A program made the position numbers and the translations under genes. Below are positions 1-64,000 of a stretch of 64,000 nucleotides of DNA, piece by piece. The notes below the pieces were generated by a model. That model ran no database searches. It was not told where the DNA came from and was given only the letters and a program-made list of their open reading frames with translations. Source of the stretch: Ilumatobacter fluminis (GTDB lineage Bacteria > Actinomycetota > Acidimicrobiia > Acidimicrobiales > Ilumatobacteraceae); the NCBI RefSeq assembly GCF_004364865.1, contig NZ_SOAU01000001.1, positions 1,860,001-1,924,000 on the forward strand, given 5' to 3'. Within the stretch, counting starts at the first letter, position 1. Each line of letters starts with the position of its first letter.

Positions 1-216
1 GGCCGGTTGCCGAGCGTTCCAGAACGTGGCTCGCGTCCGCACGTCGGGGCGGGCGGCCTTGGCGCACTCGACGCAATGGCTCCCGACGGTCGCCTGGACC
101 AGACAATCGGAACACGCCGGTCGTCCGCACCGGGTGCACCGGCGGCCAGCGTCGCGGTTCGGGTGTCGGAAGCAGGCTTCAGCAGCTGCCGGAGGGGGCG
201 GCGGCGGGAGGCTCAT
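1..216 (-). CDS. Rhomboid-family intramembrane serine protease, N-terminal part (runs off the window)
   Basis: Only the first 72 codons are present; the gene continues past base 1. The translation starts with a Pro-rich stretch and then shows a zinc-ribbon/B-box-like module, CFRHPNRDAGRRCTRCGRPA followed by CSDC and CVEC. This kind of module precedes the membrane rhomboid domain in many actinobacterial rhomboid proteases. The catalytic Ser and His of the rhomboid core would lie outside the window, so the family call rests on the N-terminal module alone. The ATG at 214-216 is the only good start, since upstream sequence belongs to the gap before the GGDEF/EAL gene. Another zinc-ribbon membrane protein is the main alternative. 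Confidence 0.6.
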   Translation of the reverse strand, partial: MSLPPPPPPAAAEACFRHPNRDAGRRCTRCGRPACSDCLVQATVGSHCVECAKAARPDVRTRATFWNARQPA

Positions 217-316
217 GCCGAGACCCTAACGGCGGGCCCGGCTCGAACGGGCGAGTGCCGGTGGCGCGCCGTCAGCGTGCCCTCAGGCCCCTCGGGCATC
301 GAGGCCGAACCGGGGA

Positions 317-2041
317 TCAGAGTTCCATCTGGACGACGAGCTGGTCGGCGGCGGCCGGCGACCCGACCAGGTGCCCCTGCACCAGGTCGCATCCGGCGGC
401 GCGCAGCCGGCGCAGCTGCTCCAGTCCGGTGACCCGCTCCGCGACGACCTCCATGTTCAGCGCATGGGCGAGCAGGACGAGGGCGCGCACGACACGGGTG
501 TCGGTCTCGGAGGCGCCGTTCGGCAGCGCCAGGCTCCCGTCGAGCTTCAGCACGTCGGCGCCGATGTCGGTCATGAGTGAGAGTGCGTGCGAACCGGTGC
601 CGAAGTTGTCGATGGCGACTCGAACGCCGACGCGACGCAGTGCTCGCACGGAGCGCACGACCTCGTCGGAGTCGTCGTCGACCAGGCTCGCCTCGCGCAC
701 TTCGAGCACCACCTGGCGCGGCCGCAGTCGGAACTCGCGGAGCAGGTCGACGACTCGGTTGACGAAGGTGGGCCCGGCGAGTTGGAGGCGGCTCACGTTG
801 ACGTGCACCGAGAAGCGGGACCCGACCAGTCCGGCGTCGATCCACTGCCGAGCCGTCGCACATGCTTGCTGCAGGACCCAGTCGCCGATCGGCACGATGA
901 CGCCGGTCTCTTCGGCGATCGGGATGAACTCGCCGGCCTCGACCCTGCCGCGAGACGGGTGGTTCCACCGCAGGAGCGCCTCGGCCGCTTCGGCCATTTC
1001 CGACACCGCGGAGAAGATCGGCTGGTATTCGACCTCGAGCTGGCCGTCGCGGAGCGCCCGCGACAGCGCCGACGACAGTTCGGTGCGAACCCGAGCCTGG
1101 CTGCCCAACTGCTCGGAGAACTGGGCCGTGTGGCCCCGCCCGCGCTGTTTGGCGGCGTGGACGGCGGTGTCGGCGCGCGAGATCAGCTCGAGTGCTCGGA
1201 GTCGGCTGTCGGGGTTCGGTTCGTCCGACGAGCTGCTCCACGAGTCGTCGACGACGGCGACGCCGACGCTGACCGACACGTCGAGTTCGAGTTGCTGGAT
1301 CGTGAGGCGGCCGGTCAGCGACCGTCGGATGCGATCGGCGAGTTCGAGCGCCGCCGGTGGACCGTCGAGATCTCGACACAGCACGATGAACTGGTCGCCG
1401 CCGATGCGAGCGACGAGGTCGTCCGGACGCACCGCAGTACTGAGGCGGCGAGCCGTCGAGGCCAGTAGCCGGTCACCGGTGTCGTGGCCCAAGGCGTCGT
1501 TCACGTCGGCGAGCCGGTCGACATCGATCAGCAGCACCGCCGTCGTGGTGGCACCCGGCGACGCGAGCGCTTCGCCGATCCGCGCGATCGCAGCGGAGCG
1601 GTTCAAGAGGCCGGTCGTCGGATCGTGTTCGAGCTGGTGGACGAGACGGGCGACGCGTTCGCGTTCGTGGGTGACGTCGTCGGCGAGGATCGCCAGGTAG
1701 CCGCCCGCCGGGTGGGCTGCATCGTGGTGTGCGTGCACGGTCACGGCGTGGACCGACGGGCGTTCGAGCGTGGATCCGAGTGACACCTCGCCCGACCATG
1801 TGCCACCCTCGGGTCCGTCGAGGAGCTGCTTGGGCACTTGATCGAGGACGATCGTCAGTGCGTCGGACGCCACGCCGGCGGACAGTTGGAACAGTCGTGC
1901 TCCGAGCGGGTTGGCGTGCAGGACGCTGCCGTCGATCCCCAACACGGTGACGGCGAGCTCGGCGGCGTCGACGACCGTGGCGAGTGCGCGGGTGGGAGTC
2001 CCGGCGTCGTTCGGTGTGGTGGTCGTCGTGTCGTCAGTCAT
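317..2041 (-). CDS. PAS-GGDEF-EAL cyclic-di-GMP signalling protein
   Basis: The 574-aa soluble protein has a PAS-like N-terminus (about residues 15-130, with ...GIDGSVLHANPLGARLF), a GGDEF domain (about 135-300) and an EAL domain (about 315-570). The GGDEF signature reads ARIGGDQF, so the last acidic residue pair is altered (GGDQF), and cyclase activity may be weak. The EAL signature EALLRWNHPSRG and a later DNFGTG (usually DDFGTG) are visible, so one metal-binding Asp is replaced by Asn. The family makes or breaks c-di-GMP, and both altered motifs leave the net activity uncertain. The start overlaps the stop of the lipoprotein gene upstream (ATGA), so the two are translationally coupled. No membrane segment is seen. 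Confidence 0.9.
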   Translation of the reverse strand: MTDDTTTTTPNDAGTPTRALATVVDAAELAVTVLGIDGSVLHANPLGARLFQLSAGVASDALTIVLDQVPKQLLDGPEGGTWSGEVSLGSTLERPSVHAVTVHAHHDAAHPAGGYLAILADDVTHERERVARLVHQLEHDPTTGLLNRSAAIARIGEALASPGATTTAVLLIDVDRLADVNDALGHDTGDRLLASTARRLSTAVRPDDLVARIGGDQFIVLCRDLDGPPAALELADRIRRSLTGRLTIQQLELDVSVSVGVAVVDDSWSSSSDEPNPDSRLRALELISRADTAVHAAKQRGRGHTAQFSEQLGSQARVRTELSSALSRALRDGQLEVEYQPIFSAVSEMAEAAEALLRWNHPSRGRVEAGEFIPIAEETGVIVPIGDWVLQQACATARQWIDAGLVGSRFSVHVNVSRLQLAGPTFVNRVVDLLREFRLRPRQVVLEVREASLVDDDSDEVVRSVRALRRVGVRVAIDNFGTGSHALSLMTDIGADVLKLDGSLALPNGASETDTRVVRALVLLAHALNMEVVAERVTGLEQLRRLRAAGCDLVQGHLVGSPAAADQLVVQMEL

Positions 2042-2610
2042 GTCGGCGGGGGAACGTCGAGTTGTCCGATCACCGTGGCCTGCGCGATCGCGATCAACGC
2101 GATCATGCCGACGAGTTCGGTGACACCAGTGTCATCGGCAGCTTCGACCTGTTGGTTGAGCGCGTAGACCGTGATCTGGAGATCGGCGTCGCCGTCATCG
2201 GTGCACCAACCGGGCCAGCGCGCCCCGGTCTCCGAGGGCGGCCACCAGAACGATCCCGGCGGCAGAGCCCCTTCGGTGAGACCGGCAGCAGCGGGATCGA
2301 TCCCGACGAGTACCTCGTGCGGGGAGCCGTCGATCGAGAAGACGACGGCGAGGTCCGCCGTGCCCTCCGGCACGGCGGTCCAGCTGACCGCCGGGGCGGC
2401 GGCGTCGGTTCCGCACGCGGAGCGCGCCGGCACCAGGCCGTCGGAGCCCCACGGCGAGATCACCCGGAACGAGGGCCCGGGGACGGTGGCGGGGGTCGTG
2501 GTCGTCGTAGCCGGCAGGGGTTCGACGGCCGGCGGGAGAGTCCGTCCGTCGCCGCTGCTGCACGCGCCCGACAGGACGGCGGCGACGGAGACGGCGGCGA
2601 CGAGACGCAT
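2038..2610 (-). CDS. PEBP/YbhB-like lipoprotein
   Basis: This 190-aa protein starts with a short lipoprotein signal ending in LSGAC, so the mature protein should be anchored to the outer face of the membrane by Cys16 or nearby. After a Thr/Pro linker, the remainder resembles the phosphatidylethanolamine-binding-protein fold: FSIDGSPHEVLVGIDP and the C-terminal LQITVYALNQQVE followed by TELVGMIALIAIAQATVIGQL-type sequence match YbhB/YbcL-type proteins. The canonical GPCPP motif is replaced by WPGWCTDDGD. The bacterial family binds small anionic ligands, but its role is generally unknown. It is the first gene of a two-gene operon with the c-di-GMP protein (ATGA overlap) and is divergent from mca. 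Confidence 0.7.
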   Translation of the reverse strand: MRLVAAVSVAAVLSGACSSGDGRTLPPAVEPLPATTTTTPATVPGPSFRVISPWGSDGLVPARSACGTDAAAPAVSWTAVPEGTADLAVVFSIDGSPHEVLVGIDPAAAGLTEGALPPGSFWWPPSETGARWPGWCTDDGDADLQITVYALNQQVEAADDTGVTELVGMIALIAIAQATVIGQLDVPPPT

Positions 2611-2677
2611 CGGAGCGAGCGTAGTGAGGCTGGTATCGGGCGTCGTGGCGCGCCCCGACCGGGGTAGCGTTCAGGCG

Positions 2678-3601
2678 ATGGCAGCCGACTGGACGATCAT
2701 GACCGTGCATGCCCACCCCGACGACGAGGCGTCGAAGGGCGCCCCAACGCTCGCCAAGTACCACGAGCAGGGGGTTCACACCGTGCTCGTCTGTTGCACC
2801 GGCGGTGAGGAAGGCGATCTCCAGAACCCCACCTTGCGCGAGCCCGGGCAGCCGTTCCACGACCTGACACCCGAACAGGAGCGCGAGCTCGTCGTCTCGA
2901 TGCGGCCGGGCGAACTCGACGCCTCGGCGAAGGTGATCGGGTTCGACGAGGTGATCATGCTCGGCTACCGCGACTCCGGCATGGCCGACACGCCACCGAA
3001 CGAGCACCCCGACTGCTTCCACCAGGCCGACCTCGACGAGGCGACGGGTCGGCTCGTGGCGCACATCCGCCGCACGAAGCCGCAGGTGCTCATCACCTAC
3101 TCCGACGACCAGCAGGGCTACCCGCACCCGGATCACCTTCGCGTCCACGACATCTCGGTGCTCGCGTTCGACCGTGCCGGTGACCCCGACTGGTACCCGG
3201 AGGCCGGTGCGCCGTTCCAGCCGCTCAAGCTCTACTACTCCACCTGGAGCCGGCGCCGGCTGGTCGCCATGCACGAGGGGCTGCTGCGACACAAGGGCGA
3301 GTCGCCGTTCGACGAGGCGTGGTTCGAGCGTCCCGATACCGACCACCGCGTCACGACCCGTGTCGACATCGGCGACTACTTCTGGGCGCGCACCGGCGCG
3401 CTCAAGGCGCACGCCACCCAGGTCGACCCGACGGCCGCCTTCTGGTTCGGCCTCACCGACGAACAGCTCCGCGACGTCTACCCCTGGGAAGACTGGATCC
3501 TGGCACGGTCGCTCGTCGGCGACATCCCCGACCCGTACGCCGACGGTGGCGAGTACGAGCACGACCTGTTCGACGGCGTCGCTTCCGAGGTGACGTCGTG
3601 A
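2678..3601 (+). CDS. mca: Mycothiol S-conjugate amidase (LmbE/PIG-L family)
   Basis: The 307-aa protein starts MAADWTIMTVHAHPDDEASK. The HAHPDDE motif (zinc ligands His13 and Asp16) and a later YPHPDHLRVHD supply the metal site of the LmbE deacetylase family. VCCTGGEEGDLQNP is close to the TGGERGD(I/V)LNP motif that distinguishes Mca from MshB. Mca cleaves mycothiol S-conjugates to glucosaminyl-inositol plus a mercapturic acid, so it detoxifies electrophiles in the cytoplasm and implies that this organism makes mycothiol. A longer open frame exists upstream, but the ATG at 2678 fits family length and avoids overlap with the divergent lipoprotein gene. The gene ends in GTGA, shared with the start of the next small gene. 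MshB is the main alternative. Confidence 0.85.
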   Translation: MAADWTIMTVHAHPDDEASKGAPTLAKYHEQGVHTVLVCCTGGEEGDLQNPTLREPGQPFHDLTPEQERELVVSMRPGELDASAKVIGFDEVIMLGYRDSGMADTPPNEHPDCFHQADLDEATGRLVAHIRRTKPQVLITYSDDQQGYPHPDHLRVHDISVLAFDRAGDPDWYPEAGAPFQPLKLYYSTWSRRRLVAMHEGLLRHKGESPFDEAWFERPDTDHRVTTRVDIGDYFWARTGALKAHATQVDPTAAFWFGLTDEQLRDVYPWEDWILARSLVGDIPDPYADGGEYEHDLFDGVASEVTS

Positions 3602-3834
3602 GCGTGCAGTACCGCCTCGCCGTCGCGAAGAAGGACGAACGGGTCGAGGGCCCGGACGATGCCGACATCGTGTTCACGGCTCCGGTCGATGTGGTGACCG
3701 CCGACGACTTCGACGCCACCGTCGAGTTCATGCGGGGCAAGGTGAAGGCGACGGGGCACACCGGCGAGGTGCTGGCGGCGCTGCGTCTCGGCGACGTGAC
3801 GGCGGCGTTCAGCCGGCTCGCATCGCAGCTCTGA
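3598..3834 (+). CDS. Small conserved-looking protein coupled to mca
   Basis: This 78-aa product starts at the GTG that overlaps the mca stop codon (GTGA), a strong sign of translational coupling. The sequence is acidic and soluble (VSVQYRLAVAKKDERVEGPD..., ...EVLAALRLGDVTAAFSRLASQL) with no membrane segment, Cys motif or known domain that I recognise. Small unknown genes often follow LmbE-family genes in actinobacteria, so a role next to Mca is possible but unproven. Its last 26 bases overlap the 3' end of the convergent deacetylase gene. Confidence 0.65.
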   Translation: MSVQYRLAVAKKDERVEGPDDADIVFTAPVDVVTADDFDATVEFMRGKVKATGHTGEVLAALRLGDVTAAFSRLASQL

Positions 3835-4648
3835 GTTCGCGATACCCGATCAACGTCGCCCCGGCGGCGTCGAGCGCCGACTGCAAGGTGCCGTCGGTCG
3901 CGTAGGCCAGGTCGTCGATCCACTCGTCGGCGTGTTTCGTGAGCGCCCGCACCTCGGGGCTGTCGATGGCCGGCTGGATGTGGATCTCCGTGACGCCGCT
4001 CGGGAGGTCGGCCAGCGTGCGCCCGACCCGCTCACGCGAACCGGCTCGCCAGTCGTGATCGAAGTGGTCGGGGAAGACGATGCCCTCGTCGGCCGCGAGC
4101 TTCCGGAACGGGAACCCGGCCTGATCGGCGCTGACGGTCGACGGCAGTCGGATCGGCAGCGCGAACTCGACGGCCAGGTCGACGTAGATGCCGAAGAACT
4201 CGGGTCGCAGTGTGATCGCCGTGAGGTGCGGTGCCAGATGGGTGACGTCGATGCCCCACGCGATGGCGCGTCCGATCTGGGCCTTGAGCTCGCGGTAGAC
4301 CTCGTCGGCGTCGGCGTGCTCCCACAGGTCGTCGAGGTTGCGGGGGAAGCCGGTTTCGCCGGAGTGCAGACTCGGGGCGTGGGTGACCGGCCCCCACCGA
4401 TAGAGCTCGTGCTCGGCGTTCAGGGTGAGGTGCACCCCGATGTCGTCGGTCGGCAGGCACTCCGCGGCTGCGTGCCGTGCCCACGGTGCCGGCACCATGA
4501 TCGACGCGCACGTGGCCACCCCGTCGCGAATCGCCCGGTACACGCCGACGTTGGCGGCGTGGCACGAGCCGAGATCGTCGCACGAGACGATCACGAGCTT
4601 GGCGTCGGACGGGTGCCCCAGGCGTTCGGCGAGCTCGCTCACGGGCAC
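3809..4648 (-). CDS. ChbG/HpnK (YdjC)-family carbohydrate deacetylase
   Basis: About 279 aa from a GTG start (VPVSELAERLG); a GTG two codons later is also possible. Motifs of the YdjC fold are visible: VIVSCDDLGSCHAANVGVYRA near the N-terminus (Asp-Asp metal ligands), DIGVHLTLNAEHE (His ligand) and VTHLAPHLTAI (second His). Members remove N-acetyl groups from chitooligosaccharides or hopanoid-linked sugars; the substrate here cannot be told from sequence. A longer upstream open frame is rejected because it would run into the nuclease gene and reads as Arg-rich noise. It overlaps the convergent small mca-linked gene by 26 bp at its 3' end. Confidence 0.8.
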   Translation of the reverse strand: MPVSELAERLGHPSDAKLVIVSCDDLGSCHAANVGVYRAIRDGVATCASIMVPAPWARHAAAECLPTDDIGVHLTLNAEHELYRWGPVTHAPSLHSGETGFPRNLDDLWEHADADEVYRELKAQIGRAIAWGIDVTHLAPHLTAITLRPEFFGIYVDLAVEFALPIRLPSTVSADQAGFPFRKLAADEGIVFPDHFDHDWRAGSRERVGRTLADLPSGVTEIHIQPAIDSPEVRALTKHADEWIDDLAYATDGTLQSALDAAGATLIGYRELRAAMRAG

Positions 4649-4686
4649 AGACGCTACCCGGCTCGGCGTCGAGGCGGCGGGAGTGC

Positions 4687-5247
4687 TCAGCGGCAGGCGG
4701 CCCAGAGGCCGACGTCGTCGCGTTCGGCGTCGCGGGCAGCGTCGACCATGAGCTCGGCATAGGTGGTGTTCGGCTCGATCGACAGCGGCGTCGCGTATCC
4801 CTGGCGGACGAGTTCGTAGTTCACGAAGATGCCGTCGCTCGCTCGATAGACGTAGGCGAGCAGGCGGCCGTAGTCGTCGCGGGCGACGACGTCGCGTTCG
4901 AGTCGGACCGGTGTGCCCACGTCGATCAGCGCGCGTGCGTACTCGTGGGCCGCGTCGGCGAAGCACTCGGCGTCGTTGCCGGGGCGGTCGCCGCTCGACT
5001 CGTGGGCGATCTCGGGGGTGTCGATGCCGGTGAGTCTCACCCGTTCCTCGACACCGTCGATGATGACGTCGATCGTGTCGCCGTCGACCACCCAGTCGAC
5101 GACGGCGTTCGCCTCGACCGCTCCGGGCGTGGGTGTCGGCGTGGTGGTTGCGCCGGTGGCAGCGTCATCGCCGTCGCACGCACCGAGCGCGGCGACGAGG
5201 GCGAGTCCACCAGAGAGTGCGAGGGCGCGACGCACCAGGGCATTCAA
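4687..5247 (-). CDS. Thermonuclease-family (SNase-like) lipoprotein
   Basis: The 186-aa protein has a lipoprotein signal ending LVAALGAC, a Thr/Pro linker (TTTPTPTPGAVEA), then a staphylococcal-nuclease domain from about residue 48. VVDGDTIDV, VRLTGIDTPE and ARDDYGRLLAYVY carry the Ca-binding Asp residues and the Arg/Glu/Arg catalytic set of the family. The product is expected to cleave nucleic acids outside the cell while membrane-anchored. It stands alone between the deacetylase and the thiolase, with only a 24-bp gap to the thiolase stop. Confidence 0.85.
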   Translation of the reverse strand: MNALVRRALALSGGLALVAALGACDGDDAATGATTTPTPTPGAVEANAVVDWVVDGDTIDVIIDGVEERVRLTGIDTPEIAHESSGDRPGNDAECFADAAHEYARALIDVGTPVRLERDVVARDDYGRLLAYVYRASDGIFVNYELVRQGYATPLSIEPNTTYAELMVDAARDAERDDVGLWAACR

Positions 5248-5271
5248 CCAAGGTGCGTCGCGGACCGGACG

Positions 5272-6459
5272 TCAGAGGCGTTCGATGATGGTGCCGGTGC
5301 CGAGGCCGCCACCGCAGCACATCGAGACGAGGCCGTAGCGGCCACCGGTGCGCTCGAGCTCGTTGAGTGCCTTCGTCATCAGGAATGCGCCGGTGCCGCC
5401 GAGCGGGTGACCCAGTGCGATCGCGCCGCCGTTCGGGTTCGTCTTCTCGAGGTCGGCGCCGACCTCCTTGGCCCAGGCGAGCACGACCGACGCGAAGGCC
5501 TCGTTGATCTCGAAGATGTCGATGTCGTCGATCGACAAGCCGGTGCGATCGAGCAGCTTCTGTGTCGCGTCGATCGGGCCGGTGAGCATCAGGACCGGGT
5601 CGACACCGACGAGGCATGCGTCGACGACCCGAGCTCGCGGCGTGAGCCCGAGCTCGTCGGCCTTCGCCTCCGTCATCACGAGCAGCCCGGCCGCGCCGTC
5701 GGAGATCTGCGACGAGTTGCCGGCGGTGTGGACACCGTCTTCGCGTGCGACCGGCTTGAGGGTCGACAGCTTCTCGAGCGACGTCTCACGCAGCCCTTCG
5801 TCGCGGGCGACGGTGTGCGTCGTCTCGAGCAGCTCGCCGTCGTCGCCGCGGTCGGGCGCCTCGATCTCGATGTACTGGCCGTCGAATCGGCCCTCGGCCC
5901 AGGCGCGAGCGGCGCGCTCCTGCGAGGCGAGTCCGAACCGGTCGGTGTCGTCACGGGAGATGCCCCACTTGTCGGCGATGCGCTCGGCGCCCTCGAACTG
6001 GGAGGTCATCTCGTACTGGTCGAAGTAGGTGCGCGGGATCGGCACGCCGAGGCCGAGCTGCTTCGCCGAGTTGGAGCCGATCGGGATGCGGCTCATGACC
6101 TCGACACCGCACGCCATGGCGACGTCGACGGTGCCCGATGCGACCAGCGAGGTGGCGAGGTTGGTCGCCTGCTGGCTCGAACCGCACTGGGTATCGACGG
6201 TGGTGGCGGCCGTTTCGAGCGGCAGACCCGCCGCCAGCCATGCGGTGCGGGTCACGTTGAAGCTCTGCTCGCCGACCTGGCTCACGCAGCCGCCGACGAC
6301 CTGTTCGATCGCCGACGGGTCGATGCCGGTGCGGTCGACGAGACCCTGCTGCACGTTCGAGAGCACCTCGGCAGGATGGAGGGTGGAGAGGCCGCCACCG
6401 CGCCGCCCGATGGGCGTGCGGAGGGCATCGACGATGACGACGGAGCGGGAGTTCGACAT
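5272..6459 (-). CDS. Acetyl-CoA C-acyltransferase (thiolase)
   Basis: The 395-aa protein has the full thiolase pattern: nucleophile Cys92 in DTQCGSSQQA, the GHPLGGTGA motif with the catalytic His, and the second Cys in CCGGGLGTG near the C-terminus. It cleaves 3-ketoacyl-CoA with CoA, or runs in reverse for biosynthesis. Length and N-terminus (MSNSRSVVIVDALRTPIG) match degradative thiolases of the FadA5/FadA6 kind in actinobacteria, but chain-length or steroid specificity cannot be assigned. It lies 51 bp downstream of gntR on the same strand, so it could share the transcript, although its metabolic link to the sulfur genes is not evident. Confidence 0.9.
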   Translation of the reverse strand: MSNSRSVVIVDALRTPIGRRGGGLSTLHPAEVLSNVQQGLVDRTGIDPSAIEQVVGGCVSQVGEQSFNVTRTAWLAAGLPLETAATTVDTQCGSSQQATNLATSLVASGTVDVAMACGVEVMSRIPIGSNSAKQLGLGVPIPRTYFDQYEMTSQFEGAERIADKWGISRDDTDRFGLASQERAARAWAEGRFDGQYIEIEAPDRGDDGELLETTHTVARDEGLRETSLEKLSTLKPVAREDGVHTAGNSSQISDGAAGLLVMTEAKADELGLTPRARVVDACLVGVDPVLMLTGPIDATQKLLDRTGLSIDDIDIFEINEAFASVVLAWAKEVGADLEKTNPNGGAIALGHPLGGTGAFLMTKALNELERTGGRYGLVSMCCGGGLGTGTIIERL

Positions 6460-6510
6460 GGTCGAAACCCTACGGCACCGTGGTGTTCCGCCGACGAGCC
6501 GGGAGCGGAC

Positions 6511-7287
6511 TCAGCGGGTCATCTGGATGCGGAGTTCGTTGCGCTGACCTGCGGTCCAGTCGGCGACGAACGTGAACCGGTCGCCACGGATGAGCGTCAG
6601 GCGCCATTCGATCGGTTCGCCCTTGCAGGCGCCGAGCCGCTCGATCGCGAACACGGCTTCGCCCTCGTCGAGCCCGAGGATGTCACGCTCGTCGGCGGTC
6701 GGGATCTTGGGGTGGATCTGTTCCCAGCCCTCGCCCGGTCGCTTGCCGAGCGTGCGCTCGAGCTCGTTGTAGAGCGACGTGTGGGTGAAGTCGGCGTCGA
6801 GCAGTGGTTCGGCCACGTCGGCGGGCAGCCAGATGCGGTCGATGGCGAGAGGTTCGTCGCCGGCGTAGCGGATGCGGTCGATGAGCACGAGCTCGGTGTC
6901 GGGGTCGAGGTCGAGCCGTTCGGCGACCTCGGCGTCGGTGACGCGCTCGAGCGCACGGACGACGCTGTGCTGCTCGATCCCTGCTTCCTCGACGACCTGG
7001 AACAGGCTGTAGAGCGCACCGAGCGACCGTTCGAAGGTGCGATGGTCGACCGAGGTGCCGACGCCGCGTGCGCGGCGGACGATGCCGTCGGCGCCCAGCT
7101 GCGCCACTGCGTGGCGCGCCGTATGGCGGCTCACCTCGTAGACCTCGATCAGTTCCCGGTCGGTCGGGAACCGGTCGGCGAAGTGACCGAGTTCCATGCG
7201 GCGTCGCAGCTCGCGTTCGAGCTGCGCCCACAGGGGCACGTCGCTCGAGCGTTCGAGCGGTTCGGCGAGATCGGCGAAGTCAGTCAC
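6511..7287 (-). CDS. GntR/HutC-type transcriptional regulator (UTRA domain)
   Basis: The 258-aa protein has a winged HTH (about residues 15-85: VPLWAQLERELRRRMELGHF, FPTDRELIEVYEVSRHTARH) followed by a UTRA ligand-binding domain (about 105-250: ERVTDAEVAERLDLDPDTEL, DRIRYAGDEPLAIDRIWLP). HutC-type proteins are repressors released by a small effector. The gene begins 73 bp after the stop of the molybdopterin oxidoreductase gene on the same strand, so it may be the last gene of the sulfur operon and autoregulate it. It is therefore one candidate to bind the TGTCCGTAC element described below, but that is inference only. Confidence 0.9.
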   Translation of the reverse strand: MTDFADLAEPLERSSDVPLWAQLERELRRRMELGHFADRFPTDRELIEVYEVSRHTARHAVAQLGADGIVRRARGVGTSVDHRTFERSLGALYSLFQVVEEAGIEQHSVVRALERVTDAEVAERLDLDPDTELVLIDRIRYAGDEPLAIDRIWLPADVAEPLLDADFTHTSLYNELERTLGKRPGEGWEQIHPKIPTADERDILGLDEGEAVFAIERLGACKGEPIEWRLTLIRGDRFTFVADWTAGQRNELRIQMTR

Positions 7288-7360
7288 AAGAGGCCCAACA
7301 ATAACGGTGACCGGGCCCGTCGACGCCGGACCCTCGTCGGGCCTGCGCCGTTCGTCGGGG

Positions 7361-10192
7361 TCAGGCCCGATACGCCGACGGCGTCGGCTTGAGGGGGCGG
7401 GCGTACCACAGCGGGCGCCTCAGTCCGCCCGGGCCCGGCGCGGGCCGTGTCTTGGCCAGCCAGTCCCGGTACGCCTGGCGTGACTCGGCGGTGTCGACGA
7501 CCACGTCGCCGTGCTCGTCGCCGGGCTCGGCCGGTGCGACCCGGACGCGCTGATGCCAGCACTGCATGCCCGAGATCGGGTCGGGCTGCACGGCGAAGCT
7601 GAGGTTCTGGTGCACACCGGTGTCGTTCCACCAGATGCGTCGGGTGTCGGGATCGCCCCCGTTGGCGCTCCCGCTCGAGTCCCACGTGCGCATGCCGTGC
7701 TCGCGGGTGAGGGTCCAGCGCGTCCCGTCGTTGGCGATCCGTGCCTTGCCGGCGCTCCACGAGCGGGCGTCGTCCTCCTCGACGCGCCAGCGCCCCATGT
7801 GGTGGCTGGCAGCGACGACGCCGGGGCGGATGCCCTCCGTGCGCCATGCGGCGATGACGAAGTGGCCGATCCTGGTCGACACCCGGACGAGGCCGTTCTC
7901 GTCGATGCCCAACTGTTCGGCGTCGGACGGGTGGATCCACAGCGGGTGTCGATGGCTGATCTCGTTGAGCCACTTCGAGTTGGCCGAACGGGTGTGGATC
8001 AGGGTCGGGATCCGGAACGTCGGCAGCAGGATGCGCTCGTCGCCGTCGAGATCGAGATCCTCCCAGTGGACGTGGCTCGGGATCCAGGTCGGTGTGGCGT
8101 ACTCGGGCCACCCCCAGTCGCGGATGGTCGTCGAGAACAGCTCGAGCTTCTTCGACGGGGTGGGGAAGCCCTCCTTGATCTCTCCGTCGATCTCGACGGC
8201 CGGTGATCCGTCGCCCAGCTTCGCCAACTGCAGATCGTCGAGGGTGTCGTCGGAGCCGTCCCACCCGCCCGGGGTGCCCGGCTTTCGGTACACGCCGTCG
8301 GCATCGCGGATGCAACCCTCGAGTTCGGCGGGGTCGACCGGCCGTTCGTACGGCGTGATCTGGTCGCCCGGCACGGGGTACGCGCCGCGGTCGCGCATGT
8401 ACTCGAGCGTGGTCTGGCCGGCCGCGGCGGCGGAGTCGGCCAGGCCGGGGATCCCGTCGAAGAGCCTGCCGTAGTACTCGTCGACACCGACCGGATGACC
8501 GGGTCGCTCGGCGCTCTCGAAGAACTGGCGAACGCCGAGCGACCCGTCCGGATCGATCCTCCACGACAGGTCGATCCAGAACTCGTTCTCTTCCCACACC
8601 TCGCCCTTGTTGAACTCGTGGGTGCGGCGGTCGGGGTCGATCGGCGCGCCGTCGCGCAGTTCGGCGTAGCGCCGCATCACCGGTTGACGAAAGCCCACCC
8701 AGCGGCCGGCGTGGGTCTCGAAGCTGGCGAGATCGTGGCGTTCGGAGCCGACCCCCATGGGCAGGACGTAGTCGGCGTACCAGGCGGTCTCCGACCAGGT
8801 GGGCGTGAGGGCGACGTGGCACTCGACCTTCGACTCGTCGAGGAGGGCCTCCATCCACGAGAAGCCGTCCGGGTTGGTCCAGATCGGGTTGTAGACGCGC
8901 GAGAAGTACGCGGCCAGCTTGCCGCGGCCTTCGTTCAGGAAGTGGGGGAGCAGGATCGACATCTCGTGGTACGAGAGCGGGTACTCCTTGGGCCACGACA
9001 GCTCGTTCCAGCTGGTGATCGGCTGCCCGCCGAACGGATGCGGCGGCGCCATCTTGTTCCAGCCGTTGCCGGCGGTTCCGCCGACCGTGGCCACCGACCC
9101 GGTGAGTACGTTGATGAAGAACAGGCAGCGGGCGACCTGCCAGCCGCCGAGGTTGCCGGCGCCGGCGGAGCGCCAGTTGTGCGACGCGAACTTGGTCGGG
9201 TGGGCGCCGATGATGCCGGCGATCTCGCGGATCGTGTCGGCGGCGACGCCGGTGAGGTGTTCGGCGCGCTCGGGGGTGTACTCGGCGTACTCGTCGAGCA
9301 GGGCTCGTTCGAGTGAGTCGAACTCGCAGGGGAGGTCGGGTCGCGTCTCGCGCAGGTACGTCTCCCAGTTGACCCAGCGTCGCACGAAGTCGCGCTCCCA
9401 GGTGCCGTGCTCGAGCAGCAGCTTCACGATCGCCAGCAGGAGGAATGCCTCGGTACCGGGCCAGGTCGACAGCCAGTAGTCGGCCTTGGCGCCGGTGTTC
9501 GACAGGCGTGTGTCGACGCAGATGACGGTCGCCCCCTTGGCCTTGCCCTCCATGATCCGCTGGGCATGGGGATTGAAGTAGTGCCCGGTCTCGAGATGGG
9601 ACGAGATCAGGAAGATGACCTCCGCGTTGGCGTAGTCGCTCGACGGTCGATCGTGCCCCATCCACGACTGGTAGCCGATGCGAGCGTTCGACGAGCAGAT
9701 GTTGGTGTGGCTGTTGTGGCCGTCGACGCCCCATGCCTCGAGCACGCGCTCGGTGTAGCCGTCTTCACCCGGTCGCCCGACGTGGTACATCACCTCGTTC
9801 GTTCGGCCGTCGACGATCGCGTCGCGCACCCTGGCGCCGATCTCGTCGAGCGCCTGGCCCCAGTCGATCCGCTCCCACCGCCCGCTCCCGCGAGGTCCGC
9901 TGCGCTTGAGCGGGTGGAGGATGCGTTCGGGATCGTCGACCTGGTTCAGCGTCGCCGGGCCCTTGGCGCAGTTCCGGCCCCGGCTGGCCGGGTGCTCGGG
10001 GTTGCCCTCGAACTTCGCGATCTCGCCGGTTTCCTGATCGACGAACGCGGTGAGGCCACAGGCGGCCTCGCAGTTGAAGCAGGTGGTCGGCACGATCGTG
10101 TAGCGCCGCTCCTCACGCTTCGGCCACGCCTGCGCGTCGAGTTCGGTCCAGTCGTGCCAGCGATCGTGGGGCGGATGGTTGGCGAGCGTCAT
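7361..10192 (-). CDS. Molybdopterin oxidoreductase catalytic subunit, SoeA/PsrA-like (probable sulfite dehydrogenase)
   Basis: The 943-aa protein belongs to the DMSO reductase superfamily. An N-terminal [4Fe-4S] motif uses Cys38, Cys41, Cys45 and Cys75 (TTCFNCEAACGL ... GRNCAKG), and Cys166 in HTNICSSNAR is the likely Mo ligand. No twin-arginine signal is present, so the enzyme should face the cytoplasm. That fits SoeA (sulfite:quinone oxidoreductase) better than periplasmic PsrA/PhsA. The gene lies 13 bp after the fused FeS/membrane subunit and downstream of SQR and a persulfide dioxygenase, which makes sulfite the most sensible substrate. Thiosulfate, polysulfide or tetrathionate reductase remain possible because these families are close. 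A maturation chaperone (TorD type) is not seen nearby. Confidence 0.7.
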   Translation of the reverse strand: MTLANHPPHDRWHDWTELDAQAWPKREERRYTIVPTTCFNCEAACGLTAFVDQETGEIAKFEGNPEHPASRGRNCAKGPATLNQVDDPERILHPLKRSGPRGSGRWERIDWGQALDEIGARVRDAIVDGRTNEVMYHVGRPGEDGYTERVLEAWGVDGHNSHTNICSSNARIGYQSWMGHDRPSSDYANAEVIFLISSHLETGHYFNPHAQRIMEGKAKGATVICVDTRLSNTGAKADYWLSTWPGTEAFLLLAIVKLLLEHGTWERDFVRRWVNWETYLRETRPDLPCEFDSLERALLDEYAEYTPERAEHLTGVAADTIREIAGIIGAHPTKFASHNWRSAGAGNLGGWQVARCLFFINVLTGSVATVGGTAGNGWNKMAPPHPFGGQPITSWNELSWPKEYPLSYHEMSILLPHFLNEGRGKLAAYFSRVYNPIWTNPDGFSWMEALLDESKVECHVALTPTWSETAWYADYVLPMGVGSERHDLASFETHAGRWVGFRQPVMRRYAELRDGAPIDPDRRTHEFNKGEVWEENEFWIDLSWRIDPDGSLGVRQFFESAERPGHPVGVDEYYGRLFDGIPGLADSAAAAGQTTLEYMRDRGAYPVPGDQITPYERPVDPAELEGCIRDADGVYRKPGTPGGWDGSDDTLDDLQLAKLGDGSPAVEIDGEIKEGFPTPSKKLELFSTTIRDWGWPEYATPTWIPSHVHWEDLDLDGDERILLPTFRIPTLIHTRSANSKWLNEISHRHPLWIHPSDAEQLGIDENGLVRVSTRIGHFVIAAWRTEGIRPGVVAASHHMGRWRVEEDDARSWSAGKARIANDGTRWTLTREHGMRTWDSSGSANGGDPDTRRIWWNDTGVHQNLSFAVQPDPISGMQCWHQRVRVAPAEPGDEHGDVVVDTAESRQAYRDWLAKTRPAPGPGGLRRPLWYARPLKPTPSAYRA

Positions 10193-10205
10193 CGTGCGGC
10201 CTTCC

Positions 10206-11738
10206 TCATGACAGCGGGACCGATTGACCGGCCCGGACGTAGGCGTCTTCGTAGGTGAACAGGCCGATCAGACCGGCCACGCCGGCCGCGGCGGCGGTGG
10301 AGGGTGATGCGTCGTCGATCGCGAGCGAGGCGGTGAGCAGACCCGCGGGCACCACCAGACCCACGCCGACGCCACCCCACCAGAACTCGGTGGCATACGC
10401 GCCTCGGGTCATCTCGAGCGTCGCGAGCTCGACGTGTCGTGATCCCTTCGACCAGAGTTCGGAGGCGATCAGCAGGGCGAGCGCACCGATGCCGGCGAGG
10501 AACGCAATCCGGATCGAGCGGATCTCGGGCACGTCCATCAGGAGGTCGAGCATGGAGAACGCCGCACCGCCGGCGACGACCGCTTGCGCCAGCAGGATCG
10601 GCAACAGCAGCGGCGTCTGCCAGAGGTCACGCCCCTCGCACTGACCGAACAGGAACGCCGTGTACCCGGCGACGGCTGCGGCGAGCACCGCCGTCGGGAG
10701 TGCCAGCACTGCGAGTACGCCGCCGGCGTCGGCGATACCGGCCAGGCCCCACACGGCGACGACCGCTGCGAACGCGCCGAGGATCCACGCGCCGCGCACC
10801 AGCCACGAGCGGGTGTTCGACTTCGTGAGGATGAACAGGAACCGGCTCGGCTGTTTGAGATCGGCGATCAAGAGTGCACCGGTGATCGCCGTGAAGACGC
10901 CGGCCAGCACCGGCGGGACGACGCCCACGGCCGCCTGTTCGGAGCCGTGCCCCATCGCGACGAGGAGCGCGGCGAACAACATCAGACCGGCGGCGATCGC
11001 CTTGGTGACCAGATAGCCCGACACCTTCGACTGCCACGTGAGGTGGTGTGCGGTCGTGTACGTCGTGCGTGCGACGATGCCCGGTCCGGCGTGCGCCTGC
11101 ATCGTCGGCGTCAACGTCGGGTGGTCGGGGGTGGTGTCGGCCCAGATGAGCCCGTCGTTGCGGATCGCCGTGCGCGTCGGGTCGAGCGACGCCTGGTCGA
11201 CGCCGCGGTAGAACACCTTCGGGTCGGTGCCCTGCTCGGGGGCTCGGACCGCCGTCTTGTCGCGGGCGACGATCTTCGACACGGGGGAGTCGGGGTCGTC
11301 GAGGTCGCCGGTGACGATCGCCTGGGTCGGGCAGACCACGACGCACGCCGGTTCCAGGCCGACCTCGACCCGGTGATTGCAGAAGTTGCACTTGTGCGCG
11401 GTGTTGGTCGCCGGGTTGATGTAGATCGCGTCGTAGGGGCACGCGTTCATGCACGACTTGCAGCCGATGCAGCGGGCGTCGTCGAAGTCGACGACGCCGT
11501 TGTCGGCCCTGAACAGGGCACTCGTCGGGCAGATCGTGATGCACGGGGCGTCGTCGCAGTGGTTGCAGCGCATCACCGAGAACGAGCGTCCGGTGTTCGG
11601 GAACTCGCCCGTCTCGATGTACTTCACCCAGGTTCGGTTGACGCCGAGCGGCACGTCGTGCTCGCTCTTGCACGCGACGGTGCAGGCATGACAGCCGATA
11701 CAGCTGTCGGACAGCAGTGCGAACCCCAATCGTGTCAT
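10206..11738 (-). CDS. Fused four-cluster ferredoxin and NrfD/PsrC-type membrane anchor (SoeB-SoeC-like)
   Basis: The 510-aa protein joins two subunits that are usually separate. Residues 1-190 are a DmsB/SoeB-type ferredoxin with four Cys clusters (CIGCHACTVAC from Cys13, CNHCDDAPCITICP, CIGCKSCMNACP, CNFCNHRVEVGLEPACVVVCP), and WVKYIETGEFP is typical of the family. After a linker, residues about 225-505 hold eight hydrophobic segments like PsrC/NrfD/DmsC. Electrons would flow from the Mo subunit through the clusters to membrane quinone. The ATG at 11738 has a G-rich ribosome site; an ATG seven codons upstream is less well placed. It is 13 bp upstream of the catalytic subunit gene and 80 bp downstream of sqr. 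Confidence 0.8.
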   Translation of the reverse strand: MTRLGFALLSDSCIGCHACTVACKSEHDVPLGVNRTWVKYIETGEFPNTGRSFSVMRCNHCDDAPCITICPTSALFRADNGVVDFDDARCIGCKSCMNACPYDAIYINPATNTAHKCNFCNHRVEVGLEPACVVVCPTQAIVTGDLDDPDSPVSKIVARDKTAVRAPEQGTDPKVFYRGVDQASLDPTRTAIRNDGLIWADTTPDHPTLTPTMQAHAGPGIVARTTYTTAHHLTWQSKVSGYLVTKAIAAGLMLFAALLVAMGHGSEQAAVGVVPPVLAGVFTAITGALLIADLKQPSRFLFILTKSNTRSWLVRGAWILGAFAAVVAVWGLAGIADAGGVLAVLALPTAVLAAAVAGYTAFLFGQCEGRDLWQTPLLLPILLAQAVVAGGAAFSMLDLLMDVPEIRSIRIAFLAGIGALALLIASELWSKGSRHVELATLEMTRGAYATEFWWGGVGVGLVVPAGLLTASLAIDDASPSTAAAAGVAGLIGLFTYEDAYVRAGQSVPLS

Positions 11739-11765
11739 CGATCCCCCCAGATCGTGCATCCATGC

Positions 11766-11797
11766 CGCGCCCGGTCATGACCTCGAGACCGGGCGCG
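11766..11797 (-). terminator. Hairpin between sqr and the Soe-like genes
   Basis: An 11-bp perfect stem (CGCGCCCGGTC paired with GACCGGGCGCG) with a 10-nt loop lies between the sqr stop and the next start. There is no U-tract, so it may be a partial terminator, an attenuator or an mRNA processing/stability element. It would allow lower expression of the Mo-enzyme genes than of sqr. Confidence 0.5.
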
Positions 11798-11818
11798 ACA
11801 TGAACGATGTGGTCGCCG

Positions 11819-13027
11819 TCAGGCGAGTCCTTTGAGCATCCCGTTCCAGTACATGGCCGGGAGGCCGTACTTCTTCAGGTACCAGTACGAGCGATGTGGC
11901 TTGGCCGGGTCGAACATCCACCGTGGGAACGACGGCGTCATCTCCATCGAGTAGTCGAACTCCGCCATCAGCATCGCCTTGCTCGAGACGACGAGCGGAC
12001 ACGACGCGTAGCCGTGGTACTCGCCGCCGAGCTCCTGGTTCTTGAGATAGGCATCGACGTTCTCGACGACGACCGGCGCCTGCTTGCGGATCGCTGCGCC
12101 GGTCTTCGAGTTCGGCGTCGAGCCGGCGTCGCCGAGGGCGAAGACGTTCGGGTACGTCGTGTGCTGCATCGTGTGCTTGTCGACGCTGACGTAGCCCGGA
12201 CCTTCACCGGTGGAGAGCGGGCTCGCCTTGATCCAGTCGGGCGCCGACTGGGGCGGCACGAAGTGCATCACGTCGTAACCGAGGGTGTCGGACGTGCCGT
12301 TCTCGCCGACCGCAGCGATCGTCGCCTTTCGGCCGGCGCTGTCGATCGCGACGACCTCGGACTGGGTGTGCAGGGTGATGCCGTAGTCGGCGATCACGGC
12401 GTCGAGGTTGTCGGCGATCTCGGGGATGCCGAAGATGCGTGGCGTCGGGACGACGAGGTGGATGTCGATGTCGCCGAGGACACCTTCCTTGCGCCAGTGA
12501 TCGGCGGCGAGGTAGGCGATCTTCTGGGGCGCTCCGGCGCACTTGATCGGCCCGGCCGGCATCGTGAAGATCGCGGTGCCCGAGGTGGTCGAACGGATCA
12601 TGTCCCACATCTTCGGGGCGAGGTCGAAGCGGTAGTTGGACGACACGCCGTTCTTGCCCATCGTCTCCTGCGCGCCCTCGATCTTGTCGAAGTCGAGTTG
12701 GATGCCGGGGCAGACGATCAACGCCTCGTACTCGTACGACGAGCCGTCGCTGCAGGAGACGGTGTTGTTGTCCGGATCGAACGACTCGGCGGCCTTCTTG
12801 ATCCAGGTCGCCTTCTTCGGCATGACCGACGCTTCGGATCGCTCGGTCGAGGACAGCTCGGAGAGGCCGGCGCCGACCAGCGTCCAGAGCGGTTGGTAGT
12901 AGTGCTTGTCGGACGGTTCGATGACGGCGAGGTCGGTGTATCCCTTCCGCGCGAGTCGTGCGGCGACCGTGATGCCGGCGGTGCCGCCGCCGATGATCAC
13001 GATCTGGTGCTTGGCGGTGGTCGCCAT
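11819..13027 (-). CDS. sqr: Sulfide:quinone oxidoreductase
   Basis: The 402-aa flavoprotein starts MATTAKHQIVIIGGGTAGIT (FAD dinucleotide fold). It carries two widely spaced Cys residues, Cys163 in GPIKCAGAPQK and Cys343 in YASCPLVVSS, whose spacing resembles the redox pair of type II SQR (human SQOR-like). FALGDAGSTPNSKTGAAIRKQ is the second FAD/quinone motif, and the C-terminus has the amphipathic RSYWYLKKYGLPAMYW expected for monotopic membrane binding. The enzyme oxidises sulfide on the membrane and passes sulfane sulfur to a thiol acceptor and electrons to quinone. It follows the CstB-like gene by 91 bp on the same strand; that pairing is a classic H2S-detoxification unit. Confidence 0.88.
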   Translation of the reverse strand: MATTAKHQIVIIGGGTAGITVAARLARKGYTDLAVIEPSDKHYYQPLWTLVGAGLSELSSTERSEASVMPKKATWIKKAAESFDPDNNTVSCSDGSSYEYEALIVCPGIQLDFDKIEGAQETMGKNGVSSNYRFDLAPKMWDMIRSTTSGTAIFTMPAGPIKCAGAPQKIAYLAADHWRKEGVLGDIDIHLVVPTPRIFGIPEIADNLDAVIADYGITLHTQSEVVAIDSAGRKATIAAVGENGTSDTLGYDVMHFVPPQSAPDWIKASPLSTGEGPGYVSVDKHTMQHTTYPNVFALGDAGSTPNSKTGAAIRKQAPVVVENVDAYLKNQELGGEYHGYASCPLVVSSKAMLMAEFDYSMEMTPSFPRWMFDPAKPHRSYWYLKKYGLPAMYWNGMLKGLA

Positions 13028-13073
13028 GGTGCCCCCTCGGGTTGTCGTGGTGTGAGGTTCCCGGCCCGCCGGA

Positions 13074-13094
13074 CCACCGCCGCTCGAGCGGTGG
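13074..13094 (-). terminator. Hairpin between the CstB-like gene and sqr
   Basis: A 7-bp stem (CCACCGC/GCGGTGG) with a 7-nt loop lies in the 91-bp gap. It is weaker than the hairpin after sqr and has no U-tract; a role as attenuator or processing site is only possible. Confidence 0.35.
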
Positions 13095-13118
13095 CCCGGC
13101 AGGTCGGACGTTGATGTG

Positions 13119-14498
13119 TCAGGCGGACTGGACCGTCTCGGCCCAGGCGCCGTAGCCGCCGATGATGTCGCTGACGTCGACGAAGCCCTTCTGTCGCAGC
13201 AGGCTCGCGGCGACCGACGATCGGTAGCCGCCGGCGCAGTAGACGACGGTCGGGCGAGTGACGTCGAGCTCGTCGACACGGCCGGGGATCTGGCCGACGG
13301 GGATGTTGACCGAGCCGGCGATCGTGCCCGCTTCGAGTTCGCCCGGGTTGCGGACGTCGACGATCTGGAGGTCGCCGATCGAGCGGGTCCGCTCGTCGAA
13401 GGCCTTGGCGGTGAGTCGCGACGCGACCTGCACCTCGTCTCGGTGGTCGAGCATCACCTTGAACGGTTCGGCGACGTAGCCGATGACCCGGTCGAAGCCG
13501 ATGCGGGCGAGCCGGTTCTTGCCCTCGAGCTCGAAGCCGGGCTCGACGAACAGCACGATGTCGACGTCGGACGGGATGACCGATCCGGCGAACTCGGCGT
13601 ACCGACCCTCGAGGCCGACGTTGACCGCTTGGCGGAGGTGGCCCTGTGCGAACTCCTCGGGCGTGCGGCCGTCGACGAGCATGGCGCCGGCGGCGAGTGC
13701 TGACTGGACCTCGTCGTACGAGAGCGCGGTGGGGATCGCTTCTTCGTCGAGGAGGTCGCGGTCCTTGCGGTTGAGGATCGCGTCGTACACGAAGTAGCTC
13801 GGTGCCGGTGGCTGGCCTTCGGTGACCAACGCCATGAACGTCTCCTTGTCGGGAGCGCGCAGGGCATAGTTGGTCTCTTTCTGTTCGCCCATCGTCGACA
13901 CGAGTTCGGTCGACAGGTTCTTGCCGCACGCCGAACCGGCACCGTGAGCGGGGAAGACCTTCGTCGCGTCGGGGAGCGGCATCAGCTTGGTGTGCAGGCT
14001 CGTGTACAGGTGCTCGGCGAGCTCTTCGCGGGTGAAGCCGATCGAGGCGAGCAGATCGGGACGGCCGACGTCGCCGATGAAGAGCGTGTCGCCGGTCAGG
14101 ACGCCGTGCGGCGTCTCGTCGTCGGCGTGTTCGTACACGACGATGCTGAGCGACTCGGGTGTGTGCCCCGGCGTGTGCAGGAACTCGAGGGTGACGTCAC
14201 CCAGGGAGTAGCGCTCGCCGTCGGCGACGCCCATCGACTCGAACTCGGTCTCGGCGACCGAGGAGAAGACGATCTTGGCACCGGTGGCTTCGGCAAGTTC
14301 GAGGTGGCCGGAGAGGAAGTCGGCGTGGAAGTGCGTTTCGATGACGAGTTCGATCGTCATGCCGGCGGCTTCGGCGTCGGCGATGTACTCGGCGACGTCG
14401 CGCTGTGGGTCGACGACGACGGCTCGGCCGGTCGTCTCGTCGCCGATGAGGTACGAGGCGTGCGACAGGCACTCCAAGTAGTACTGGTTGAACAACAT
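13119..14498 (-). CDS. CstB-like persulfide dioxygenase-rhodanese fusion
   Basis: The 459-aa protein has an ETHE1-type metallo-beta-lactamase domain (residues 1-240; iron-site motif THFHADFLSGH around His56/His58/Asp60, plus HTPGHTPESLS and LTGDTLFIGDVGRPD). Two rhodanese-like domains follow. The first (about 260-350) lacks the catalytic Cys (VLFVEPGFELEG at the loop position); the second carries Cys421 in VVYCAGGYRSS. This order, dioxygenase, pseudo-rhodanese and active rhodanese, is that of staphylococcal CstB, which converts low-molecular-weight persulfides to thiosulfate through sulfite. Mycothiol persulfide is a plausible substrate here given Mca. The ATG at 14498 has AAAGGAG about 10 nt upstream. 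It is first in the proposed operon and lies just downstream of the shared promoter motif. Confidence 0.85.
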   Translation of the reverse strand: MLFNQYYLECLSHASYLIGDETTGRAVVVDPQRDVAEYIADAEAAGMTIELVIETHFHADFLSGHLELAEATGAKIVFSSVAETEFESMGVADGERYSLGDVTLEFLHTPGHTPESLSIVVYEHADDETPHGVLTGDTLFIGDVGRPDLLASIGFTREELAEHLYTSLHTKLMPLPDATKVFPAHGAGSACGKNLSTELVSTMGEQKETNYALRAPDKETFMALVTEGQPPAPSYFVYDAILNRKDRDLLDEEAIPTALSYDEVQSALAAGAMLVDGRTPEEFAQGHLRQAVNVGLEGRYAEFAGSVIPSDVDIVLFVEPGFELEGKNRLARIGFDRVIGYVAEPFKVMLDHRDEVQVASRLTAKAFDERTRSIGDLQIVDVRNPGELEAGTIAGSVNIPVGQIPGRVDELDVTRPTVVYCAGGYRSSVAASLLRQKGFVDVSDIIGGYGAWAETVQSA

Positions 14499-14536
14499 GT
14501 GAGCCCCCACTCCTTTCGTTGTCGGGTGAGACTCTA

Positions 14537-14565
14537 ATAGTACGGACATTTGCTTGGCAAGTGGA
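14537..14565 (-). promoter_or_regulatory. Shared sulfur-regulon promoter/operator motif, copy 1 (CstB-like-sqr-soe operon)
   Basis: On the minus strand the site reads TCCACT, then 17 nt ending in CAAATGTCCG, then TACTAT. TACTAT is a good -10 hexamer, with the TCCACT block at a -35 distance. The CAAATGTCCGTAC stretch is identical to copy 2 upstream of sulP, and the TGTCCGTAC core also occurs upstream of cydA. It may be an operator overlapping -10 or a promoter of an alternative sigma factor. Confidence 0.65.
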
Positions 14566-14677
14566 GGGCGATTGGTCCCTCCGTTGCCGGGGTCAGTGGT
14601 TTCTGGGAAGTCGTGTCTGGGAAGCGGTGGCCGGCACCGAGGCGCCGACGAGGACAGTGGTGAGACCGACGTGGCTG

Positions 14678-15256
14678 TCAGTCGCGCATGTCGGCGAGCA
14701 CGTCGTCGATGACGCACTCGGGCCCCCGGTTGTACGGGAGCTTGGCGAGCAGCATGCCCATGGCGCAGGTGTTGGACAGCGCCGAGAACAGGAGTCCGAA
14801 ACCGACGCCGCCGGCGAGCGCGCGGGCCTTGGGGAACTTGATGCTCGTGAGGATCGAGGCGAGCACGATGGAGCCGGCGACGCCGCGCACCTGGCGCTCG
14901 AGCGTCCACTTCTCCTCGCCCTTGACGACGTCGCCGCCGGCGGTCTGCCAGGCGCCGATGCCACCGTCGAGCACGCGGAGGTTGGTCTTGCCGGCCGAGT
15001 TGAGCTTCTCCTGGGCGGTTGCGGCGCGATTTCCGGAGAGGCACACGAGCACCACGGGTGCGTCGAGGTCGGCGACCGCGTCGACGTGCTCGGCGAGCTG
15101 GTCGAGCGGCACGTTGTACGAGCCGGGGATGTGGACCGACTCGAACTCCGACGTCGTGCGGACGTCGAGGATGCGGGTGCGGGGATCCTCGAGGCGGAGC
15201 TGGCGCAGCTCGCTCGCGTGGATCGTGGTGGCGGCGGGGGTGTCGGTGATGGTCAT
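14678..15256 (-). CDS. Rhodanese with C-terminal membrane domain (DUF2892-like)
   Basis: The 192-aa protein starts MTITDTPAATTIHASELRQL after an AGGAG ribosome site. Residues 10-115 form a rhodanese domain with catalytic Cys in VLVCLSGNRAAT. The C-terminal part (about 125-175: RQVRGVAGSIVLAS, GGVGFGLLFSALSNTCAMGMLL) has two hydrophobic segments of the DUF2892 inner-membrane type, with an extra Cys in SNTCAMG. It probably moves sulfane sulfur at the membrane. It is third in the sulP-CA-rhodanese run and ends about 180 bp before the CstB-like gene start. Confidence 0.85.
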   Translation of the reverse strand: MTITDTPAATTIHASELRQLRLEDPRTRILDVRTTSEFESVHIPGSYNVPLDQLAEHVDAVADLDAPVVLVCLSGNRAATAQEKLNSAGKTNLRVLDGGIGAWQTAGGDVVKGEEKWTLERQVRGVAGSIVLASILTSIKFPKARALAGGVGFGLLFSALSNTCAMGMLLAKLPYNRGPECVIDDVLADMRD

Positions 15257-15306
15257 GATGTGGCTCCTGGGGTTGGTCGGATGGTCGGGGGTCGGATGGT
15301 CGGGGT

Positions 15307-15897
15307 TCAGGGGGTCGGGGCGGTCGGGGCGAGGTCGAGGTCGTCGACGATCTCGGTGAGTTCGCCGGAACGGAGGTCGTGGACGGCGCCGCGCAGTGCG
15401 ACGCGATGCTCGCCGATCGCCGTGCCGAGCGGCCCCCGGTCGCGTCGGAGGCGGCGGAGGTTCCGTCGAACGTTCGCGTCGACGGCCTCGTCGAGGTCGG
15501 TGCATGCATCGCACCCGTCGAGCATCTCGTCGATCGGTTCGAGCACGGCGCGCAGTTCGGGGGCGATCGTCGGCGACATGGCTGCGGTCACGGCGCCGCA
15601 GCCCGAGTGGCCGAGCACGATCACGAGCTCGACGCCGAGCACCTCGACGGCGTAGGTGAGGCTCGCCACGACGTCGGAGGTGGCACTGTTGCCGGCGATG
15701 CGGACCACGAAGAGGTTGCCGGACGGCTGGCCGAACAGCAGCGACGGCGGGACCCGGGCATCGGAGCACGCCAGGACGGCGGCCGAGGGTTCGTGTGCCG
15801 GAAAGGTGCCGTCGTGGTCGTTGGTCCGGCTCGCCTCGGCGTGAGAGGCGACCATCGACCGCCACGTCAGATCGCCGGTGGTTCCGGTATCAGGCAT
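15307..15897 (-). CDS. Beta-class carbonic anhydrase
   Basis: The 196-aa protein has the zinc-binding CSDAR motif (AVLACSDARVPPSL) and the GHSGCGAV motif with the His and second Cys ligands. It interconverts CO2 and bicarbonate. Its start overlaps the end of the SulP gene by 8 bp (ATGCCTGA), so the two are coupled. SulP-carbonic anhydrase pairs are common and point to bicarbonate handling, although the surrounding sulfur genes make sulfate an alternative substrate for the transporter. Confidence 0.9.
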   Translation of the reverse strand: MPDTGTTGDLTWRSMVASHAEASRTNDHDGTFPAHEPSAAVLACSDARVPPSLLFGQPSGNLFVVRIAGNSATSDVVASLTYAVEVLGVELVIVLGHSGCGAVTAAMSPTIAPELRAVLEPIDEMLDGCDACTDLDEAVDANVRRNLRRLRRDRGPLGTAIGEHRVALRGAVHDLRSGELTEIVDDLDLAPTAPTP

Positions 15898-17656
15898 GGC
15901 TGACCTCCGTGTCGACCGTGTCGGCCGGGCGTTCGTCGTGGCGCTCGTCGATCCCGAGTGAGCGCAGTGATTCGGGCAGGGTACCGGGGTGGGTCACGGC
16001 GTCGACCGCCATCGCCGCGGTGGCGTGGATCCGTCCGTCGAGGCGGTCCCACAGGCCGGAGCGTCGGAGGACGTCACGGACCGGACCCTTCACGTCGCAC
16101 AGGTGGATGTCGACCTGGCGTTCGTCGAGCTCGACCAGGATCTCCGACAGTGCTTCCACGCCGGTTGCATCGATGTCGTTGATGCCGGAGCAGTCGACCA
16201 CCAGCGCCGTGACGTCGCCGCCCGAGATGGCATCGGCCTCGCCGAGGAGCAGCTTCTTGACGTGTTGGGCGTTGACGAACGAGAGGGCGGCGTCGATGCG
16301 CACGACGCGGACGCCGTCGGTGACGGACGCCTCGGGGAAGCGCTCGACGTTGCGATAGCTCGTCGTGCCGGGGATCTGGCCGAGCACGGCCGAATGGGGC
16401 TTCGACATGCGGGCGAACACCACGAGCATCGAGGCGACGACGGCGACCAGGATCCCGAGTTCGATGCCGAGCACCAGGGTGGCGACGAAGGCGACCGAGA
16501 GACCGATCAGGTCGGACCGCTTGACGTGGGCGATGTGGCGCATCTCTCCGATGTCGATCAGGTTGATGACGGCCACGATGATGATCGCTCCGAGCGCAGC
16601 GTTGGGCAGCGAGCTGAACAGCGGGGTGAGGAACAGCACGGTCAGCAGGATCAGGATCGCCGTGACGATCGACGCGAGCGGCGTGCGTGCGCCGGCGGTG
16701 TCGTTGACGGCGGTGCGGCTGAATCCGCCCGTGACCGGATAGCCACCGAACAAGCCCGATGCGACGTTGGAGGCGCCCAGGCCGATCAGCTCCTGGTTGG
16801 CGTCGACGTCGTAGCGGTGGCGGCGTGCGTAGACCTTCGCGACGGCGATCGACTCCATGAAGCCGACGAGCGTGATCACGAACGCGGTGCCGATCAGCGA
16901 TCCCATCGTGCCGGTGTCGAAGTCGGGGAGCCCGAATGCCGGCAGCGAGCTCGGGATCTCGCCGACCGTCTTGACCCCTCGGTCGGTCAGGTCGAACAGT
17001 TCGACGGCGAGGATCGAGGCGATCACGAGCACCAGCGCACCCGGGACCCGGGGCACGAACTTCTTCATCAGCACGAGGAGGGCGATGCTCGCCACGCCGA
17101 GGACGAGGGTGGTCCCGTTGGTCCCATCGATCTGTCGGACGACTTCCTCGACCGTCTCGTAGAAGTGGTCTTTTCGTTCGGTGGTGATGCCGAAGAGGTG
17201 CTTGACCTGGGAGAAACCGATGATGATCGCCGCGGCGGCCGTGAAACCGACGAGGACGGAGTGGGACAGGAAGTTGACGACGAATCCGAGCCGACCGAAT
17301 CCGAGCACCAGGTGGACGGCTCCGACCATCAGGGCGAGCAGTGCCGCAGCACTGATGTAGCCGGCCGAACCCTGTTCGAACAGCGGCGAGAGTGCCGATG
17401 CGGTCAGCAGTGAGACGATCGCGACGGGGCCGACGGCCAGCTGGCGCGACGTGCCGAACAGCGCGTACACGAGGACCGGGACGATCGATGCGTAGAGGCC
17501 GACTTCGGGCGGCAGTCCGGCGAGCAGTGCGTAGGCCATGCCCTGGGGGACCAGCATGGCGCCGATGGTGAGACCGGCTGCGAGGTCGGGGCGGAGGTCG
17601 TCGCGGTCGTACCGTCGGGCCCAACCGAGGATGGGGAGCAAGCGTGTGAGTGACAT
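15890..17656 (-). CDS. SulP-family anion transporter with STAS domain
   Basis: The 588-aa membrane protein starts MSLTRLLPILGWARRYDRDD. The SulP signature is clear (DLAAGLTIGAMLVPQGMAYA; GGYPVTGGFSRTAVN), with about 10-12 hydrophobic segments across residues 30-430. A STAS domain fills residues about 460-570 (ALVVDCSGINDIDATGVEAL). SulP proteins carry sulfate, bicarbonate or other anions. Here it is coupled to carbonic anhydrase (8-bp overlap) and a rhodanese, so it may import bicarbonate or move the sulfate made by sulfide oxidation. The ATG at 17656 is chosen because it begins the conserved N-terminus; the frame upstream covers the promoter motif. Confidence 0.9.
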   Translation of the reverse strand: MSLTRLLPILGWARRYDRDDLRPDLAAGLTIGAMLVPQGMAYALLAGLPPEVGLYASIVPVLVYALFGTSRQLAVGPVAIVSLLTASALSPLFEQGSAGYISAAALLALMVGAVHLVLGFGRLGFVVNFLSHSVLVGFTAAAAIIIGFSQVKHLFGITTERKDHFYETVEEVVRQIDGTNGTTLVLGVASIALLVLMKKFVPRVPGALVLVIASILAVELFDLTDRGVKTVGEIPSSLPAFGLPDFDTGTMGSLIGTAFVITLVGFMESIAVAKVYARRHRYDVDANQELIGLGASNVASGLFGGYPVTGGFSRTAVNDTAGARTPLASIVTAILILLTVLFLTPLFSSLPNAALGAIIIVAVINLIDIGEMRHIAHVKRSDLIGLSVAFVATLVLGIELGILVAVVASMLVVFARMSKPHSAVLGQIPGTTSYRNVERFPEASVTDGVRVVRIDAALSFVNAQHVKKLLLGEADAISGGDVTALVVDCSGINDIDATGVEALSEILVELDERQVDIHLCDVKGPVRDVLRRSGLWDRLDGRIHATAAMAVDAVTHPGTLPESLRSLGIDERHDERPADTVDTEVSHA

Positions 17657-17729
17657 GTGGGAGTTCTCTTCGAGCGTCAGGTGTCGAGCGTCGGTTGCGT
17701 CTCGGTCGGGTGGGTTCCGGACCGATCGT

Positions 17730-17758
17730 ATTGTACGGACATTTGCCACACTAGTGGA
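17730..17758 (-). promoter_or_regulatory. Shared sulfur-regulon promoter/operator motif, copy 2 (sulP-CA-rhodanese operon)
   Basis: On the minus strand the site reads TCCACT, 17 nt ending in CAAATGTCCG, then TACAAT (five of six -10 consensus bases). Spacing and the CAAATGTCCGTAC core are identical to copy 1, while the bases between TCCACT and the core differ, which argues against simple duplication. It lies about 75-100 bp upstream of the sulP start. Confidence 0.65.
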
Positions 17759-17775
17759 ACCGGACGTGGTTGACA

Positions 17776-17790
17776 ACCCCCCGGGGGTAT
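17776..17790. promoter_or_regulatory. G-tract palindrome resembling a CsoR/CstR operator
   Basis: ACCCCCCGGGGGTAT contains a 13-bp palindrome (ACCCCC-C-GGGGGT). CsoR-family repressors, including the persulfide sensor CstR, bind G/C-tract palindromes with flanking T/A of this kind. The site is between sulP (minus) and the aminotransferase (plus), just upstream of a possible -35 element for sulP. No CsoR-family gene is in the window, and G/C runs arise by chance in a high-GC genome. Confidence 0.45.
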
Positions 17791-17853
17791 CGGCGGCGTG
17801 CCGGGATCGATGGTTGCTCGGACGTGGCGAGTCGCGGGTGTAGCGTCGCTCCG

Positions 17854-19143
17854 ATGACGATGACCGACGAGCTCCTCCAGCGCTACCGGGCGACCCTGCC
17901 CTCGTTCCTGTCGCCGTACTACGCCGATCCGATCGCGATCGATCACGGCAGCGGCTCGTACGTGTGGGATCTCGACGGCAACCGCTACCTCGACTTCTTC
18001 GGCGGCGTCCTCACCACGATGATCGGTCACGACCACCCGGCCGTCACGGCGGCCGTGCAGGAGCAGGCGGCCAAGGTGATGCACACCTCCACGCTCTACC
18101 TGAGCGAGCCGATGATCGAGTTCGCCGAAGCGGTCGCCGAGGCGTCGGGCATCCCCGATGCACGCGTGTACTTCACGCCGTCGGGCAGTGAGGCGAACGA
18201 CGCCGCGCTGCTGCTCGCCAGCTCGTATCGGAAGTCGAACCAGTTCCTGGCGATTCGGAACAGCTACCACGGCCGCGTCTTCTCGGCCCAGGCGATCACG
18301 TCGCACTCCTCGTGGCGTTCGACGTCGCACTCCGGGCTCCAGGTGTCGTTCGTGCACGGGCCCTACAAGCTGCGGTCGCCGTTCCGAGACCTCGACGACG
18401 ATGCGTTCGCCGACGCGTGCGTCGACGATCTCGTCCAGGTGCTCGACATGACGTCGGCCGGCGACGTCGCCGCCATGATCGCCGAACCGATCCAGGGTGT
18501 CGGCGGGTTCGCCACGCCGCCCGACAACCTCTTCGGCCGGATGGGCAAGGAGCTCTCGAACCGCGGGATCCTCTTCATCGCCGACGAGGTGCAGACCGGA
18601 TGGGGTCGCACCGGCGACCACTTCTGGGGATATCAGGCGCACGACATCGTGCCCGACATGCTCACGTTCGCGAAGGGTGTGGGCAACGGCATCACGCTCG
18701 CCGGCGTCGTGGCTCGCGCCGACATCATGGACTCGATCAACGTGCTCCAATTCTCCACCTTCGGTGGCAACCCGCTGTCGGCGGCGGCGGGTCTGGCGAC
18801 GCTGCGCACCGTCCAGAACGAGGGTCTGCAGGACAACGCCAAGGCGATGGGGGAGCGGTTCGCCGCTGCGATGACGCCGGTCGCCGACGCCACCCCGTGG
18901 ATCGCCGAGATGCGTGGCCGTGGGTTGATGTGGGCGTTCGAGTGCTGCGAGCCGGGTGGTATCGAACCCGACAAGCAGCGCACCGGCGAGTTCCACGAGG
19001 CGTGCAAGCGGCACGGTCTGCTGGTCGGCAAGGGTGGTCTCTACGGCAACGTCGTGCGCCTCGCCCCGATGCTGAACGTCACCGCCGACGAACTCGACGA
19101 GGGTATCGAGGCGCTGCGGGCCGCCATCGCCGACGTGAGCTGA
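17854..19143 (+). CDS. Class III PLP-dependent aminotransferase (AGXT2-like)
   Basis: The 429-aa protein begins MTMTDELLQRYRATLPSFLS. Fold-type I class III features are visible: GSYVWDLDGNRYLDFFGG, FTPSGSEANDAALL (phosphate loop), ADEVQTGWGRTGDHFWGYQ and the PLP lysine in LTFAKGVGNGI. The full-length match to alanine-glyoxylate aminotransferase 2 / beta-alanine-pyruvate types is good, but the amino donor cannot be fixed. It is divergent from sulP and shares the intergenic region that holds the G-tract palindrome and motif copy 2. A functional tie to sulfur metabolism is not evident. Confidence 0.85.
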   Translation: MTMTDELLQRYRATLPSFLSPYYADPIAIDHGSGSYVWDLDGNRYLDFFGGVLTTMIGHDHPAVTAAVQEQAAKVMHTSTLYLSEPMIEFAEAVAEASGIPDARVYFTPSGSEANDAALLLASSYRKSNQFLAIRNSYHGRVFSAQAITSHSSWRSTSHSGLQVSFVHGPYKLRSPFRDLDDDAFADACVDDLVQVLDMTSAGDVAAMIAEPIQGVGGFATPPDNLFGRMGKELSNRGILFIADEVQTGWGRTGDHFWGYQAHDIVPDMLTFAKGVGNGITLAGVVARADIMDSINVLQFSTFGGNPLSAAAGLATLRTVQNEGLQDNAKAMGERFAAAMTPVADATPWIAEMRGRGLMWAFECCEPGGIEPDKQRTGEFHEACKRHGLLVGKGGLYGNVVRLAPMLNVTADELDEGIEALRAAIADVS

Positions 19144-19327
19144 GCGCGACACGACGCCGCCGCTCGGCCGCCCCGACTGCCGTCTCGGGCCCTCGGGTCC
19201 GGTCGCCATCGCTCCTCCTGATCGGTGGCGAGGCGCGGTCGACGTCGTGCTCGCCGTGCTCTCCAGTATCGGTCGCGAGCCCGGGGTCGCCTAGGGCCGG
19301 ACGTCCTCTCCGGGCTGTCGATCCGAG

Positions 19328-22300
19328 TCAGCCGAGCGGGATCACGTGCGCGCCGGTCGCGGCGTGGCCGAGGGTGAGAACGGTCCGGCCGCTCAGCGCA
19401 GTGATCACCGACTCGTGTACCTCGGTCGCCATCGACGGGTCGAGGTGGGCGGTCGGTTCGTCGAGCACGACGATCCCGTGCGACGACAGCAGCCCGCGTG
19501 CGAGCGCGAGCCGCTGTGCCTCGCCGCCGCTGATCGCGGCGCCACCGCGTCCGAGCGTCGTGTCGAGACCCCGGGGGAGTGCGGCGACCCAGGTGTCGAG
19601 TGCCACGATGCGGAGTGCGTCGACGAGTTCTTCGTCGGTCGCGCCGGGGCGGGCGAAACGTAGGTTCTCCCGAACGCTGGTGTCGCCGATCCACGGCTGT
19701 TGTTCGAGCCACACGACGTGACGCTGCACGATCGTCGGATCGAGCGCTCGGACGCTGTGGCCGGCGAGGTCGTAGTCGCCGCCGTCGAGCAGCGCGAAGC
19801 GCACCAACATCGCCGCCAACGTCGACTTCCCGACGCCGCTCGGTCCGACGACGCTCGTGACCGACCCGGGCGCGAGGTCGAGGTCGTACGGTCCGTGCTG
19901 TTCGGCCGAGCCCGGCCACCGAGCGATCGCTGCCGACGTCACGAGTCGAGGTGGACCGTCGACGGCCTCGACCGACGTCGCGGCGCCGGATGCGTCGTCG
20001 GCGATCGCGACGTGGGGCGAACGGAGGGTGAGCACGTCGGTCACCCGACGCGCCGACGCTGCGACCTCCGGACCGGAACGCAGCGCATCGACGAGACCGG
20101 CCGCCACCTCGCCGATGGTGAGCGGCCAGAGGACCAGGAGTCCGAGCACCGGCGCGGACATCGCGCTGTCCGGGCCGTAGCCGCGACCGACGAGGACGAG
20201 GACGAGGGCCGCCATCGTGACCGGCCCGGCGGCGACGACGGCGGCGCTCACGGATCGAGCGCGGGTGCGACGCTGCTCCCATCGGTCGACCTCGTCGCCG
20301 GCGGCGTCGATGTCGGCACGTCGCTCGTCGAGCAGTCGGTGGGCGACGAGGGCGTCCAGGTGCTCGGTCGTCGACAGGGTGATCGACGCCAGACGGGAAC
20401 GGGCGCCGGTGATCGCCGGCCCGATGCGGCGTTCCCTCGTGAGCTCGAGCAACGGTGCGGCCACACCGACCGTCAGCGCGACGACTGCGACGGCGGCACC
20501 GGCGACCGGGTCGATGACGGCCATCACGATCACCGACGCCGTCACGGTCGAGGCGAGCGCGACCACGGGCACGATCAGCCTGACGAAGAGGTCGAGCAGC
20601 CGGTCGACGTCGTGCACGACCCGCTGGGCGACATCGCCCCTGGTCCAGCCGGGTACGCCCTCGGGGGCGACGGTGGCGAGATGGTCGACGAGGGTCGAAC
20701 GCAGTTCGCTGAGCGAGGCGAGTCCGGCGTCGTGGCTCGTCAGCCGCTCGACGTACCGGAAGACGCCCTTGCCGATGCCGAAGCCTCGGACTCCGGTCAC
20801 GGCGACCGACAGCGCCGCCAGCGGCGGCATCTCGCTGGCGCGGACGATCAGCCACGCGGCGGTGGCGGCGAGGCCGAGTGTCGAGACCTCGGCCATCACG
20901 GCGAAGAACGTCGCCATGACGAGGCGACGGCGGGCCGGCCGGGCAACAGCGAGCACCCGACGGATCGCCGTCCAGGTCGACACGGGGGTCGACTCGACGC
21001 GGGTCGACGACGGCACGACGAGCGGTGCGTTCGTCGACGGCGCCTGCGGGTCACTCGAACGCGGTTCGGACGCCGAGCGCCGGGGAACGTCCGACCGGGC
21101 GACGTCGACGACATGATCCGCCACGTCGGCGAGAGCCGGGTCGTGCGTGGCGACGACGACGATGGCGTCGTGACGTCGCGCGAGGTCGACGAGCGCAGCG
21201 ATCACCGCGGCAGCGTGGCCGGCGTCGAGATGGGCGGTGGGTTCGTCGGCCAGCACCACCCGGGCGCGTCCGGAGCGCACGGCGACGACCGCTCGGGCGA
21301 CCTGGACCCGCCGCCGTTGACCGCCCGACAACTGTGTGGTCCGTGCCTGCTCGTAGTCGATCAGGCCGAGTTCGTCGAGCGCCGTCGTCAGGGTCGCTGC
21401 GTCGGCGGTCGACGCAGCCCGAACCTCGTCGACGACGAGGTCGGCGACCGTGTCGTGGCGCTGATCGACCACCGCAACAGCGTCTGCCCACTGCTCGACG
21501 TCGAGCAGCGCTACGTCCGCGGTGCCGTCGGCGTCGACGACCTCGATCGATCCGCGGCGTTCGGCGAGTCGGCCACGGAGTGCCGTGAGCGTCGTCGACT
21601 TGCCGGTGCCGCTCGGCCCGACGACGGCCGTCACCTCGCCCGGTCGGAGATCGAGATCGAGCCCGCCGAGCAGGTTCGGTCGCCCGGGCCGGTCGACGTC
21701 GAGCCCGCGGACCCTGATCGCCGCGATCCGGCCGACCGGGCGGTCGCCGCCGAGCAGCACCGGCCGCTCGAGTACCTCGTCGAGATCCGCTGCCGCATCT
21801 CGTCCGGCCTGGGCGGCGTGGAAGCCGGCGCCGACGCGACGGAGCGGGAGGTAGCACTCGGGGGCGAGCAGCAGCACGACCAGACCGTCACGGAGGTCGA
21901 AGCCGCCGTTGGCCATTCGGAGGCCGATCTCGACGGCGATGATCGCGACCGACAGGGTCGCGAGGAGTTCGAGTACGAACGCCGACAGGAACGCGATCCG
22001 GAGCGTCTTCACCGTCGTGTCCCGGTACTGCTCGGAGACCCGCCGCACCTGGTCGGCCTGGGCGCTCGCCCGGCCGAACAGGCGAAGGGTCGGCAGCCCC
22101 TCCATCACGTCGAGGAAGTGGCCGCTCAGCCGCTGCAGCATCGCCCATTGGCGCTGTGTCCGCTGCTCGGTCATCAACCCGATCAGGATCATGAAGATCG
22201 GAATGAGCGGCACCGTGACGACGACGATGGCTGCCGAGATCCAGTCGACCGACAGGATCCGGAGCCCCGCGGCGAGCGGGACCGCAACGGCGACGAACAG

Positions 22301-22723
22301 CGCCGGCAAGTAATCGCGCACGTACGGCTCGAGTTGGTCGATGCCACTCGTCGCGACGGTCGCTTCGCGGGAGGCGAGACCTGGTGCTGCCCGATCGGCG
22401 TCGACGGCAGCGTGGTCGACGACGTCGGTGCGAAGGCCACGACGCATCGCGACCATGGTCCGGCCGGCCGAGCGCTCGACCGTCCAGGCCGTCGCTGCAC
22501 GCACCAGCGCAATGATGGCAAGGACGACGAACGCCGTCCGGAGGTCGTCGTGGCGGCGTTCGATCGCCAGTCGGCTGACTGCGCGGGCCAGGACTTCGGC
22601 TTGCGCGACCGTGACGATCGCGAGCACCGCTGCCGCCACACCGGCGACGATCAGGTGGCCGACGAGCGCCGGCGACCGTCGAACGAGCCCGACGTCGATC
22701 GGCCCGTTCGAGCTGGACGTCAT
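19328..22723 (-). CDS. cydDC: Fused CydDC-type ABC exporter for cytochrome bd assembly
   Basis: The 1,131-aa protein contains two complete ABC half-transporters. The first half has about six membrane segments (20-310), Walker A VVGPSGTGKSTTL, signature LSGGQRRRVQVARA and Walker B VVLADEPTAHLD. The second half has its own membrane part (about 590-870), Walker A VVGPSGVGKSTLAA, signature ISGGEAQRLALARG and Walker B IVVLDEPTAHLD. CydDC exports thiols or handles haem for cytochrome bd assembly. Its start is 6 bp after the cydB stop, so it is in the cydABDC operon. Separate cydD and cydC genes are usual in proteobacteria; a single-chain form is known in actinobacteria. Confidence 0.9.
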   Translation of the reverse strand: MTSSSNGPIDVGLVRRSPALVGHLIVAGVAAAVLAIVTVAQAEVLARAVSRLAIERRHDDLRTAFVVLAIIALVRAATAWTVERSAGRTMVAMRRGLRTDVVDHAAVDADRAAPGLASREATVATSGIDQLEPYVRDYLPALFVAVAVPLAAGLRILSVDWISAAIVVVTVPLIPIFMILIGLMTEQRTQRQWAMLQRLSGHFLDVMEGLPTLRLFGRASAQADQVRRVSEQYRDTTVKTLRIAFLSAFVLELLATLSVAIIAVEIGLRMANGGFDLRDGLVVLLLAPECYLPLRRVGAGFHAAQAGRDAAADLDEVLERPVLLGGDRPVGRIAAIRVRGLDVDRPGRPNLLGGLDLDLRPGEVTAVVGPSGTGKSTTLTALRGRLAERRGSIEVVDADGTADVALLDVEQWADAVAVVDQRHDTVADLVVDEVRAASTADAATLTTALDELGLIDYEQARTTQLSGGQRRRVQVARAVVAVRSGRARVVLADEPTAHLDAGHAAAVIAALVDLARRHDAIVVVATHDPALADVADHVVDVARSDVPRRSASEPRSSDPQAPSTNAPLVVPSSTRVESTPVSTWTAIRRVLAVARPARRRLVMATFFAVMAEVSTLGLAATAAWLIVRASEMPPLAALSVAVTGVRGFGIGKGVFRYVERLTSHDAGLASLSELRSTLVDHLATVAPEGVPGWTRGDVAQRVVHDVDRLLDLFVRLIVPVVALASTVTASVIVMAVIDPVAGAAVAVVALTVGVAAPLLELTRERRIGPAITGARSRLASITLSTTEHLDALVAHRLLDERRADIDAAGDEVDRWEQRRTRARSVSAAVVAAGPVTMAALVLVLVGRGYGPDSAMSAPVLGLLVLWPLTIGEVAAGLVDALRSGPEVAASARRVTDVLTLRSPHVAIADDASGAATSVEAVDGPPRLVTSAAIARWPGSAEQHGPYDLDLAPGSVTSVVGPSGVGKSTLAAMLVRFALLDGGDYDLAGHSVRALDPTIVQRHVVWLEQQPWIGDTSVRENLRFARPGATDEELVDALRIVALDTWVAALPRGLDTTLGRGGAAISGGEAQRLALARGLLSSHGIVVLDEPTAHLDPSMATEVHESVITALSGRTVLTLGHAATGAHVIPLG

Positions 22724-22729
22724 CGAGGG

Positions 22730-23737
22730 TCAGTGGGCCGCGGAGGTCGGGATGTGGTGACGCCCGACCCGCTTGCGGAAGATCCAGTAGGTCCACGCCT
22801 GGTACAGCAGGACGACGGGCGTCATCACGAGGGCGACGACCGTCATGACCTTGAGCGTGTAGTCGGCGGAGGAGGCGTTGTCGACCGTGAGGCTGTACGC
22901 CGGGTCGATGGTCGACGGGAGCACGTCTGGGTAGAGGCTGCCGAAGAGCATGACGATCGCGAACGCGATCGCTGCGCCGGTCCCGACGAACGCCCAGCCG
23001 TCTCGACCGGCCCGGCCGGCGACGATCGAGGCGACGAGTCCGACTGCGGCGAGCAGCAACGGGATCCAGGTCCAGCCCTCACCGGTGTCGAGCTGGGTCC
23101 ACAGCAGGAACGAACCCCCGAGCACGACGGCGACGGCGCCGAGCATCGTGGCGGCCGACTGCGACCGACCCTGGATGTCGCCGGTCGTCTTGAGCGCCAG
23201 GAAGTTGGCGCCGTGGAAGGCGCACAGCGCGGCGATCGTGACGCCGCCGAGCAGCGAGTACGGCGTGATGAGGGTGAAGAGGTTGCCGGTGAAGTTGCCG
23301 TCTGCGTCGATCGGTACGCCGTGGACGATGTTGGCGAACGCGACGCCCCAGAGGATCGCCGGGACCCACGAGCCGATCGCGATCATCAGGTCCCACGTCG
23401 ACTTCCACCGCTTCGTGCTGACCTTGCCGCGGTATTCGAACGCGACGCCGCGCACGATCAGCGCGATCAGGATCAGGAACAGGGCCAGGTAGAAGCCGGA
23501 GAAGAGCGACGCATACCAGTTCGGGAACGCGGCGAACGTGGCGCCGCCGGCGGTGAGCAGCCACACCTCGTTGCCGTCCCAGACCGGCCCGATGGTGTTG
23601 ATCATGACGCGCCGGTCGATCTCGTCGTTCGACAGTGGGTGCAGCAGCATGCCGACGCCGAAGTCGAAGCCTTCGAGGAAGAAGTAGCCGGTCCAGAGGA
23701 CGGCGATGATGATGAACCAGAAGTCGGTGAGTTCCAT
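22730..23737 (-). CDS. cydB: Cytochrome bd quinol oxidase subunit II
   Basis: The 335-aa integral membrane protein has about nine hydrophobic segments and typical CydB sequence: FWFIIIAVLWTGYFFLEGFDFGVGML, GPVWDGNEVWLLTAGGATFAAFP. It partners CydA in the bd oxidase, which reduces O2 with quinol and, in studied bacteria, keeps working when sulfide blocks haem-copper oxidases. It starts 11 bp after cydA ends. Confidence 0.95.
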   Translation of the reverse strand: MELTDFWFIIIAVLWTGYFFLEGFDFGVGMLLHPLSNDEIDRRVMINTIGPVWDGNEVWLLTAGGATFAAFPNWYASLFSGFYLALFLILIALIVRGVAFEYRGKVSTKRWKSTWDLMIAIGSWVPAILWGVAFANIVHGVPIDADGNFTGNLFTLITPYSLLGGVTIAALCAFHGANFLALKTTGDIQGRSQSAATMLGAVAVVLGGSFLLWTQLDTGEGWTWIPLLLAAVGLVASIVAGRAGRDGWAFVGTGAAIAFAIVMLFGSLYPDVLPSTIDPAYSLTVDNASSADYTLKVMTVVALVMTPVVLLYQAWTYWIFRKRVGRHHIPTSAAH

Positions 23738-23748
23738 CGTGCTGCTCC

Positions 23749-25287
23749 TCAGTACGCGAAGGCGAACTGCTCGTCGTCGGCGTCGGTCGGGCTGCCACGG
23801 TCGGGTGGTGTGTCGCCGTCGTGGTCGTCTCGGTCATGGTCGTCGTGGCCGCTGTCGTCGTCACGGTCGCTGTCACCCCAGGGGTGGTCGACCGGCAGGG
23901 CGAACATCGTCGAATCGGGTCCGGCTTGGACGTATCTGGTGAGGAGGAAGATCTCGACCACGGCGAGGATGCCGTAGACGGCGGCGAAGCCGAACAGGGA
24001 GATCGCCACCTCGGTCGTGCTGAGCGACGGCGACACGGCGTTCTCGGTGAGGAGAGCGATCTTGAGATCGCCGTCGAGGTTCGGGGCGACCACCCAGGGC
24101 TGACGCCCCATCTCGGTGAAGATCCACCCGAACGCGTTCCCGAGGAACGGCGTGAGCATCGTGAAGACGGTGAGTGGCGTCATCCACCGGCCCGTCGGCA
24201 GTGCGCGACCCTTTCTGGTCAGCCACAGGCTGACGACGGCGACGCCCATGCCGAAGAAGCCGAAGCCCATCATCGCTCGGAAGCTCCAGTACGTGACGAT
24301 CAGGTTCGGCCGATAGTCGCCCTCGCCGTAGAGCTCGCTGTACTCCTCCTGCAGGTCGAGTACACCGGGGATCGTGGCGTTGAAGTCGCGGTCGGCGAGG
24401 AACGAGGTCAGGCCGGGGATCACGAGCGAGCGCACATCGCATTCGGCGTCGACGTTGCCGACGGCGAAGACGGAGAATCCGGCGCCTTCTTCGGTTTCGC
24501 AGAGCGCCTCGGCGGCGGCCATCTTCATCGGTTGCTGATCGAACATGATGCGGGCCTGTTCGTCGCCGCTGATGATGACGACGGCGGATGCGGCGAGCGT
24601 CAACCAGAGGCCGAAGCGCATCGCGTACCGCATCCCGCGGCGGTCGGGGTCGCCCGGGTCGCGCCGGATCAGGTACCACGCCGCGATCCCGGCGACGAAC
24701 AGTCCGGCGGTCATCACCGACGCAGCGATCACGTGGGGATAGGCGGCGAGCGTCGTGACGTTGGTGAGCACGGCCCAGATGTCGGTCATCTCGGCACGAC
24801 CGGTCTCGGGGTTGTAGGTGGCGCCGACCGGATGCTGCATCCACGAGTTGGCAGCGATGATGAAGTACGCCGACAACCAGGTGCCGATCGCTGCCGCCCA
24901 GATGGTGGCGAGGTGCAGCTTCTCGGGGATCCGTCCCCAGCCGAAGATCCAGAGGCCGAGGAACGTCGACTCGAGGAAGAAGGCGACGAGTGCCTCCATC
25001 GCCAGTGGTGCACCGAACACGTCGCCGACGAAGCGGGAGTAGTCGGCCCAGCCCATCCCGAACTGGAACTCCTGCACGATGCCGGTGACGACACCCATCG
25101 CGAAGTTGATGAGGAACAGCTTGCCGAAGAACTTCGTGAGCCGGAGATCGGCCTCGTCACGGTGCCGGTACCACCGGGTGTGGAACCAGGCGACCATCAT
25201 CGACAGGCCGATCGTGAGGGGCACCATGAAGAAGTGGTAGACGGTCGTGATGCCGAACTGCCACCGTGCAAGGGCGAGCGGATCCAT
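23749..25287 (-). CDS. cydA: Cytochrome bd quinol oxidase subunit I
   Basis: The chosen start gives MDPLALARWQFGITTVYHFFMVPLTIG, where the early His is the usual haem b595 ligand; an ATG 13 codons upstream gives an atypical leader. The protein is about 512 aa. The conserved GWIFTEMGRQPWVV and the quinol-binding region (about residues 230-340) are present. The C-terminus has an unusual Asp/His-rich tail (DRDDDSGHDDHDRDDHDGDT) that could bind metal or be disordered. It is the first gene of cydA-cydB-cydDC and lies about 100 bp downstream of motif copy 3. Confidence 0.95.
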   Translation of the reverse strand: MDPLALARWQFGITTVYHFFMVPLTIGLSMMVAWFHTRWYRHRDEADLRLTKFFGKLFLINFAMGVVTGIVQEFQFGMGWADYSRFVGDVFGAPLAMEALVAFFLESTFLGLWIFGWGRIPEKLHLATIWAAAIGTWLSAYFIIAANSWMQHPVGATYNPETGRAEMTDIWAVLTNVTTLAAYPHVIAASVMTAGLFVAGIAAWYLIRRDPGDPDRRGMRYAMRFGLWLTLAASAVVIISGDEQARIMFDQQPMKMAAAEALCETEEGAGFSVFAVGNVDAECDVRSLVIPGLTSFLADRDFNATIPGVLDLQEEYSELYGEGDYRPNLIVTYWSFRAMMGFGFFGMGVAVVSLWLTRKGRALPTGRWMTPLTVFTMLTPFLGNAFGWIFTEMGRQPWVVAPNLDGDLKIALLTENAVSPSLSTTEVAISLFGFAAVYGILAVVEIFLLTRYVQAGPDSTMFALPVDHPWGDSDRDDDSGHDDHDRDDHDGDTPPDRGSPTDADDEQFAFAY

Positions 25288-25383
25288 GAGAGCGAGTCTT
25301 GCACGCCGGTCGAAAGATCCGGACATGGTCGACGGCGAGATGAGTCACGATCTCTCGTGACCAAAGTCCCTGGACCCGGTTAG

Positions 25384-25412
25384 TATGTACGGACAATTGA
25401 TCGGCGGATGAT
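25384..25412 (-). promoter_or_regulatory. Shared sulfur-regulon promoter/operator motif, copy 3 (cydABDC / rhodanese divergent region)
   Basis: On the minus strand the sequence is CAATTGTCCGTACATACTA. It shares TGTCCGTAC exactly with copies 1 and 2 and has a TACATA -10-like hexamer in the same place. It lies between divergent cydA (minus) and the lipoprotein rhodanese (plus), so one bound protein could affect both. The block at -35 distance (TCATCC) is less like the other two. Confidence 0.6.
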
Positions 25413-25443
25413 CCGTCGGCTCCGCAACCCCCACGAGGTCCCC

Positions 25444-25923
25444 ATGTCACGCACGACCACGCTGTCCACCGTCCTCGCCGCAGGCATCGCCGTCGTCGGG
25501 CTCGCAGCCTGTGGCGGCGGCGACGACACGCCCGTCGCCGAGGCAGCCGCCGAAGCACCGGACGGATCACCGGGCGGTGACGCCGTTGCGGGTGGCGACC
25601 CGGTTCCGTTCGGCCTGGTCGACCCGGCGACGGCGGCCTCGCTCGCGCAGGACGACACGATCACGGTGATCGACGTCCGCACCCCCGAGGAGTACGCCGA
25701 GGGGCACATCGAGGGCGCCACCCTGTTCGACTTCTACGAGCCGACGTTCGCCGACCAGCTCGCCGAACTCGACCGCAACGGCACCTACCTCCTGTACTGC
25801 CGGTCGGGCAACCGCTCGGGCCAGGCGGCGTCGATCATGAGTGAGCTCGGGTTCGACCAGGTGTACGACGCCCAGGGCGGCGTGATCGCGTACGAGGCCG
25901 CCGGCCTCCCGCTCGAGAACTGA
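25444..25923 (+). CDS. Rhodanese-domain lipoprotein
   Basis: The 159-aa protein begins MSRTTTLSTVL after GAGG; an earlier start in the same frame gives a non-signal leader. The signal ends VVGLAAC, so it is a lipoprotein. After an Asp/Pro-rich linker, a rhodanese domain (about 55-155) has DVRTPEEYAEGHI and the active loop LLYCRSGNRSGQA with catalytic Cys. It would move sulfane sulfur outside the membrane. It is divergent from cydA with motif copy 3 in between, which links sulfur handling outside the cell to the bd oxidase. Confidence 0.9.
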   Translation: MSRTTTLSTVLAAGIAVVGLAACGGGDDTPVAEAAAEAPDGSPGGDAVAGGDPVPFGLVDPATAASLAQDDTITVIDVRTPEEYAEGHIEGATLFDFYEPTFADQLAELDRNGTYLLYCRSGNRSGQAASIMSELGFDQVYDAQGGVIAYEAAGLPLEN

Positions 25924-25942
25924 CGGGGCGTACCGTGGCGGG

Positions 25943-26731
25943 ATGACGTTCCGCCCGCTCAACGTGCCGCCGCCCGACCACCAGGGTGAGCACCGGTACG
26001 TGCACGTGATCGGCGCGTCGGTGTTCGTCGACGACCGGCCCGCCCACGACGACTGGGACACCCACTTCGTCGGGGTGGTCGACGATCTGGCCTGGTGGGC
26101 GGTCGACGTGCCGCCCGACGCCGACGACCCGAGCTACGGCGCGGCCCTCGATCTGCGGGCGTTCTTCGGGCGGGCGCCCGAGCATCACTGGCTGGCGGCC
26201 GGTCGAGGCGTCCAACTCGTGGAGTGGGCTCGAACACATCGCTTCTGTGGTCGATGCGCGGCGCCGACGGTGCCGTCGGCCGAGGAACGCTCGATGCGGT
26301 GCGCAGTGTGCGGTCTCGTCGCGTTCCCGAGACTCGCGCCGGCGATGATCACCCTGGTGACCCGTGGCGAACCCGGGCCCGACCAGGAGGTGCTGCTCGC
26401 ACGTGGCGTCCAGTGGTCGATCCCGATGTATTCCTGCCTCGCTGGGTTCGTCGAACCCGGCGAATCGCTCGAAGGCGCGGTCGTCCGCGAAGTCGAGGAG
26501 GAGGTCGGCATCGTCGTCACCCGACCCCAGTACTTCGGGAGTCAGCCGTGGCCGTTCCCGAACAGCTTGATGATCGGCTTCACGGCGGCGTACGAGTCGG
26601 GCGAGATCGTCTGCGACCCGACGGAGATCGCCGACGCCGGCTGGTACCGCCGGGACGACCTGCCGATGATCCCGCCCGGGATCTCGATCGCCCGGCGCCT
26701 GATCGACGCCTGGGTCGATCAGGTGAAGTAG
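25943..26731 (+). CDS. nudC: NAD(H) pyrophosphatase / deNADding Nudix hydrolase
   Basis: The 262-aa protein has a NudC-type N-domain, a four-Cys zinc ribbon (FCGRCAAP ... MRCAVCG) at about 110-130, the Nudix box GFVEPGESLEGAVVREVEEE and the NudC hallmark SQPWPFPNSLMIGF. The family hydrolyses NADH to NMNH plus AMP and can remove NAD caps from RNA. It starts 19 bp after the rhodanese gene and may share its transcript. Its stop overlaps the 3' end of the convergent subtilisin gene by 13 bp. Confidence 0.93.
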   Translation: MTFRPLNVPPPDHQGEHRYVHVIGASVFVDDRPAHDDWDTHFVGVVDDLAWWAVDVPPDADDPSYGAALDLRAFFGRAPEHHWLAAGRGVQLVEWARTHRFCGRCAAPTVPSAEERSMRCAVCGLVAFPRLAPAMITLVTRGEPGPDQEVLLARGVQWSIPMYSCLAGFVEPGESLEGAVVREVEEEVGIVVTRPQYFGSQPWPFPNSLMIGFTAAYESGEIVCDPTEIADAGWYRRDDLPMIPPGISIARRLIDAWVDQVK

Positions 26732-29544
26732 CCGAACACGTCGATCACGAGGTGTCCGAGTGGTGTCGACGCATCGACCGGGCCGTCCTCCACCCGGAAC
26801 CGTCCCTGCCCCTGCGCGACGGCGATGACGGCGCTGGCCGCCCTGGTCGAGCCGGCCGTCGACCAGTTCAGGACCGAGGTCGACGGTTCGGGCGACCCGG
26901 CGGCCCATCCGTTCACGTGACCCGCTCGTGCCGCTCCGGCGATCGTCGTGTTCCACACGACCCCGCTCGCCGAGGCCGGGACGCCCACCGTCCGGGCGTC
27001 GACCGTGACGGCCTGTCGGTCGCGCAACGCGCCAGTGGAGGTTCGTGAGTCGAAGGCTCGGTCGGGCCGGATCGCGACGAAGCGTCCGTCGGTCGAGGCG
27101 CTCGCCACCGGCGAGGTGATGTAACCGGTGACGTCGACGATCACATCGGCGCGCCCGTCGCCGAGGAAGAACGAGGTCAGAGCGATGCGTCCGTCGTCGT
27201 CGACCGGGACGATCGCCGCGTTGGCCACCGTGTCGCCGGCCGTCACGTTCAGCGTCGACGTCGTGCCGACCGCATCGGTTCGGCCGGCTGGGATCGCCTG
27301 GACCCAGCCGTCGGCGCTCGCGCGTGTGGCGGTGACCGTCACCACCCAGGCGTCGACCGTGCTCCGATCGACGCCGGACGGCAGCGGAACCGTTCGGACC
27401 TCGCCCGAGCCCAACGGCGAACCCGAGCGCGAGTCGAGGACGCGCTGCGCAGCCTCGAACTCGACGAATCGGCCGGCAGACACGGCGTCGGACTCGGCGC
27501 GGAACCAGCCCAGCAGGTCGACGACGATGTGGCCGCGAGCGATCGAGTTGATCGAGATCGAACCGTCGGCGCCGAGTGGCACGGTGGCGAAGTTGGCTCT
27601 CGTCTGCCCGGGGCGGTCGATGTTCAGGTTCGAGAACGCACCGAGCTCGGCGCTCTCCGTCGGGAACGCCTGCACGTGACTCGGCCGGTCGGCGGTGACG
27701 CTGACGATGTTGACGGCGACCGCCGTGACCCCGTTCGGCGGCAGGCCGGCTGCCCCCGCCACCGGGAGGTCGAGTGTCTCTCCCGGCCAGAGCTCACCGA
27801 TCAAGTCGATCGGGCCGACGGCGCGGTCGGGGCGGGTGTCGAGGACGCGCTGCGGGACGTCGAGCGGCTCGAAGACGGCCGGGCGGTCGTCGATGCCGAC
27901 CTGCTCGGGCGGTGACGACAGCGTGAACTGTCCGTGCCCGAAGCGGTTGTCGACGCCGGGGTCCCCCCGGTCGATGGTCTGGTTTCGCAGGTACGAACCG
28001 AGCGGTCGACCGCCGGCGGCGAGTCCGGCGTCGAGCACGAGTGCCGCGGCGCCGGCCACGACGGGTGCGGCGGCGCTGGTGCCGGAGAACGTCGAGCCGT
28101 AGACGGTGTTGGAGAACCCGGACACGGCGGCGAGGTCGGGCGCTTCGCGTCCGTCGTTGGTCGGTCCCTGAGAGGTGTACGACGCGACCTCTGATCCGAA
28201 CGGGGGATCGATCGCACCGACCGCGACCACGCCGGGGTCGTCGCTGTCGACGATCGGGACCGAGGCCGAGTACGGCGCCTGGGTGAACTGGGCGATGCCG
28301 TTGCCGTAGTCGGTCACCTCGATGACGTCGTTCGAGATGTCGCCGCCGAGCCAGCGCAGCCGCAGGTAGAGCCGGTTGCCGGGATCGGGGCAGTAGCCCT
28401 GCTCGAACAGTTCGATCGGAGTGGCCCCGGCGCGCTGATCGGCTGTGCTCGTCGCGACGACCGTCCCGGCACCCGGCGAACCCGACGGCGCTTCGACGAG
28501 ATACGCGTCGTAGTCGGTGCGTTGGGCGGCGGGGAGGTCCCAGTCGGCGGCCCAGCGGATGCCGCCGAGTTGGACGCAGCCGCGGAAGTCGAGATAGGTG
28601 TCGGTGCCGCTGGGCCCGAACGCGACGTACGACCCACTCAGCCGGGCCGGTTGTCGGTAGTAGCGACGCTCGCCGTTGTTGCCGCCGGAGTTCACCCAGG
28701 TGACGCCGCGGGCGGTGGCCGAGGCGGCGATGTCGTCGAGCGTGCCGCGGCCGTCGCCCGGACCGTCGTAGCGGCTGCCGAGTGAACGGCTGATGACCTG
28801 GACACCCTTGGCGACGAACCAGTCGACGAGGATCTGGTAGTCGGCGGTCGTGGCCGCCTGACCGATGAAGATCTCGGCGTCGGGCGCGACGTCGCGGATG
28901 ATCTCGACGACGGCGACTCCATGGCGCTCACCTCCGAGGTCGATGCCGTCGAAGAAGTCGGCCGAGCAGTCGGCGCCGAGCGCGACGCACCGCGCGGTTG
29001 TTCCGGCGACCGGGAGCGGGCCGTGTTCGGCGATGTCCCAGAAGGTCGTGTCGAAGAAGTCGATCACCCCGACCTTGACGCCGGTCCCGGTGAAGCCGGC
29101 GTCGTGCCAGTCGTCGGCGCCGATGTACCCCTCGGCGCCGCCGGTCGTCGGGCCGTACTGCTCGAGCCACTCGAGCAGGTCGTCGGGCGCCTCCGGGATC
29201 TGTTCGGGGCGGACGTCGACGAGCACCGGGTCGCGGACGACCACGTCGGCGTCTGCGCCGATCTCGTCGAGTTCGTCGGCGGCTGCCTCGTCGGGGACCT
29301 CGACGAGGACGACCCCGGGCGCCGAGGCGATGACGGTGCCGCCCTCGTCGGCGACCTGCTCGACGACCTCGGCTTCGTCGACGGCGTCGTCGACCAGGAC
29401 CTCGACCGTGACCGTCGACGTGTCGGTCGGGTCGGCAGACGGCTCGCCCGCCGAGTCGCCGGTCGCCGTGGCCGATGCAGACGCGAACGTCGTCACGACG
29501 GCGAGCGCCGTCAACGTGGCGACGGAGGCGTGGAGGCGTGGCAC
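26719..29544 (-). CDS. Secreted subtilisin-like (S8) serine protease with three C-terminal repeats
   Basis: The 941-aa protein has an N-terminal secretion signal (about 1-30), an acidic propeptide-like region to about 120, and an S8 catalytic domain (about 140-530). The catalytic set is Asp162 (VGVIDFFDTT), His208 (GERHGVAVVE) and Ser490 (FSGTSAAAP), with Asn289/290 in the oxyanion position. The His comes unusually soon after the Asp, and a roughly 130-residue insert lies between Asn289 and Ser490. The C-terminal 380 residues are three repeats of about 130 aa, each opening with RVLDTR/RVLDSR/RAFDSR and closing with VDLLGWF/VDVTGYI/IDVFGYF. Such repeats occur in secreted proteins of the Acidimicrobiia and probably form beta-domains. 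Role: extracellular proteolysis. Confidence 0.88.
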   Translation of the reverse strand: MPRLHASVATLTALAVVTTFASASATATGDSAGEPSADPTDTSTVTVEVLVDDAVDEAEVVEQVADEGGTVIASAPGVVLVEVPDEAAADELDEIGADADVVVRDPVLVDVRPEQIPEAPDDLLEWLEQYGPTTGGAEGYIGADDWHDAGFTGTGVKVGVIDFFDTTFWDIAEHGPLPVAGTTARCVALGADCSADFFDGIDLGGERHGVAVVEIIRDVAPDAEIFIGQAATTADYQILVDWFVAKGVQVISRSLGSRYDGPGDGRGTLDDIAASATARGVTWVNSGGNNGERRYYRQPARLSGSYVAFGPSGTDTYLDFRGCVQLGGIRWAADWDLPAAQRTDYDAYLVEAPSGSPGAGTVVATSTADQRAGATPIELFEQGYCPDPGNRLYLRLRWLGGDISNDVIEVTDYGNGIAQFTQAPYSASVPIVDSDDPGVVAVGAIDPPFGSEVASYTSQGPTNDGREAPDLAAVSGFSNTVYGSTFSGTSAAAPVVAGAAALVLDAGLAAGGRPLGSYLRNQTIDRGDPGVDNRFGHGQFTLSSPPEQVGIDDRPAVFEPLDVPQRVLDTRPDRAVGPIDLIGELWPGETLDLPVAGAAGLPPNGVTAVAVNIVSVTADRPSHVQAFPTESAELGAFSNLNIDRPGQTRANFATVPLGADGSISINSIARGHIVVDLLGWFRAESDAVSAGRFVEFEAAQRVLDSRSGSPLGSGEVRTVPLPSGVDRSTVDAWVVTVTATRASADGWVQAIPAGRTDAVGTTSTLNVTAGDTVANAAIVPVDDDGRIALTSFFLGDGRADVIVDVTGYITSPVASASTDGRFVAIRPDRAFDSRTSTGALRDRQAVTVDARTVGVPASASGVVWNTTIAGAARAGHVNGWAAGSPEPSTSVLNWSTAGSTRAASAVIAVAQGQGRFRVEDGPVDASTPLGHLVIDVFGYFT

Positions 29545-29594
29545 GAGGGTGATCGCCGTTGGTCGGACGGCCCGCTCAGCCTACGTGACGTGGG

Positions 29595-31577
29595 TCACGA
29601 CGCGTTCGCGGCGTCGGCGGCCAGCTTGTCGGCGAAGAAGTCGAGGATGATCTCGGCTCGCATCCGACGGTGCACCGGTGACCCGCTGCGGGACAGTTCG
29701 TGGTTCTCGCCCGGGAATCGGTAGAAGGTCACGTCGCGGCCGAGCCACTTGAGTGTCATCCAGAGCTCTTCGGCCTGGTTGATCGGGCAGCGCCAGTCTT
29801 CCTCGCTGTGGATCAGCAGCATCGGCACGTGGATGTCGTGCGCCTGCATGATCGGCGACATCCGCAGGTACTCGCCGGGGTCGGTGACCGGGTCGACGCC
29901 GTGTTCGACACGGAACGTCATGCCGATGTCGCTCGACCACTCCTCGGTCAGCAGGTTGTTCACCGCTCGCTCGGAGCAGATCGCTCCGAAGCGATCGCCG
30001 TGGCGGGCGGCCAATGTCGTCGCCATGTAGCCGCCGTAGCTGCCGCCGATCATCCCGACCCGGTCGCGGTCGCAGAACGAGTAGCGGTCGAGCGCGGCGT
30101 CGAGCACGGCGAGCACGTCGTCCACGTCGACGCTGCCCCATCCCGTTCCGGGCACGTCGGTGTGCTTCGGGCCGTTGATCGCCTGGCCCCAGCCCGAGTG
30201 GCGTCCGCTACCGCCGCGAGGGTTCGACATCAGGACGACGAAGCCGGCGGCCGCCTGCATCTGCGCCTCGTCGAAGAACACCTCGCCGTATTGGGTGAAC
30301 GGCCCGCCGTGGACGTTGAGCAGGACGGGGTAGGTCCGGTCGGCATCGAAGTCGGCCGGTCGCATGATCCAGGCGTCGATCTCGTCCGAGCCGTCGGTGC
30401 AGGGGACCACGAAGTGCTCCCAATCGCGGCCGCTCATGCCGACATGGGTCGTCTGCTCGGTCCGGCCGTCGCGGGTGACGAACAGCTCGCTGGTGCGGGA
30501 CACGGTCGATCGGGCGGTCGCCAGGGTGCCGGAGCGCTGGTCGAAGCCGGTCACGTTGAGTGCACCATCGGTCAGCGGTTCGGGCGTGTCGCCCGAGGTC
30601 GTCAGCCGATAGACGTGCGTGGCGCCACGGTCTTCGGCGGCCGCGAGCAAGGTCGTGTCGTCGATCCAGAGCGGAGCGTGGGGGCAGTTGAGGGCGAAGA
30701 ACGTCCGGTCGAGGCCCTCGCTGACGAACCGTCGTTCGGACCCGTCGATCGCCATCACGCCGACCTTGGTGTTCTGCGGGTACAGCGTCGGGTTGTCGTT
30801 GCCGAGGAACGCGATCATCGAGCCGTCGGGCGACACGGCCGGTGCCGCATGGTTGCCTGAGTGGTCGGTGAGCAGGGTGATCGTCTCGTCGAGGTCGACG
30901 CGGTACAGGTCGGAGGCGAGTTGGGTGTCCCAGTCGTCGTGTCGCTGTGCCGACGTGATGATGGCCGTCGAATCGGCCGTCCAGGCGATGCCGTCGTGCT
31001 GGAACTCGCCGGGCGTGAGGTTCTTGGGGGTGCCGGTGCCGTCGGCGTTGACGACGTAGACGTGCGACGGCCGATCGAAGACCCAGTCGTCGCCGTTGAG
31101 CCGGGAGAAGTACCGCTCGACCTTGCGAGGCGACTGCCAGCTCACGTCCTTGGCGTCGTAGCGCTCGTCACGGGTGCGACTGATGAAGCCGATCTTGCTG
31201 CCGTCGGGCGACCACGTGATGTCGGCGATGCCTTCCGGGAGGGTGCACACGGTGCGGACCTCGCCGGGGCCCGTGACGGGCAGCACGTGGAGCGTCGCAT
31301 CGCCCTTCTTCTCGCCGCGACGGCTCGTGAACGCGAGCCAGCGACCGTCGGGCGACCAGCGTGGCTGGCTGTCGTGCGGGCCGGCGCTGACGGGCGTGCC
31401 GTCGAGCCAGATGCGCGCCGATGTCGTGTTCTCGTCGAGATTGCACGTCGTCACGACGTGGGCGACACGGTCGCCGTCGGGGGAGACCTGCGGATCGTGG
31501 ACGTCGGAACGCTCGTGCAGGAAGCGGCGGGCGATGTCGGTGTGCGGGTTCTCGGACGGCTGATCGGTGTTGGTCAT
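29595..31577 (-). CDS. S9-family peptidase (acylaminoacyl-peptidase/prolyl-oligopeptidase type)
   Basis: The 660-aa protein starts MTNTDQPSENPHTDIARRFL; an upstream start in frame is possible but adds no conserved sequence. An N-terminal beta-propeller (about 20-390) with WSPDG repeats precedes an alpha/beta-hydrolase domain (about 400-650). The catalytic Ser is in GMIGGSYGGYMATT, the Asp in LLIHSEEDWRCPI and the His in PGENHELSRSG. It would cleave short peptides in the cytoplasm. It lies 50 bp from the subtilisin start on the same strand, so the two peptidases may be expressed together. Confidence 0.92.
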   Translation of the reverse strand: MTNTDQPSENPHTDIARRFLHERSDVHDPQVSPDGDRVAHVVTTCNLDENTTSARIWLDGTPVSAGPHDSQPRWSPDGRWLAFTSRRGEKKGDATLHVLPVTGPGEVRTVCTLPEGIADITWSPDGSKIGFISRTRDERYDAKDVSWQSPRKVERYFSRLNGDDWVFDRPSHVYVVNADGTGTPKNLTPGEFQHDGIAWTADSTAIITSAQRHDDWDTQLASDLYRVDLDETITLLTDHSGNHAAPAVSPDGSMIAFLGNDNPTLYPQNTKVGVMAIDGSERRFVSEGLDRTFFALNCPHAPLWIDDTTLLAAAEDRGATHVYRLTTSGDTPEPLTDGALNVTGFDQRSGTLATARSTVSRTSELFVTRDGRTEQTTHVGMSGRDWEHFVVPCTDGSDEIDAWIMRPADFDADRTYPVLLNVHGGPFTQYGEVFFDEAQMQAAAGFVVLMSNPRGGSGRHSGWGQAINGPKHTDVPGTGWGSVDVDDVLAVLDAALDRYSFCDRDRVGMIGGSYGGYMATTLAARHGDRFGAICSERAVNNLLTEEWSSDIGMTFRVEHGVDPVTDPGEYLRMSPIMQAHDIHVPMLLIHSEEDWRCPINQAEELWMTLKWLGRDVTFYRFPGENHELSRSGSPVHRRMRAEIILDFFADKLAADAANAS

Positions 31578-31663
31578 CGCTGCACACCCTAACGACTCGG
31601 CCCGACCCATTCAGCTGGTTTGAAGGCTCCCGGTCGTCGTCGGTCGTGTGCGAAGCTGCGTCG

Positions 31664-32410
31664 ATGCGTCCGACGATGGTCATCACGGGTGGGAGCCGGG
31701 GGATCGGTGCCGCCACGGCACGGATGGCCGCCGAGCGCGGCCACGACATCGTGGTGTCGTACGTCCGCGACGCCGACGCTGCCGACCGGGTCGTCGCCGA
31801 CTGTCGGTCGGCGGGTGCGGCGGCGATCGCGGTCCGTTCCGATGTCGCGGTCGAGCGCGACGTCGTGATGCTCTTCGACCGGACGATCGACGAGTTCGGG
31901 CGCGTCGACGTGCTCGTCAACAACGCCGGCATCCTGCACCGAGCCGCTCCGCTCGCGAAGTTCGAGGTCGACCGGCTCGAGGACGTCGTGCGGGTCAACG
32001 TGATCGGTGCGTTCGTCGCCGCGCGCGAAGCGGTTCGGCGGATGTCGACCCGGCTCGGGGGCGCCGGTGGGGCGATCGTCAACGTGTCGTCGGCGGCCTC
32101 GTACCTCGGGAGCCCGAACGAGTTCATCGACTACGCAGCCACGAAGGGCGCACTCGACACGATGACGATCGGACTGGCCAAAGAAGTCGCGTCGGAGGGG
32201 ATCCGGGTGAACGGTGTTCGGCCGGGTCTGATCGAGACCGACATCCACGCGTCGTCGGGGATCGACGATCGCATCGCCCGGCACGCTCCGAACGTGCCGA
32301 TGCAGCGCGGCGGCCACCCGGACGAGGTCGCCGAGGCGATCTGCTGGCTCGCGAGCGATGCAGCGAGCTACGTCACCGGCACCTTCGTCGACGTGTCCGG
32401 TGGGCGCTGA
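31664..32410 (+). CDS. SDR-family NAD(P)-dependent oxidoreductase
   Basis: The 248-aa protein starts MRPTMVITGGSRGIGAATAR, with the TGxxxGIG nucleotide motif, NNAGI, a Ser-Tyr-Lys triad (SSAAS ... YAATKGA) and the closing TGTFVDVSGG. It looks like a FabG-type reductase, but its substrate is unknown. The start ATG comes shortly before the glycine motif, which sets the N-terminus. It is divergent from the S9 peptidase gene. Confidence 0.9.
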   Translation: MRPTMVITGGSRGIGAATARMAAERGHDIVVSYVRDADAADRVVADCRSAGAAAIAVRSDVAVERDVVMLFDRTIDEFGRVDVLVNNAGILHRAAPLAKFEVDRLEDVVRVNVIGAFVAAREAVRRMSTRLGGAGGAIVNVSSAASYLGSPNEFIDYAATKGALDTMTIGLAKEVASEGIRVNGVRPGLIETDIHASSGIDDRIARHAPNVPMQRGGHPDEVAEAICWLASDAASYVTGTFVDVSGGR

Positions 32411-32415
32411 CGCGA

Positions 32416-32679
32416 TCAGAACAGTTCGAGCTGTTCCCAGGTGACGGCGACCTCGCTGACGGTCTTCCAGACGAGCCGGCCACGGCTACCGGGGCGCCGG
32501 ACCATGACGAGTTCGGGGCGGAGCGAGCGGGCGGCACCATCGGGGTCGTGGAGCGTGATGCTGCCGTCGGGTTCGACGCGGACGACCTTGCCGACCAGCC
32601 AGCGGCCGCCGTCGTGTCGCTTGAAACGGATCGGCTCGGCGAGACGCAGCCCGACTGCGTTCAGGGTCCGCTCGGCCAT
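32416..32679 (-). CDS. Small hypothetical protein
   Basis: The 87-aa product (MAERTLNAVGLRLAEPIRFK...) is basic with alternating beta-strand-like segments (RWLVGKVVRVEPDGSITLHD, RLVWKTVSEVAVTWEQLELF), suggesting a small SH3- or OB-like beta barrel. I do not recognise a named family. It is convergent with the SDR gene (5-bp gap). A TTG start six codons upstream is possible but weaker. Confidence 0.6.
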   Translation of the reverse strand: MAERTLNAVGLRLAEPIRFKRHDGGRWLVGKVVRVEPDGSITLHDPDGAARSLRPELVMVRRPGSRGRLVWKTVSEVAVTWEQLELF

Positions 32680-32734
32680 GGCATGACGATACGGCAATGG
32701 TGCGCGCGCGACGCGGAGATCAGCGGTACCGTGG

Positions 32735-32926
32735 ATGTCGATGACCGATCAGTTCAGCTCCACTCCGACGCTCGATGCCGACGAAGCTGCCGACCACAAC
32801 GAGGTCGTCGCCGAAGCGGTGTCGGTGATCGACGGTGCGCTGGCCAAGATGATGCAGCGTGACCTGGTGTCGTCCGGGGAGGTCGCCGACCTCCTCCTCG
32901 ACCTGCGCACGCTCCTCACCGCCTGA
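32735..32926 (+). CDS. Small hypothetical acidic protein
   Basis: A 63-aa helical-looking protein (MSMTDQFSSTP... AEAVSVIDGALAKMMQRD... VADLLLDLRTLLTA). A second ATG two codons in is equally good. The sequence suggests two amphipathic helices. Its composition is protein-like and it is divergent from the gene on its left, but no family or motif is recognised. Confidence 0.5.
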   Translation: MSMTDQFSSTPTLDADEAADHNEVVAEAVSVIDGALAKMMQRDLVSSGEVADLLLDLRTLLTA

Positions 32927-32971
32927 GCCGGCAAGACCACCCCCCAAACGCCTCTCGCCGATCGGCGAGAG

Positions 32972-34351
32972 TCAGACCTTCGCGAGTCGCTTGAATGCGT
33001 CGTCGAGGCACTCGGCGAGCAGGGCGGGCTCCGTGATCGCGGCCGTGTCGACGTGCATCGCCATGTCGAGGCTGCCGAGATACGACATCAACGTCAGGTT
33101 GAACGCCACGCCCAGCAGCGGGCCGATCGGGTAGATCTCGAGCAGCTGCGCCCCCGACACGTAGACCGGGATCGGTGACCCCTTGACGTTCGACGTGGCG
33201 AAGTCGACCGTGTGCGCCTGCTGCCGCGCGAGTCGGGTGATCAGCGATGTCGGCAGCACCGTCGTGATCGCTGCCAGCGCGTCGAGACCTGCCGACTTCG
33301 ATGCTTCGCGGGCAGCGAGGCTCTGTTCGTGGATCGCCCGGAACCGTTCGTCGATCGGCATCTCCTCGGTCGGCACAAGCATGCGTGCCAGCGAGAACGC
33401 GTTGCCGCCCGAGTCGGCCGTGCGAGTCGAGATCGCCATCGACGCTCGAAGTGTCTCCACCGGCGAGCCGAGTCGGATGTGGTAGTTCGCTGCGGCGTCG
33501 GCAGCCGCGGTGAGGAACGCCGTGTTGAGCGTGCCACCGAGCTTCTTCGCCGCGTCCTTCGTCGGCCGGAACGGCGCCCGCAGGGTCTCGACGTGTCGGT
33601 CGAGCGAGCGGGCGGTCCACAGCGGCGAGCGAGCGGCCTCGGTGTCGGACAGTTGCGACACGATGCCGTGCAGCGTCTTGGAGGCGGCGCTCGACGCATC
33701 GGGAAGACTCGTCGGATCGGCCAACAGATCGCGGACCTGGCGGACGATCCCGATCGGGATCCGCATCCCACCGGCCACGAGATCGCGGATGGGGTCGGCC
33801 GGGTCGGGCTCGGGAGGCGCCGACTGTTCGGCGTCGACGGCCAGCGGTGGGAGTTCGGGGGCGTCGCGTTCGAAGTCGAGGTACTGCATCGACAGTTCGA
33901 CGCCGCGCTCACCGTCGGTGATGGTGTGGTGCATCTTGGCGATGAGGGCGGCCTTGCCGCCCCGCAAGCCCTCGACGACGATGAACTGCCAGAGCGGACG
34001 GGTCCGATCGAACGGGTCGGCGACCAGGAGGGTCGCCAGGTCGACGACCTGCTGGACGGTGCCCGGCTTCGGGCATGCGATGCGACGCAGGTGGCGGTCG
34101 AGCGAGAACTCGGGGTCGTCCGCCCACACGGGCGCCGACAGGTTCGCCGGGCTCGGCACGACCCGCTGGCGAAGGCGGGGGATCGCTGCGACAGCGTGTT
34201 CCATCTTGCGTCGGAACGAGTCGGGGTCTGGTGCGCGATCGAGGATGGCGACGCTCGCGAAGTTCGACGACAGATGCGGATCTTTCTCGAGCCGCCACAT
34301 CAGCCCTTCGGCGTCGGACATCGCTCTGTCGAACCGCATCTCATCCGTCAT
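32972..34351 (-). CDS. Wax ester synthase / diacylglycerol acyltransferase (WS/DGAT)
   Basis: The 459-aa protein starts MTDEMRFDRAMSDAEGLMWR. The catalytic motif HHxxxDG is present as MHHTITDGERGVELS (about residue 140). The C-terminal WS/DGAT domain has ATSNVKGSPIPVYVSGAQL and IGPLLGVAFNLTLMSYLG. These enzymes esterify acyl-CoA to long-chain alcohols or diacylglycerol for storage lipid, typical of actinobacteria. A longer frame upstream is Arg-rich noise and is rejected. It ends 44 bp after the start side of the PAP2 gene region; PAP2 could supply diacylglycerol from phosphatidate. Confidence 0.9.
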   Translation of the reverse strand: MTDEMRFDRAMSDAEGLMWRLEKDPHLSSNFASVAILDRAPDPDSFRRKMEHAVAAIPRLRQRVVPSPANLSAPVWADDPEFSLDRHLRRIACPKPGTVQQVVDLATLLVADPFDRTRPLWQFIVVEGLRGGKAALIAKMHHTITDGERGVELSMQYLDFERDAPELPPLAVDAEQSAPPEPDPADPIRDLVAGGMRIPIGIVRQVRDLLADPTSLPDASSAASKTLHGIVSQLSDTEAARSPLWTARSLDRHVETLRAPFRPTKDAAKKLGGTLNTAFLTAAADAAANYHIRLGSPVETLRASMAISTRTADSGGNAFSLARMLVPTEEMPIDERFRAIHEQSLAAREASKSAGLDALAAITTVLPTSLITRLARQQAHTVDFATSNVKGSPIPVYVSGAQLLEIYPIGPLLGVAFNLTLMSYLGSLDMAMHVDTAAITEPALLAECLDDAFKRLAKV

Positions 34352-34395
34352 GGCGCCGATCCTAAAGGGTGGGCGTCGGCCGTGCGATGGCCGGG

Positions 34396-35082
34396 CTAGG
34401 CGACGCCGAGCCGTGTGAACACCCGGCGGGCGATCAGCGCCATGCCGACGCCGGCGACGACGCCGCCCACGATGTCGGAGCCGTGGTGGATCCGGACGAA
34501 GGGACGGCTGACGGCGACGGTGGCTGCCATCGTGCCCCACAGCGGGATCGATCGCTTGCCGTCCCAGGCGATGAGGGTCGTTGCGGCGAACGCCGCGGCG
34601 CTCGCGTGCCCGCTCGGGAACGACGACGTGAGGGGAGTGCGGATGTCGAAGCGGTCGTCGCCGCCGGTGGTCGGGCGGCGACGCTTGAACAGCCGCTTCA
34701 GGCCCTGATTCACCACGAGGCTCTCGAGGCCGATCCCGACCCCGAGCGCCACGACCTGATCGGGTCGGCCGAGGGCGATGCCGCGCACGATGTTGGACGC
34801 GTGCCAGATGCCGCTGAACTCACCGGCGTTCGTGGCGGCGCCCATGATCGCGCTGACGACCGGCTGGTCGCGCCACGGCTCGAGGAAGGCGTCGACCGTG
34901 TCGTCGAACCAGCGGACGGCGTCGCCCAACGTCGAACCCTGGGGGCGGTCGTCGCCCGGGTACTCGTGGGCGGCCTGATCGGCGTTCTCGGCGGCGTCGA
35001 CGATCGCTCCGACGCCCGGCACGTCACGTGCTGCGTCGATCGCGTGGTCGACGCCGTCGCGGATGGGGTGTTCGTCGGTCAC
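34396..35082 (-). CDS. PAP2-family membrane phosphatase
   Basis: About 228 aa from a GTG that overlaps the stop of the RecB-like gene (GTGA). The phosphatase signature is complete: KRLFKRRRP, SSFPSGHASAAA and RPFVRIHHGSDIVGG. Several hydrophobic segments lie in the C-terminal half. The family removes phosphate from lipid or prenyl phosphates at the membrane. Its place directly upstream of WS/DGAT in the direction of transcription suggests phosphatidate phosphatase activity, but undecaprenyl-pyrophosphate is an alternative substrate. Confidence 0.85.
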   Translation of the reverse strand: MTDEHPIRDGVDHAIDAARDVPGVGAIVDAAENADQAAHEYPGDDRPQGSTLGDAVRWFDDTVDAFLEPWRDQPVVSAIMGAATNAGEFSGIWHASNIVRGIALGRPDQVVALGVGIGLESLVVNQGLKRLFKRRRPTTGGDDRFDIRTPLTSSFPSGHASAAAFAATTLIAWDGKRSIPLWGTMAATVAVSRPFVRIHHGSDIVGGVVAGVGMALIARRVFTRLGVA

Positions 35083-35942
35083 GAGCGGCTCGCCAGCGTC
35101 ACCGGCGCCTCGGTGGCGGCGAGCGACGGGTCGCCGCCGAACTCGGGACACCAGCGCTGATACGCGCACCAGCTGCACAGGTTGCTCTGGCGGGGCCGGA
35201 AGTCGTCGCGCTCGCACGCCGTCGCAACCGCCTTCCAGACCGCGCTCGTGCGTGTCGTGAGGAACTTGGTCGACTGTTCGGACGGTGTCGCCGTGATTGT
35301 CTCGCCCGACTTCAGATACATCAGACGGATCGCCGCCGGCCGCTTCCCGAAGACCGACTCGCACAAGAACGAGTAGAAGTGCACGCCCGACAGGCTCTTG
35401 CGTTCCCAGTTGGGGCTCGGCGCCCGGCCGGTCTTGTAGTCGGTGACGACCAGCTCACCGTCGGCGTCGAGTTCGAGGCGGTCGATGATGCCGCGTAGGG
35501 TCAGGTCGCCGACCGGCGCCTCGAGCTTGAGCTCGAGACCGATCTCGCGAACCGTCCGCGGATCTTCGATCTTCAGGTAGTTCGAGCACAGCTCGCGGCA
35601 CTCGCGCTCGAACTTCGTGGCCTGCTCACGGTCGAGCTGGAGCGCCGTGTAGTCGGGCATCTGCTGGTACTCGAGGATCGCGGCGTCGAGGCTGCGATCG
35701 AGGGCGGCCGGCGTGCGGTCGGCCGCCGGCAGCGTGAACAGGATTTCGAGCGCCCGATGTACGAGCGAGCCGCGGGTGGTCGCGACCGTCGGGGGGTCGG
35801 GGAGCTTCTCGATCGACGAGAAGCGGAACGCCAGCGGGCACGAGAGGAACGACTCGACGCGAGACGGCGACAGGCTCGTCGGGACGGTCCAGGTGGGGGT
35901 GTCGGAGGATGCAGTGGCCAGATCGGTCATCGTGGCGTCCAT
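35079..35942 (-). CDS. RecB-family PD-(D/E)XK exonuclease with FeS cluster
   Basis: The 287-aa protein has a Cys in SFLSCPLAFRF near the N-terminus, HRALE, the nuclease core GIIDRLELDADGELVVTDYKTG (Asp, then Asp-x-Lys), and the C-terminal triplet CSWCAYQRWC. The four Cys residues match the 4Fe-4S staple of AddB/Cas4/RecB-like nucleases. It is a stand-alone protein without a helicase. Actinobacterial homologues of this size are usually called RecB-family exonucleases. No CRISPR array is near, so Cas4 is not supported. Confidence 0.85.
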   Translation of the reverse strand: MDATMTDLATASSDTPTWTVPTSLSPSRVESFLSCPLAFRFSSIEKLPDPPTVATTRGSLVHRALEILFTLPAADRTPAALDRSLDAAILEYQQMPDYTALQLDREQATKFERECRELCSNYLKIEDPRTVREIGLELKLEAPVGDLTLRGIIDRLELDADGELVVTDYKTGRAPSPNWERKSLSGVHFYSFLCESVFGKRPAAIRLMYLKSGETITATPSEQSTKFLTTRTSAVWKAVATACERDDFRPRQSNLCSWCAYQRWCPEFGGDPSLAATEAPVTLASRS

Positions 35943-36000
35943 GCTACGCGCGGGGTGTCACAGGGTTCGCGGAGTGCTGCTGCCGGCCCGACCGTTCCGG

Positions 36001-36840
36001 TCAGACGAGCGCCGCGAACTCGCCGGGATGACTGAACGGTCCGAAATGGGTCTGGTCGTCGAACCGCACGTAGCGGGCGTTCGGCAACCGTTCGGCCAGC
36101 GGTTCGGACACGCGCGACGGTTCGGTCTCGGACACGACGCCGCTGACGATCGTGCACGGCGTCTCGATCTCGGGGAGCAGGTCCCACACCCCGTTTGCCC
36201 CGCCGGTCATGAACACCGCGGCCTCGAACTCGGGAGCGCACCGCAGCTCGACGACGGGCTCGCCGTGCTCGTCGACGGCGTCGCGGAACCCGTGCTCGAC
36301 GTAGTCGGCGAGCACCTCGGGTTGCATCAGCGCCAGCGGCGGTTTCGAGGCGTAGTTGTCGATCGCCGCCTGCCGCGACGGGAATCGGCGCCGCCGGCGT
36401 CGGGCGCCCTGGGCGATCGGGAGTTCCTCGTCCGGATCGGGGTCGTAGTCGGTGCCGGGGAACGAGATCGGTTCGAACAGGACGAGGTGGTCGAAGCGTC
36501 CGGGGTCTGCGTGGGCGGCCATCAACAAGGTGGCGCCGCCCATCGAATGGCCGACGCCGACGAGACCGCCGTCCGGGGCGATGTGTTCGGCCACCAGCCG
36601 GGTGTCGACGCCGAACGGCTTCCAGTCGACGCTCCACTCGGCGGGCACGGTGCTGTGGCCGTGACCGCGATGATCGAGCGCCCACACGTGGTAGCGCTCG
36701 CCGAGCGCTCGTGCGACGGGCAGGTAGCAGTGGGCGTGGAATCCCGTTGCGTGGGAGATCAGCAGGGGAGGGAGCGACGCGTCGCCGGCGAGGTCGTAGA
36801 CCGCGATCGACGCGTCGTCGACCGAATCGAGGTGCAGCAC
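36001..36840 (-). CDS. Alpha/beta hydrolase
   Basis: The 279-aa protein has the fold markers LLISHATGFHAH (oxyanion region), nucleophile elbow GVGHSMGGAT with catalytic Ser, and the late His in DDQTHFGPFSHP. An Arg-rich stretch (GARRRRRRFPSR) sits in the lid region. The substrate is unknown. It begins only 1 bp from the LapA-like gene stop, so they form a pair. Confidence 0.85.
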   Translation of the reverse strand: MLHLDSVDDASIAVYDLAGDASLPPLLISHATGFHAHCYLPVARALGERYHVWALDHRGHGHSTVPAEWSVDWKPFGVDTRLVAEHIAPDGGLVGVGHSMGGATLLMAAHADPGRFDHLVLFEPISFPGTDYDPDPDEELPIAQGARRRRRRFPSRQAAIDNYASKPPLALMQPEVLADYVEHGFRDAVDEHGEPVVELRCAPEFEAAVFMTGGANGVWDLLPEIETPCTIVSGVVSETEPSRVSEPLAERLPNARYVRFDDQTHFGPFSHPGEFAALV

Positions 36841-36841
36841 G

Positions 36842-37123
36842 TCAGTCGTCGCGCTCGTTCTTGCGGCGGCGAGCCCGGTTCCAGAAGAAGCTGCCCAGAC
36901 GGGCGATGATCATGCCGGCGACGAGCGAGATGAGGATGACGCTGCGAACCGGCCAGTTCACGTCCATCCACAAGAACTCGACCTCGACCGAATCGGTGTT
37001 CTGGAAGAAGAACACGATGATCGCGACGGCGACCACCAGCAGGGCGACCAGCTTGATCGACGGGAGGTTGCGGCCGCCTCCCTCGTCGGGGTGGTGGTTC
37101 TCGCGTACTTCGTGGTACGTCAT
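36842..37123 (-). CDS. LapA-domain (DUF1049) small membrane protein
   Basis: The 93-aa protein has two membrane segments (about 26-42 and 58-78) joined by a short loop containing FFFQNTDSVEVEFLWMDV, the LapA signature, and ends in a basic tail (RRRKNERDD). In E. coli, LapA helps regulate lipopolysaccharide synthesis; in actinobacteria the role is unknown. Confidence 0.85.
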   Translation of the reverse strand: MTYHEVRENHHPDEGGGRNLPSIKLVALLVVAVAIIVFFFQNTDSVEVEFLWMDVNWPVRSVILISLVAGMIIARLGSFFWNRARRRKNERDD

Positions 37124-37168
37124 GGGTGCAGCTTGGCAGATCGGTGGCGGCGCGACGCCACCGACGGG

Positions 37169-37639
37169 TCACTCGCCGAGCTGCTGGCTGAGGTAGTTCT
37201 CGACGCCGATCTGGGAGATCGCGGTCAGCTGCGTCTCGAGCCAGTCGATGTGTTCTTCTTCGGAGACGAGGATCTGCTCGAACAGCTCGCGCGACCCGTT
37301 GTCGCCGACCTCGACCGACTTCGCGATCGCTCGGTTGAGGCGCTCGACCGCGGTGTACTCGAGTTCGAGGTCGGCCTGGAACATCTCGGGCACCGTTTCA
37401 CCGATCCGGAGCGGGAAGTAGCGCTGGTAGTTGGGCAGGCCGTCGAGCAGCAGGATGCGGTCGGTGACCGCCTCGGCGTGCTTCATCTCGTCGATCGACT
37501 CGTGCTTGGTGTAGTCGCCGAGCTTCTTGTAGCCCCAGTCGTCCATGATCTTGGCGTGGAGGAAGTACTGGTTGATCGCCGTGAGCTCGGCGGTCAGAAC
37601 CTCGTTGAGCAGTTCGATGATCTCGGGGTTGCCCTGCAT
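37169..37639 (-). CDS. bfr: Bacterioferritin
   Basis: The 156-aa protein shows ferroxidase residues Glu18, Glu51 and His54, later Glu/Glu/His in the EYTAVE and SEEEHIDWLE helices, and haem-ligand Met52 (HESIDEMKHAE). Length and spacing match classic Bfr, which forms a 24-mer that oxidises and stores iron. It follows bfd by 39 bp on the same strand, so release ferredoxin and store are made together. Confidence 0.95.
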   Translation of the reverse strand: MQGNPEIIELLNEVLTAELTAINQYFLHAKIMDDWGYKKLGDYTKHESIDEMKHAEAVTDRILLLDGLPNYQRYFPLRIGETVPEMFQADLELEYTAVERLNRAIAKSVEVGDNGSRELFEQILVSEEEHIDWLETQLTAISQIGVENYLSQQLGE

Positions 37640-37678
37640 CGCGACGACCTTACCGCCGTTGTGGACGCCGCGGGAGGT

Positions 37679-37873
37679 TCACGACACGCGGCGCAGGCGG
37701 GGGATCGACACACGTTGCTCGTCGAGGAGGTCGTCGATCGTGTCGTGGCATCCGTGGCACGTGGTGCCGGCGCCGCACGCCGCGCCGACCTCGTCGATCG
37801 ACGAGGCGCCGTGATCGATCACACGGCGGACCTTGCGCTCGCTGACGCTGTTGCACAGACACACGTAAGCCAT
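37679..37873 (-). CDS. bfd: Bacterioferritin-associated ferredoxin
   Basis: The 64-aa protein MAYVCLCNSVSERKVRRVI has the Bfd [2Fe-2S] set: CxC at the start and CHGC in the middle (GTTCHGCHDTID). It reduces stored iron in Bfr for release. The frame extends upstream, but the ATG at 37873 gives the standard length, and the box below overlaps the would-be extension. Confidence 0.92.
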   Translation of the reverse strand: MAYVCLCNSVSERKVRRVIDHGASSIDEVGAACGAGTTCHGCHDTIDDLLDEQRVSIPRLRRVS

Positions 37874-37880
37874 CGATGAA

Positions 37881-37899
37881 TAAGGTAGACCTAACACCG
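37881..37899 (-). promoter_or_regulatory. Possible IdeR/DtxR iron box at the bfd promoter
   Basis: TAAGGTAGACCTAACACCG matches the 19-bp IdeR/DtxR consensus TWAGGTWAGSCTWACCTWA at 13 positions, with the mismatches concentrated at one end and in the centre. It lies just upstream of the bfd start and overlaps a -10-like TACCTT with TTGCAA 18 bp upstream of it. The predicted start site would be at or near the ATG (leaderless). Confidence 0.45.
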
Positions 37900-37925
37900 G
37901 GTGTGTTGCAACCCCGGCCGGACGC

Positions 37926-37964
37926 GACAAGGCCGCGATCACCCGGAGGTGTCGCGGCCCTGTC
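37926..37964 (-). terminator. Strong hairpin after the SDR gene
   Basis: Inverted repeat with GGCCGCGA paired to TCGCGGCC, extended by CAC/GTG and GACA/TGTC, around a CCGGAG loop. It lies just past the stop of the SDR gene at 37992 and upstream of bfd. There is no U-tract, as is common in high-GC actinobacteria. Confidence 0.65.
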
Positions 37965-37991
37965 GGAGCGGAGGTCGCAGCGGCGCTGCGC

Positions 37992-38888
37992 TCAGCTCAG
38001 GTGCTTCAGGTACAGGCCGATCTCCTCGCCCATCTGGTTCGGCACGTCGTACGTATCGCGGTTGGTGACCTGGTCGAAGTTGGAGGCGATCGACTCGGGC
38101 GACAGGTCGGGGTCGGTGAAGCCGGGACCCTCACCGATGAAGATCTCGGCGACACGGCCGCCGGCGACCGAGAAGATGCGCCCGGTCGGCTCGCAGCTCT
38201 CATGCGCCAGGTAGGTGACGATCGGGCTGACGTACTGGGGGGCGACCTTCTCGCCCAGGGGTCCGAGCAGATCTTCGGTCATGCGGGTCTTCGCGACCGG
38301 GGCGATGACGTTGGCCTTGATGTTCTTCGAGGCGCCCTCGATCGCGAGCACGTTCGTGAACCCGACGAGCGCCATCTTGGCGGCGCCGTAGTTGGCCTGG
38401 CCGAAGTTGCCGAAGATGCCGGCGCCGGACGCCGTCGACACGATGCGGCCATAGCTCTGCTCGCGCATGTGCGGCCAGGCGGCAGCGGTGACGTGGTAGG
38501 CGCCGTTGAGGTGGACGTCGACGACGGGGGCCCACAGGTCGGGGGTCATGTTGTGGAACGACTTGTCGCGCAGGATGCCGGCGTTGTTCACGACGATGTC
38601 GATGCGTCCGAAGGCGTCGATGGCGGTCTGCACGATCGCTGCGCCGCCTTCGGGGGTGGCGACCGAGTTGGTGTCGGCAACGGCCTCGCCGCCGGCTTCC
38701 TTGATCTCGTCGACGACGCGTTCGGCGGCGCCCTTGTCGCTGCCGGTGCCGTCGACGGCACCGCCGAGATCGTTCACCACGACGAGTGCGCCGCGCGACG
38801 CCATCATCAGGGCGTGCTCACGGCCCAGGCCACCGCCTGCGCCCGTGATGATCGCCACCTTGCCGTCGAAACCCAGAGCTTCAGTCAT
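37992..38888 (-). CDS. SDR dehydrogenase of the MFE-2/HSD17B4 (3R-hydroxyacyl-CoA dehydrogenase) type
   Basis: About 298 aa. The long cofactor loop TGAGGGLGREHALMMASRGALVVVND followed by GGAVDGTGSD is typical of the multifunctional-enzyme type 2 dehydrogenase domain. Triad residues lie in STASGAGIFGNFGQANYGAAK. The C-terminal extension (GFTDPDLSPESIASNFDQV) is also typical. It would oxidise 3-hydroxyacyl-CoA in fatty-acid or steroid side-chain beta-oxidation. A GTG three codons upstream (38897) could be the start, but it abuts the palindrome at 38899, so the ATG is preferred. Confidence 0.85.
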   Translation of the reverse strand: MTEALGFDGKVAIITGAGGGLGREHALMMASRGALVVVNDLGGAVDGTGSDKGAAERVVDEIKEAGGEAVADTNSVATPEGGAAIVQTAIDAFGRIDIVVNNAGILRDKSFHNMTPDLWAPVVDVHLNGAYHVTAAAWPHMREQSYGRIVSTASGAGIFGNFGQANYGAAKMALVGFTNVLAIEGASKNIKANVIAPVAKTRMTEDLLGPLGEKVAPQYVSPIVTYLAHESCEPTGRIFSVAGGRVAEIFIGEGPGFTDPDLSPESIASNFDQVTNRDTYDVPNQMGEEIGLYLKHLS

Positions 38889-38898
38889 GGCGGTCACG

Positions 38899-38912
38899 TT
38901 ACCGGTCGGTAA
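38899..38912. promoter_or_regulatory. Perfect palindrome (TetR-type operator candidate) at the SDR start
   Basis: TTACCGGTCGGTAA is a perfect 14-bp palindrome located 11 bp upstream of the dehydrogenase ATG. TTACC-N4-GGTAA-type sites are typical of TetR-family regulators of fatty-acid and steroid catabolism. A leaderless or very short-leader transcript would place it over the core promoter. Confidence 0.5.
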
Positions 38913-38964
38913 TCCGTGGCCTCCAAACGGGGATCGTCGCGGGAATCGCCGCGAGATCGATGCG

Positions 38965-41355
38965 TCAGGCGGGTGGGACGCGGGTCGACGAGCCGGGCTC
39001 GACGAGCACGATGTCGTCGCCGGAGCGGACCGGGACGGGGTTGCCGGTGGTGACCTCGATCGTGGCGCCGTCGGCGTCGACGCGCACGGTGATGTCGCTG
39101 CCGTGGCGGTGCAGGTGGTACGTCAACGCCTGCCACGCCTCGGGCAGGCGCGGCCGAACCGTCAGCACCTCGCCGTTGTCGTCCATCCCGCCGAAGCCGT
39201 GCACGAGCGCTGCCCAGACGCCACCGGCGTTCGCGATGTGCATGCCGTCGGAGGTGTTCTGGTGTGCGTCGGACAGGTCGAGGTACAACGACTGCTCGAA
39301 GTACTTCCAGGCCAGGTCGTCGTAGCCGATGTCGGCAGCGGCGATCGACTGGACACATGCGGACAGCGACGAGTCGCCGGTCGTGAGCGGGTCGTAGTAG
39401 TCGAAGTTGCGACGCTTCTGATCGTCGGTGAAGACCTCGCGTCGGAGGAACATCGCCAAGACCACGTCGGCCTGCTTGAGTACCTGGAATCGGTAGATGA
39501 CCAGCGGGTGGTAGTGGAGGAGCAGCGGGTACTTGTCGGACGGCGTCTCGCTGAAGTCCCACCGCTCCTTGTCGAGGAAGCTGGCGTCCTGTGGATGGAT
39601 GCCGAGGTCTTCGTCGTAGGGCAGGTACATCGCGTCGCACGCCCGATGCCACCCCAGCGGCTCGTCGTCGGTGAGGCCGGTGCGCCTGACGAGCCGGGCG
39701 TAGGAGTCGGGTGCGAACTCGCGCAGGAACGCCACGCAGCGGGCGGCGTACCGCATCGTGAACCGCGCCATGACGTTCGTGTACAGGTTGTCGTTGACGA
39801 CCGTCGTGTATTCGTCGGGGCCCGTGACACCGTGGATGTGGAAGTGCGTCGACCCGTTGGTGCCGAAGAAGCCGAGGTCTTCGTAGAGCCGGGCGGTTTC
39901 GACCAGCATCTCGGCGCCCTCGTCGGCGAGGAACTCCACGTCGCCCGTCGCGTACAGGTAGCGCTCGAGGGCGTACATGATGCCGGCGTTGATGTGGTAC
40001 TGGGCGGTCCCGGCGGCGTAGTAGGCCGAGGCCTCCTCGCCGTTGATCGTCCGCCACGGGTACAGGGCGCCCTTCTGGCTGAGCTCGGTCGCACGTTCGC
40101 GGGCCTTGTCGAGCATCCGGTACCGGAACCGGAGGAGCTTGCGAGCTGCGTCGGGGTTCGTATACGCGAGGAACGGCAGGACGTACACCTCGGTGTCCCA
40201 GAAGTAGTGGCCGTCGTAGCCACCGGCGGTCACGGCCTTGGCAGCAACGCCCTGCTCGTGGGTGCGGGCCGTCGCCTGCGCCAGGTGGTACAGGTTGAGG
40301 CGGATCGCCTGCTGTGCGGCGGGGTCGCCGACGACCTCGACGTCGGAGCGGGCCCAGAACTCGTCGAGCCACTCGCGCTGCTCGGCATAGAGCGCGTCAC
40401 GGCCGACGTCGCGAGCCCGCTCGATCGTGCGGTGACAGCGGTCGGCGAGTTCCTGGGGCGGCACGCCGCGCGACGAGTGATAGGCCACGTACTTCACGAG
40501 TCGGATCGTCTGGCCCTCGTGGGCGTCGAAGGTGAACACCGTCTTGGCCAGGTCGTGCCCGACGCTGGTCTCGACCTCGCACTCGCAATCGGTCTGGACC
40601 TCGTGGCGGTACGAGGCGGCCATCGTCATGCCGCTGTTCACGCAGCGGTAGCCGAGGCTGACCTCGCCACCGGCCGGATCGTCGGGGTCGGCGTGCCGTT
40701 GCTCGCGGGGTTCGAGGACGCGGTGGTCGAACCGCGACGCCTGGCGCGGGTCGCGCCCCTCGCCGAGTGCCGCCGAACGGACGTGGTACTCGTCCTCGCC
40801 GTCCTGGCGGTTCAGGAGCTGTGACGACACGACGATCGGCGCGTCGCCGTTCTCGATCGTCACTTCCAACGACAACACGGCCAGGTGGCGGTGGGCGAGC
40901 GCGACCATGCGCTCGGTGCGGACGTGGACGATCTTGCCGGCGGGGGTGCGCCACACCAGGTCGCGGTGCGACACGCCGGTGCGGAAATCGACCGCCCGCT
41001 CGTAATGCTGCAACTCGGCGTTCGCGAGCAGCAGCGGTTCGTCGTCGACGTAGAGCTTCATCAGCTTGGCGTCGGGCACGTCGACGATCGTCTGACCCGT
41101 CTTCGCGAACGCGAACGCGTTCTCGGCGTGCTTGATGTCCCACGTCTCGTGGAAGCCGTTGAGGTATGTACCGTGGGTGTGGGCGTTGCGACCCTCGCTC
41201 GGGTTGGCACGCATGCCGATGTACCCGTTGCCGTTGGCGAACAACGTCTCGGTGAGGCCGAGGTCTCGCTCGTCGGGTTCGGTCTCGACGAGCCGCCACG
41301 GCTCGACGGGGAAGCGATGGCGCGGGATGCTCGCCTTGCCGGGTCTGATCTTCAT
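38965..41355 (-). CDS. Glycoside hydrolase family 65 disaccharide phosphorylase
   Basis: The 796-aa protein has the GH65 layout: N-terminal beta-sandwich (about 1-310, FANGNGYIGMRANPSEG), helical linker, (alpha/alpha)6 catalytic barrel (about 350-720) and C-terminal beta domain. The catalytic acid is about Glu515 in TGPDEYTTVVNDN; HYFWDTEVYVLPF and a phosphate-binding TTGDSSLS are present, which favours a phosphorylase over a hydrolase. Substrates in the family include maltose, trehalose and kojibiose. The next gene upstream encodes beta-phosphoglucomutase, which takes the beta-glucose-1-phosphate product to glucose-6-phosphate. Which disaccharide is used cannot be read from sequence. Confidence 0.9.
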   Translation of the reverse strand: MKIRPGKASIPRHRFPVEPWRLVETEPDERDLGLTETLFANGNGYIGMRANPSEGRNAHTHGTYLNGFHETWDIKHAENAFAFAKTGQTIVDVPDAKLMKLYVDDEPLLLANAELQHYERAVDFRTGVSHRDLVWRTPAGKIVHVRTERMVALAHRHLAVLSLEVTIENGDAPIVVSSQLLNRQDGEDEYHVRSAALGEGRDPRQASRFDHRVLEPREQRHADPDDPAGGEVSLGYRCVNSGMTMAASYRHEVQTDCECEVETSVGHDLAKTVFTFDAHEGQTIRLVKYVAYHSSRGVPPQELADRCHRTIERARDVGRDALYAEQREWLDEFWARSDVEVVGDPAAQQAIRLNLYHLAQATARTHEQGVAAKAVTAGGYDGHYFWDTEVYVLPFLAYTNPDAARKLLRFRYRMLDKARERATELSQKGALYPWRTINGEEASAYYAAGTAQYHINAGIMYALERYLYATGDVEFLADEGAEMLVETARLYEDLGFFGTNGSTHFHIHGVTGPDEYTTVVNDNLYTNVMARFTMRYAARCVAFLREFAPDSYARLVRRTGLTDDEPLGWHRACDAMYLPYDEDLGIHPQDASFLDKERWDFSETPSDKYPLLLHYHPLVIYRFQVLKQADVVLAMFLRREVFTDDQKRRNFDYYDPLTTGDSSLSACVQSIAAADIGYDDLAWKYFEQSLYLDLSDAHQNTSDGMHIANAGGVWAALVHGFGGMDDNGEVLTVRPRLPEAWQALTYHLHRHGSDITVRVDADGATIEVTTGNPVPVRSGDDIVLVEPGSSTRVPPA

Positions 41356-41434
41356 GGCGTGTCCGATCGGCGGTGGGACGGTGTGGTCGTGAATTCATCG
41401 GCGCGCGAGCCGATGATCGTGAGCGACCGGGCGG

Positions 41435-42148
41435 TCATGGGCGGTTGGAGACGATCGTCTCGTCGAGGTCGTCGACGACGAGGTCGGCGCCGGCGGCGAG
41501 GAGCGACTCGCGATTGCCGCCGCGATCGATGCCGATGACGAGTGAGAAGCCGCCGGCGGCGCCGGCAGCGACCCCCGACGTGGCGTCCTCGACCACGATG
41601 CAGCGGGCCGGGTCGACGTCGACGTGCGCCGCTGCAGCGAGGAACATCGCCGGGTCGGGCTTGCCGGCGAGGTGCTCCTCGGCCGCCGTCGTGCCGTCGA
41701 CGACGGTGACGAACCGGTCGGTGATCTCGGCCGCGGCGAGGACCGCGCGGGCGTTCCGCGACGACGACACGATCGCGCTCGGCACACCGGCCGCGTCCAA
41801 GGCGTCGATCACGACCATCGTGCCGGGGTAGGGCGCGATGCCGTCGCGTTCGAGCACCGCGTTGAAGCTGTCGTTCTTGCGGTTGCCCATGGCGCACACG
41901 GTGGTGTCGCCCGGCGGGTCGCTCGGGTCGCCCCACGGGAGTTCGACGCCCCGTGAGCGCAGAAAGGTCTGCACGCCGTCGTAGCGGGGTCGTCCGTCGA
42001 CGGACGCGAGGTAGTCGTCGGGCGTGAAGTCGTAGTCGGCGAAGAGGTCGGCCCAGGCGCGTTCGTGGATCCGTGCCGTCGGCGTCACGACGCCGTCCAG
42101 ATCGAACAACACGGCGCCGGCTCGAGTCCAGTTGATCGAGAGGGTCAT
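41435..42148 (-). CDS. pgmB: Beta-phosphoglucomutase (HAD superfamily)
   Basis: The 237-aa protein has nucleophile and acid Asp16/Asp18 in AVLFDLDGVVTP, the cap loop typical of beta-PGM, then SSSRNAR (motif II), GKPDPAMFL (Lys) and VVEDATSGVAAG (metal Asp). It converts beta-D-glucose-1-phosphate to glucose-6-phosphate. It is first in a two-gene operon with GH65 (79-bp gap), with a LacI-type operator 27 bp upstream of its ATG. Confidence 0.92.
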   Translation of the reverse strand: MTLSINWTRAGAVLFDLDGVVTPTARIHERAWADLFADYDFTPDDYLASVDGRPRYDGVQTFLRSRGVELPWGDPSDPPGDTTVCAMGNRKNDSFNAVLERDGIAPYPGTMVVIDALDAAGVPSAIVSSSRNARAVLAAAEITDRFVTVVDGTTAAEEHLAGKPDPAMFLAAAAHVDVDPARCIVVEDATSGVAAGAAGGFSLVIGIDRGGNRESLLAAGADLVVDDLDETIVSNRP

Positions 42149-42172
42149 CGCGGGCCGATGCTAGCGGTCGTC

Positions 42173-42188
42173 ACGAAAGCGCTTTCAC
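42173..42188. promoter_or_regulatory. LacI-family operator upstream of pgmB-GH65
   Basis: GAAAGCGCTTTC (42175-42186) is a perfect 12-bp palindrome with a central CG. With flanks it reads TGAAAGCGCTTTCG, 13 of 14 matches to the LacI/GalR consensus TGNAANCGNTTNCA. It sits in the short gap between the acyl-CoA ligase stop and the pgmB start. Confidence 0.7.
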
Positions 42189-42243
42189 CCCACGGGTGAA
42201 CCGGGCCGAACGGGCGTGTGAACAGCGCCGTGTCGGGTCGGCG

Positions 42244-43857
42244 TCAGGCGTCGAGGTTCGACTCGGCGATCGCCTTCAGCGCCTTGTAGTCGAGCTTGCC
42301 GTTGACCGCCCGGCCGATCGATGCGATCTCGTACACGGCTTTCGGTGCCTTGTATCGGGCGAGGTGCGACTTCACGTGTTCGATCAGTGCGTCGGGGTCG
42401 ATCGTCTCGCCCGGGTTCGGTTCGACCAGCGCGTTGATCGCCTCGCCGAAGCGTTCGTCGGGCACCCCGACGACGGCGGCGTCGTGCACCGTCGGATGCA
42501 GCTTCAGGCACTCCTCGACCTCTTCGGGGTAGACCTTCTCGCCGCCGGTGTTGATGCACTGGCTGCCGCGTCCGAGCAGTTTGACCGTGCCGTCGGCCAG
42601 GACCTCGGCCCAGTCGCCCGGGATCGAGTAACGGACGCCGTCGATGATCTGGAACGTGGCGGCCGACTTCTCGGGGTCCTTGTAGTAGCCGATCGGCGTG
42701 TTGCCGCGCATCGCGACCCGACCGATCTCGCCCGAACCGGGGACGACGTCGCGTCCGTCCTCGGTGACGACCCGGGTCGAAGCGCCGAGCTCGAACTTGG
42801 CGGTGCCGTCGCCCTCCCCGGAGCGGGTGGTGTTGGTGGCCATGCCGATCGCTTCGCTCGACCCGAGGGAGTCGACCATGATGAGCCGGTCGTTGTGACG
42901 GAGCAGTCCGTCCTTGGTCTCTTTCGACCAGATCACCCCGGACGAGACGATGACCCGCAGCGAGGAGATGTCCCAGCGGTCGGGTTCGGCATCGAGCGCC
43001 TTCAGGATCGGCTTGGCGAACGCGTCGCCGACGATCGAGATCGAGTTGATGCGGTGCTCTTCGACGGTGTCGAGCAGCTCGGTCGGATCGAAGCGGCGAC
43101 CCTCCATGCAGGTGACGGACCCGCCGACCATCAGCGTGGAGATCGCGTTGAACAGCCCGGTGCCGTGCATGAGCGGGGCGCCGGGCATGCCCTTCGGGCC
43201 GGGCTTCGTGACGCGACCGGCGACCGCCTCGAGGTCTTGTTCGGGCGGCATCCGTTTGCGGTTGTTCGAGTCGAGCGCGCCGAACATGTCGTCCTGGCGC
43301 CACATCACGCCCTTCGGCATGCCGGTCGTGCCGCCGGTGTAGAGGAGGAAGAGATGGTCGCCGGAGCGCCCCCACGGTCCTTCGGTGCGGCCGGGGTTCG
43401 ACGTCGCCGCCTGCTCGTACGGGGTCGCCCAATCGGGGCACGCGCCGCTGCCGTCGTCGACCCAGAGCCACAGCCGGATGTCGGGGAGGCGATCGCGGAT
43501 CTCGTCGATGTGACCCACGAACTCGCCGTGGAACACGACGGCGACGACGTCGGCGTTGTCCCAGAGGTAGACGAGTTCGTCGGCGGCGTAGCGGTAGTTG
43601 GTGTTGACCGTGGCCATCCCGGCCTTGAAGCAGCCGAAGAGGCTCTCGATGTACTCGGGCGAGTTGTAGAGGTACTGAGCAACCTTGTCCTGCTCGCCGA
43701 ACCCGGCGTCGAGCAGGGCGCGGGCGAAGCCGTCGGCGCGGCGGTCGAACTCGGCCCAGGTGAACGTCCGGTCGCCCTGGTGTTGGGCGAGGGCGTCGGG
43801 GATCTGATCGGCGATCGTCTCGAAGACGTTCGCGAGGTTCCAGCCGCTGTCGGTCAC
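42244..43857 (-). CDS. Acyl-CoA synthetase (FadD-type, AMP-forming)
   Basis: The 537-aa protein has the ANL motifs: P-loop LLYTGGTTGMPKGVMW, a DSLGSSEAIG-type acyl/adenylate region, IPGDWAEVLADGTVKLLGRG hinge and the C-terminal NGKLDYKAL lysine motif. The YTGGTTGMPKGVMW variant is common among actinobacterial FadD19/FadD3-like steroid or branched-acyl CoA ligases, but specificity is not provable here. It lies upstream of pgmB on the same strand; the operator between them suggests separate control. Confidence 0.9.
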   Translation of the reverse strand: MTDSGWNLANVFETIADQIPDALAQHQGDRTFTWAEFDRRADGFARALLDAGFGEQDKVAQYLYNSPEYIESLFGCFKAGMATVNTNYRYAADELVYLWDNADVVAVVFHGEFVGHIDEIRDRLPDIRLWLWVDDGSGACPDWATPYEQAATSNPGRTEGPWGRSGDHLFLLYTGGTTGMPKGVMWRQDDMFGALDSNNRKRMPPEQDLEAVAGRVTKPGPKGMPGAPLMHGTGLFNAISTLMVGGSVTCMEGRRFDPTELLDTVEEHRINSISIVGDAFAKPILKALDAEPDRWDISSLRVIVSSGVIWSKETKDGLLRHNDRLIMVDSLGSSEAIGMATNTTRSGEGDGTAKFELGASTRVVTEDGRDVVPGSGEIGRVAMRGNTPIGYYKDPEKSAATFQIIDGVRYSIPGDWAEVLADGTVKLLGRGSQCINTGGEKVYPEEVEECLKLHPTVHDAAVVGVPDERFGEAINALVEPNPGETIDPDALIEHVKSHLARYKAPKAVYEIASIGRAVNGKLDYKALKAIAESNLDA

Positions 43858-43900
43858 GGTTCGAACGTAATCGGCTGCCGCAGTGATCGGGAAGGCGGCG

Positions 43901-44689
43901 TCAGGCGGAGGGAGGGCCGTCGCGCAACCGGTCGACGGTTGCGAGGGCCGGTTCGGCCTGACCGACGGCGTCCCACTGCGACTCGATCCACCAGGTGGCG
44001 CCGGCGTCGGCCCACGCGGCAGGGGAGTGTTCGGCCTGGGCGCCCTCCACGATCACGTCGTAGCCGTCGGGCAGATCGCCCGCGATCGACTGGAGCTCTT
44101 CGAGGTTGGCCTGGCGGGCACCGTTCTCGTCGATCACCTGCGGGATGAGGCCGTCCCACCGCAGCGCTCGCGCCATCGACTTCTCGTAGCCGATCGCCCC
44201 GACGCACCAGACGGGAGGTCGCGGGTCTTGCGCGACGTGGCCGATGGTGGGGAAATCGGTGGGAGACACGTCGTAGTGCTTGCCGTGGTACTCGAACGGT
44301 TGGCCGCCCCACAGCCCGGCGACGATGTCGAGGCACTCGTCCATCAACTCGGCGCGGGTGCGCTTGTCGGCTTCTTCGCCGAACGAGGTGAAGCCGCTCT
44401 CCGGCGCGCCGAGACCGACCGACAGTGTCAGCCGGCCGCCGCTCAACCGGTCGACGGTGGCCGTCTGGCTCGCCAGCTCCCACGGCTTGCGGCGCGAGGG
44501 CGGGGTGAGCATCGTGCCGAGCCGGATCCGGCCCGTGCGCACGGCGGCCAGCGCCAGGCTGACCCAGGCGTCGACACCCCAGACCGGCTCCCAGACGAAG
44601 ACGCCGTCCCAGCCGTACTCTTCGGCGACCGCGGCCAGTTCGCCGACCTCACGGGCATCGGCCCACGGGATGACGAACCCGTACTGCAT
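43901..44689 (-). CDS. LLM-class F420/flavin-dependent oxidoreductase
   Basis: The 262-aa protein starts MQYGFVIPWADAREVGELAA and shows the luciferase-like TIM-barrel pattern (EEYGWDGVFVWEP, RIRLGTMLTPPSRRKPWELA, LSGGRLTLSVGLG). Actinobacterial members mainly use F420 or FMN; neither can be confirmed. A start further upstream would overlap the divergent dehydrogenase-like gene. It is 43 bp downstream of the FadD start on the same strand. Confidence 0.85.
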   Translation of the reverse strand: MQYGFVIPWADAREVGELAAVAEEYGWDGVFVWEPVWGVDAWVSLALAAVRTGRIRLGTMLTPPSRRKPWELASQTATVDRLSGGRLTLSVGLGAPESGFTSFGEEADKRTRAELMDECLDIVAGLWGGQPFEYHGKHYDVSPTDFPTIGHVAQDPRPPVWCVGAIGYEKSMARALRWDGLIPQVIDENGARQANLEELQSIAGDLPDGYDVIVEGAQAEHSPAAWADAGATWWIESQWDAVGQAEPALATVDRLRDGPPSA

Positions 44690-44775
44690 GTGACGACGGT
44701 ACCGCGCTCGTGACCGGGCGGCCAGGGGTGTCCGCTGCGACCGGCGACGGCCGGCGTCGTACGATCGCGAGCGAC

Positions 44776-45888
44776 ATGGGGAGCAGCACGATCGAACACG
44801 CGGCCAAGGTCGCACGCGACAACGCCGTCGAAGCCGAGCGGCTTCGACGCCTGCCGGAGGCGACCGTCGACGCATTGGCCGACGCCGGTGCGCTCACGCT
44901 GTGTCTTCCGGCTTCCTACGGCGGTACCGGACTCGGGCCGCTGGCGATGATCGACGCGGTCGCCGAGATCGCCGCGGGCGATGCGTCGGCCGGGTGGTGC
45001 GCGGGCATCGCGTCAGTCACGTCGTCGCTCGCGATCTTCCTCGACTCGGCCGTGGCCGCATCGGTGTTCGACACGCCGTCGGTGGCGAGCGGCGGCGTGT
45101 TCGCCCCGAACGGGCGTGGTGTCGTCGAGGGTGACTCGGTTCGCGTCACCGGGCGTTGGCAGTGGGGGAGCGGTACGCAGCACTGTGCGTGGATCGTCGG
45201 TGGGGCGATGTGCGACGACGGCACCCAACGGATCTGTTTCTTCCGCTCCGACGACGTCGACTTCCACGACACCTGGCACGTCGGCGGCATGCGCGGCACC
45301 GGTTCGCTGGACTTCTCGGTCGATGGCGTCACGGTGCCGCTCGACCACACCATTCGTGTGGGCGTCGACCAGCCGACGGTCGACGACCCGGTCGCCCGGT
45401 TCCCGAACTTCACGCTGCTCGCGCTCGGCATCGCAGCGACCGGCATCGGCAACGCCCGTCGGGCGCTCGACGAGTTGCGCGATCTCGCCGTCGGGAAGAC
45501 CCCGCAGTTCTCGTCGAAGACGCTCGCCCAGAGCGGCTTCGCCCAGACCGAGTTCGCCCGTGCCGAGGCCCGCTGGCGAGCCGCCAGGGCCCTGCTGAGG
45601 ACGGAGGTCGGCGCGGCGTGGGACGCTGCGGTGGCCGGTCGCCCGGTCGATGTCGACGCCCGGGTCGCCATGCGGCTCGCTGCCGCGCACGCTGCGAGCG
45701 AGTGCGTCGGCGTGGCGACGGCGGCCTACGAGTTGGCCGGCGGGTCGGCCGTGTACGACACCTCGACCCTCGGTCGGTGCGTCCGTGACGCCCACGTCGT
45801 GACCCAGCACATCATGGTGGCCCCCAAGCTCAACGAGACGCTGGGCAAGCACCTCCTCGGCGCCGAGTTCGATGCCCGCATGATCTGA
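44776..45888 (+). CDS. Acyl-CoA dehydrogenase-fold protein (HsaA/flavin monooxygenase-like)
   Basis: The 370-aa protein resembles short acyl-CoA dehydrogenase relatives. LCLPASYGGTGLGPLAMIDA, GDASAGWCAGI and VTGRWQWGSGTQHCAW are typical of the group D flavin monooxygenases and their relatives rather than true dehydrogenases, because the usual catalytic Glu segment is not apparent. It could act on steroid or aromatic rings with a reductase partner, which is not adjacent. It is divergent from the LLM gene. Confidence 0.75.
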   Translation: MGSSTIEHAAKVARDNAVEAERLRRLPEATVDALADAGALTLCLPASYGGTGLGPLAMIDAVAEIAAGDASAGWCAGIASVTSSLAIFLDSAVAASVFDTPSVASGGVFAPNGRGVVEGDSVRVTGRWQWGSGTQHCAWIVGGAMCDDGTQRICFFRSDDVDFHDTWHVGGMRGTGSLDFSVDGVTVPLDHTIRVGVDQPTVDDPVARFPNFTLLALGIAATGIGNARRALDELRDLAVGKTPQFSSKTLAQSGFAQTEFARAEARWRAARALLRTEVGAAWDAAVAGRPVDVDARVAMRLAAAHAASECVGVATAAYELAGGSAVYDTSTLGRCVRDAHVVTQHIMVAPKLNETLGKHLLGAEFDARMI

Positions 45889-45913
45889 CCGGCGTGGCTC
45901 CCGGTCGACGGGG

Positions 45914-46408
45914 CTAGTACCAGACGACCCTGACGACGCCGGAGGTGATGGCAACCTCGAGTCGGTCGAAGCGCTCGTCGTCGGTGCCCGGCCCGACGCG
46001 GCACTCGACTCCGAGGGCCGCGCAGTTCGTCAGGAGTGACGTTTCGCAGGTGCCGTCCAAGACCCTGCTCGCTGCATCTCTCCACTCTTGGTTCAATGCA
46101 GCCCACGCCTCGGTCGACATGGCCTCGTCGGCGTCCGAGTCGACGATGGGGAGCAGTTCGACGAACCGCAGTGCGTCCGCACCCTCCAGGTCGGCGGCAG
46201 CGCAGTCAGCGGGCGCACTGGTCGGCGTGCTGGTCGTCGTGCTGGCCGTCGTGACAGGCGACGTGCTGGTGGGAGTCGTCGCGTTAGGCGTCGAGTTCGA
46301 CACCGTCGCGGCCGTGCTGTCGCCGCACGCTGCTGACGGTGCAACGATGACGGCGACGGCGAACACTCGGAGGGCCGCACGTTCAGCAGATTCGGCCCAT
46401 GTCCGCAT
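45914..46408 (-). CDS. Small lipoprotein of unknown function
   Basis: The 164-aa protein starts MRTWAESAERAALRVFAVAV with GGAGGTGGG about 6 nt upstream. The signal ends APSAAC, followed by a long Thr/Ser/Pro linker (about 30 residues). The C-terminal 85 residues hold four Cys (ADCAAADLEG, GTCETSLLTNCAALGVECRV) that could form disulfides outside the cell. I do not recognise the domain. Confidence 0.7.
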   Translation of the reverse strand: MRTWAESAERAALRVFAVAVIVAPSAACGDSTAATVSNSTPNATTPTSTSPVTTASTTTSTPTSAPADCAAADLEGADALRFVELLPIVDSDADEAMSTEAWAALNQEWRDAASRVLDGTCETSLLTNCAALGVECRVGPGTDDERFDRLEVAITSGVVRVVWY

Positions 46409-46521
46409 GTGTCCCACCTCCGTCGACGCGTCAGCCAACTCGCCGGCGTCGAGGAACGCCGGGGCGGGGCACAGCGTGCCAGACGCCGCTTCAGAGCGCA
46501 ATCAGGGGATGCTCGGACGTG

Positions 46522-48222
46522 TCAGCGCTGGGAGCCGGGGCGGCGCATCTCCCGTTGGCGGCGGCGATCGGCGAGCGAGGGGCGCAGGTCGGGGTCGACC
46601 CAGACGCACGTCTCGGGTTCGATCGCCGTCATGCCGGGCTCGGAGCCGAGCAGGAGCCCACCCGCCGGCAGGGCGACCGGGTCGGAGCCGTAGTTGAGGG
46701 CGCAGACTGCACCGGTGCCGCGACGGAACGCGAGCACGTCGGGTCCGAGGTCGAGCCAGGTGAGCTGCTCGTCGGCCTCGAAGTAGCGCTTGCGCAGGTC
46801 GAGGCCGGCTCGATACAGCTCGAGCGTCGAGCCGTCGACGCCCGACTGCGCCGCCGCGGCGAGTTCGCCGTACACCGGAGGCTGGGGGAGCCAGGCGCCG
46901 TCCGAGCCGAATCCGTACGAGGTGCCGTCGGGGGTCCATGGCATCGGGACGCGGCAGCCGTCTCGGCCCTTCTGGGTGTGGCCGGAGTCTTCCCAGACCG
47001 GGTCGTCGAGCACGTCGGTCGGCAGATCCCACACGTCGGGCAGGCCGAGCTCCTCACCCTGGTAGACGTACAGCGACCCGGGGAGCGCCATGAGCAGCAT
47101 CGTCATGGCCTTCGCACGGCGGAGACCGGCGACCGGGTCGAGGGCGTCGGCCGGCCCGGCGAGCGGCCACGCCCGCCAATCGGTGCCCTTCGGCAGCCCG
47201 TATCGGGTGGCATGGCGCATCACGTCGTGGTTCGAGAGCGTCCAGGTCGGGGTGGATCCGACGGTCTGCGCCGCGTCGAGGGCTCGCACGATGGCGTCGC
47301 GAGCTTCGTCGTGGCCCCAGTCGGCGGTGAGGAAGTCGAAGTTGAACGACTGGTGATACTCGTCGGGGCGCAGGTACAGACCGAGGTGCTCGGGCACGAC
47401 CCACGCCTCGGCGACCATCATCACGTCTCGATCGACCTCGTCGAGTACCGCCCGCCAGCGACGGTTGATCTCGTGCACGCCGTCGCGGTCCCAGTGCGGG
47501 TGGTTCACCGCGAAGTTGGTGCCGAGCAGTTCCTGTTCGCCGTCGAGATCGGGCAGTGCGGGGTCTTTGACCATGCCGTGCGCGACGTCGATCCGGAAGC
47601 CGTCGACGCCACGATCGAGCCAGAAGCGGAAGATCGCGTCGAACTCCTCACGCACCCGCTCGTTGGTCCAGTCGAGGTCGGGCTGGCTCGAGTCGAACAG
47701 ATGGAGGTACCACTCGCCGTCGTCGACCCGCGTCCACGCCGGTCCGCCGAACACCGATCGCCAGTTGTTCGGCGGCAGTTCGCCGTCGTCACCGCGGCCG
47801 GGACGGAACATGTACATGGCGCGCTCGGCCGAGCCGGATCCTGCAGCGAGCGCCGCCTGGAACCAGCGGTGCTCGCGCGACGTGTGGTTGGGCACGAGGT
47901 CGACGATCACCTTGATGCCGAGTTCGTGCGCCTCGTCGAGCAGACGCTCGGCGTCGGCGAGGGTGCCGAACATCGGGTTGATGTCGCGGTAGTCGGCGAC
48001 GTCGTAGCCGCCGTCGGCGAGCGGCGACGGGTACCACGGGCTGATCCAGATGCCGTCGACGCCGAGGTCGCTCAGATACGGCAGCTTCGAACGGATTCCG
48101 TCGACGTCGCCGGTGCCGTCGCCGTTCGCGTCGGCGAACGACCGTGGGTACACCTGATAGATCGTTCCCCGTCGCCACCAGGGCACATGGACGTCGGGCA
48201 CGGCGGTCTGCTGTGGGCTCAC
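46522..48222 (-). CDS. GH13 alpha-glucosidase
   Basis: The 566-aa protein from a GTG start has the four GH13 regions: DLVPNHTS (I), GFRIDVAHG (II, nucleophile Asp), a Glu-containing MVAEAWV (III) and TLSNHDVMRHA (IV), with WWRRGTIYQVYPRSFADANGDG at the N-terminus. The type is an oligo-1,6-/alpha-1,4-glucosidase or sucrose-isomerase relative. It has no signal peptide, so it would act on imported maltose or oligosaccharides in the cytoplasm. A perfect LacI-type operator lies 13 bp upstream of the start and probably overlaps a -10 (TACTGT). Confidence 0.92.
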   Translation of the reverse strand: MSPQQTAVPDVHVPWWRRGTIYQVYPRSFADANGDGTGDVDGIRSKLPYLSDLGVDGIWISPWYPSPLADGGYDVADYRDINPMFGTLADAERLLDEAHELGIKVIVDLVPNHTSREHRWFQAALAAGSGSAERAMYMFRPGRGDDGELPPNNWRSVFGGPAWTRVDDGEWYLHLFDSSQPDLDWTNERVREEFDAIFRFWLDRGVDGFRIDVAHGMVKDPALPDLDGEQELLGTNFAVNHPHWDRDGVHEINRRWRAVLDEVDRDVMMVAEAWVVPEHLGLYLRPDEYHQSFNFDFLTADWGHDEARDAIVRALDAAQTVGSTPTWTLSNHDVMRHATRYGLPKGTDWRAWPLAGPADALDPVAGLRRAKAMTMLLMALPGSLYVYQGEELGLPDVWDLPTDVLDDPVWEDSGHTQKGRDGCRVPMPWTPDGTSYGFGSDGAWLPQPPVYGELAAAAQSGVDGSTLELYRAGLDLRKRYFEADEQLTWLDLGPDVLAFRRGTGAVCALNYGSDPVALPAGGLLLGSEPGMTAIEPETCVWVDPDLRPSLADRRRQREMRRPGSQR

Positions 48223-48234
48223 AGCGAGACAGTA

Positions 48235-48248
48235 TGCAACCGCTTACA
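48235..48248. promoter_or_regulatory. LacI-family operator upstream of the alpha-glucosidase
   Basis: TGCAACCGCTTACA matches the LacI/GalR consensus TGNAANCGNTTNCA at every fixed position. It lies immediately upstream of the gene start and next to a -10-like TACTGT, consistent with repression of a near-leaderless transcript. A closely related site precedes pgmB. Confidence 0.75.
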
Positions 48249-48313
48249 TCGCGCGCCAGTGGAGATCGGCGTGGGTTGTGTCACACGGGCCATGGCGGTC
48301 GTCGGCCGCCGGT

Positions 48314-49831
48314 TCAGACGATCTGGGTGTCGCGCCCTGCCCAGAACGGGGCGCGCAACTCGCGCTTGAGAACCTTGCCGGGCCCCGACTTCGGGAGCGG
48401 CTCCGACTGGAACGACACCGAGCGCGGCACCTTGTAGGCAGCGATGGCCTCGCGGCAGTGGGCGATGATGTCGGCCTCGCCGGCCGACTCGTTCTCGCGG
48501 AGCACCACGACCGCGTGCACCGCCTCGCCCCACTGTTCGTCGGGAATGCCGAACACCGTGGCCTCGAGCACGGCCGGATGGGTGTAGATCGCGTCCTCGA
48601 CCTCGGTGCAGTAGATGTTCTCGCCGCCCGAGATGATCATGTCCTTCGAGCGGTCGAGCAGGAACAGGTAACCGTGCTCGTCGAGGCGACCGACGTCGCC
48701 GGTCCAGTAGAAGCCGTCTCGGAGCGCCGCCTCGGTCTGTTCGGGCTTGTTCCAGTAGCCCACCATGATGTTGGCGCCGGCAGCGGTCACCTCGCCGATC
48801 TCGCCGGCCGGCAGGGGGTTGCCGGCGCCGTCGCGGATCACGATCTCGCAGCCGAGCACCGGCTGACCGGCCGAACGGGCCCGGTCGTGGTCGATCAGCG
48901 CCGCCTCGTCGGCGAGGCCCGTCAGCAGCGGCGAGGTCTCGGTGGCGCCGTAGAGGTGGATGAAGTCGGCGTCGGGGAACGCCTGCATGCCGCGCCGCAC
49001 GACCTCGAGCGCGATCGGGGAGCCGCCGTGGGCGTAGCCGACGAGCGACGAGACGTCGCGCGGGCGCTGCATCTGCTCCTCGACGGTGGCGGCGACCATC
49101 GTCGGGACGCCGAGCGTCTGGGTGATGCGTTCACGCTCGACGAGGTCGAGCATCTCGCCGGGGGAGAAGGCGGGGAGCAGCACCTGGCAGGCACCGACGA
49201 GGATCGACTGCAGGAGACTGATCGAGCCGGCTGCGTGGAACATCGGCGCCATGACCAGGTAGCGGTCGGCCGACGTCATCGGCTGGACGAACTGGGTGTT
49301 CCAGGCGTTCGCGATCAGGTTGCGGTGGGTGAGCATCACGCCCTTGCTCACCCCGGTCGTGCCGCCCGTGTAGAACAGCCCGGCCAGGTCGTCCTCGGCG
49401 ACCGCGGCTGCGTCGAACTCGACCTCGTCGGCCGATGCGAGCCGGTCCTCGTACTCGCCGGTGTCGATCCGCACGACCGTGTCGACGAGGTCGGCGAGCG
49501 GGCCGGGGTCGCGATCGCAGAACAGCACCTTCGCCCCCGAGTCCTCCAGTGCGTAGGCGAGTTCCGGTGCCGCCCAGCGGAAGTTGAGCGGTACCTGCAC
49601 GCGTCCGGACATCGGCACCGCGCAGTACAGCTCGGTGAAGGCGATCGAGTTGAACGCCACGATGGCGACCCGATCGCCCGGTGCCGTGCCGAGATCGGCG
49701 AGCAACCCGTGGAGTCGACGGAGCCGGCCCGCGAACTCGGTGTAGTCGAGGCGCACGTCGCCGCACACGAGGGCCTCGTGGTCGGGCGTGAGCGCGAGGG
49801 CGCGTCGGATCGTGTGAACGAAGGTCTGCAC
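48314..49831 (-). CDS. Long-chain-type acyl-CoA ligase (AMP-forming)
   Basis: About 505 aa from a GTG (VQTFVHTIRRALALTPDHEA). It has the ANL motifs LFYTGGTTGVSKGVML, FIHLYGATETSP, FYWTGDVGRLDEHGYLFLLDR and PKSGPGKVLKREL with the catalytic Lys. It activates a fatty or aromatic acid to the CoA ester. No partner gene is adjacent. Confidence 0.9.
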   Translation of the reverse strand: MQTFVHTIRRALALTPDHEALVCGDVRLDYTEFAGRLRRLHGLLADLGTAPGDRVAIVAFNSIAFTELYCAVPMSGRVQVPLNFRWAAPELAYALEDSGAKVLFCDRDPGPLADLVDTVVRIDTGEYEDRLASADEVEFDAAAVAEDDLAGLFYTGGTTGVSKGVMLTHRNLIANAWNTQFVQPMTSADRYLVMAPMFHAAGSISLLQSILVGACQVLLPAFSPGEMLDLVERERITQTLGVPTMVAATVEEQMQRPRDVSSLVGYAHGGSPIALEVVRRGMQAFPDADFIHLYGATETSPLLTGLADEAALIDHDRARSAGQPVLGCEIVIRDGAGNPLPAGEIGEVTAAGANIMVGYWNKPEQTEAALRDGFYWTGDVGRLDEHGYLFLLDRSKDMIISGGENIYCTEVEDAIYTHPAVLEATVFGIPDEQWGEAVHAVVVLRENESAGEADIIAHCREAIAAYKVPRSVSFQSEPLPKSGPGKVLKRELRAPFWAGRDTQIV

Positions 49832-49890
49832 GCGCCGATTGTCGCGCGGCTCCGGCGCCGGCACCACCCGTCGGGCTACCATCCAGACCG

Positions 49891-50154
49891 ATGGCCGACG
49901 ACACGACGGACACGGACGCAACCGGCAAGAAGGGCTACACCGCCCCGAAGGGCCGCCCGACTCGCACCCGCGACGGGATCGAGAGCGACAAGCGGGTCTT
50001 CGGGCCCGTCGCCCAGTGGATCACGTTCGCGATCGTGGTGCTGATCGCGGTGACGATCCTGATCATCGTGACCGACGGTGGCGACTTCAACCCGTTCGAC
50101 GACGAGGGCAACCCCGTCGGTGCACCGGCGACGCTCGTCGCCGACGTCGCGTAG
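49891..50154 (+). CDS. Small single-pass membrane protein
   Basis: The 87-aa protein has a charged N-terminus (TDATGKKGYTAPKGRPTRTRDG), one transmembrane segment (about residues 41-61: WITFAIVVLIAVTILIIVTD) and a short acidic tail. This resembles conserved small actinobacterial proteins of unknown role. It is divergent from the acyl-CoA ligase and convergent with the lipoprotein gene. Confidence 0.7.
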   Translation: MADDTTDTDATGKKGYTAPKGRPTRTRDGIESDKRVFGPVAQWITFAIVVLIAVTILIIVTDGGDFNPFDDEGNPVGAPATLVADVA

Positions 50155-50165
50155 CCGTCGTTCCG

Positions 50166-50804
50166 TCAGGCGTCGGGTTCGGGCGCGATCGGGTCGGGTT
50201 CGCAGCCGATGTACACGGCGACGTTCTGCGCGTGCTGCGCGAACACCGAGGCGATGTCGCCGAGGTCGCTGTCCTCCACCCGGTCGAGCCAGATGTTGCG
50301 CTGCCGCAGCACGCCGAGGCAGCCGGACTCGACGGCGATGTCGACCGTCTGCTGCACGACCTCCGGGATGTCGCCTTCGAACGGCACGTCGCTGCTGGGT
50401 CTGATCTCGACACGGCGCCCGTCGATCGTGTCGCCGACGAAGACGAGCTCGACCTCGGTGTCTTCCGGCGGCGTCGTGGGTGGGGCGACCACGGCGCGGC
50501 AGGCAGCGGTGGCGCCGACCCGCTCGTCGGTCGCGTTGACACACCGCAGCTCGAGGAAGGTGTCGAGGTCGTATCCGATGATGCCCGGGTACTGGCCGAC
50601 CTGAGCTCGGAACCCCTCGTAGGAGTTGCAGGCCAGGAGCGCGTCGTCGAGGAGGCGGACCTGGTCGTCGGGTTCGATGGCGCGTGACGCCACCCGCACC
50701 CGTTCGGCACAGCCGGTCGAGGCGTCGGTCTCGTCGTCGGGGGTGCACGCAGCGAGCGGCGCGAGGAGCAGCAGGGCGACGAGCGCCAGGGGGCGGGAGG
50801 TCAT
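50166..50804 (-). CDS. Lipoprotein of unknown function
   Basis: The 212-aa protein (MTSRPLALVALLLLAPLAAC) has a clear lipobox. The mature part has several Cys (GCAERVR, LACNSYEGF, LRCVNAT, AACRAVV, SGCLGVL, IGCEPDP), suggesting disulfides outside the membrane. No known domain is recognised. A GTG three codons upstream is an alternative start. Confidence 0.7.
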   Translation of the reverse strand: MTSRPLALVALLLLAPLAACTPDDETDASTGCAERVRVASRAIEPDDQVRLLDDALLACNSYEGFRAQVGQYPGIIGYDLDTFLELRCVNATDERVGATAACRAVVAPPTTPPEDTEVELVFVGDTIDGRRVEIRPSSDVPFEGDIPEVVQQTVDIAVESGCLGVLRQRNIWLDRVEDSDLGDIASVFAQHAQNVAVYIGCEPDPIAPEPDA

Positions 50805-50969
50805 TGCGGTCACCTGGCCTCATGTTGACGCGTCGGCGGGCGCGTTGCCAGCACCCCCGGCCACGTGCGGTGGCCCGATGCCCACCGCGCGCACCGTCGC
50901 CGTAGGCTGAACCGACCGGCAACAACCCGGCACGTTGGGGGTGCCACGTATGCGACACCGGACGACTCG

Positions 50970-53207
50970 ATGACGACGCTCGGCACCACGCCCGCGGCCC
51001 CTGCGCCGCAGTCGGTGGCCGACGCCGCGTCGGCGCGGCCTCATCTGCGGTATCTGCCGGGTCTCGACGGGTTGCGAGCGCTCGCCGTGATGGCGGTGAT
51101 GGTGTACCACGCCGACCCCGACTGGCTGCCCGGCGGGTTCCTCGGCGTCGAAGTGTTCTTCGTGCTGAGCGGCTACCTCATCACGTTGCTGCTGCTCGTC
51201 GAATACGACGACAACGGCCGCATCGATCTGGGCCGGTTCTGGCTCCGCCGGGCGAAACGGCTGTTACCGGCACTGTTCGTCCTGCTCTTCCTGGTGCTCG
51301 TCGTCACCGCCGCATTCCGAGCGGAGGCGCTCGGGCGTCTGCGCGGCGACCTGATCGCCGGTCTCACCTACGTGTCGAACTGGTATCAGATCTGGACCGC
51401 ACAGGGGTACGCCGCGGCCGGCGAGTTCGCCCCGCTGCGGCACCTGTGGAGCCTCGCGGTCGAGGAGCAGTTCTATCTCGTGTGGCCGCTCGTGATGATC
51501 GTGCTGCTCCGCAACCGCAGCAGTTGGTCGCCGGCGCTGGTCGCCGCCTGGCTCACGACGATCGCCCTGCTGATCACGATCGGGGTCGGCCTGCTCCACC
51601 ACGCCGGCCGGATCGGGGAGTGCGCCGTCACGCCGGACGCCTACTGGTCGCTCGGCGAACGCTGCCTCCCGATCGCCGACGCGCTGTACCTGTCGACGAT
51701 CACCCGCGCCGGCGGCCTGCTGCTCGGTGCCGCGCTCGCGTTCCTGTGGCGGCCCGATGCCCTGGCTCGTGGGCCGATCCGTCGGCACGGGCTGATGCTC
51801 GACGTGATCGGCCTGATGGGGCTCGTCACACTCGGCGTGTTGGCGTGGCGCCTCCACTTCGTGACACCCGACGGTGCCGACGACGTGCTCTTCCGGGGCG
51901 GGTTCTGGTTCACCGACATCGCGACGCTCGTGGTGATCGCGGCGATCGCCCACCCGACGGCGCGCCTGGGACGGGTGCTCGGTCTGCAACCGCTCCGCTG
52001 GATCGGCACCCGCTCGTACGGGCTGTACCTGTTCCACTGGCCGATCTATCAGCTCATCCGTCGCGTCGCCGGCAACAAGCTCAGCCTCGAACAGTTCGCG
52101 ATCGCCATGGTGCTCACGGTGTTCGTCACCGAGCTGTCGTACCGGTTCGTCGAGCAGCCGATCCGGACGGGGGAGTGGCGCTCCTGGATGCGCCGCATCT
52201 GGCACCAGGACGAGCCGACCGCTCGACTCGTGTTGGGCAGTGCCACGGTGGTGTGTCTGATCGTGGGCGGTTTGTCGGTGTACCGCCTCCAGGCGGCCGA
52301 GGCCGGCCCCACGGCGATCGAGGCAGGTCTCGCCGACGGCGAGCATGACACGGTCTCGATCGACGAGCTGCTCGCCGGCTCGGCCGGCGCCGACGTCGCA
52401 GTGCGGCAGCAGCGGGGGCCGACGACGGTCGCCGCGACCCCGACGACCTCGCCGTCCACGCCGACCACCACGACGGTGCCGCCACCGGCCGCCGAGCGCG
52501 AACCGGTCGTGGCGCCGGTGGTGACCGAAGCGCCCGACGTCGCGGCTCCCGCCGCGACGCCCGCGACCGCGCCCGCGGCCGTGGCGCCGACGACGCCTGC
52601 GACAACCGTTCCCGCCACGACACCGGCCACGACACCTGCCACGACACCTGCCACGACACCTGTCACGACGCCGGCGACGACGCCCACGACCGCACCTCCC
52701 ACGACGGCCGCCGCGCCGGTGGAGGAGGCGCCGCCGCCCGAACCGTCACCGACCCGCGTGTCGCAGTTGGCGATCGGTGACTCGGTCATGCTCGGGGCCG
52801 CCGGTGTGCTGGCGGGACGCGGCTGGGCGGTGAACGCCGAGGTGAGCCGACAGATGATCGACACGGTGCCGCTCATGCAGCAGCTCGACGACGGCGGGGT
52901 GTTCGGCGACATCGTCGTCATCCACCTCGGGACCAACGGGCCGATCAGCGCCACCAGCCTCGACGGGGTGCTCGCACCGGTCGCCGACGTGGCGCGGGTG
53001 GTGTTGGTGACCGTGTTCGCCGACCGTAACTGGGCGGCGTCCAACAACGACCTGATCCGCTCGCGTGCCGGCGGCAACGTCGTGGTCGTCGACTGGGCGG
53101 CGCTGGCGCCACAGTGCCCGGGTGACTGCTTCGAGGACGACGCCATCCACCTCCGCCCCGACGGTCGCCGCTACTACGCCGACCTGATCGGCGCCGCAGC
53201 CGCCTGA
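50970..53207 (+). CDS. OafA/YrhL-type acyltransferase with C-terminal SGNH domain
   Basis: The 745-aa protein has an acyltransferase-3 membrane domain (about 25-400, ten or eleven segments; YLPGLDGLRALAVMAVMVYH with the catalytic His, FWLRRAKRLLPAL, LRHLWSLAVEEQFYLVWPL). A long Thr/Pro/Ala linker follows (about 475-615), then an SGNH/GDSL domain with IGDSVMLGA (Ser), HLGTNGP and DAIHLRPDGRRYY (Asp-x-x-His). Such fusions O-acetylate cell-envelope glycans: the membrane part moves acyl groups across the membrane and the SGNH part transfers them. The ATG at 50970 puts the conserved core near the N-terminus. Confidence 0.92.
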   Translation: MTTLGTTPAAPAPQSVADAASARPHLRYLPGLDGLRALAVMAVMVYHADPDWLPGGFLGVEVFFVLSGYLITLLLLVEYDDNGRIDLGRFWLRRAKRLLPALFVLLFLVLVVTAAFRAEALGRLRGDLIAGLTYVSNWYQIWTAQGYAAAGEFAPLRHLWSLAVEEQFYLVWPLVMIVLLRNRSSWSPALVAAWLTTIALLITIGVGLLHHAGRIGECAVTPDAYWSLGERCLPIADALYLSTITRAGGLLLGAALAFLWRPDALARGPIRRHGLMLDVIGLMGLVTLGVLAWRLHFVTPDGADDVLFRGGFWFTDIATLVVIAAIAHPTARLGRVLGLQPLRWIGTRSYGLYLFHWPIYQLIRRVAGNKLSLEQFAIAMVLTVFVTELSYRFVEQPIRTGEWRSWMRRIWHQDEPTARLVLGSATVVCLIVGGLSVYRLQAAEAGPTAIEAGLADGEHDTVSIDELLAGSAGADVAVRQQRGPTTVAATPTTSPSTPTTTTVPPPAAEREPVVAPVVTEAPDVAAPAATPATAPAAVAPTTPATTVPATTPATTPATTPATTPVTTPATTPTTAPPTTAAAPVEEAPPPEPSPTRVSQLAIGDSVMLGAAGVLAGRGWAVNAEVSRQMIDTVPLMQQLDDGGVFGDIVVIHLGTNGPISATSLDGVLAPVADVARVVLVTVFADRNWAASNNDLIRSRAGGNVVVVDWAALAPQCPGDCFEDDAIHLRPDGRRYYADLIGAAAA
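52612..52690 (+). repeat. Tandem repeat coding for the Thr-Pro linker
   Basis: Repeats of the type ACGACACCTGCC, coding TTPA/TTPV, run in frame inside the acyltransferase gene. They form the flexible linker between the membrane and SGNH domains and may vary in length by slippage. Confidence 0.7.
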
Positions 53208-53480
53208 CAGGAGCCGGAAGTCGGCGCGACGCGTCCGCGGACGCGTCGACCGGGAAACCCTGTGACAGCCCCTGCGCCGGCTGGGGCGCATCCACCACCC
53301 CCCCCGCACCGACGCCCCAGCCGACGCAGGGTGCGGTGGTGCACAGCGGGGGTGGGCGGTCCGAAGCGAGTCGCTGCACGACGTGCCACGGCTCACGCGT
53401 CCGCGGACGCGTGGGAGCGGTTCGGTCCGGTCGAAAGAACCGTCCGGTGCCGGGTGCCGGCAGATAGGCTCTCGCCCGCT
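53208..53480. repeat. Nested palindromes in a non-coding gap before tRNA-Cys
   Basis: No gene is seen. Two copies of the 18-bp palindrome ACGCGTCCGCGGACGCGT occur at 53229-53246 and 53395-53412; with flanks they extend to 22 and 20 bp. Between them a 19-bp inverted repeat with one mismatch (CCCTGCGCCGGCTGGGGCG at 53270-53288 against 53313-53331) encloses a 24-nt loop. The first copy follows the acyltransferase stop by 20 bp and could terminate it. The duplicated outer palindrome is not explained by termination alone. Confidence 0.6.
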
Positions 53481-53555
53481 GGCGACGTGGCCGAGTGGCT
53501 TAGGCAACGGCCTGCAAAGCCGTCTACCCGGGTTCGATTCCCGGCGTCGCCTCCA
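53481..53555 (+). tRNA. tRNA-Cys (GCA)
   Basis: The acceptor GGCGACG pairs with CGTCGCC, and the anticodon stem ACGGC/GCCGT carries the loop CTGCAAA (anticodon GCA). The T-loop GGTTCGATTCC, discriminator T and an encoded CCA are present. The 3' 26 bases form the left att repeat of the adjacent element, so the gene stays intact after integration. Confidence 0.95.
53530..53555 (+). repeat. Left attachment repeat, inside tRNA-Cys
   Basis: Identical over 26 bp to 56167-56192; it covers the T-arm, acceptor and CCA end of tRNA-Cys, a classic tyrosine-integrase target. Confidence 0.9.
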
Positions 53556-53568
53556 CAAAGATGCTGGT

Positions 53569-53592
53569 CACGGGCCCGGAGACGGGCCCGTG
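53569..53592. terminator. Hairpin just after tRNA-Cys, inside the element
   Basis: A perfect 10-bp stem CACGGGCCCG/CGGGCCCGTG with a GAGA loop. It could end the tRNA transcript on the plus strand and the element's membrane-protein gene on the minus strand. It replaces the original tRNA terminator, which was displaced by 2.6 kb. Confidence 0.65.
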
Positions 53593-53608
53593 GTCACACT
53601 GTGGTCAC
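53590..53608. other. Candidate arm-type recombinase sites, left end
   Basis: GTGGTCAC occurs at 53590-53597 and again at 53601-53608, about 35-50 bp inside the left att repeat. The same octamer or its inverse recurs near the right end, a layout typical of integrase or excisionase arm sites. Confidence 0.5.
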
Positions 53609-54312
53609 CGTTGGGGTGCGGTCAGGCCTTCTGCGTTTGCAAGTCTCGAAGCATCATCGGGGTACATGCGCCAGAAATCGCTCTGCTGCCCGTTTGCCAG
53701 CTGATGTGTTGCCCCGGTGCCTTCCCTGTCCCCGAACCACACGATCCACTCGTCGCCAGTCACGTCAAGGTATTGGATCCCGAATCGTGTCAAGGCGCTG
53801 CCGTCGAGCGTTTGATCGGGTGGCGTGTGGAAACCGAACAGGGTCTGAGAAACATGGTCATCCGGTTCCGGCCCGAGTACGTCGCGCAGAGTATCGATGT
53901 CAGTTGACCCTGCGCTCCGAGTCACGTCGATGTTGGTCTTCCACTCCAGCCTCAGTCGGACGTGACGAATCGGCCTACCGCTGAAGTTGTAGACAACCGA
54001 CTTCAGGTTCCAGAGCGCAAAGTCGTCGGTCGCGCCCTCGAGTTCCATGTTTACCCGGGCGATAACCGATCGAGCATCCTGCACTCGTAGATTTGCAGCC
54101 CTTAGCCACTCCCGCCTGTCGGCTCGCTCTTGCTCAGTTGATAGGGCGAATAGCGCAACCATCACTGCCGAGACGGTGCCTGCCGCCGCCATCCACTCGC
54201 CAACCGATCCGACACGCTTCTCGTGCAGGGGGCCATCGACTAGGGATAGGAGGATTAGAGCACCTCCGACAACAAGGAATACTCCTCCCGGGATCAGCCA
54301 CAAACGCCTCAC
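53605..54312 (-). CDS. Element-encoded membrane protein of unknown function
   Basis: The 235-aa protein starts at a GTG that overlaps the stop of the integrase-like gene (GTGA). Two membrane segments occupy about residues 5-25 and 40-60, followed by a roughly 170-residue part that looks beta-rich (LWNLKSVVYNFSGRPIRHVR, YLDVTGDEWIVWFGDREG). No known domain is recognised. It sits between the recombinase and the att site, the cargo position in small elements, so a host-interaction role (for example exclusion or defence) is possible but not shown. Confidence 0.7.
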   Translation of the reverse strand: MRRLWLIPGGVFLVVGGALILLSLVDGPLHEKRVGSVGEWMAAAGTVSAVMVALFALSTEQERADRREWLRAANLRVQDARSVIARVNMELEGATDDFALWNLKSVVYNFSGRPIRHVRLRLEWKTNIDVTRSAGSTDIDTLRDVLGPEPDDHVSQTLFGFHTPPDQTLDGSALTRFGIQYLDVTGDEWIVWFGDREGTGATHQLANGQQSDFWRMYPDDASRLANAEGLTAPQR

Positions 54313-54818
54313 CGCGTTCCTCCGATGAACGATGCCGCCAGATCCGCCGTCGCCTCGTCGTCTCCGTCGAGCACGTCGCTGTAGACCCGGAGCGTGATGG
54401 CGATGTCTGCGTGACCGAGTCGCTGCGACAACACCTTCACGGGCACGCCTGACTTGAGCGGGGCCGTTGTGTAGGAGTGTCGAACGTCGTGCAGGCGGAT
54501 CGCCGGCACCTCGGCAGCTTTGGTGGCCGCATGGAAGCGACGGGTCAGCACCTGCGGGTGGATCGGCGAACCGTCAGGCTCGGTGACGATCAGGGGAGTG
54601 TCGTCGCCCGCGATCGTCGTGCCGGCCACCTTGTGGGCGAGGCTCGGCAGTGGCCCAAACTTGGCGACGAGTTCGGTGTGGGGGATTCTTACGGCGTGAC
54701 GAAACCCCGGTGCTCGCGCCAGCTCCCCCCTGGCGACCATCTTTCGGATCAGGGAGGCGCTGACGCCGTGCATCTGCGCGACCTCGTCGGCGGTATATGA
54801 GGCTTTCGGGAACGTCAT
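54309..54818 (-). pseudogene. Excisionase-like HTH joined to the C-terminal part of a tyrosine integrase
   Basis: The 169-aa frame starts with a MerR/excisionase-type HTH (residues 6-55: YTADEVAQMHGVSASLIRKM, RIPHTELVAKFG). From about residue 74 it becomes the C-terminal third of a phage integrase: His110-x-x-Arg113 (LHDVRHSY), His136 (RLGHADIA) and nucleophile Tyr146 (RVYSDVL). The first catalytic Arg and the core-binding domain are absent, so recombination by this protein alone is unlikely. The simplest reading is a deletion that fused xis to the 3' end of int in frame. The frame is intact, so a new regulatory role cannot be excluded. Its ATG overlaps the stop of a small frame upstream. Confidence 0.8.
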
Positions 54819-55002
54819 ACGATGAAGCCTCGCACTTGATGAGGATCGCCGTCCGACTGCCCGCTGTCTCGCTCGATCGCCGCTAACCGTCGCAGCTCCT
54901 GGGCCACGACCGCTGCGTCATGACGACCAAGACTCCCGTCGATCGCAAGGGAGCGGGCAAGTTGCTCGAGTTCGGCGGGTGGGGGCGATTGTCGTCGGTC
55001 AT
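54815..55002 (-). pseudogene. Possible frameshifted small gene upstream of xis-int
   Basis: One frame reads PPPAELEQLARSLAIDGSLG then HDAAVVAQELRRLAAIERDS and stops at a TGA overlapping the xis-int ATG (ATGA). It has no ATG; an ATG in another frame at 55002 (MTDDNRP) would join it with a single-base change in a run of C. It therefore looks like a small coupled gene broken by one base, or one that needs a frameshift. Function unknown. Confidence 0.35.
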
Positions 55003-55031
55003 GTGCGCAATGATGGCGAGGGGGTGCGCGC

Positions 55032-55988
55032 TTATGGACGACGAGACATCAGAACGCCGAGGAGCGAGGCCTGATCCTCGATCACCGTTCGATCGTTGGT
55101 GTCAGCGTAACCCGTGTCGCCCATGGCAAACACGGCCCGCACGAGTTCAGCCGTGATCAGATCACGCTCGGTCTCGCTGTTCGCTGAGCCGGTGAAGAGC
55201 GGATACGTAAGCAGCGCGTTACGTCTCTGGTCATTTAGAACCGCGAGGTGCTGATTGGCGCGATAGTTGCGCACGACAAAGGCGAGTGCCCATGCGAGTA
55301 GTCCGAGAAAGAACAGCCTCGCCGTGAGCTGACGGACGAGGTCTCCCCATTGCTCGGACCCATCTTCGTTCGTAGCGACTTCAACGCTGTCGAAGAGATA
55401 CAGCGCTGCCGCGAACGTCAGCACAACGAGAACCACCACAGCGACCAGATAGTTCCTCGCCGACTCTTGGTGCTGATCGGCTTGCCGCCCGTAGTGTCCG
55501 CTCAGTTCGTCGGCCCCGGCGTCGCCGACTGACTTTCGGACGCTTCGGAGTAGCGCATCAATCTCATCGCTGGCAGCACGAGCAGCCTCAGCCGACTGCT
55601 CCAGCTCAATCTGTTGTTCGGTCGCTTCCACCTCGCGGGCACCGACGTAGGGGCGTACGTGCTCAGCGAAGTAGTCACGCACGTTCTCGACTCGGTTGGC
55701 GATCTGGTTGCGAGCGTTCACCGGATCAGACTGAGCAGGCGTGAACTCCTCGATCTGGTCCATCGAGCTGAAGAGCGCTGAGAGATTGTTCGAGATCTCG
55801 GTGGCGGTTCGGCTAGGGAGCTCAACTCGGTCCTGCTCTGCAAGCAGCAGCAGCATCCGCCGAATGAACATGAACTTCGGCACCACCTCTTCGAAGTTGA
55901 GATCGCCGAGGTTGGCAGTTCTCGCCAGTGCCTCAATGTTGTCTACCGTCAGGCGCGCAATCGCCTGGTCATAGTTCAAGGTGTCCAT
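55032..55988 (-). CDS. Element-encoded coiled-coil membrane protein of unknown function
   Basis: The 318-aa protein starts MDTLNYDQAIARL after GGGGGA; longer starts have no ribosome site. The N-terminal 175 residues are helical, with a coiled-coil-like acidic stretch (EATEQQIELEQSAEAARAAS). Two membrane segments follow (about 185-205 and 230-250), then an 80-residue cytoplasmic tail. No enzyme motif is recognised. It is first in the element's minus-strand gene run. Similar 'long helical domain plus two membrane helices' layouts occur in abortive-infection effectors, but nothing here proves that. Confidence 0.7.
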   Translation of the reverse strand: MDTLNYDQAIARLTVDNIEALARTANLGDLNFEEVVPKFMFIRRMLLLLAEQDRVELPSRTATEISNNLSALFSSMDQIEEFTPAQSDPVNARNQIANRVENVRDYFAEHVRPYVGAREVEATEQQIELEQSAEAARAASDEIDALLRSVRKSVGDAGADELSGHYGRQADQHQESARNYLVAVVVLVVLTFAAALYLFDSVEVATNEDGSEQWGDLVRQLTARLFFLGLLAWALAFVVRNYRANQHLAVLNDQRRNALLTYPLFTGSANSETERDLITAELVRAVFAMGDTGYADTNDRTVIEDQASLLGVLMSRRP

Positions 55989-56031
55989 GTCGTTCCCCCG
56001 CTGGATGACAGTGAGGGAGAGAGTAGTCCCG

Positions 56032-56063
56032 TTGGTCACACCGTGGTCACAACGCGTGACCAC
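56032..56063. other. Candidate arm-type recombinase sites, right end
   Basis: TTGGTCAC (56032-56039), GTGGTCAC (56043-56050) and the inverse GTGACCAC (56056-56063) cluster about 105-135 bp inside the right att repeat. They match the octamers at the left end. Confidence 0.5.
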
Positions 56064-56166
56064 AGGGCCGAACTAGACAGCACAACGGGGGAGCGGTCGA
56101 CGCCAGAAACGGCCATCTAGCTGGACTGACGCGAACGGACCGACACCGGCCGTCGTCACCCCAATC

Positions 56167-56192
56167 GGGTTCGATTCCCGGCGTCGCCTCCA
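56167..56192 (+). repeat. Right attachment repeat
   Basis: A 26-bp copy of the tRNA-Cys 3' end (GGGTTCGATTCC ... CCTCCA) that marks the right boundary of the element. Confidence 0.9.
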
Positions 56193-56198
56193 GCGCAG

Positions 56199-56224
56199 GG
56201 CCCCCGTTCTCCGGAGCGGGGGCC
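56199..56224. terminator. Original tRNA-Cys terminator, now beyond the element
   Basis: GGCCCCCG/CGGGGGCC stem with a 10-nt loop followed by TTCGTCGTT. It lies 7 bp after the right att copy, the place expected for the tRNA terminator before insertion. It can also end the convergent GGDEF/EAL gene. Confidence 0.75.
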
Positions 56225-56275
56225 TTCGTCGTTCCCGGCGACGGTTCGGGCGATCGTCCGGGCCGCGTGTCGGCG

Positions 56276-58672
56276 TCAGATGACGGGTTGGCCGATGGGG
56301 CCGCGGGGCGACATGCCGACCATGCCGGCGCCGGCGGGGACCGGGACGGGGATGTCGACCCGGTCGGTGCCGGCGGTGGTGGCACGGAACAGCGACAGCT
56401 CGGACAGCTCGGCGAGGGCGGTCATCGTCGACCCCATGGCCGGTGCCGGGACCGGGTGGCTGATCAGGAAGCCCTGCGCCTTGTTGCAACCGAGGTCGCG
56501 CAAGCTCTGGAGCTGGTGCACCGTCTCCACGCCTTCGGCGACGAGGTCGAGACCCATCGACTGTCCGAGGGCGATGATCGTGCGCACCAGTGAGCGGTCG
56601 TTGGTGTTCTCGGCGATGCCCTGCACGAAGGCCCGGTCGATCTTGATCCGCTGGATCGGGAAGTTCTGGAGCAGCGACAGCGACGAGAAGCCGGTGCCGA
56701 AGTCGTCGAGTGCCAGCTGGACGCCCATCGCCCGGATCTCGCGCAGGGTGTTCTCGGCGAGTTCGGGCTCATCGAGCATCATCGACTCGGTCATCTCGAG
56801 CCACAGCAGGTGTGCCGGCACAGCCGTGACCGACAGGGCGTGGCGGACGATCGAGGCGAAGTTGGGGTCGGCGATCTGGCGGGGGGAGACGTTGACCGAC
56901 ATCGTCGTCGACGGGGGCACGACGCCGTCGTCGATCCAGCCACGCAGTTCCGAGAGGGCGTCGCGCAGCGCCCAGGCGCCGATCTCGCAGATCATGCCGG
57001 TGTCCTCGGCGACGGGGATGAACGTGGCGGGCGACATGATCGTGCCGTCGGAGCGCTGCCACCGGATGAGGGCTTCGAAGCCGGTGACCCGACCGGTCGA
57101 GATGTCGACGATCGGCTGGTGGTACAGCCGCATCTCCTGACGTCCGATCGCACCGTGCAGCGCGTGCTCGATGTCCATCCGCTTGGCGACATTGTCCTGC
57201 ATCGACTCGTCGAAGACGGCGACGCGGTTGGCGCCGTCCGACTTGGCGCGGTGGTTGGCGATGTCGGCTCGCCGGAGGAGTTCCTCGGCGGTGATCGAGC
57301 GCTTGGCGGGCACCATGGCCACGCCGACGCTCGTCGTGATGAAGATCGGCGCCTCACCGACGGCGATCGGTCGGGAGACGGCTGCCCGCAGCACCTCGGC
57401 GTGGATCACGGCGTCGTCGACCGAGGTGGTCGACGCGTCGATCACGGCGAACTCGTCGCCGCCGATGCGGGCGACGGTGGCGCCGAACGACGAGGCGGCC
57501 TCGGCGACGCGGCGGGCGACCTCGCTCAGCACCTCGTTGGCACCGTGGTGACCGAACGTGTCGTTGATGTTCTTGAAGCGATCGAGGTTGAGGTGGATGA
57601 CGGTCGGCTGGTGCTCCGAGCGCCAGTTCGACTCGAGCACGTCGCCGACGACCTCGACGAAGCGGGTGCGAGTGGGGAGACCGGTCAGTTCGTCGGAGTG
57701 GACACGCTCGTGGAGCGAGCGGCGAGCGACCTCGTGCTCGTGCAGCGCGATGGCCAGCCGCACGACGACCAGCACGATGAGGAGCACGGTTGCGCCGACC
57801 CGTACCGCGATGTCGAGCGGACCGTCGGGTGGGCGCACGGCGGTGAGGGTGACGGCGCCGAGCACGCTGACGCCCATGATCAGGAGCCGCGCACGGCCCA
57901 CGTCGGTGGGGGCGGGTGTGCGGTCGTCGAGGTGGTAGCGGAAGCTTGGATGGGCGATCGCGGCCAGCACCAGCGCGGCAGCGAGCGAGTAGACGGTCGC
58001 ACCCATCAGCGAGCCCTCGACGTCGACGGTGCCGACCAGCTGCAGCCGTTCGGCGAACGAGCCGGCGGCGAAGACGATGGCCGACAGGGCGCACAGCTGC
58101 ATCGCCCGGTTGCGGCGGAGGCCGTGGTTCCACAGGTCGACCACGAAGGCGGCGACGAGCACGGTGACGGGGAGGAACAGCGACGAGACGAATGCTCGCG
58201 ACGCGCTCTCGCCCTGATCGAGCAGGGGCTGGGTCAGCAGGACCCAGGTGGCGATCGACGATCCGATGAAGACGACGGCCACTTCGACGAGGTACCGGCC
58301 GGCGGGTGCGCCGAGGCGGCGGGCGGTCGAGAAGCCGAGTGCGGCCACCACACCGATCGCCACGGCGAGATCACCGAGCATCTCCGGCCAGGTGAGCGGG
58401 CGATCGACGGCGATGTCGCGCTGGGCGTCGGAGAGCACGAGATGGAGCACGGCGACGGTCATCACCACGCCGTAGATGGCGTGGATGCCGTTGACCGCCC
58501 GGCTGTAGACGGCGACACCGACGGCGACCAGCACCATGGTGACGTTCCAGAAGGGGGTGATCACCTGGCCGGTGATCAGGCTGGCCGTGAGCACGAGCGC
58601 GATGACGACGAGTGCCATCCACGGCACGATCGTCCTCCAGCGGGACACGGAGTCAGCCATCGCGTTCGACAT
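56276..58672 (-). CDS. Membrane GGDEF-EAL cyclic-di-GMP protein
   Basis: About 798 aa from ATG at 58672 (MSNAMADSVSRW); a second ATG four codons later is possible. Residues 15-320 hold about nine hydrophobic segments of a membrane sensor. A GGDEF domain (about 345-510; ARIGGDEF intact) and an EAL domain (about 525-775; EALIRW, DDFGTGFSS intact) follow. Both catalytic motifs are canonical, unlike the other c-di-GMP protein in this window, so both synthesis and breakdown are possible. A 45-residue Pro/Gly-rich tail ends the protein. It is divergent from phoH. Confidence 0.93.
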   Translation of the reverse strand: MSNAMADSVSRWRTIVPWMALVVIALVLTASLITGQVITPFWNVTMVLVAVGVAVYSRAVNGIHAIYGVVMTVAVLHLVLSDAQRDIAVDRPLTWPEMLGDLAVAIGVVAALGFSTARRLGAPAGRYLVEVAVVFIGSSIATWVLLTQPLLDQGESASRAFVSSLFLPVTVLVAAFVVDLWNHGLRRNRAMQLCALSAIVFAAGSFAERLQLVGTVDVEGSLMGATVYSLAAALVLAAIAHPSFRYHLDDRTPAPTDVGRARLLIMGVSVLGAVTLTAVRPPDGPLDIAVRVGATVLLIVLVVVRLAIALHEHEVARRSLHERVHSDELTGLPTRTRFVEVVGDVLESNWRSEHQPTVIHLNLDRFKNINDTFGHHGANEVLSEVARRVAEAASSFGATVARIGGDEFAVIDASTTSVDDAVIHAEVLRAAVSRPIAVGEAPIFITTSVGVAMVPAKRSITAEELLRRADIANHRAKSDGANRVAVFDESMQDNVAKRMDIEHALHGAIGRQEMRLYHQPIVDISTGRVTGFEALIRWQRSDGTIMSPATFIPVAEDTGMICEIGAWALRDALSELRGWIDDGVVPPSTTMSVNVSPRQIADPNFASIVRHALSVTAVPAHLLWLEMTESMMLDEPELAENTLREIRAMGVQLALDDFGTGFSSLSLLQNFPIQRIKIDRAFVQGIAENTNDRSLVRTIIALGQSMGLDLVAEGVETVHQLQSLRDLGCNKAQGFLISHPVPAPAMGSTMTALAELSELSLFRATTAGTDRVDIPVPVPAGAGMVGMSPRGPIGQPVI

Positions 58673-58858
58673 GTGTACGTTCGGGCCGACCGGAGTCCGC
58701 TTCGGACCGGCCCACGCTTGTATCGGTCCGATCGTCAAGATTCCGTAGAAATTTCTTCCATGTCGCGGTTGGCCGGTCGCGATCCGTGACGAAACCGGGA
58801 CGGAGTCGGGCTCGCGAGCCGCTACCGTGGAGGGACGAGCGCCAGTGCGCCGACTCAC

Positions 58859-59869
58859 ATGAGCACTACCGATACGTTCACCACCGTCGTCGTCCCCGGC
58901 CCGCACTTGATGGCGGCGCTCCTCGGCCCACGCGACCAACACCTCCGTCAGATCGAGGCGGCGTTCCCGACGACGCAGATGTCGGTGCGCGGCAACGAGG
59001 TCTCCCTGCGGGGCACCGACGCGGAAGAGGTCGGTCGACTGTTCGAAGAACTCGTCGGCCTGCTCGAACGTGGTCACGAACTCGACGAACGCACGCTCGC
59101 CCGAGTGATCGGCATGGTCCACGAGGACGAGAAGCCGTCCGAGGTCCTGACCCACCAGGTGCTCAAGGGCGCCAAGGGCCGCCAGGTCCGTCCGAAGACG
59201 GCCGGTCAGAAGCGATACGTCGACGCGATCCGCAACAACATCATCACGTTCGGCATCGGCCCGGCCGGTACCGGCAAGAGTTGGCTGGCCGTCGCGATGG
59301 CGGTGCAGGCCCTCCAGGCCAAGCAGGTACAGCGCATCATCCTGACCCGCCCCGCCGTCGAAGCGGGCGAACGGCTGGGCTTCCTGCCCGGCGACCTGAT
59401 GGCCAAGATCGACCCGTACCTGCGGCCGCTCTACGACGCCCTGTACGACATGGTCGACCCCGAGGGCGCCGCCCGCCTGGTCGAGCGCGGCACCGTCGAG
59501 GTCGCACCGCTGGCGTTCATGCGCGGTCGCACGCTCAACAACAGCTTCATCATCCTCGACGAGGCCCAGAACACCACGCCCGAGCAGATGAAGATGTTCC
59601 TGACCCGGATCGGGTTCGGGTCGAAGGTCGTCGTCACCGGCGACGCCACCCAGGTCGACGTTCCCGACGGGCGTTCTGGCGTGAAGGGCCTCGAACGGAT
59701 CCTGACCGGCATCGACGATCTCGCCTTCGTGCACCTGACCGCCGCCGACGTGGTGCGGCACCAGATCGTCGCCGACATCGTCGCCGCGTACGAACGCGGC
59801 GACGAACAGTCCGCGCAACGCGGCAAACAACAACGAACACCCTCGAGGAGGTCGTCGGCCGATGGCTGA
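58859..59869 (+). CDS. phoH: PhoH-like ATPase
   Basis: The 336-aa protein has an N-terminal KH-like region (about 10-75) and a PhoH P-loop domain: Walker A IGPAGTGKSW, Walker B SFIILDEAQN and VVTGDATQVD. The family is linked to RNA metabolism and ribosome work together with YbeY. Its stop overlaps the ybeY start by 8 bp (ATGGCTGA). Confidence 0.95.
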   Translation: MSTTDTFTTVVVPGPHLMAALLGPRDQHLRQIEAAFPTTQMSVRGNEVSLRGTDAEEVGRLFEELVGLLERGHELDERTLARVIGMVHEDEKPSEVLTHQVLKGAKGRQVRPKTAGQKRYVDAIRNNIITFGIGPAGTGKSWLAVAMAVQALQAKQVQRIILTRPAVEAGERLGFLPGDLMAKIDPYLRPLYDALYDMVDPEGAARLVERGTVEVAPLAFMRGRTLNNSFIILDEAQNTTPEQMKMFLTRIGFGSKVVVTGDATQVDVPDGRSGVKGLERILTGIDDLAFVHLTAADVVRHQIVADIVAAYERGDEQSAQRGKQQRTPSRRSSADG

Positions 59870-60383
59870 CCCTGTGAGTCCCACCGGCGTCGATGCGCCA
59901 TCCGAGGTCGAAGTGGTCGTCGAAGACCAGCAGACCGACGTGGAGATCGACGCCCCCCGGTGGGCCGCCCTTGCGGCCCACACGCTCCGTGCCGAAGGTG
60001 CACGGGGTGAGTTGACGCTGACGTTCGTCGACGCCGACGAGATCGCGGCGCTGAACGAGGAGCACATGGGCAAGTCCGGCCCGACCGACGTGCTCTCGTT
60101 CCCGCTCGACGCACTCGATCCGCCCACGACCGGCGAGCCGATCCTGCTCGGCGACGTGGTGGTCTGCCCAGCGGTCGCCGCCGAGGCGGCGCCGAGCCAC
60201 GCCGGTTCGCTCGACGACGAACTCGCCCTGCTCGTCGTGCACGGCTGCCTCCACGTCATGGGGCACGACCACGCCGACCCCGACGAGACGGAGATCATGC
60301 GTGCCCGCGAGCTCGAGGTGCTGACCGAGCACTACTGGCACGGTCCTGCTCCCGCAGGCTTCCGTCAGGAGCAAGGCCAGTGA
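59862..60383 (+). CDS. ybeY: Endoribonuclease YbeY (16S rRNA maturation)
   Basis: The 173-aa protein carries the zinc motif VVHGCLHVMGHDHADPDE (HGxLHxxGxDH) and DVLSFPLD. YbeY is an RNase used in rRNA processing and ribosome quality control. It overlaps phoH at its start and the CBS protein gene at its end (GTGA), the conserved phoH-ybeY-corC-like order. Confidence 0.95.
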   Translation: MADPVSPTGVDAPSEVEVVVEDQQTDVEIDAPRWAALAAHTLRAEGARGELTLTFVDADEIAALNEEHMGKSGPTDVLSFPLDALDPPTTGEPILLGDVVVCPAVAAEAAPSHAGSLDDELALLVVHGCLHVMGHDHADPDETEIMRARELEVLTEHYWHGPAPAGFRQEQGQ

Positions 60384-61678
60384 ACGGCACCGATATCGCC
60401 CTGATCGTGGCGATCGTGGTCATCCTGCTCGTCCTGATCGGCCTCGCAATCGCCGAGACGGGCCTCAACCGGATCTCCCACGTCAAGGCGCAGGCGATGG
60501 CCGAGGACAACCCGTCGAAGTCGACCACCGCTCTCCTCGAACTCACCGACAAGCCCGAGCGGTTCATCAACCCGGTGCTCGTCTCCGTGACGGCGCTGCA
60601 GACCGCGCAGGCGTTCCTGACCACGATCCTCGCAGCCCGGCTCTTCGGGGTGTGGGGCGTGGCCGGTGCCTACGTGCTCAACGTGGTGGTCTTCTTCGTG
60701 CTCGCCGAGTCGATGCCCAAGACGTGGGCGGTGCTCCACACCGAGCGGGCCGGACTGGCCACCGCTCGCCCGACCGCCTGGCTCACCTCGTTCTGGCCAC
60801 TACGGATCGTGTCGCGAGGCCTGATCGGGCTCACGAACGTCCTCCTGCCGGGCAAGGGCCTACAAAAGGGGCCGTTCGTGAGCGAGCAGGAACTGCTCGG
60901 CATCGTCGAGGCAGCTGCCGAGGACGAGGTGATCGAGCACGAAGAGCGCGAGCTCATCGAGAGCATCATCGAGTTCGGCGACACCGTCGCCCGCGAGATC
61001 ATGGTGCCGCGCCCCGACATGGTGATCATCCCGCACGAGGCGACGATCTCCGAGGGGCTCGACCTGGCGATCGCCAACGGCTACAGCCGCCTGCCGGTGT
61101 TCGGCCCCGACGACGCCGACATCGTCGGCCTCGCCTACACCAAAGACCTCATCCGAGCCGAGCGCGAGGGGCGCGGCGATCTGGCCGTGCTCGACCTGGC
61201 CCGCCCGGTCCGGTTCATCCCCGAGAACAAGCCGGTGAGCCGCCTGATGCGTGAGATGCAGGCGGGCAAGTTCCACCTGGCGATCGTGGCCGACGAGTAC
61301 GGCGACATCGCCGGGCTGGTGGCGCTCGAGGACTGCCTCGAAGAACTGGTCGGTGAGATCGTCGACGAGTACGACATCGAGGAACACAACATCCAGCGGC
61401 TGCCGAACGGCGACTACCTCGTCGAGGGCGGCACGTCGATCCACGACGTCAACGAGCTGCTCGGTTGCGAGCTCCCGAACGACGACTGGGACACCGTCGG
61501 TGGTCTCGTGTTCAACATGCTCGAGCACGTCCCCGAGGTCGGCGAATCGATCGAGGTCGACCGGTTGCGTCTCAGTGCCGAGGAGGTCGAGGGACGCCGG
61601 ATCCGGGTCGTCCGCGTCCACGAGATGGCGCCGCTGCCGGTCGACGACAGCGCCGAAGCCGTTCCCGCCGCCGACTGA
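60380..61678 (+). CDS. CNNM/CorC-type (DUF21-CBS-CorC_HlyC) membrane protein
   Basis: About 432 aa from a GTG overlapping the ybeY stop. DUF21 membrane domain (residues 5-190, three or four helices; AETGLNRISHVKA), two CBS domains (about 210-330; VPRPDMVIIPHEATI, YSRLPVFGPD) and a C-terminal CorC/HlyC domain (about 345-425). Related proteins move or sense magnesium. The gene order with phoH and ybeY is conserved. Confidence 0.93.
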   Translation: MNGTDIALIVAIVVILLVLIGLAIAETGLNRISHVKAQAMAEDNPSKSTTALLELTDKPERFINPVLVSVTALQTAQAFLTTILAARLFGVWGVAGAYVLNVVVFFVLAESMPKTWAVLHTERAGLATARPTAWLTSFWPLRIVSRGLIGLTNVLLPGKGLQKGPFVSEQELLGIVEAAAEDEVIEHEERELIESIIEFGDTVAREIMVPRPDMVIIPHEATISEGLDLAIANGYSRLPVFGPDDADIVGLAYTKDLIRAEREGRGDLAVLDLARPVRFIPENKPVSRLMREMQAGKFHLAIVADEYGDIAGLVALEDCLEELVGEIVDEYDIEEHNIQRLPNGDYLVEGGTSIHDVNELLGCELPNDDWDTVGGLVFNMLEHVPEVGESIEVDRLRLSAEEVEGRRIRVVRVHEMAPLPVDDSAEAVPAAD

Positions 61679-61723
61679 CGCGCCGACTCCGGGGCCCGTC
61701 GGGGCGGCCGCTAGGTTCGCCGC

Positions 61724-62467
61724 ATGCACATCTCTCTGGAGGGCAAGGTCGCGCTCGTCACCGGCGGATCACGCGGCATCGGCAAGGCGATCGCCGCCGG
61801 CATGATCGAGGCGGGCGCCTCGGTGATGATCTCGTCGCGGAAACAGGACGCGCTCGACGCGACGGCCGCCGAGATCGGTGGCGACATCGCCACCTTCGCT
61901 GCCAACGCGGGCGAACCCGGCTCGGCCGAGGCGTGCGTGGCGGCGACCATCGAGCGGTTCGGCCGCCTCGACATCCTGGTCAACAACGCCGCGACGAATC
62001 CCTACTACGGGCCGACCCTCGAGGTCGACCGGCCGCGGTACGACAAGACCTTCCAGGTCAACCTGGCAGCGCCGCTGTTCTGGTCGCAGGCCGCCTACGA
62101 GGCGGCGTTCCGTGACGAACCCGGCGTGATCGTCAACATCGCCTCGGTCGGCGGTCTGCGCGCCGAGGCCGGTCTCGGTGTGTACAACCTCACCAAGGCC
62201 GCCCTGATCCACCTGACGCGGCAGTTGGCGAACGAGCTGGGCCCGAACCGGGTCGTCGGCATCGCACCCGGCCTGGTCGAGACCGACTTCGCGTCGTATC
62301 TGGTCGACAACTTCGGTGAACAGCTCGCCGCGGCGATGCCGCTGCAGCGCCTGGGCGACCCGGAGGACATCGCCAACCTGGCGGTGTTCCTGGCGTCCGA
62401 CAAGGCGTCGTGGATTACCGGGGAGACCTACGTGATCGACGGGGGAGCGGGCGTCCGCTCGACCTAG
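61724..62467 (+). CDS. SDR-family oxidoreductase (FabG-like)
   Basis: The 247-aa protein has TGGSRGIGKAIA, NNAATNPYYGP, a Ser-Tyr-Lys triad (IASVGGLRAEAGLGVYNLTKA) and WITGETYVIDGGAG. It is close to actinobacterial SDRs that act with acyl-CoA intermediates. It begins 45 bp after the CorC-like gene and may be separately transcribed. Confidence 0.9.
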   Translation: MHISLEGKVALVTGGSRGIGKAIAAGMIEAGASVMISSRKQDALDATAAEIGGDIATFAANAGEPGSAEACVAATIERFGRLDILVNNAATNPYYGPTLEVDRPRYDKTFQVNLAAPLFWSQAAYEAAFRDEPGVIVNIASVGGLRAEAGLGVYNLTKAALIHLTRQLANELGPNRVVGIAPGLVETDFASYLVDNFGEQLAAAMPLQRLGDPEDIANLAVFLASDKASWITGETYVIDGGAGVRST

Positions 62468-62500
62468 CGCCCACGGAGCGGCGTGGCCCGGGCTCGCCGG

Positions 62501-63106
62501 TCAGCCGGGGTAGGAGGCGAGGAAGCGCTCGATGGCGTACTCGACGGTGAGGTCGATGGCACTGTCGTCGTCGGGGTGGGCTGCCAGCAGGGTGAAGAAC
62601 ACGGGACCGATCAGCTGGCGGGCGACGAGTTCCTCGTCGGTGCCGGCCGGCAGGCGGCCGGCGGCGATGCCGCGATCGACCACGTCACGGAAGATGGCCT
62701 TCTTCTCCTCGTGGTCGTCGTGGGCGATCTCGGCGAGTTCGGGCATGTGCTGCTGGAGCATCATCATCGCCGGCAGGATCGCTCGCCAGCGCGGCGTCGT
62801 CATGACGGCGGCGACCTCGGTCACGACAGCGCGGAGGGCCTCGTCGAACGACAGGTCGGGGCTGGGCGGCGTGATGTCGGGGATGTTGGCCCGCATCACG
62901 TCGACGAGCAGACCTTCTCGGGAATCCCAGTGCCGGTAGAGCGTCGACTTGGCGACGCCCGACCGCTCGGAGACGGCATCGACGGTGACCGCACGCGGGC
63001 CGGCTTCGGCCAGCAGTTCGGTGGCCGCATCGAGCATCTTGGCGCGGCTGCGCAGGACTCTCGGGTCGGTCGGGCGTTCGGTGCAGTCGGTCATCGGTCG
63101 TGGCAA
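62501..63106 (-). CDS. TetR-family repressor
   Basis: The 201-aa protein has an N-terminal HTH (about 20-65: KMLDAATELLAEAGPRAVTVD, SGVAKSTLYRHWDSREGLLV) and a helical ligand domain of the TetR_C type. It is divergent from an MFS exporter, with palindromic sites between them, so it most likely represses that pump and itself until a drug-like ligand binds. Confidence 0.93.
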   Translation of the reverse strand: MPRPMTDCTERPTDPRVLRSRAKMLDAATELLAEAGPRAVTVDAVSERSGVAKSTLYRHWDSREGLLVDVMRANIPDITPPSPDLSFDEALRAVVTEVAAVMTTPRWRAILPAMMMLQQHMPELAEIAHDDHEEKKAIFRDVVDRGIAAGRLPAGTDEELVARQLIGPVFFTLLAAHPDDDSAIDLTVEYAIERFLASYPG

Positions 63107-63167
63107 GTCGTGGTCGTGTCGTGCTCGTGTCGTCGGTCACAGTGTGGCCGTTCGTGCGTCGACACCG

Positions 63168-63196
63168 TTGACTCTACCGTTTCGCTACGATACTGT
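63168..63196 (+). promoter_or_regulatory. Promoter for the MFS exporter
   Basis: TTGACT (63168-63173) and TACTGT (63191-63196) are separated by 17 bp. The operator palindrome covers the -10 region, as expected for repression. Confidence 0.5.
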
Positions 63197-63205
63197 TTCG
63201 TAGCG
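63183..63205. promoter_or_regulatory. TetR operator between the repressor and the MFS exporter
   Basis: CGCTACGA (63183-63190), a 7-bp spacer and TCGTAGCG (63198-63205) form a perfect 8-bp inverted repeat. A related half-site, TACCGTTTCG, starts at 63175 and mirrors TACTGTTTCG at 63191, so two repressor dimers could bind in phase. Confidence 0.65.
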
Positions 63206-63260
63206 TTTCCACCTGACGGAACGACCACCCACCACCCCCGACCCCTCGAAGGATCCCCCC

Positions 63261-64000
63261 ATGTCCACATCCGACACCCCACCCGTGCTCGGGGATGACC
63301 TCGCCCAACAGCCGAGCGGCGAGGAGATCACCACCGACGAGAAGCAGCTCCGCAACATCCTGATCGCGATGTGCACGGCGCTGATCGCCGTCATCGCCTC
63401 GGTCTCGGGCCTCAACGTCGCCCAGCAGGACCTGGCGGTCGACCTCGGCGCGTCCCAGAGCGAGATCCTCTGGATCATCAACGCCTACACGGTGGCGCTC
63501 GCCGCCCTCCTCATGCCGATCGGTGCGATCGGCGACCGCTGGGGTCGCAAGCCGATCCTGATGATCGGCCTCGTCGTGTTCGGCCTGGCGAGCCTCGGTG
63601 CCGCCGTCGCGACCACGACCGCCTTCATGATCGTCGCCCGCGTCGTCGCCGGTGTCGGTGCGGCCATGATCATGCCGGTCACCCTCTCGGTGATCACCTC
63701 CAGCTTCCCGCCCGAGGCCCGTACCCGGGCGATCGGCATCTGGGCCGGCTTCGCCGGTGCCGGCGGCATCATCGGCCTGTTCGTGTCGGCATTCATGGTC
63801 GACATGGTGAGCTGGCGTTGGCTGTTCGCCCTGCCGGTCGCACTCGTCGTGCTCGCCGGTGCGATGGCGTGGCGTTCGGTGCCCAACTCGCGGGAGCACA
63901 GCGAGCACCCGTTCGACACGGTCGGTTCGGTCCTGTCGGCGCTCGCCATCGGCGGCCTCGTCCTCGGTATCCACGAAGGACCCGAGCAGGGGTGGACGCA
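63261..64000 (+). CDS. MFS multidrug exporter (DHA2/EmrB-QacA type), 5' part
   Basis: The frame starts MSTSDTPPVLGDDLAQQ with AAGGA 7 nt upstream and is still open at the window end (about 246 codons). It has at least seven hydrophobic segments, the DHA2 signatures LNVAQQDLAVDLGASQSEILWI and GAIGDRWGRKPILMIG (motif A), and GVGAAMIMPVTLSVI (motif C-like). Family members have 14 segments, so the rest lies beyond the window. Divergent TetR control suggests drug or metabolite export. Confidence 0.93.
   Translation, partial: MSTSDTPPVLGDDLAQQPSGEEITTDEKQLRNILIAMCTALIAVIASVSGLNVAQQDLAVDLGASQSEILWIINAYTVALAALLMPIGAIGDRWGRKPILMIGLVVFGLASLGAAVATTTAFMIVARVVAGVGAAMIMPVTLSVITSSFPPEARTRAIGIWAGFAGAGGIIGLFVSAFMVDMVSWRWLFALPVALVVLAGAMAWRSVPNSREHSEHPFDTVGSVLSALAIGGLVLGIHEGPEQGWT

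Follow-up and report, generated by a model that had tools for sequence, protein, structure and literature searches.

The window, a 64,000-nucleotide stretch of the single-contig genome of Ilumatobacter fluminis (G000; 4.78 Mb, 99.97% complete), carries a small element between two copies of the tRNA-Cys 3' end (Table 1). The tRNA-Cys region is present in nine of the ten genus genomes, and the eight besides the window's own were compared. In three (G009, G008, and G005) the site is empty: the GGDEF/EAL gene found past attR in the window there comes immediately after tRNA-Cys. The site is occupied in G004, the only one of the eight in which the upstream neighbour gene of the window is matched, and the tRNA-Cys stretch compared in G001, G002, G006, and G007 gave no match to the GGDEF/EAL gene. 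The exact core repeat and the empty sites in relatives together identify the interval between the cores as an integrated element.

Table 1. Coordinates of the element, its att sites, and its genes in the window
Feature	Coordinates	Strand	Basis or remark
tRNA-Cys (gca), integration target	53481..53555	+	ARAGORN
attL core, 27-bp direct repeat of the tRNA-Cys 3' end	53529..53555	+	exact repeat
Integrated element between att cores, about 2.6 kb	53556..56165	.	GC 0.62 vs flanks 0.69-0.70
Paired arm-type sites GTGGTCAC..GTGGTCAC inside attL	53590..53608	+	motif count
Membrane-like protein gene, 235 aa, GTG start	53605..54312	-	start overlaps fusion stop by 4 bases
Xis-int fusion ORF, ATG start, 169 aa	54309-54818	-	uninterrupted frame
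Tyrosine integrase C-terminal fragment (residues 73-169)	54309..54602	-	PF00589; int relatives
Junction zone of the fusion ORF (about residues 57-72)	54603..54650	-	alignments to G004 xis and int relatives
Xis-like HTH part of the fusion ORF (residues 1-63)	54630..54818	-	HTH_17; G004 xis similarity
Small conserved ORF	54848..55000	-	frame shifted vs G004
Membrane-like protein gene, from its ATG	55032..55988	-	searched with one extra codon, to 55991
Arm-type sites inside attR (pair and one inverted copy)	56032..56063	+	motif count
attR core, 27-bp direct repeat	56166..56192	+	exact repeat; flank beyond matches post-tRNA-Cys sequence in G009, G008, G005

The tandem pair TGGTCACNNNGTGGTCAC, counted with at most one mismatch, occurs exactly twice in the window (0.02 expected), just inside both ends of the element, and the lone GTGGTCAC octamer shows no enrichment in the window (5 seen, 3.9 expected). 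A similar arm-type pair lies at the same distance from the core on the attL side in G004, G047, and G028. The stop codon of the tRNA-proximal membrane-protein gene sits in an arm-type site (53601-53608), as does the int stop in G047. Between the acyltransferase gene and tRNA-Cys, an 18-base palindrome, ACGCGTCCGCGGACGCGT, is present in two exact copies (53229-53246 and 53395-53412).

The central ORF, which overlaps each neighbouring frame by 4 bases, is composed of an Xis-like HTH and a tyrosine integrase C-terminus. Residues 8-51 match HTH_17 (27.5 bits vs a Pfam cut-off of 27.0), residues 8-50 match the NCBIfam 'excise' model TIGR01764 below its cut-off (20.1 vs 28.8 bits), and residues 77-149 match Phage_integrase (PF00589; profile 96-168 of 172, E 3e-11). 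The HTH part shares 70% identity with the separate G004 xis over xis residues 1-46, and the integrase part shares 62-64% with the tRNA-Cys integrase sequences of G047 and G028. Inside residues 57-72 the similarity to G004 xis fades and that to integrases starts, placing the break within this zone rather than at a single base. The GC content of the three codon positions is nearly equal on either side of the junction, and the chance that the frame is kept across it is, taken alone, about one in three.

The initial annotation had described a single in-frame protein joining an Xis-type HTH to an integrase C-terminus, with HxxR, His, and Tyr kept and the first Arg and core-binding domain lost; the 169-residue open frame, the Pfam matches, and the integrase alignment bear out both points. 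H110/R113 (HxxR), H136, and Y146, all in invariant columns of that alignment, are retained. The N-terminal domains are absent, as are the first catalytic Arg and everything else in the front half of the catalytic domain, and the HTH part stands in place of the arm-binding and core-binding domains; in a full relative (locus L024), about 290 residues precede the region matching the integrase part of the fusion. In lambda-type integrases the N-terminal region is the part that binds arm sites, and a tyrosine recombinase with all of these losses is not expected to recombine DNA. With its catalytic domain incomplete (profile 96-168 of 172 only), the fusion fails as an active tyrosine recombinase by PF00589. 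The integrase half-domain that is kept is not expected to fold alone, and the AlphaFold model of the fusion reaches no confident fold (mean pLDDT 54, pTM 0.30), a result that the shallow alignment of 11 sequences can produce by itself.

Two genes for membrane-like proteins and a small ORF complete the element; among three ORFs of the element searched against protein families, none is recognised as a tra, rep, or transfer gene. Neither membrane-like protein matches a Pfam, NCBIfam, PHROG, or PADLOC family above cut-off. The attR-proximal one was matched in one of 248 genomes, its own, and the tRNA-proximal one in its own genome and one other (G041, residues 6-68). In the small ORF upstream of the fusion, the conserved frame has none of the usual start codons, and its end overlaps the fusion ATG. 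The small ORF matches in 6 of 221 family genomes and is present in two copies in the G004 element; its G009 homologue lies away from tRNA-Cys, in L152 (G009:C1:276000-294000).

The related element of G004, a genome of the same genus, measures about 5.1 kb and occupies the same tRNA-Cys gene with the same neighbouring genes. There, xis is a separate 94-codon ORF (L021 12799-13083), and an int 3' fragment (L021 9671-9929) lies about 3 kb from it, starting at the equivalent of fusion residue 81. The two parts of the fusion thus occur separately as well, and neither element has an unbroken int. The G004 int fragment is frameshifted, and such frameshifts could be sequencing errors because the assembly is 81% complete in 230 contigs. 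It is possible that the fusion is ancestral and was later split by an insertion in G004; in this comparison of two elements, however, the G004 xis has its own tail and runs on to 94 codons, and the G004 int stub starts about 8 residues later than that of the window.

Truncated integrases recur at this target. Both G004 and G028 have an int 3' stub close to tRNA-Cys, G029 has a broken int match, with a stop codon, beside this gene, and in G020 an int stub lies near a partial tRNA-Cys 3' end (L033). With loci L021, L023, L033, and L142, several genera of the family show a stub or a broken match of int close to tRNA-Cys. Among the loci near tRNA-Cys, no member of this integrase class was clearly full-length; the G047 copy runs off its contig, past whose end the rest of the G047 element lies. 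Used as a query across the class, the G047 int fragment matches in 43 of 395 genomes at E <= 1e-28; among the matches listed, G000 reaches 64% identity, G029 61%, and all others at most 50%.

Investigation of other genomes and databases returned the junction from no second source. The family search gave 16 matches at E <= 1e-20 in 13 of 221 genomes, with residues 1-169 covered only by the window's own, and the same held among the matches listed for 100 relatives. The Xis profile matches in 2 of 221 family genomes at E <= 1e-8, G000 and G004. A GTDB r220 scan produced 12 loci, none reaching before residue 66, and IMG/VR produced 9, all beginning at residue 73 or later. Among phages, 431 records match, and three, among the 12 matches listed, cover >80% of the query at 27% identity and are annotated as site-specific integrase; none of the 66 matching plasmid records covers over 80%. 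One family match, in G017, extends from residue 35, but the frame there reads as an ordinary integrase. These negatives hold within the search thresholds and among the matches listed and are no proof of absence. No paper on a xis-int fusion was found in the open-licence literature.

Among patterns pointing to simple decay, the initial annotation had named a junction unique to this assembly and relatives with separate full xis and int genes. The junction was indeed seen nowhere else and xis is separate in G004, but int in G004 is itself a frameshifted 3' fragment, and the searches turned up no relative of this very element in which both xis and int are full and intact. The fusion is carried by only one of the genomes searched, and dN/dS was compared on its parts. 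Between the window and G004, dN/dS is 0.06 for the int fragment (84 codons, dS 0.80; 32 of 42 differences at third positions), 0.22 for xis residues 1-46, and 0.14 for the small upstream ORF (34 codons), with values of 0.05, 0.19, and 0.19 for three neighbouring host genes. By its low ratio, the int fragment was under constraint during most of the period that followed the divergence of the two elements, a constraint that presumably acted on a full integrase. The value of 0.06 is equally explained by a constrained fragment and by a full-length Int constrained before the deletion.

Polarisation of the differences by the majority of outgroups reveals an asymmetry between the two branches. Across residues 81-164 (four differences at the ragged ends, residues 166-169, being left out), 8 amino acid differences separate the window from G004; six polarise to the window (residues 103, 117, 120, 148, 157, and 164), none to G004, and those at 101 and 151 to neither. 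Six against zero on two branches is a small sample, with a hand-calculated two-sided binomial p of about 0.03. The window changes include A117T, A120P, and H148D, at positions that are uniform in 16 of 16 outgroup sequences (117 and 148) or in 9 close ones (120); H148 is kept in at least 90% of 11 rows including distant integrases. Changes in invariant columns number three in the window, three in the G028 stub, one in the G020 fragment, none in the G004 stub, and 0-2 in other relatives. On this alignment, the window's changes fit relaxed constraint after truncation, in small numbers.

Very probably, the element was frozen by a deletion that joined xis to the 3' end of int, leaving a CIME-like remnant. 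Of the two readings offered by the initial annotation, this is the one that gains support, from the junction unseen elsewhere in the searches, the separate G004 xis, and the window-branch changes. Further signs in its favour are the shifted frame of the small upstream ORF, the int stubs or broken int matches of G004, G028, G029, and G020, the lack of a similar integrase in the host genome, and the poor structural model. A small integrative element entered the tRNA-Cys 3' end, as shown by the exact core repeat and the empty sites in relatives. By comparison with G004, G047, and G028, its ancestor probably carried the small ORF, xis, and a full int reading toward attL. A deletion in the window lineage would then have removed the xis end together with roughly the front three quarters of int, leaving the two stubs in frame, probably by chance. 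Because the fusion product should not recombine DNA, the element would be locked unless a cognate Int arrives from outside, and any remaining activity is predicted to be that of the Xis-like HTH alone. Persistence of the int stub may be due to its continued reading, between xis and a gene that overlaps the int stop with its start, and to its position at the tRNA end of the element, where the tRNA gene would limit deletions; since int reads toward the tRNA, its 3' end would be the part hardest to delete without reaching that gene.

A CIME (cis-mobilizable element) is described as a decayed ICE or IME retaining attL and attR (PMC5704250). In the window element, both att sites are retained at the tRNA 3' end, with 27-bp exact repeats and arm-type sites, the integration gene is reduced to the int 3' end with no close copy in the genome, and no transfer gene is recognised. 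Unlike a CIME, the element is very small and has its xis stub fused to its int stub; its descent from a conjugative or mobilizable element is putative. From its sequence, it resembles a CIME or a dead integrative element. The HTH part resembles HTH_17/TIGR01764 excisionases in carrying the small HTH domain of that profile and differs from them in its fusion to an integrase fragment and in its score below the TIGR01764 cut-off.

The tRNA-targeting xis-int modules of actinobacterial AICEs offer a partial parallel. According to PMC3218068, xis and int of pSAM2 form one operon, and Faln1739 of Frankia, whose int is truncated by a stop codon, still excises, for which ribosome slippage through the stop is hypothesised. 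The window element likewise has xis and int together and a truncated int; unlike AICEs it is without a recognised tra or rep gene, and unlike Faln1739, its int has lost the front, with the rest joined to xis. On the Faln1739 precedent, rescue of mobility is conceivable in principle. That the element is a non-autonomous passenger, with the fusion supplying Xis and the helper integrase of a related element moving it in trans, is nonetheless very improbable. The element has its two core repeats and the arm-type sites at either end, and each attR core is identical to its own tRNA in G000 and in G004 (L021 9283-9309 and 14419-14445) despite a one-base difference between the two tRNA-Cys genes within the att repeat, as if each had integrated separately; the identity could reflect separate integrations or gene conversion, however, since the latter could also keep the core repeats identical. 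A cognate integrase is missing from the host genome, in which the five PF00589 matches comprise three full-length proteins, the fusion, and one C-terminal remnant, with no protein similar to the integrase of the fusion at E <= 1e-3. For Faln1739 itself, stop-codon slippage is put forward as a hypothesis, and no closely related int was found in that genome (PMC3218068).

The other reading of the initial annotation, a selected regulator, found no positive support. Its Xis-like part would bind near the att sites, with the Int tail adding contacts and blocking excision or repressing island genes. The open frame with its overlaps on both sides, the retained catalytic His, Arg, His, and Tyr, and the low dN/dS of the int part would suit such a role, but the window-branch changes fall at otherwise uniform residues, the junction is seen in no second genome, the half-domain is not expected to fold alone, the model of the fusion is poor, and the integrase N-terminal domains are gone; we consider this reading very improbable. 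Highly improbable is its extension to a domesticated anti-excision factor that occupies the att sites and keeps a cargo island in the tRNA gene permanently, also against incoming related elements of the same site. An assembly or sequencing artefact joining two parts, to which the presence of the fusion in one assembly only would conform, is scarcely credible given the nearly complete single-contig genome, the nearly equal codon-position GC across the junction, and the consistent att repeats and neighbouring frames.

The evidence points to a xis-int fusion produced by ordinary decay and of small comparative value. With the deletion preferred, the locus illustrates a tRNA-borne island losing mobility, in which one deletion can make xis and int one open frame. 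Such a frame might be annotated as an integrase, and stop-free fusions should not be taken for new regulators. Seen across several genera of the family, the int 3' stubs close to tRNA-Cys form a small data set on island decay.

The stubs begin at similar places: about residue 72 in the window, 81 in G004, and about 74 in G028. A survey of PF00589 in the genus gave 100 matches in 10 genomes, of which those starting at profile position 58 or later begin at 58, 76, 87, 88, 91, 96, 101, and 113, the match at 76 having a first-half match beside it. An int-truncation hot spot near the VFT/TEPDGSP box is not claimed, because stubs cut further upstream go unrecognised as stubs and the cluster at 87-101 may reflect no more than the point from which the profile is informative.

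A second element lies at a tRNA-Gly (tcc) gene of the same genome (L103, G000:C1:1599000-1612000, about 739-6977). Comparison gave no confirmation of an int N-terminal stub in it. Its C-terminal integrase remnant, which carries a stop codon and starts at a seemingly equivalent place to the stubs at tRNA-Cys, adjoins the tRNA gene, and the 31-base tRNA 3' end is repeated about 6.2 kb away.
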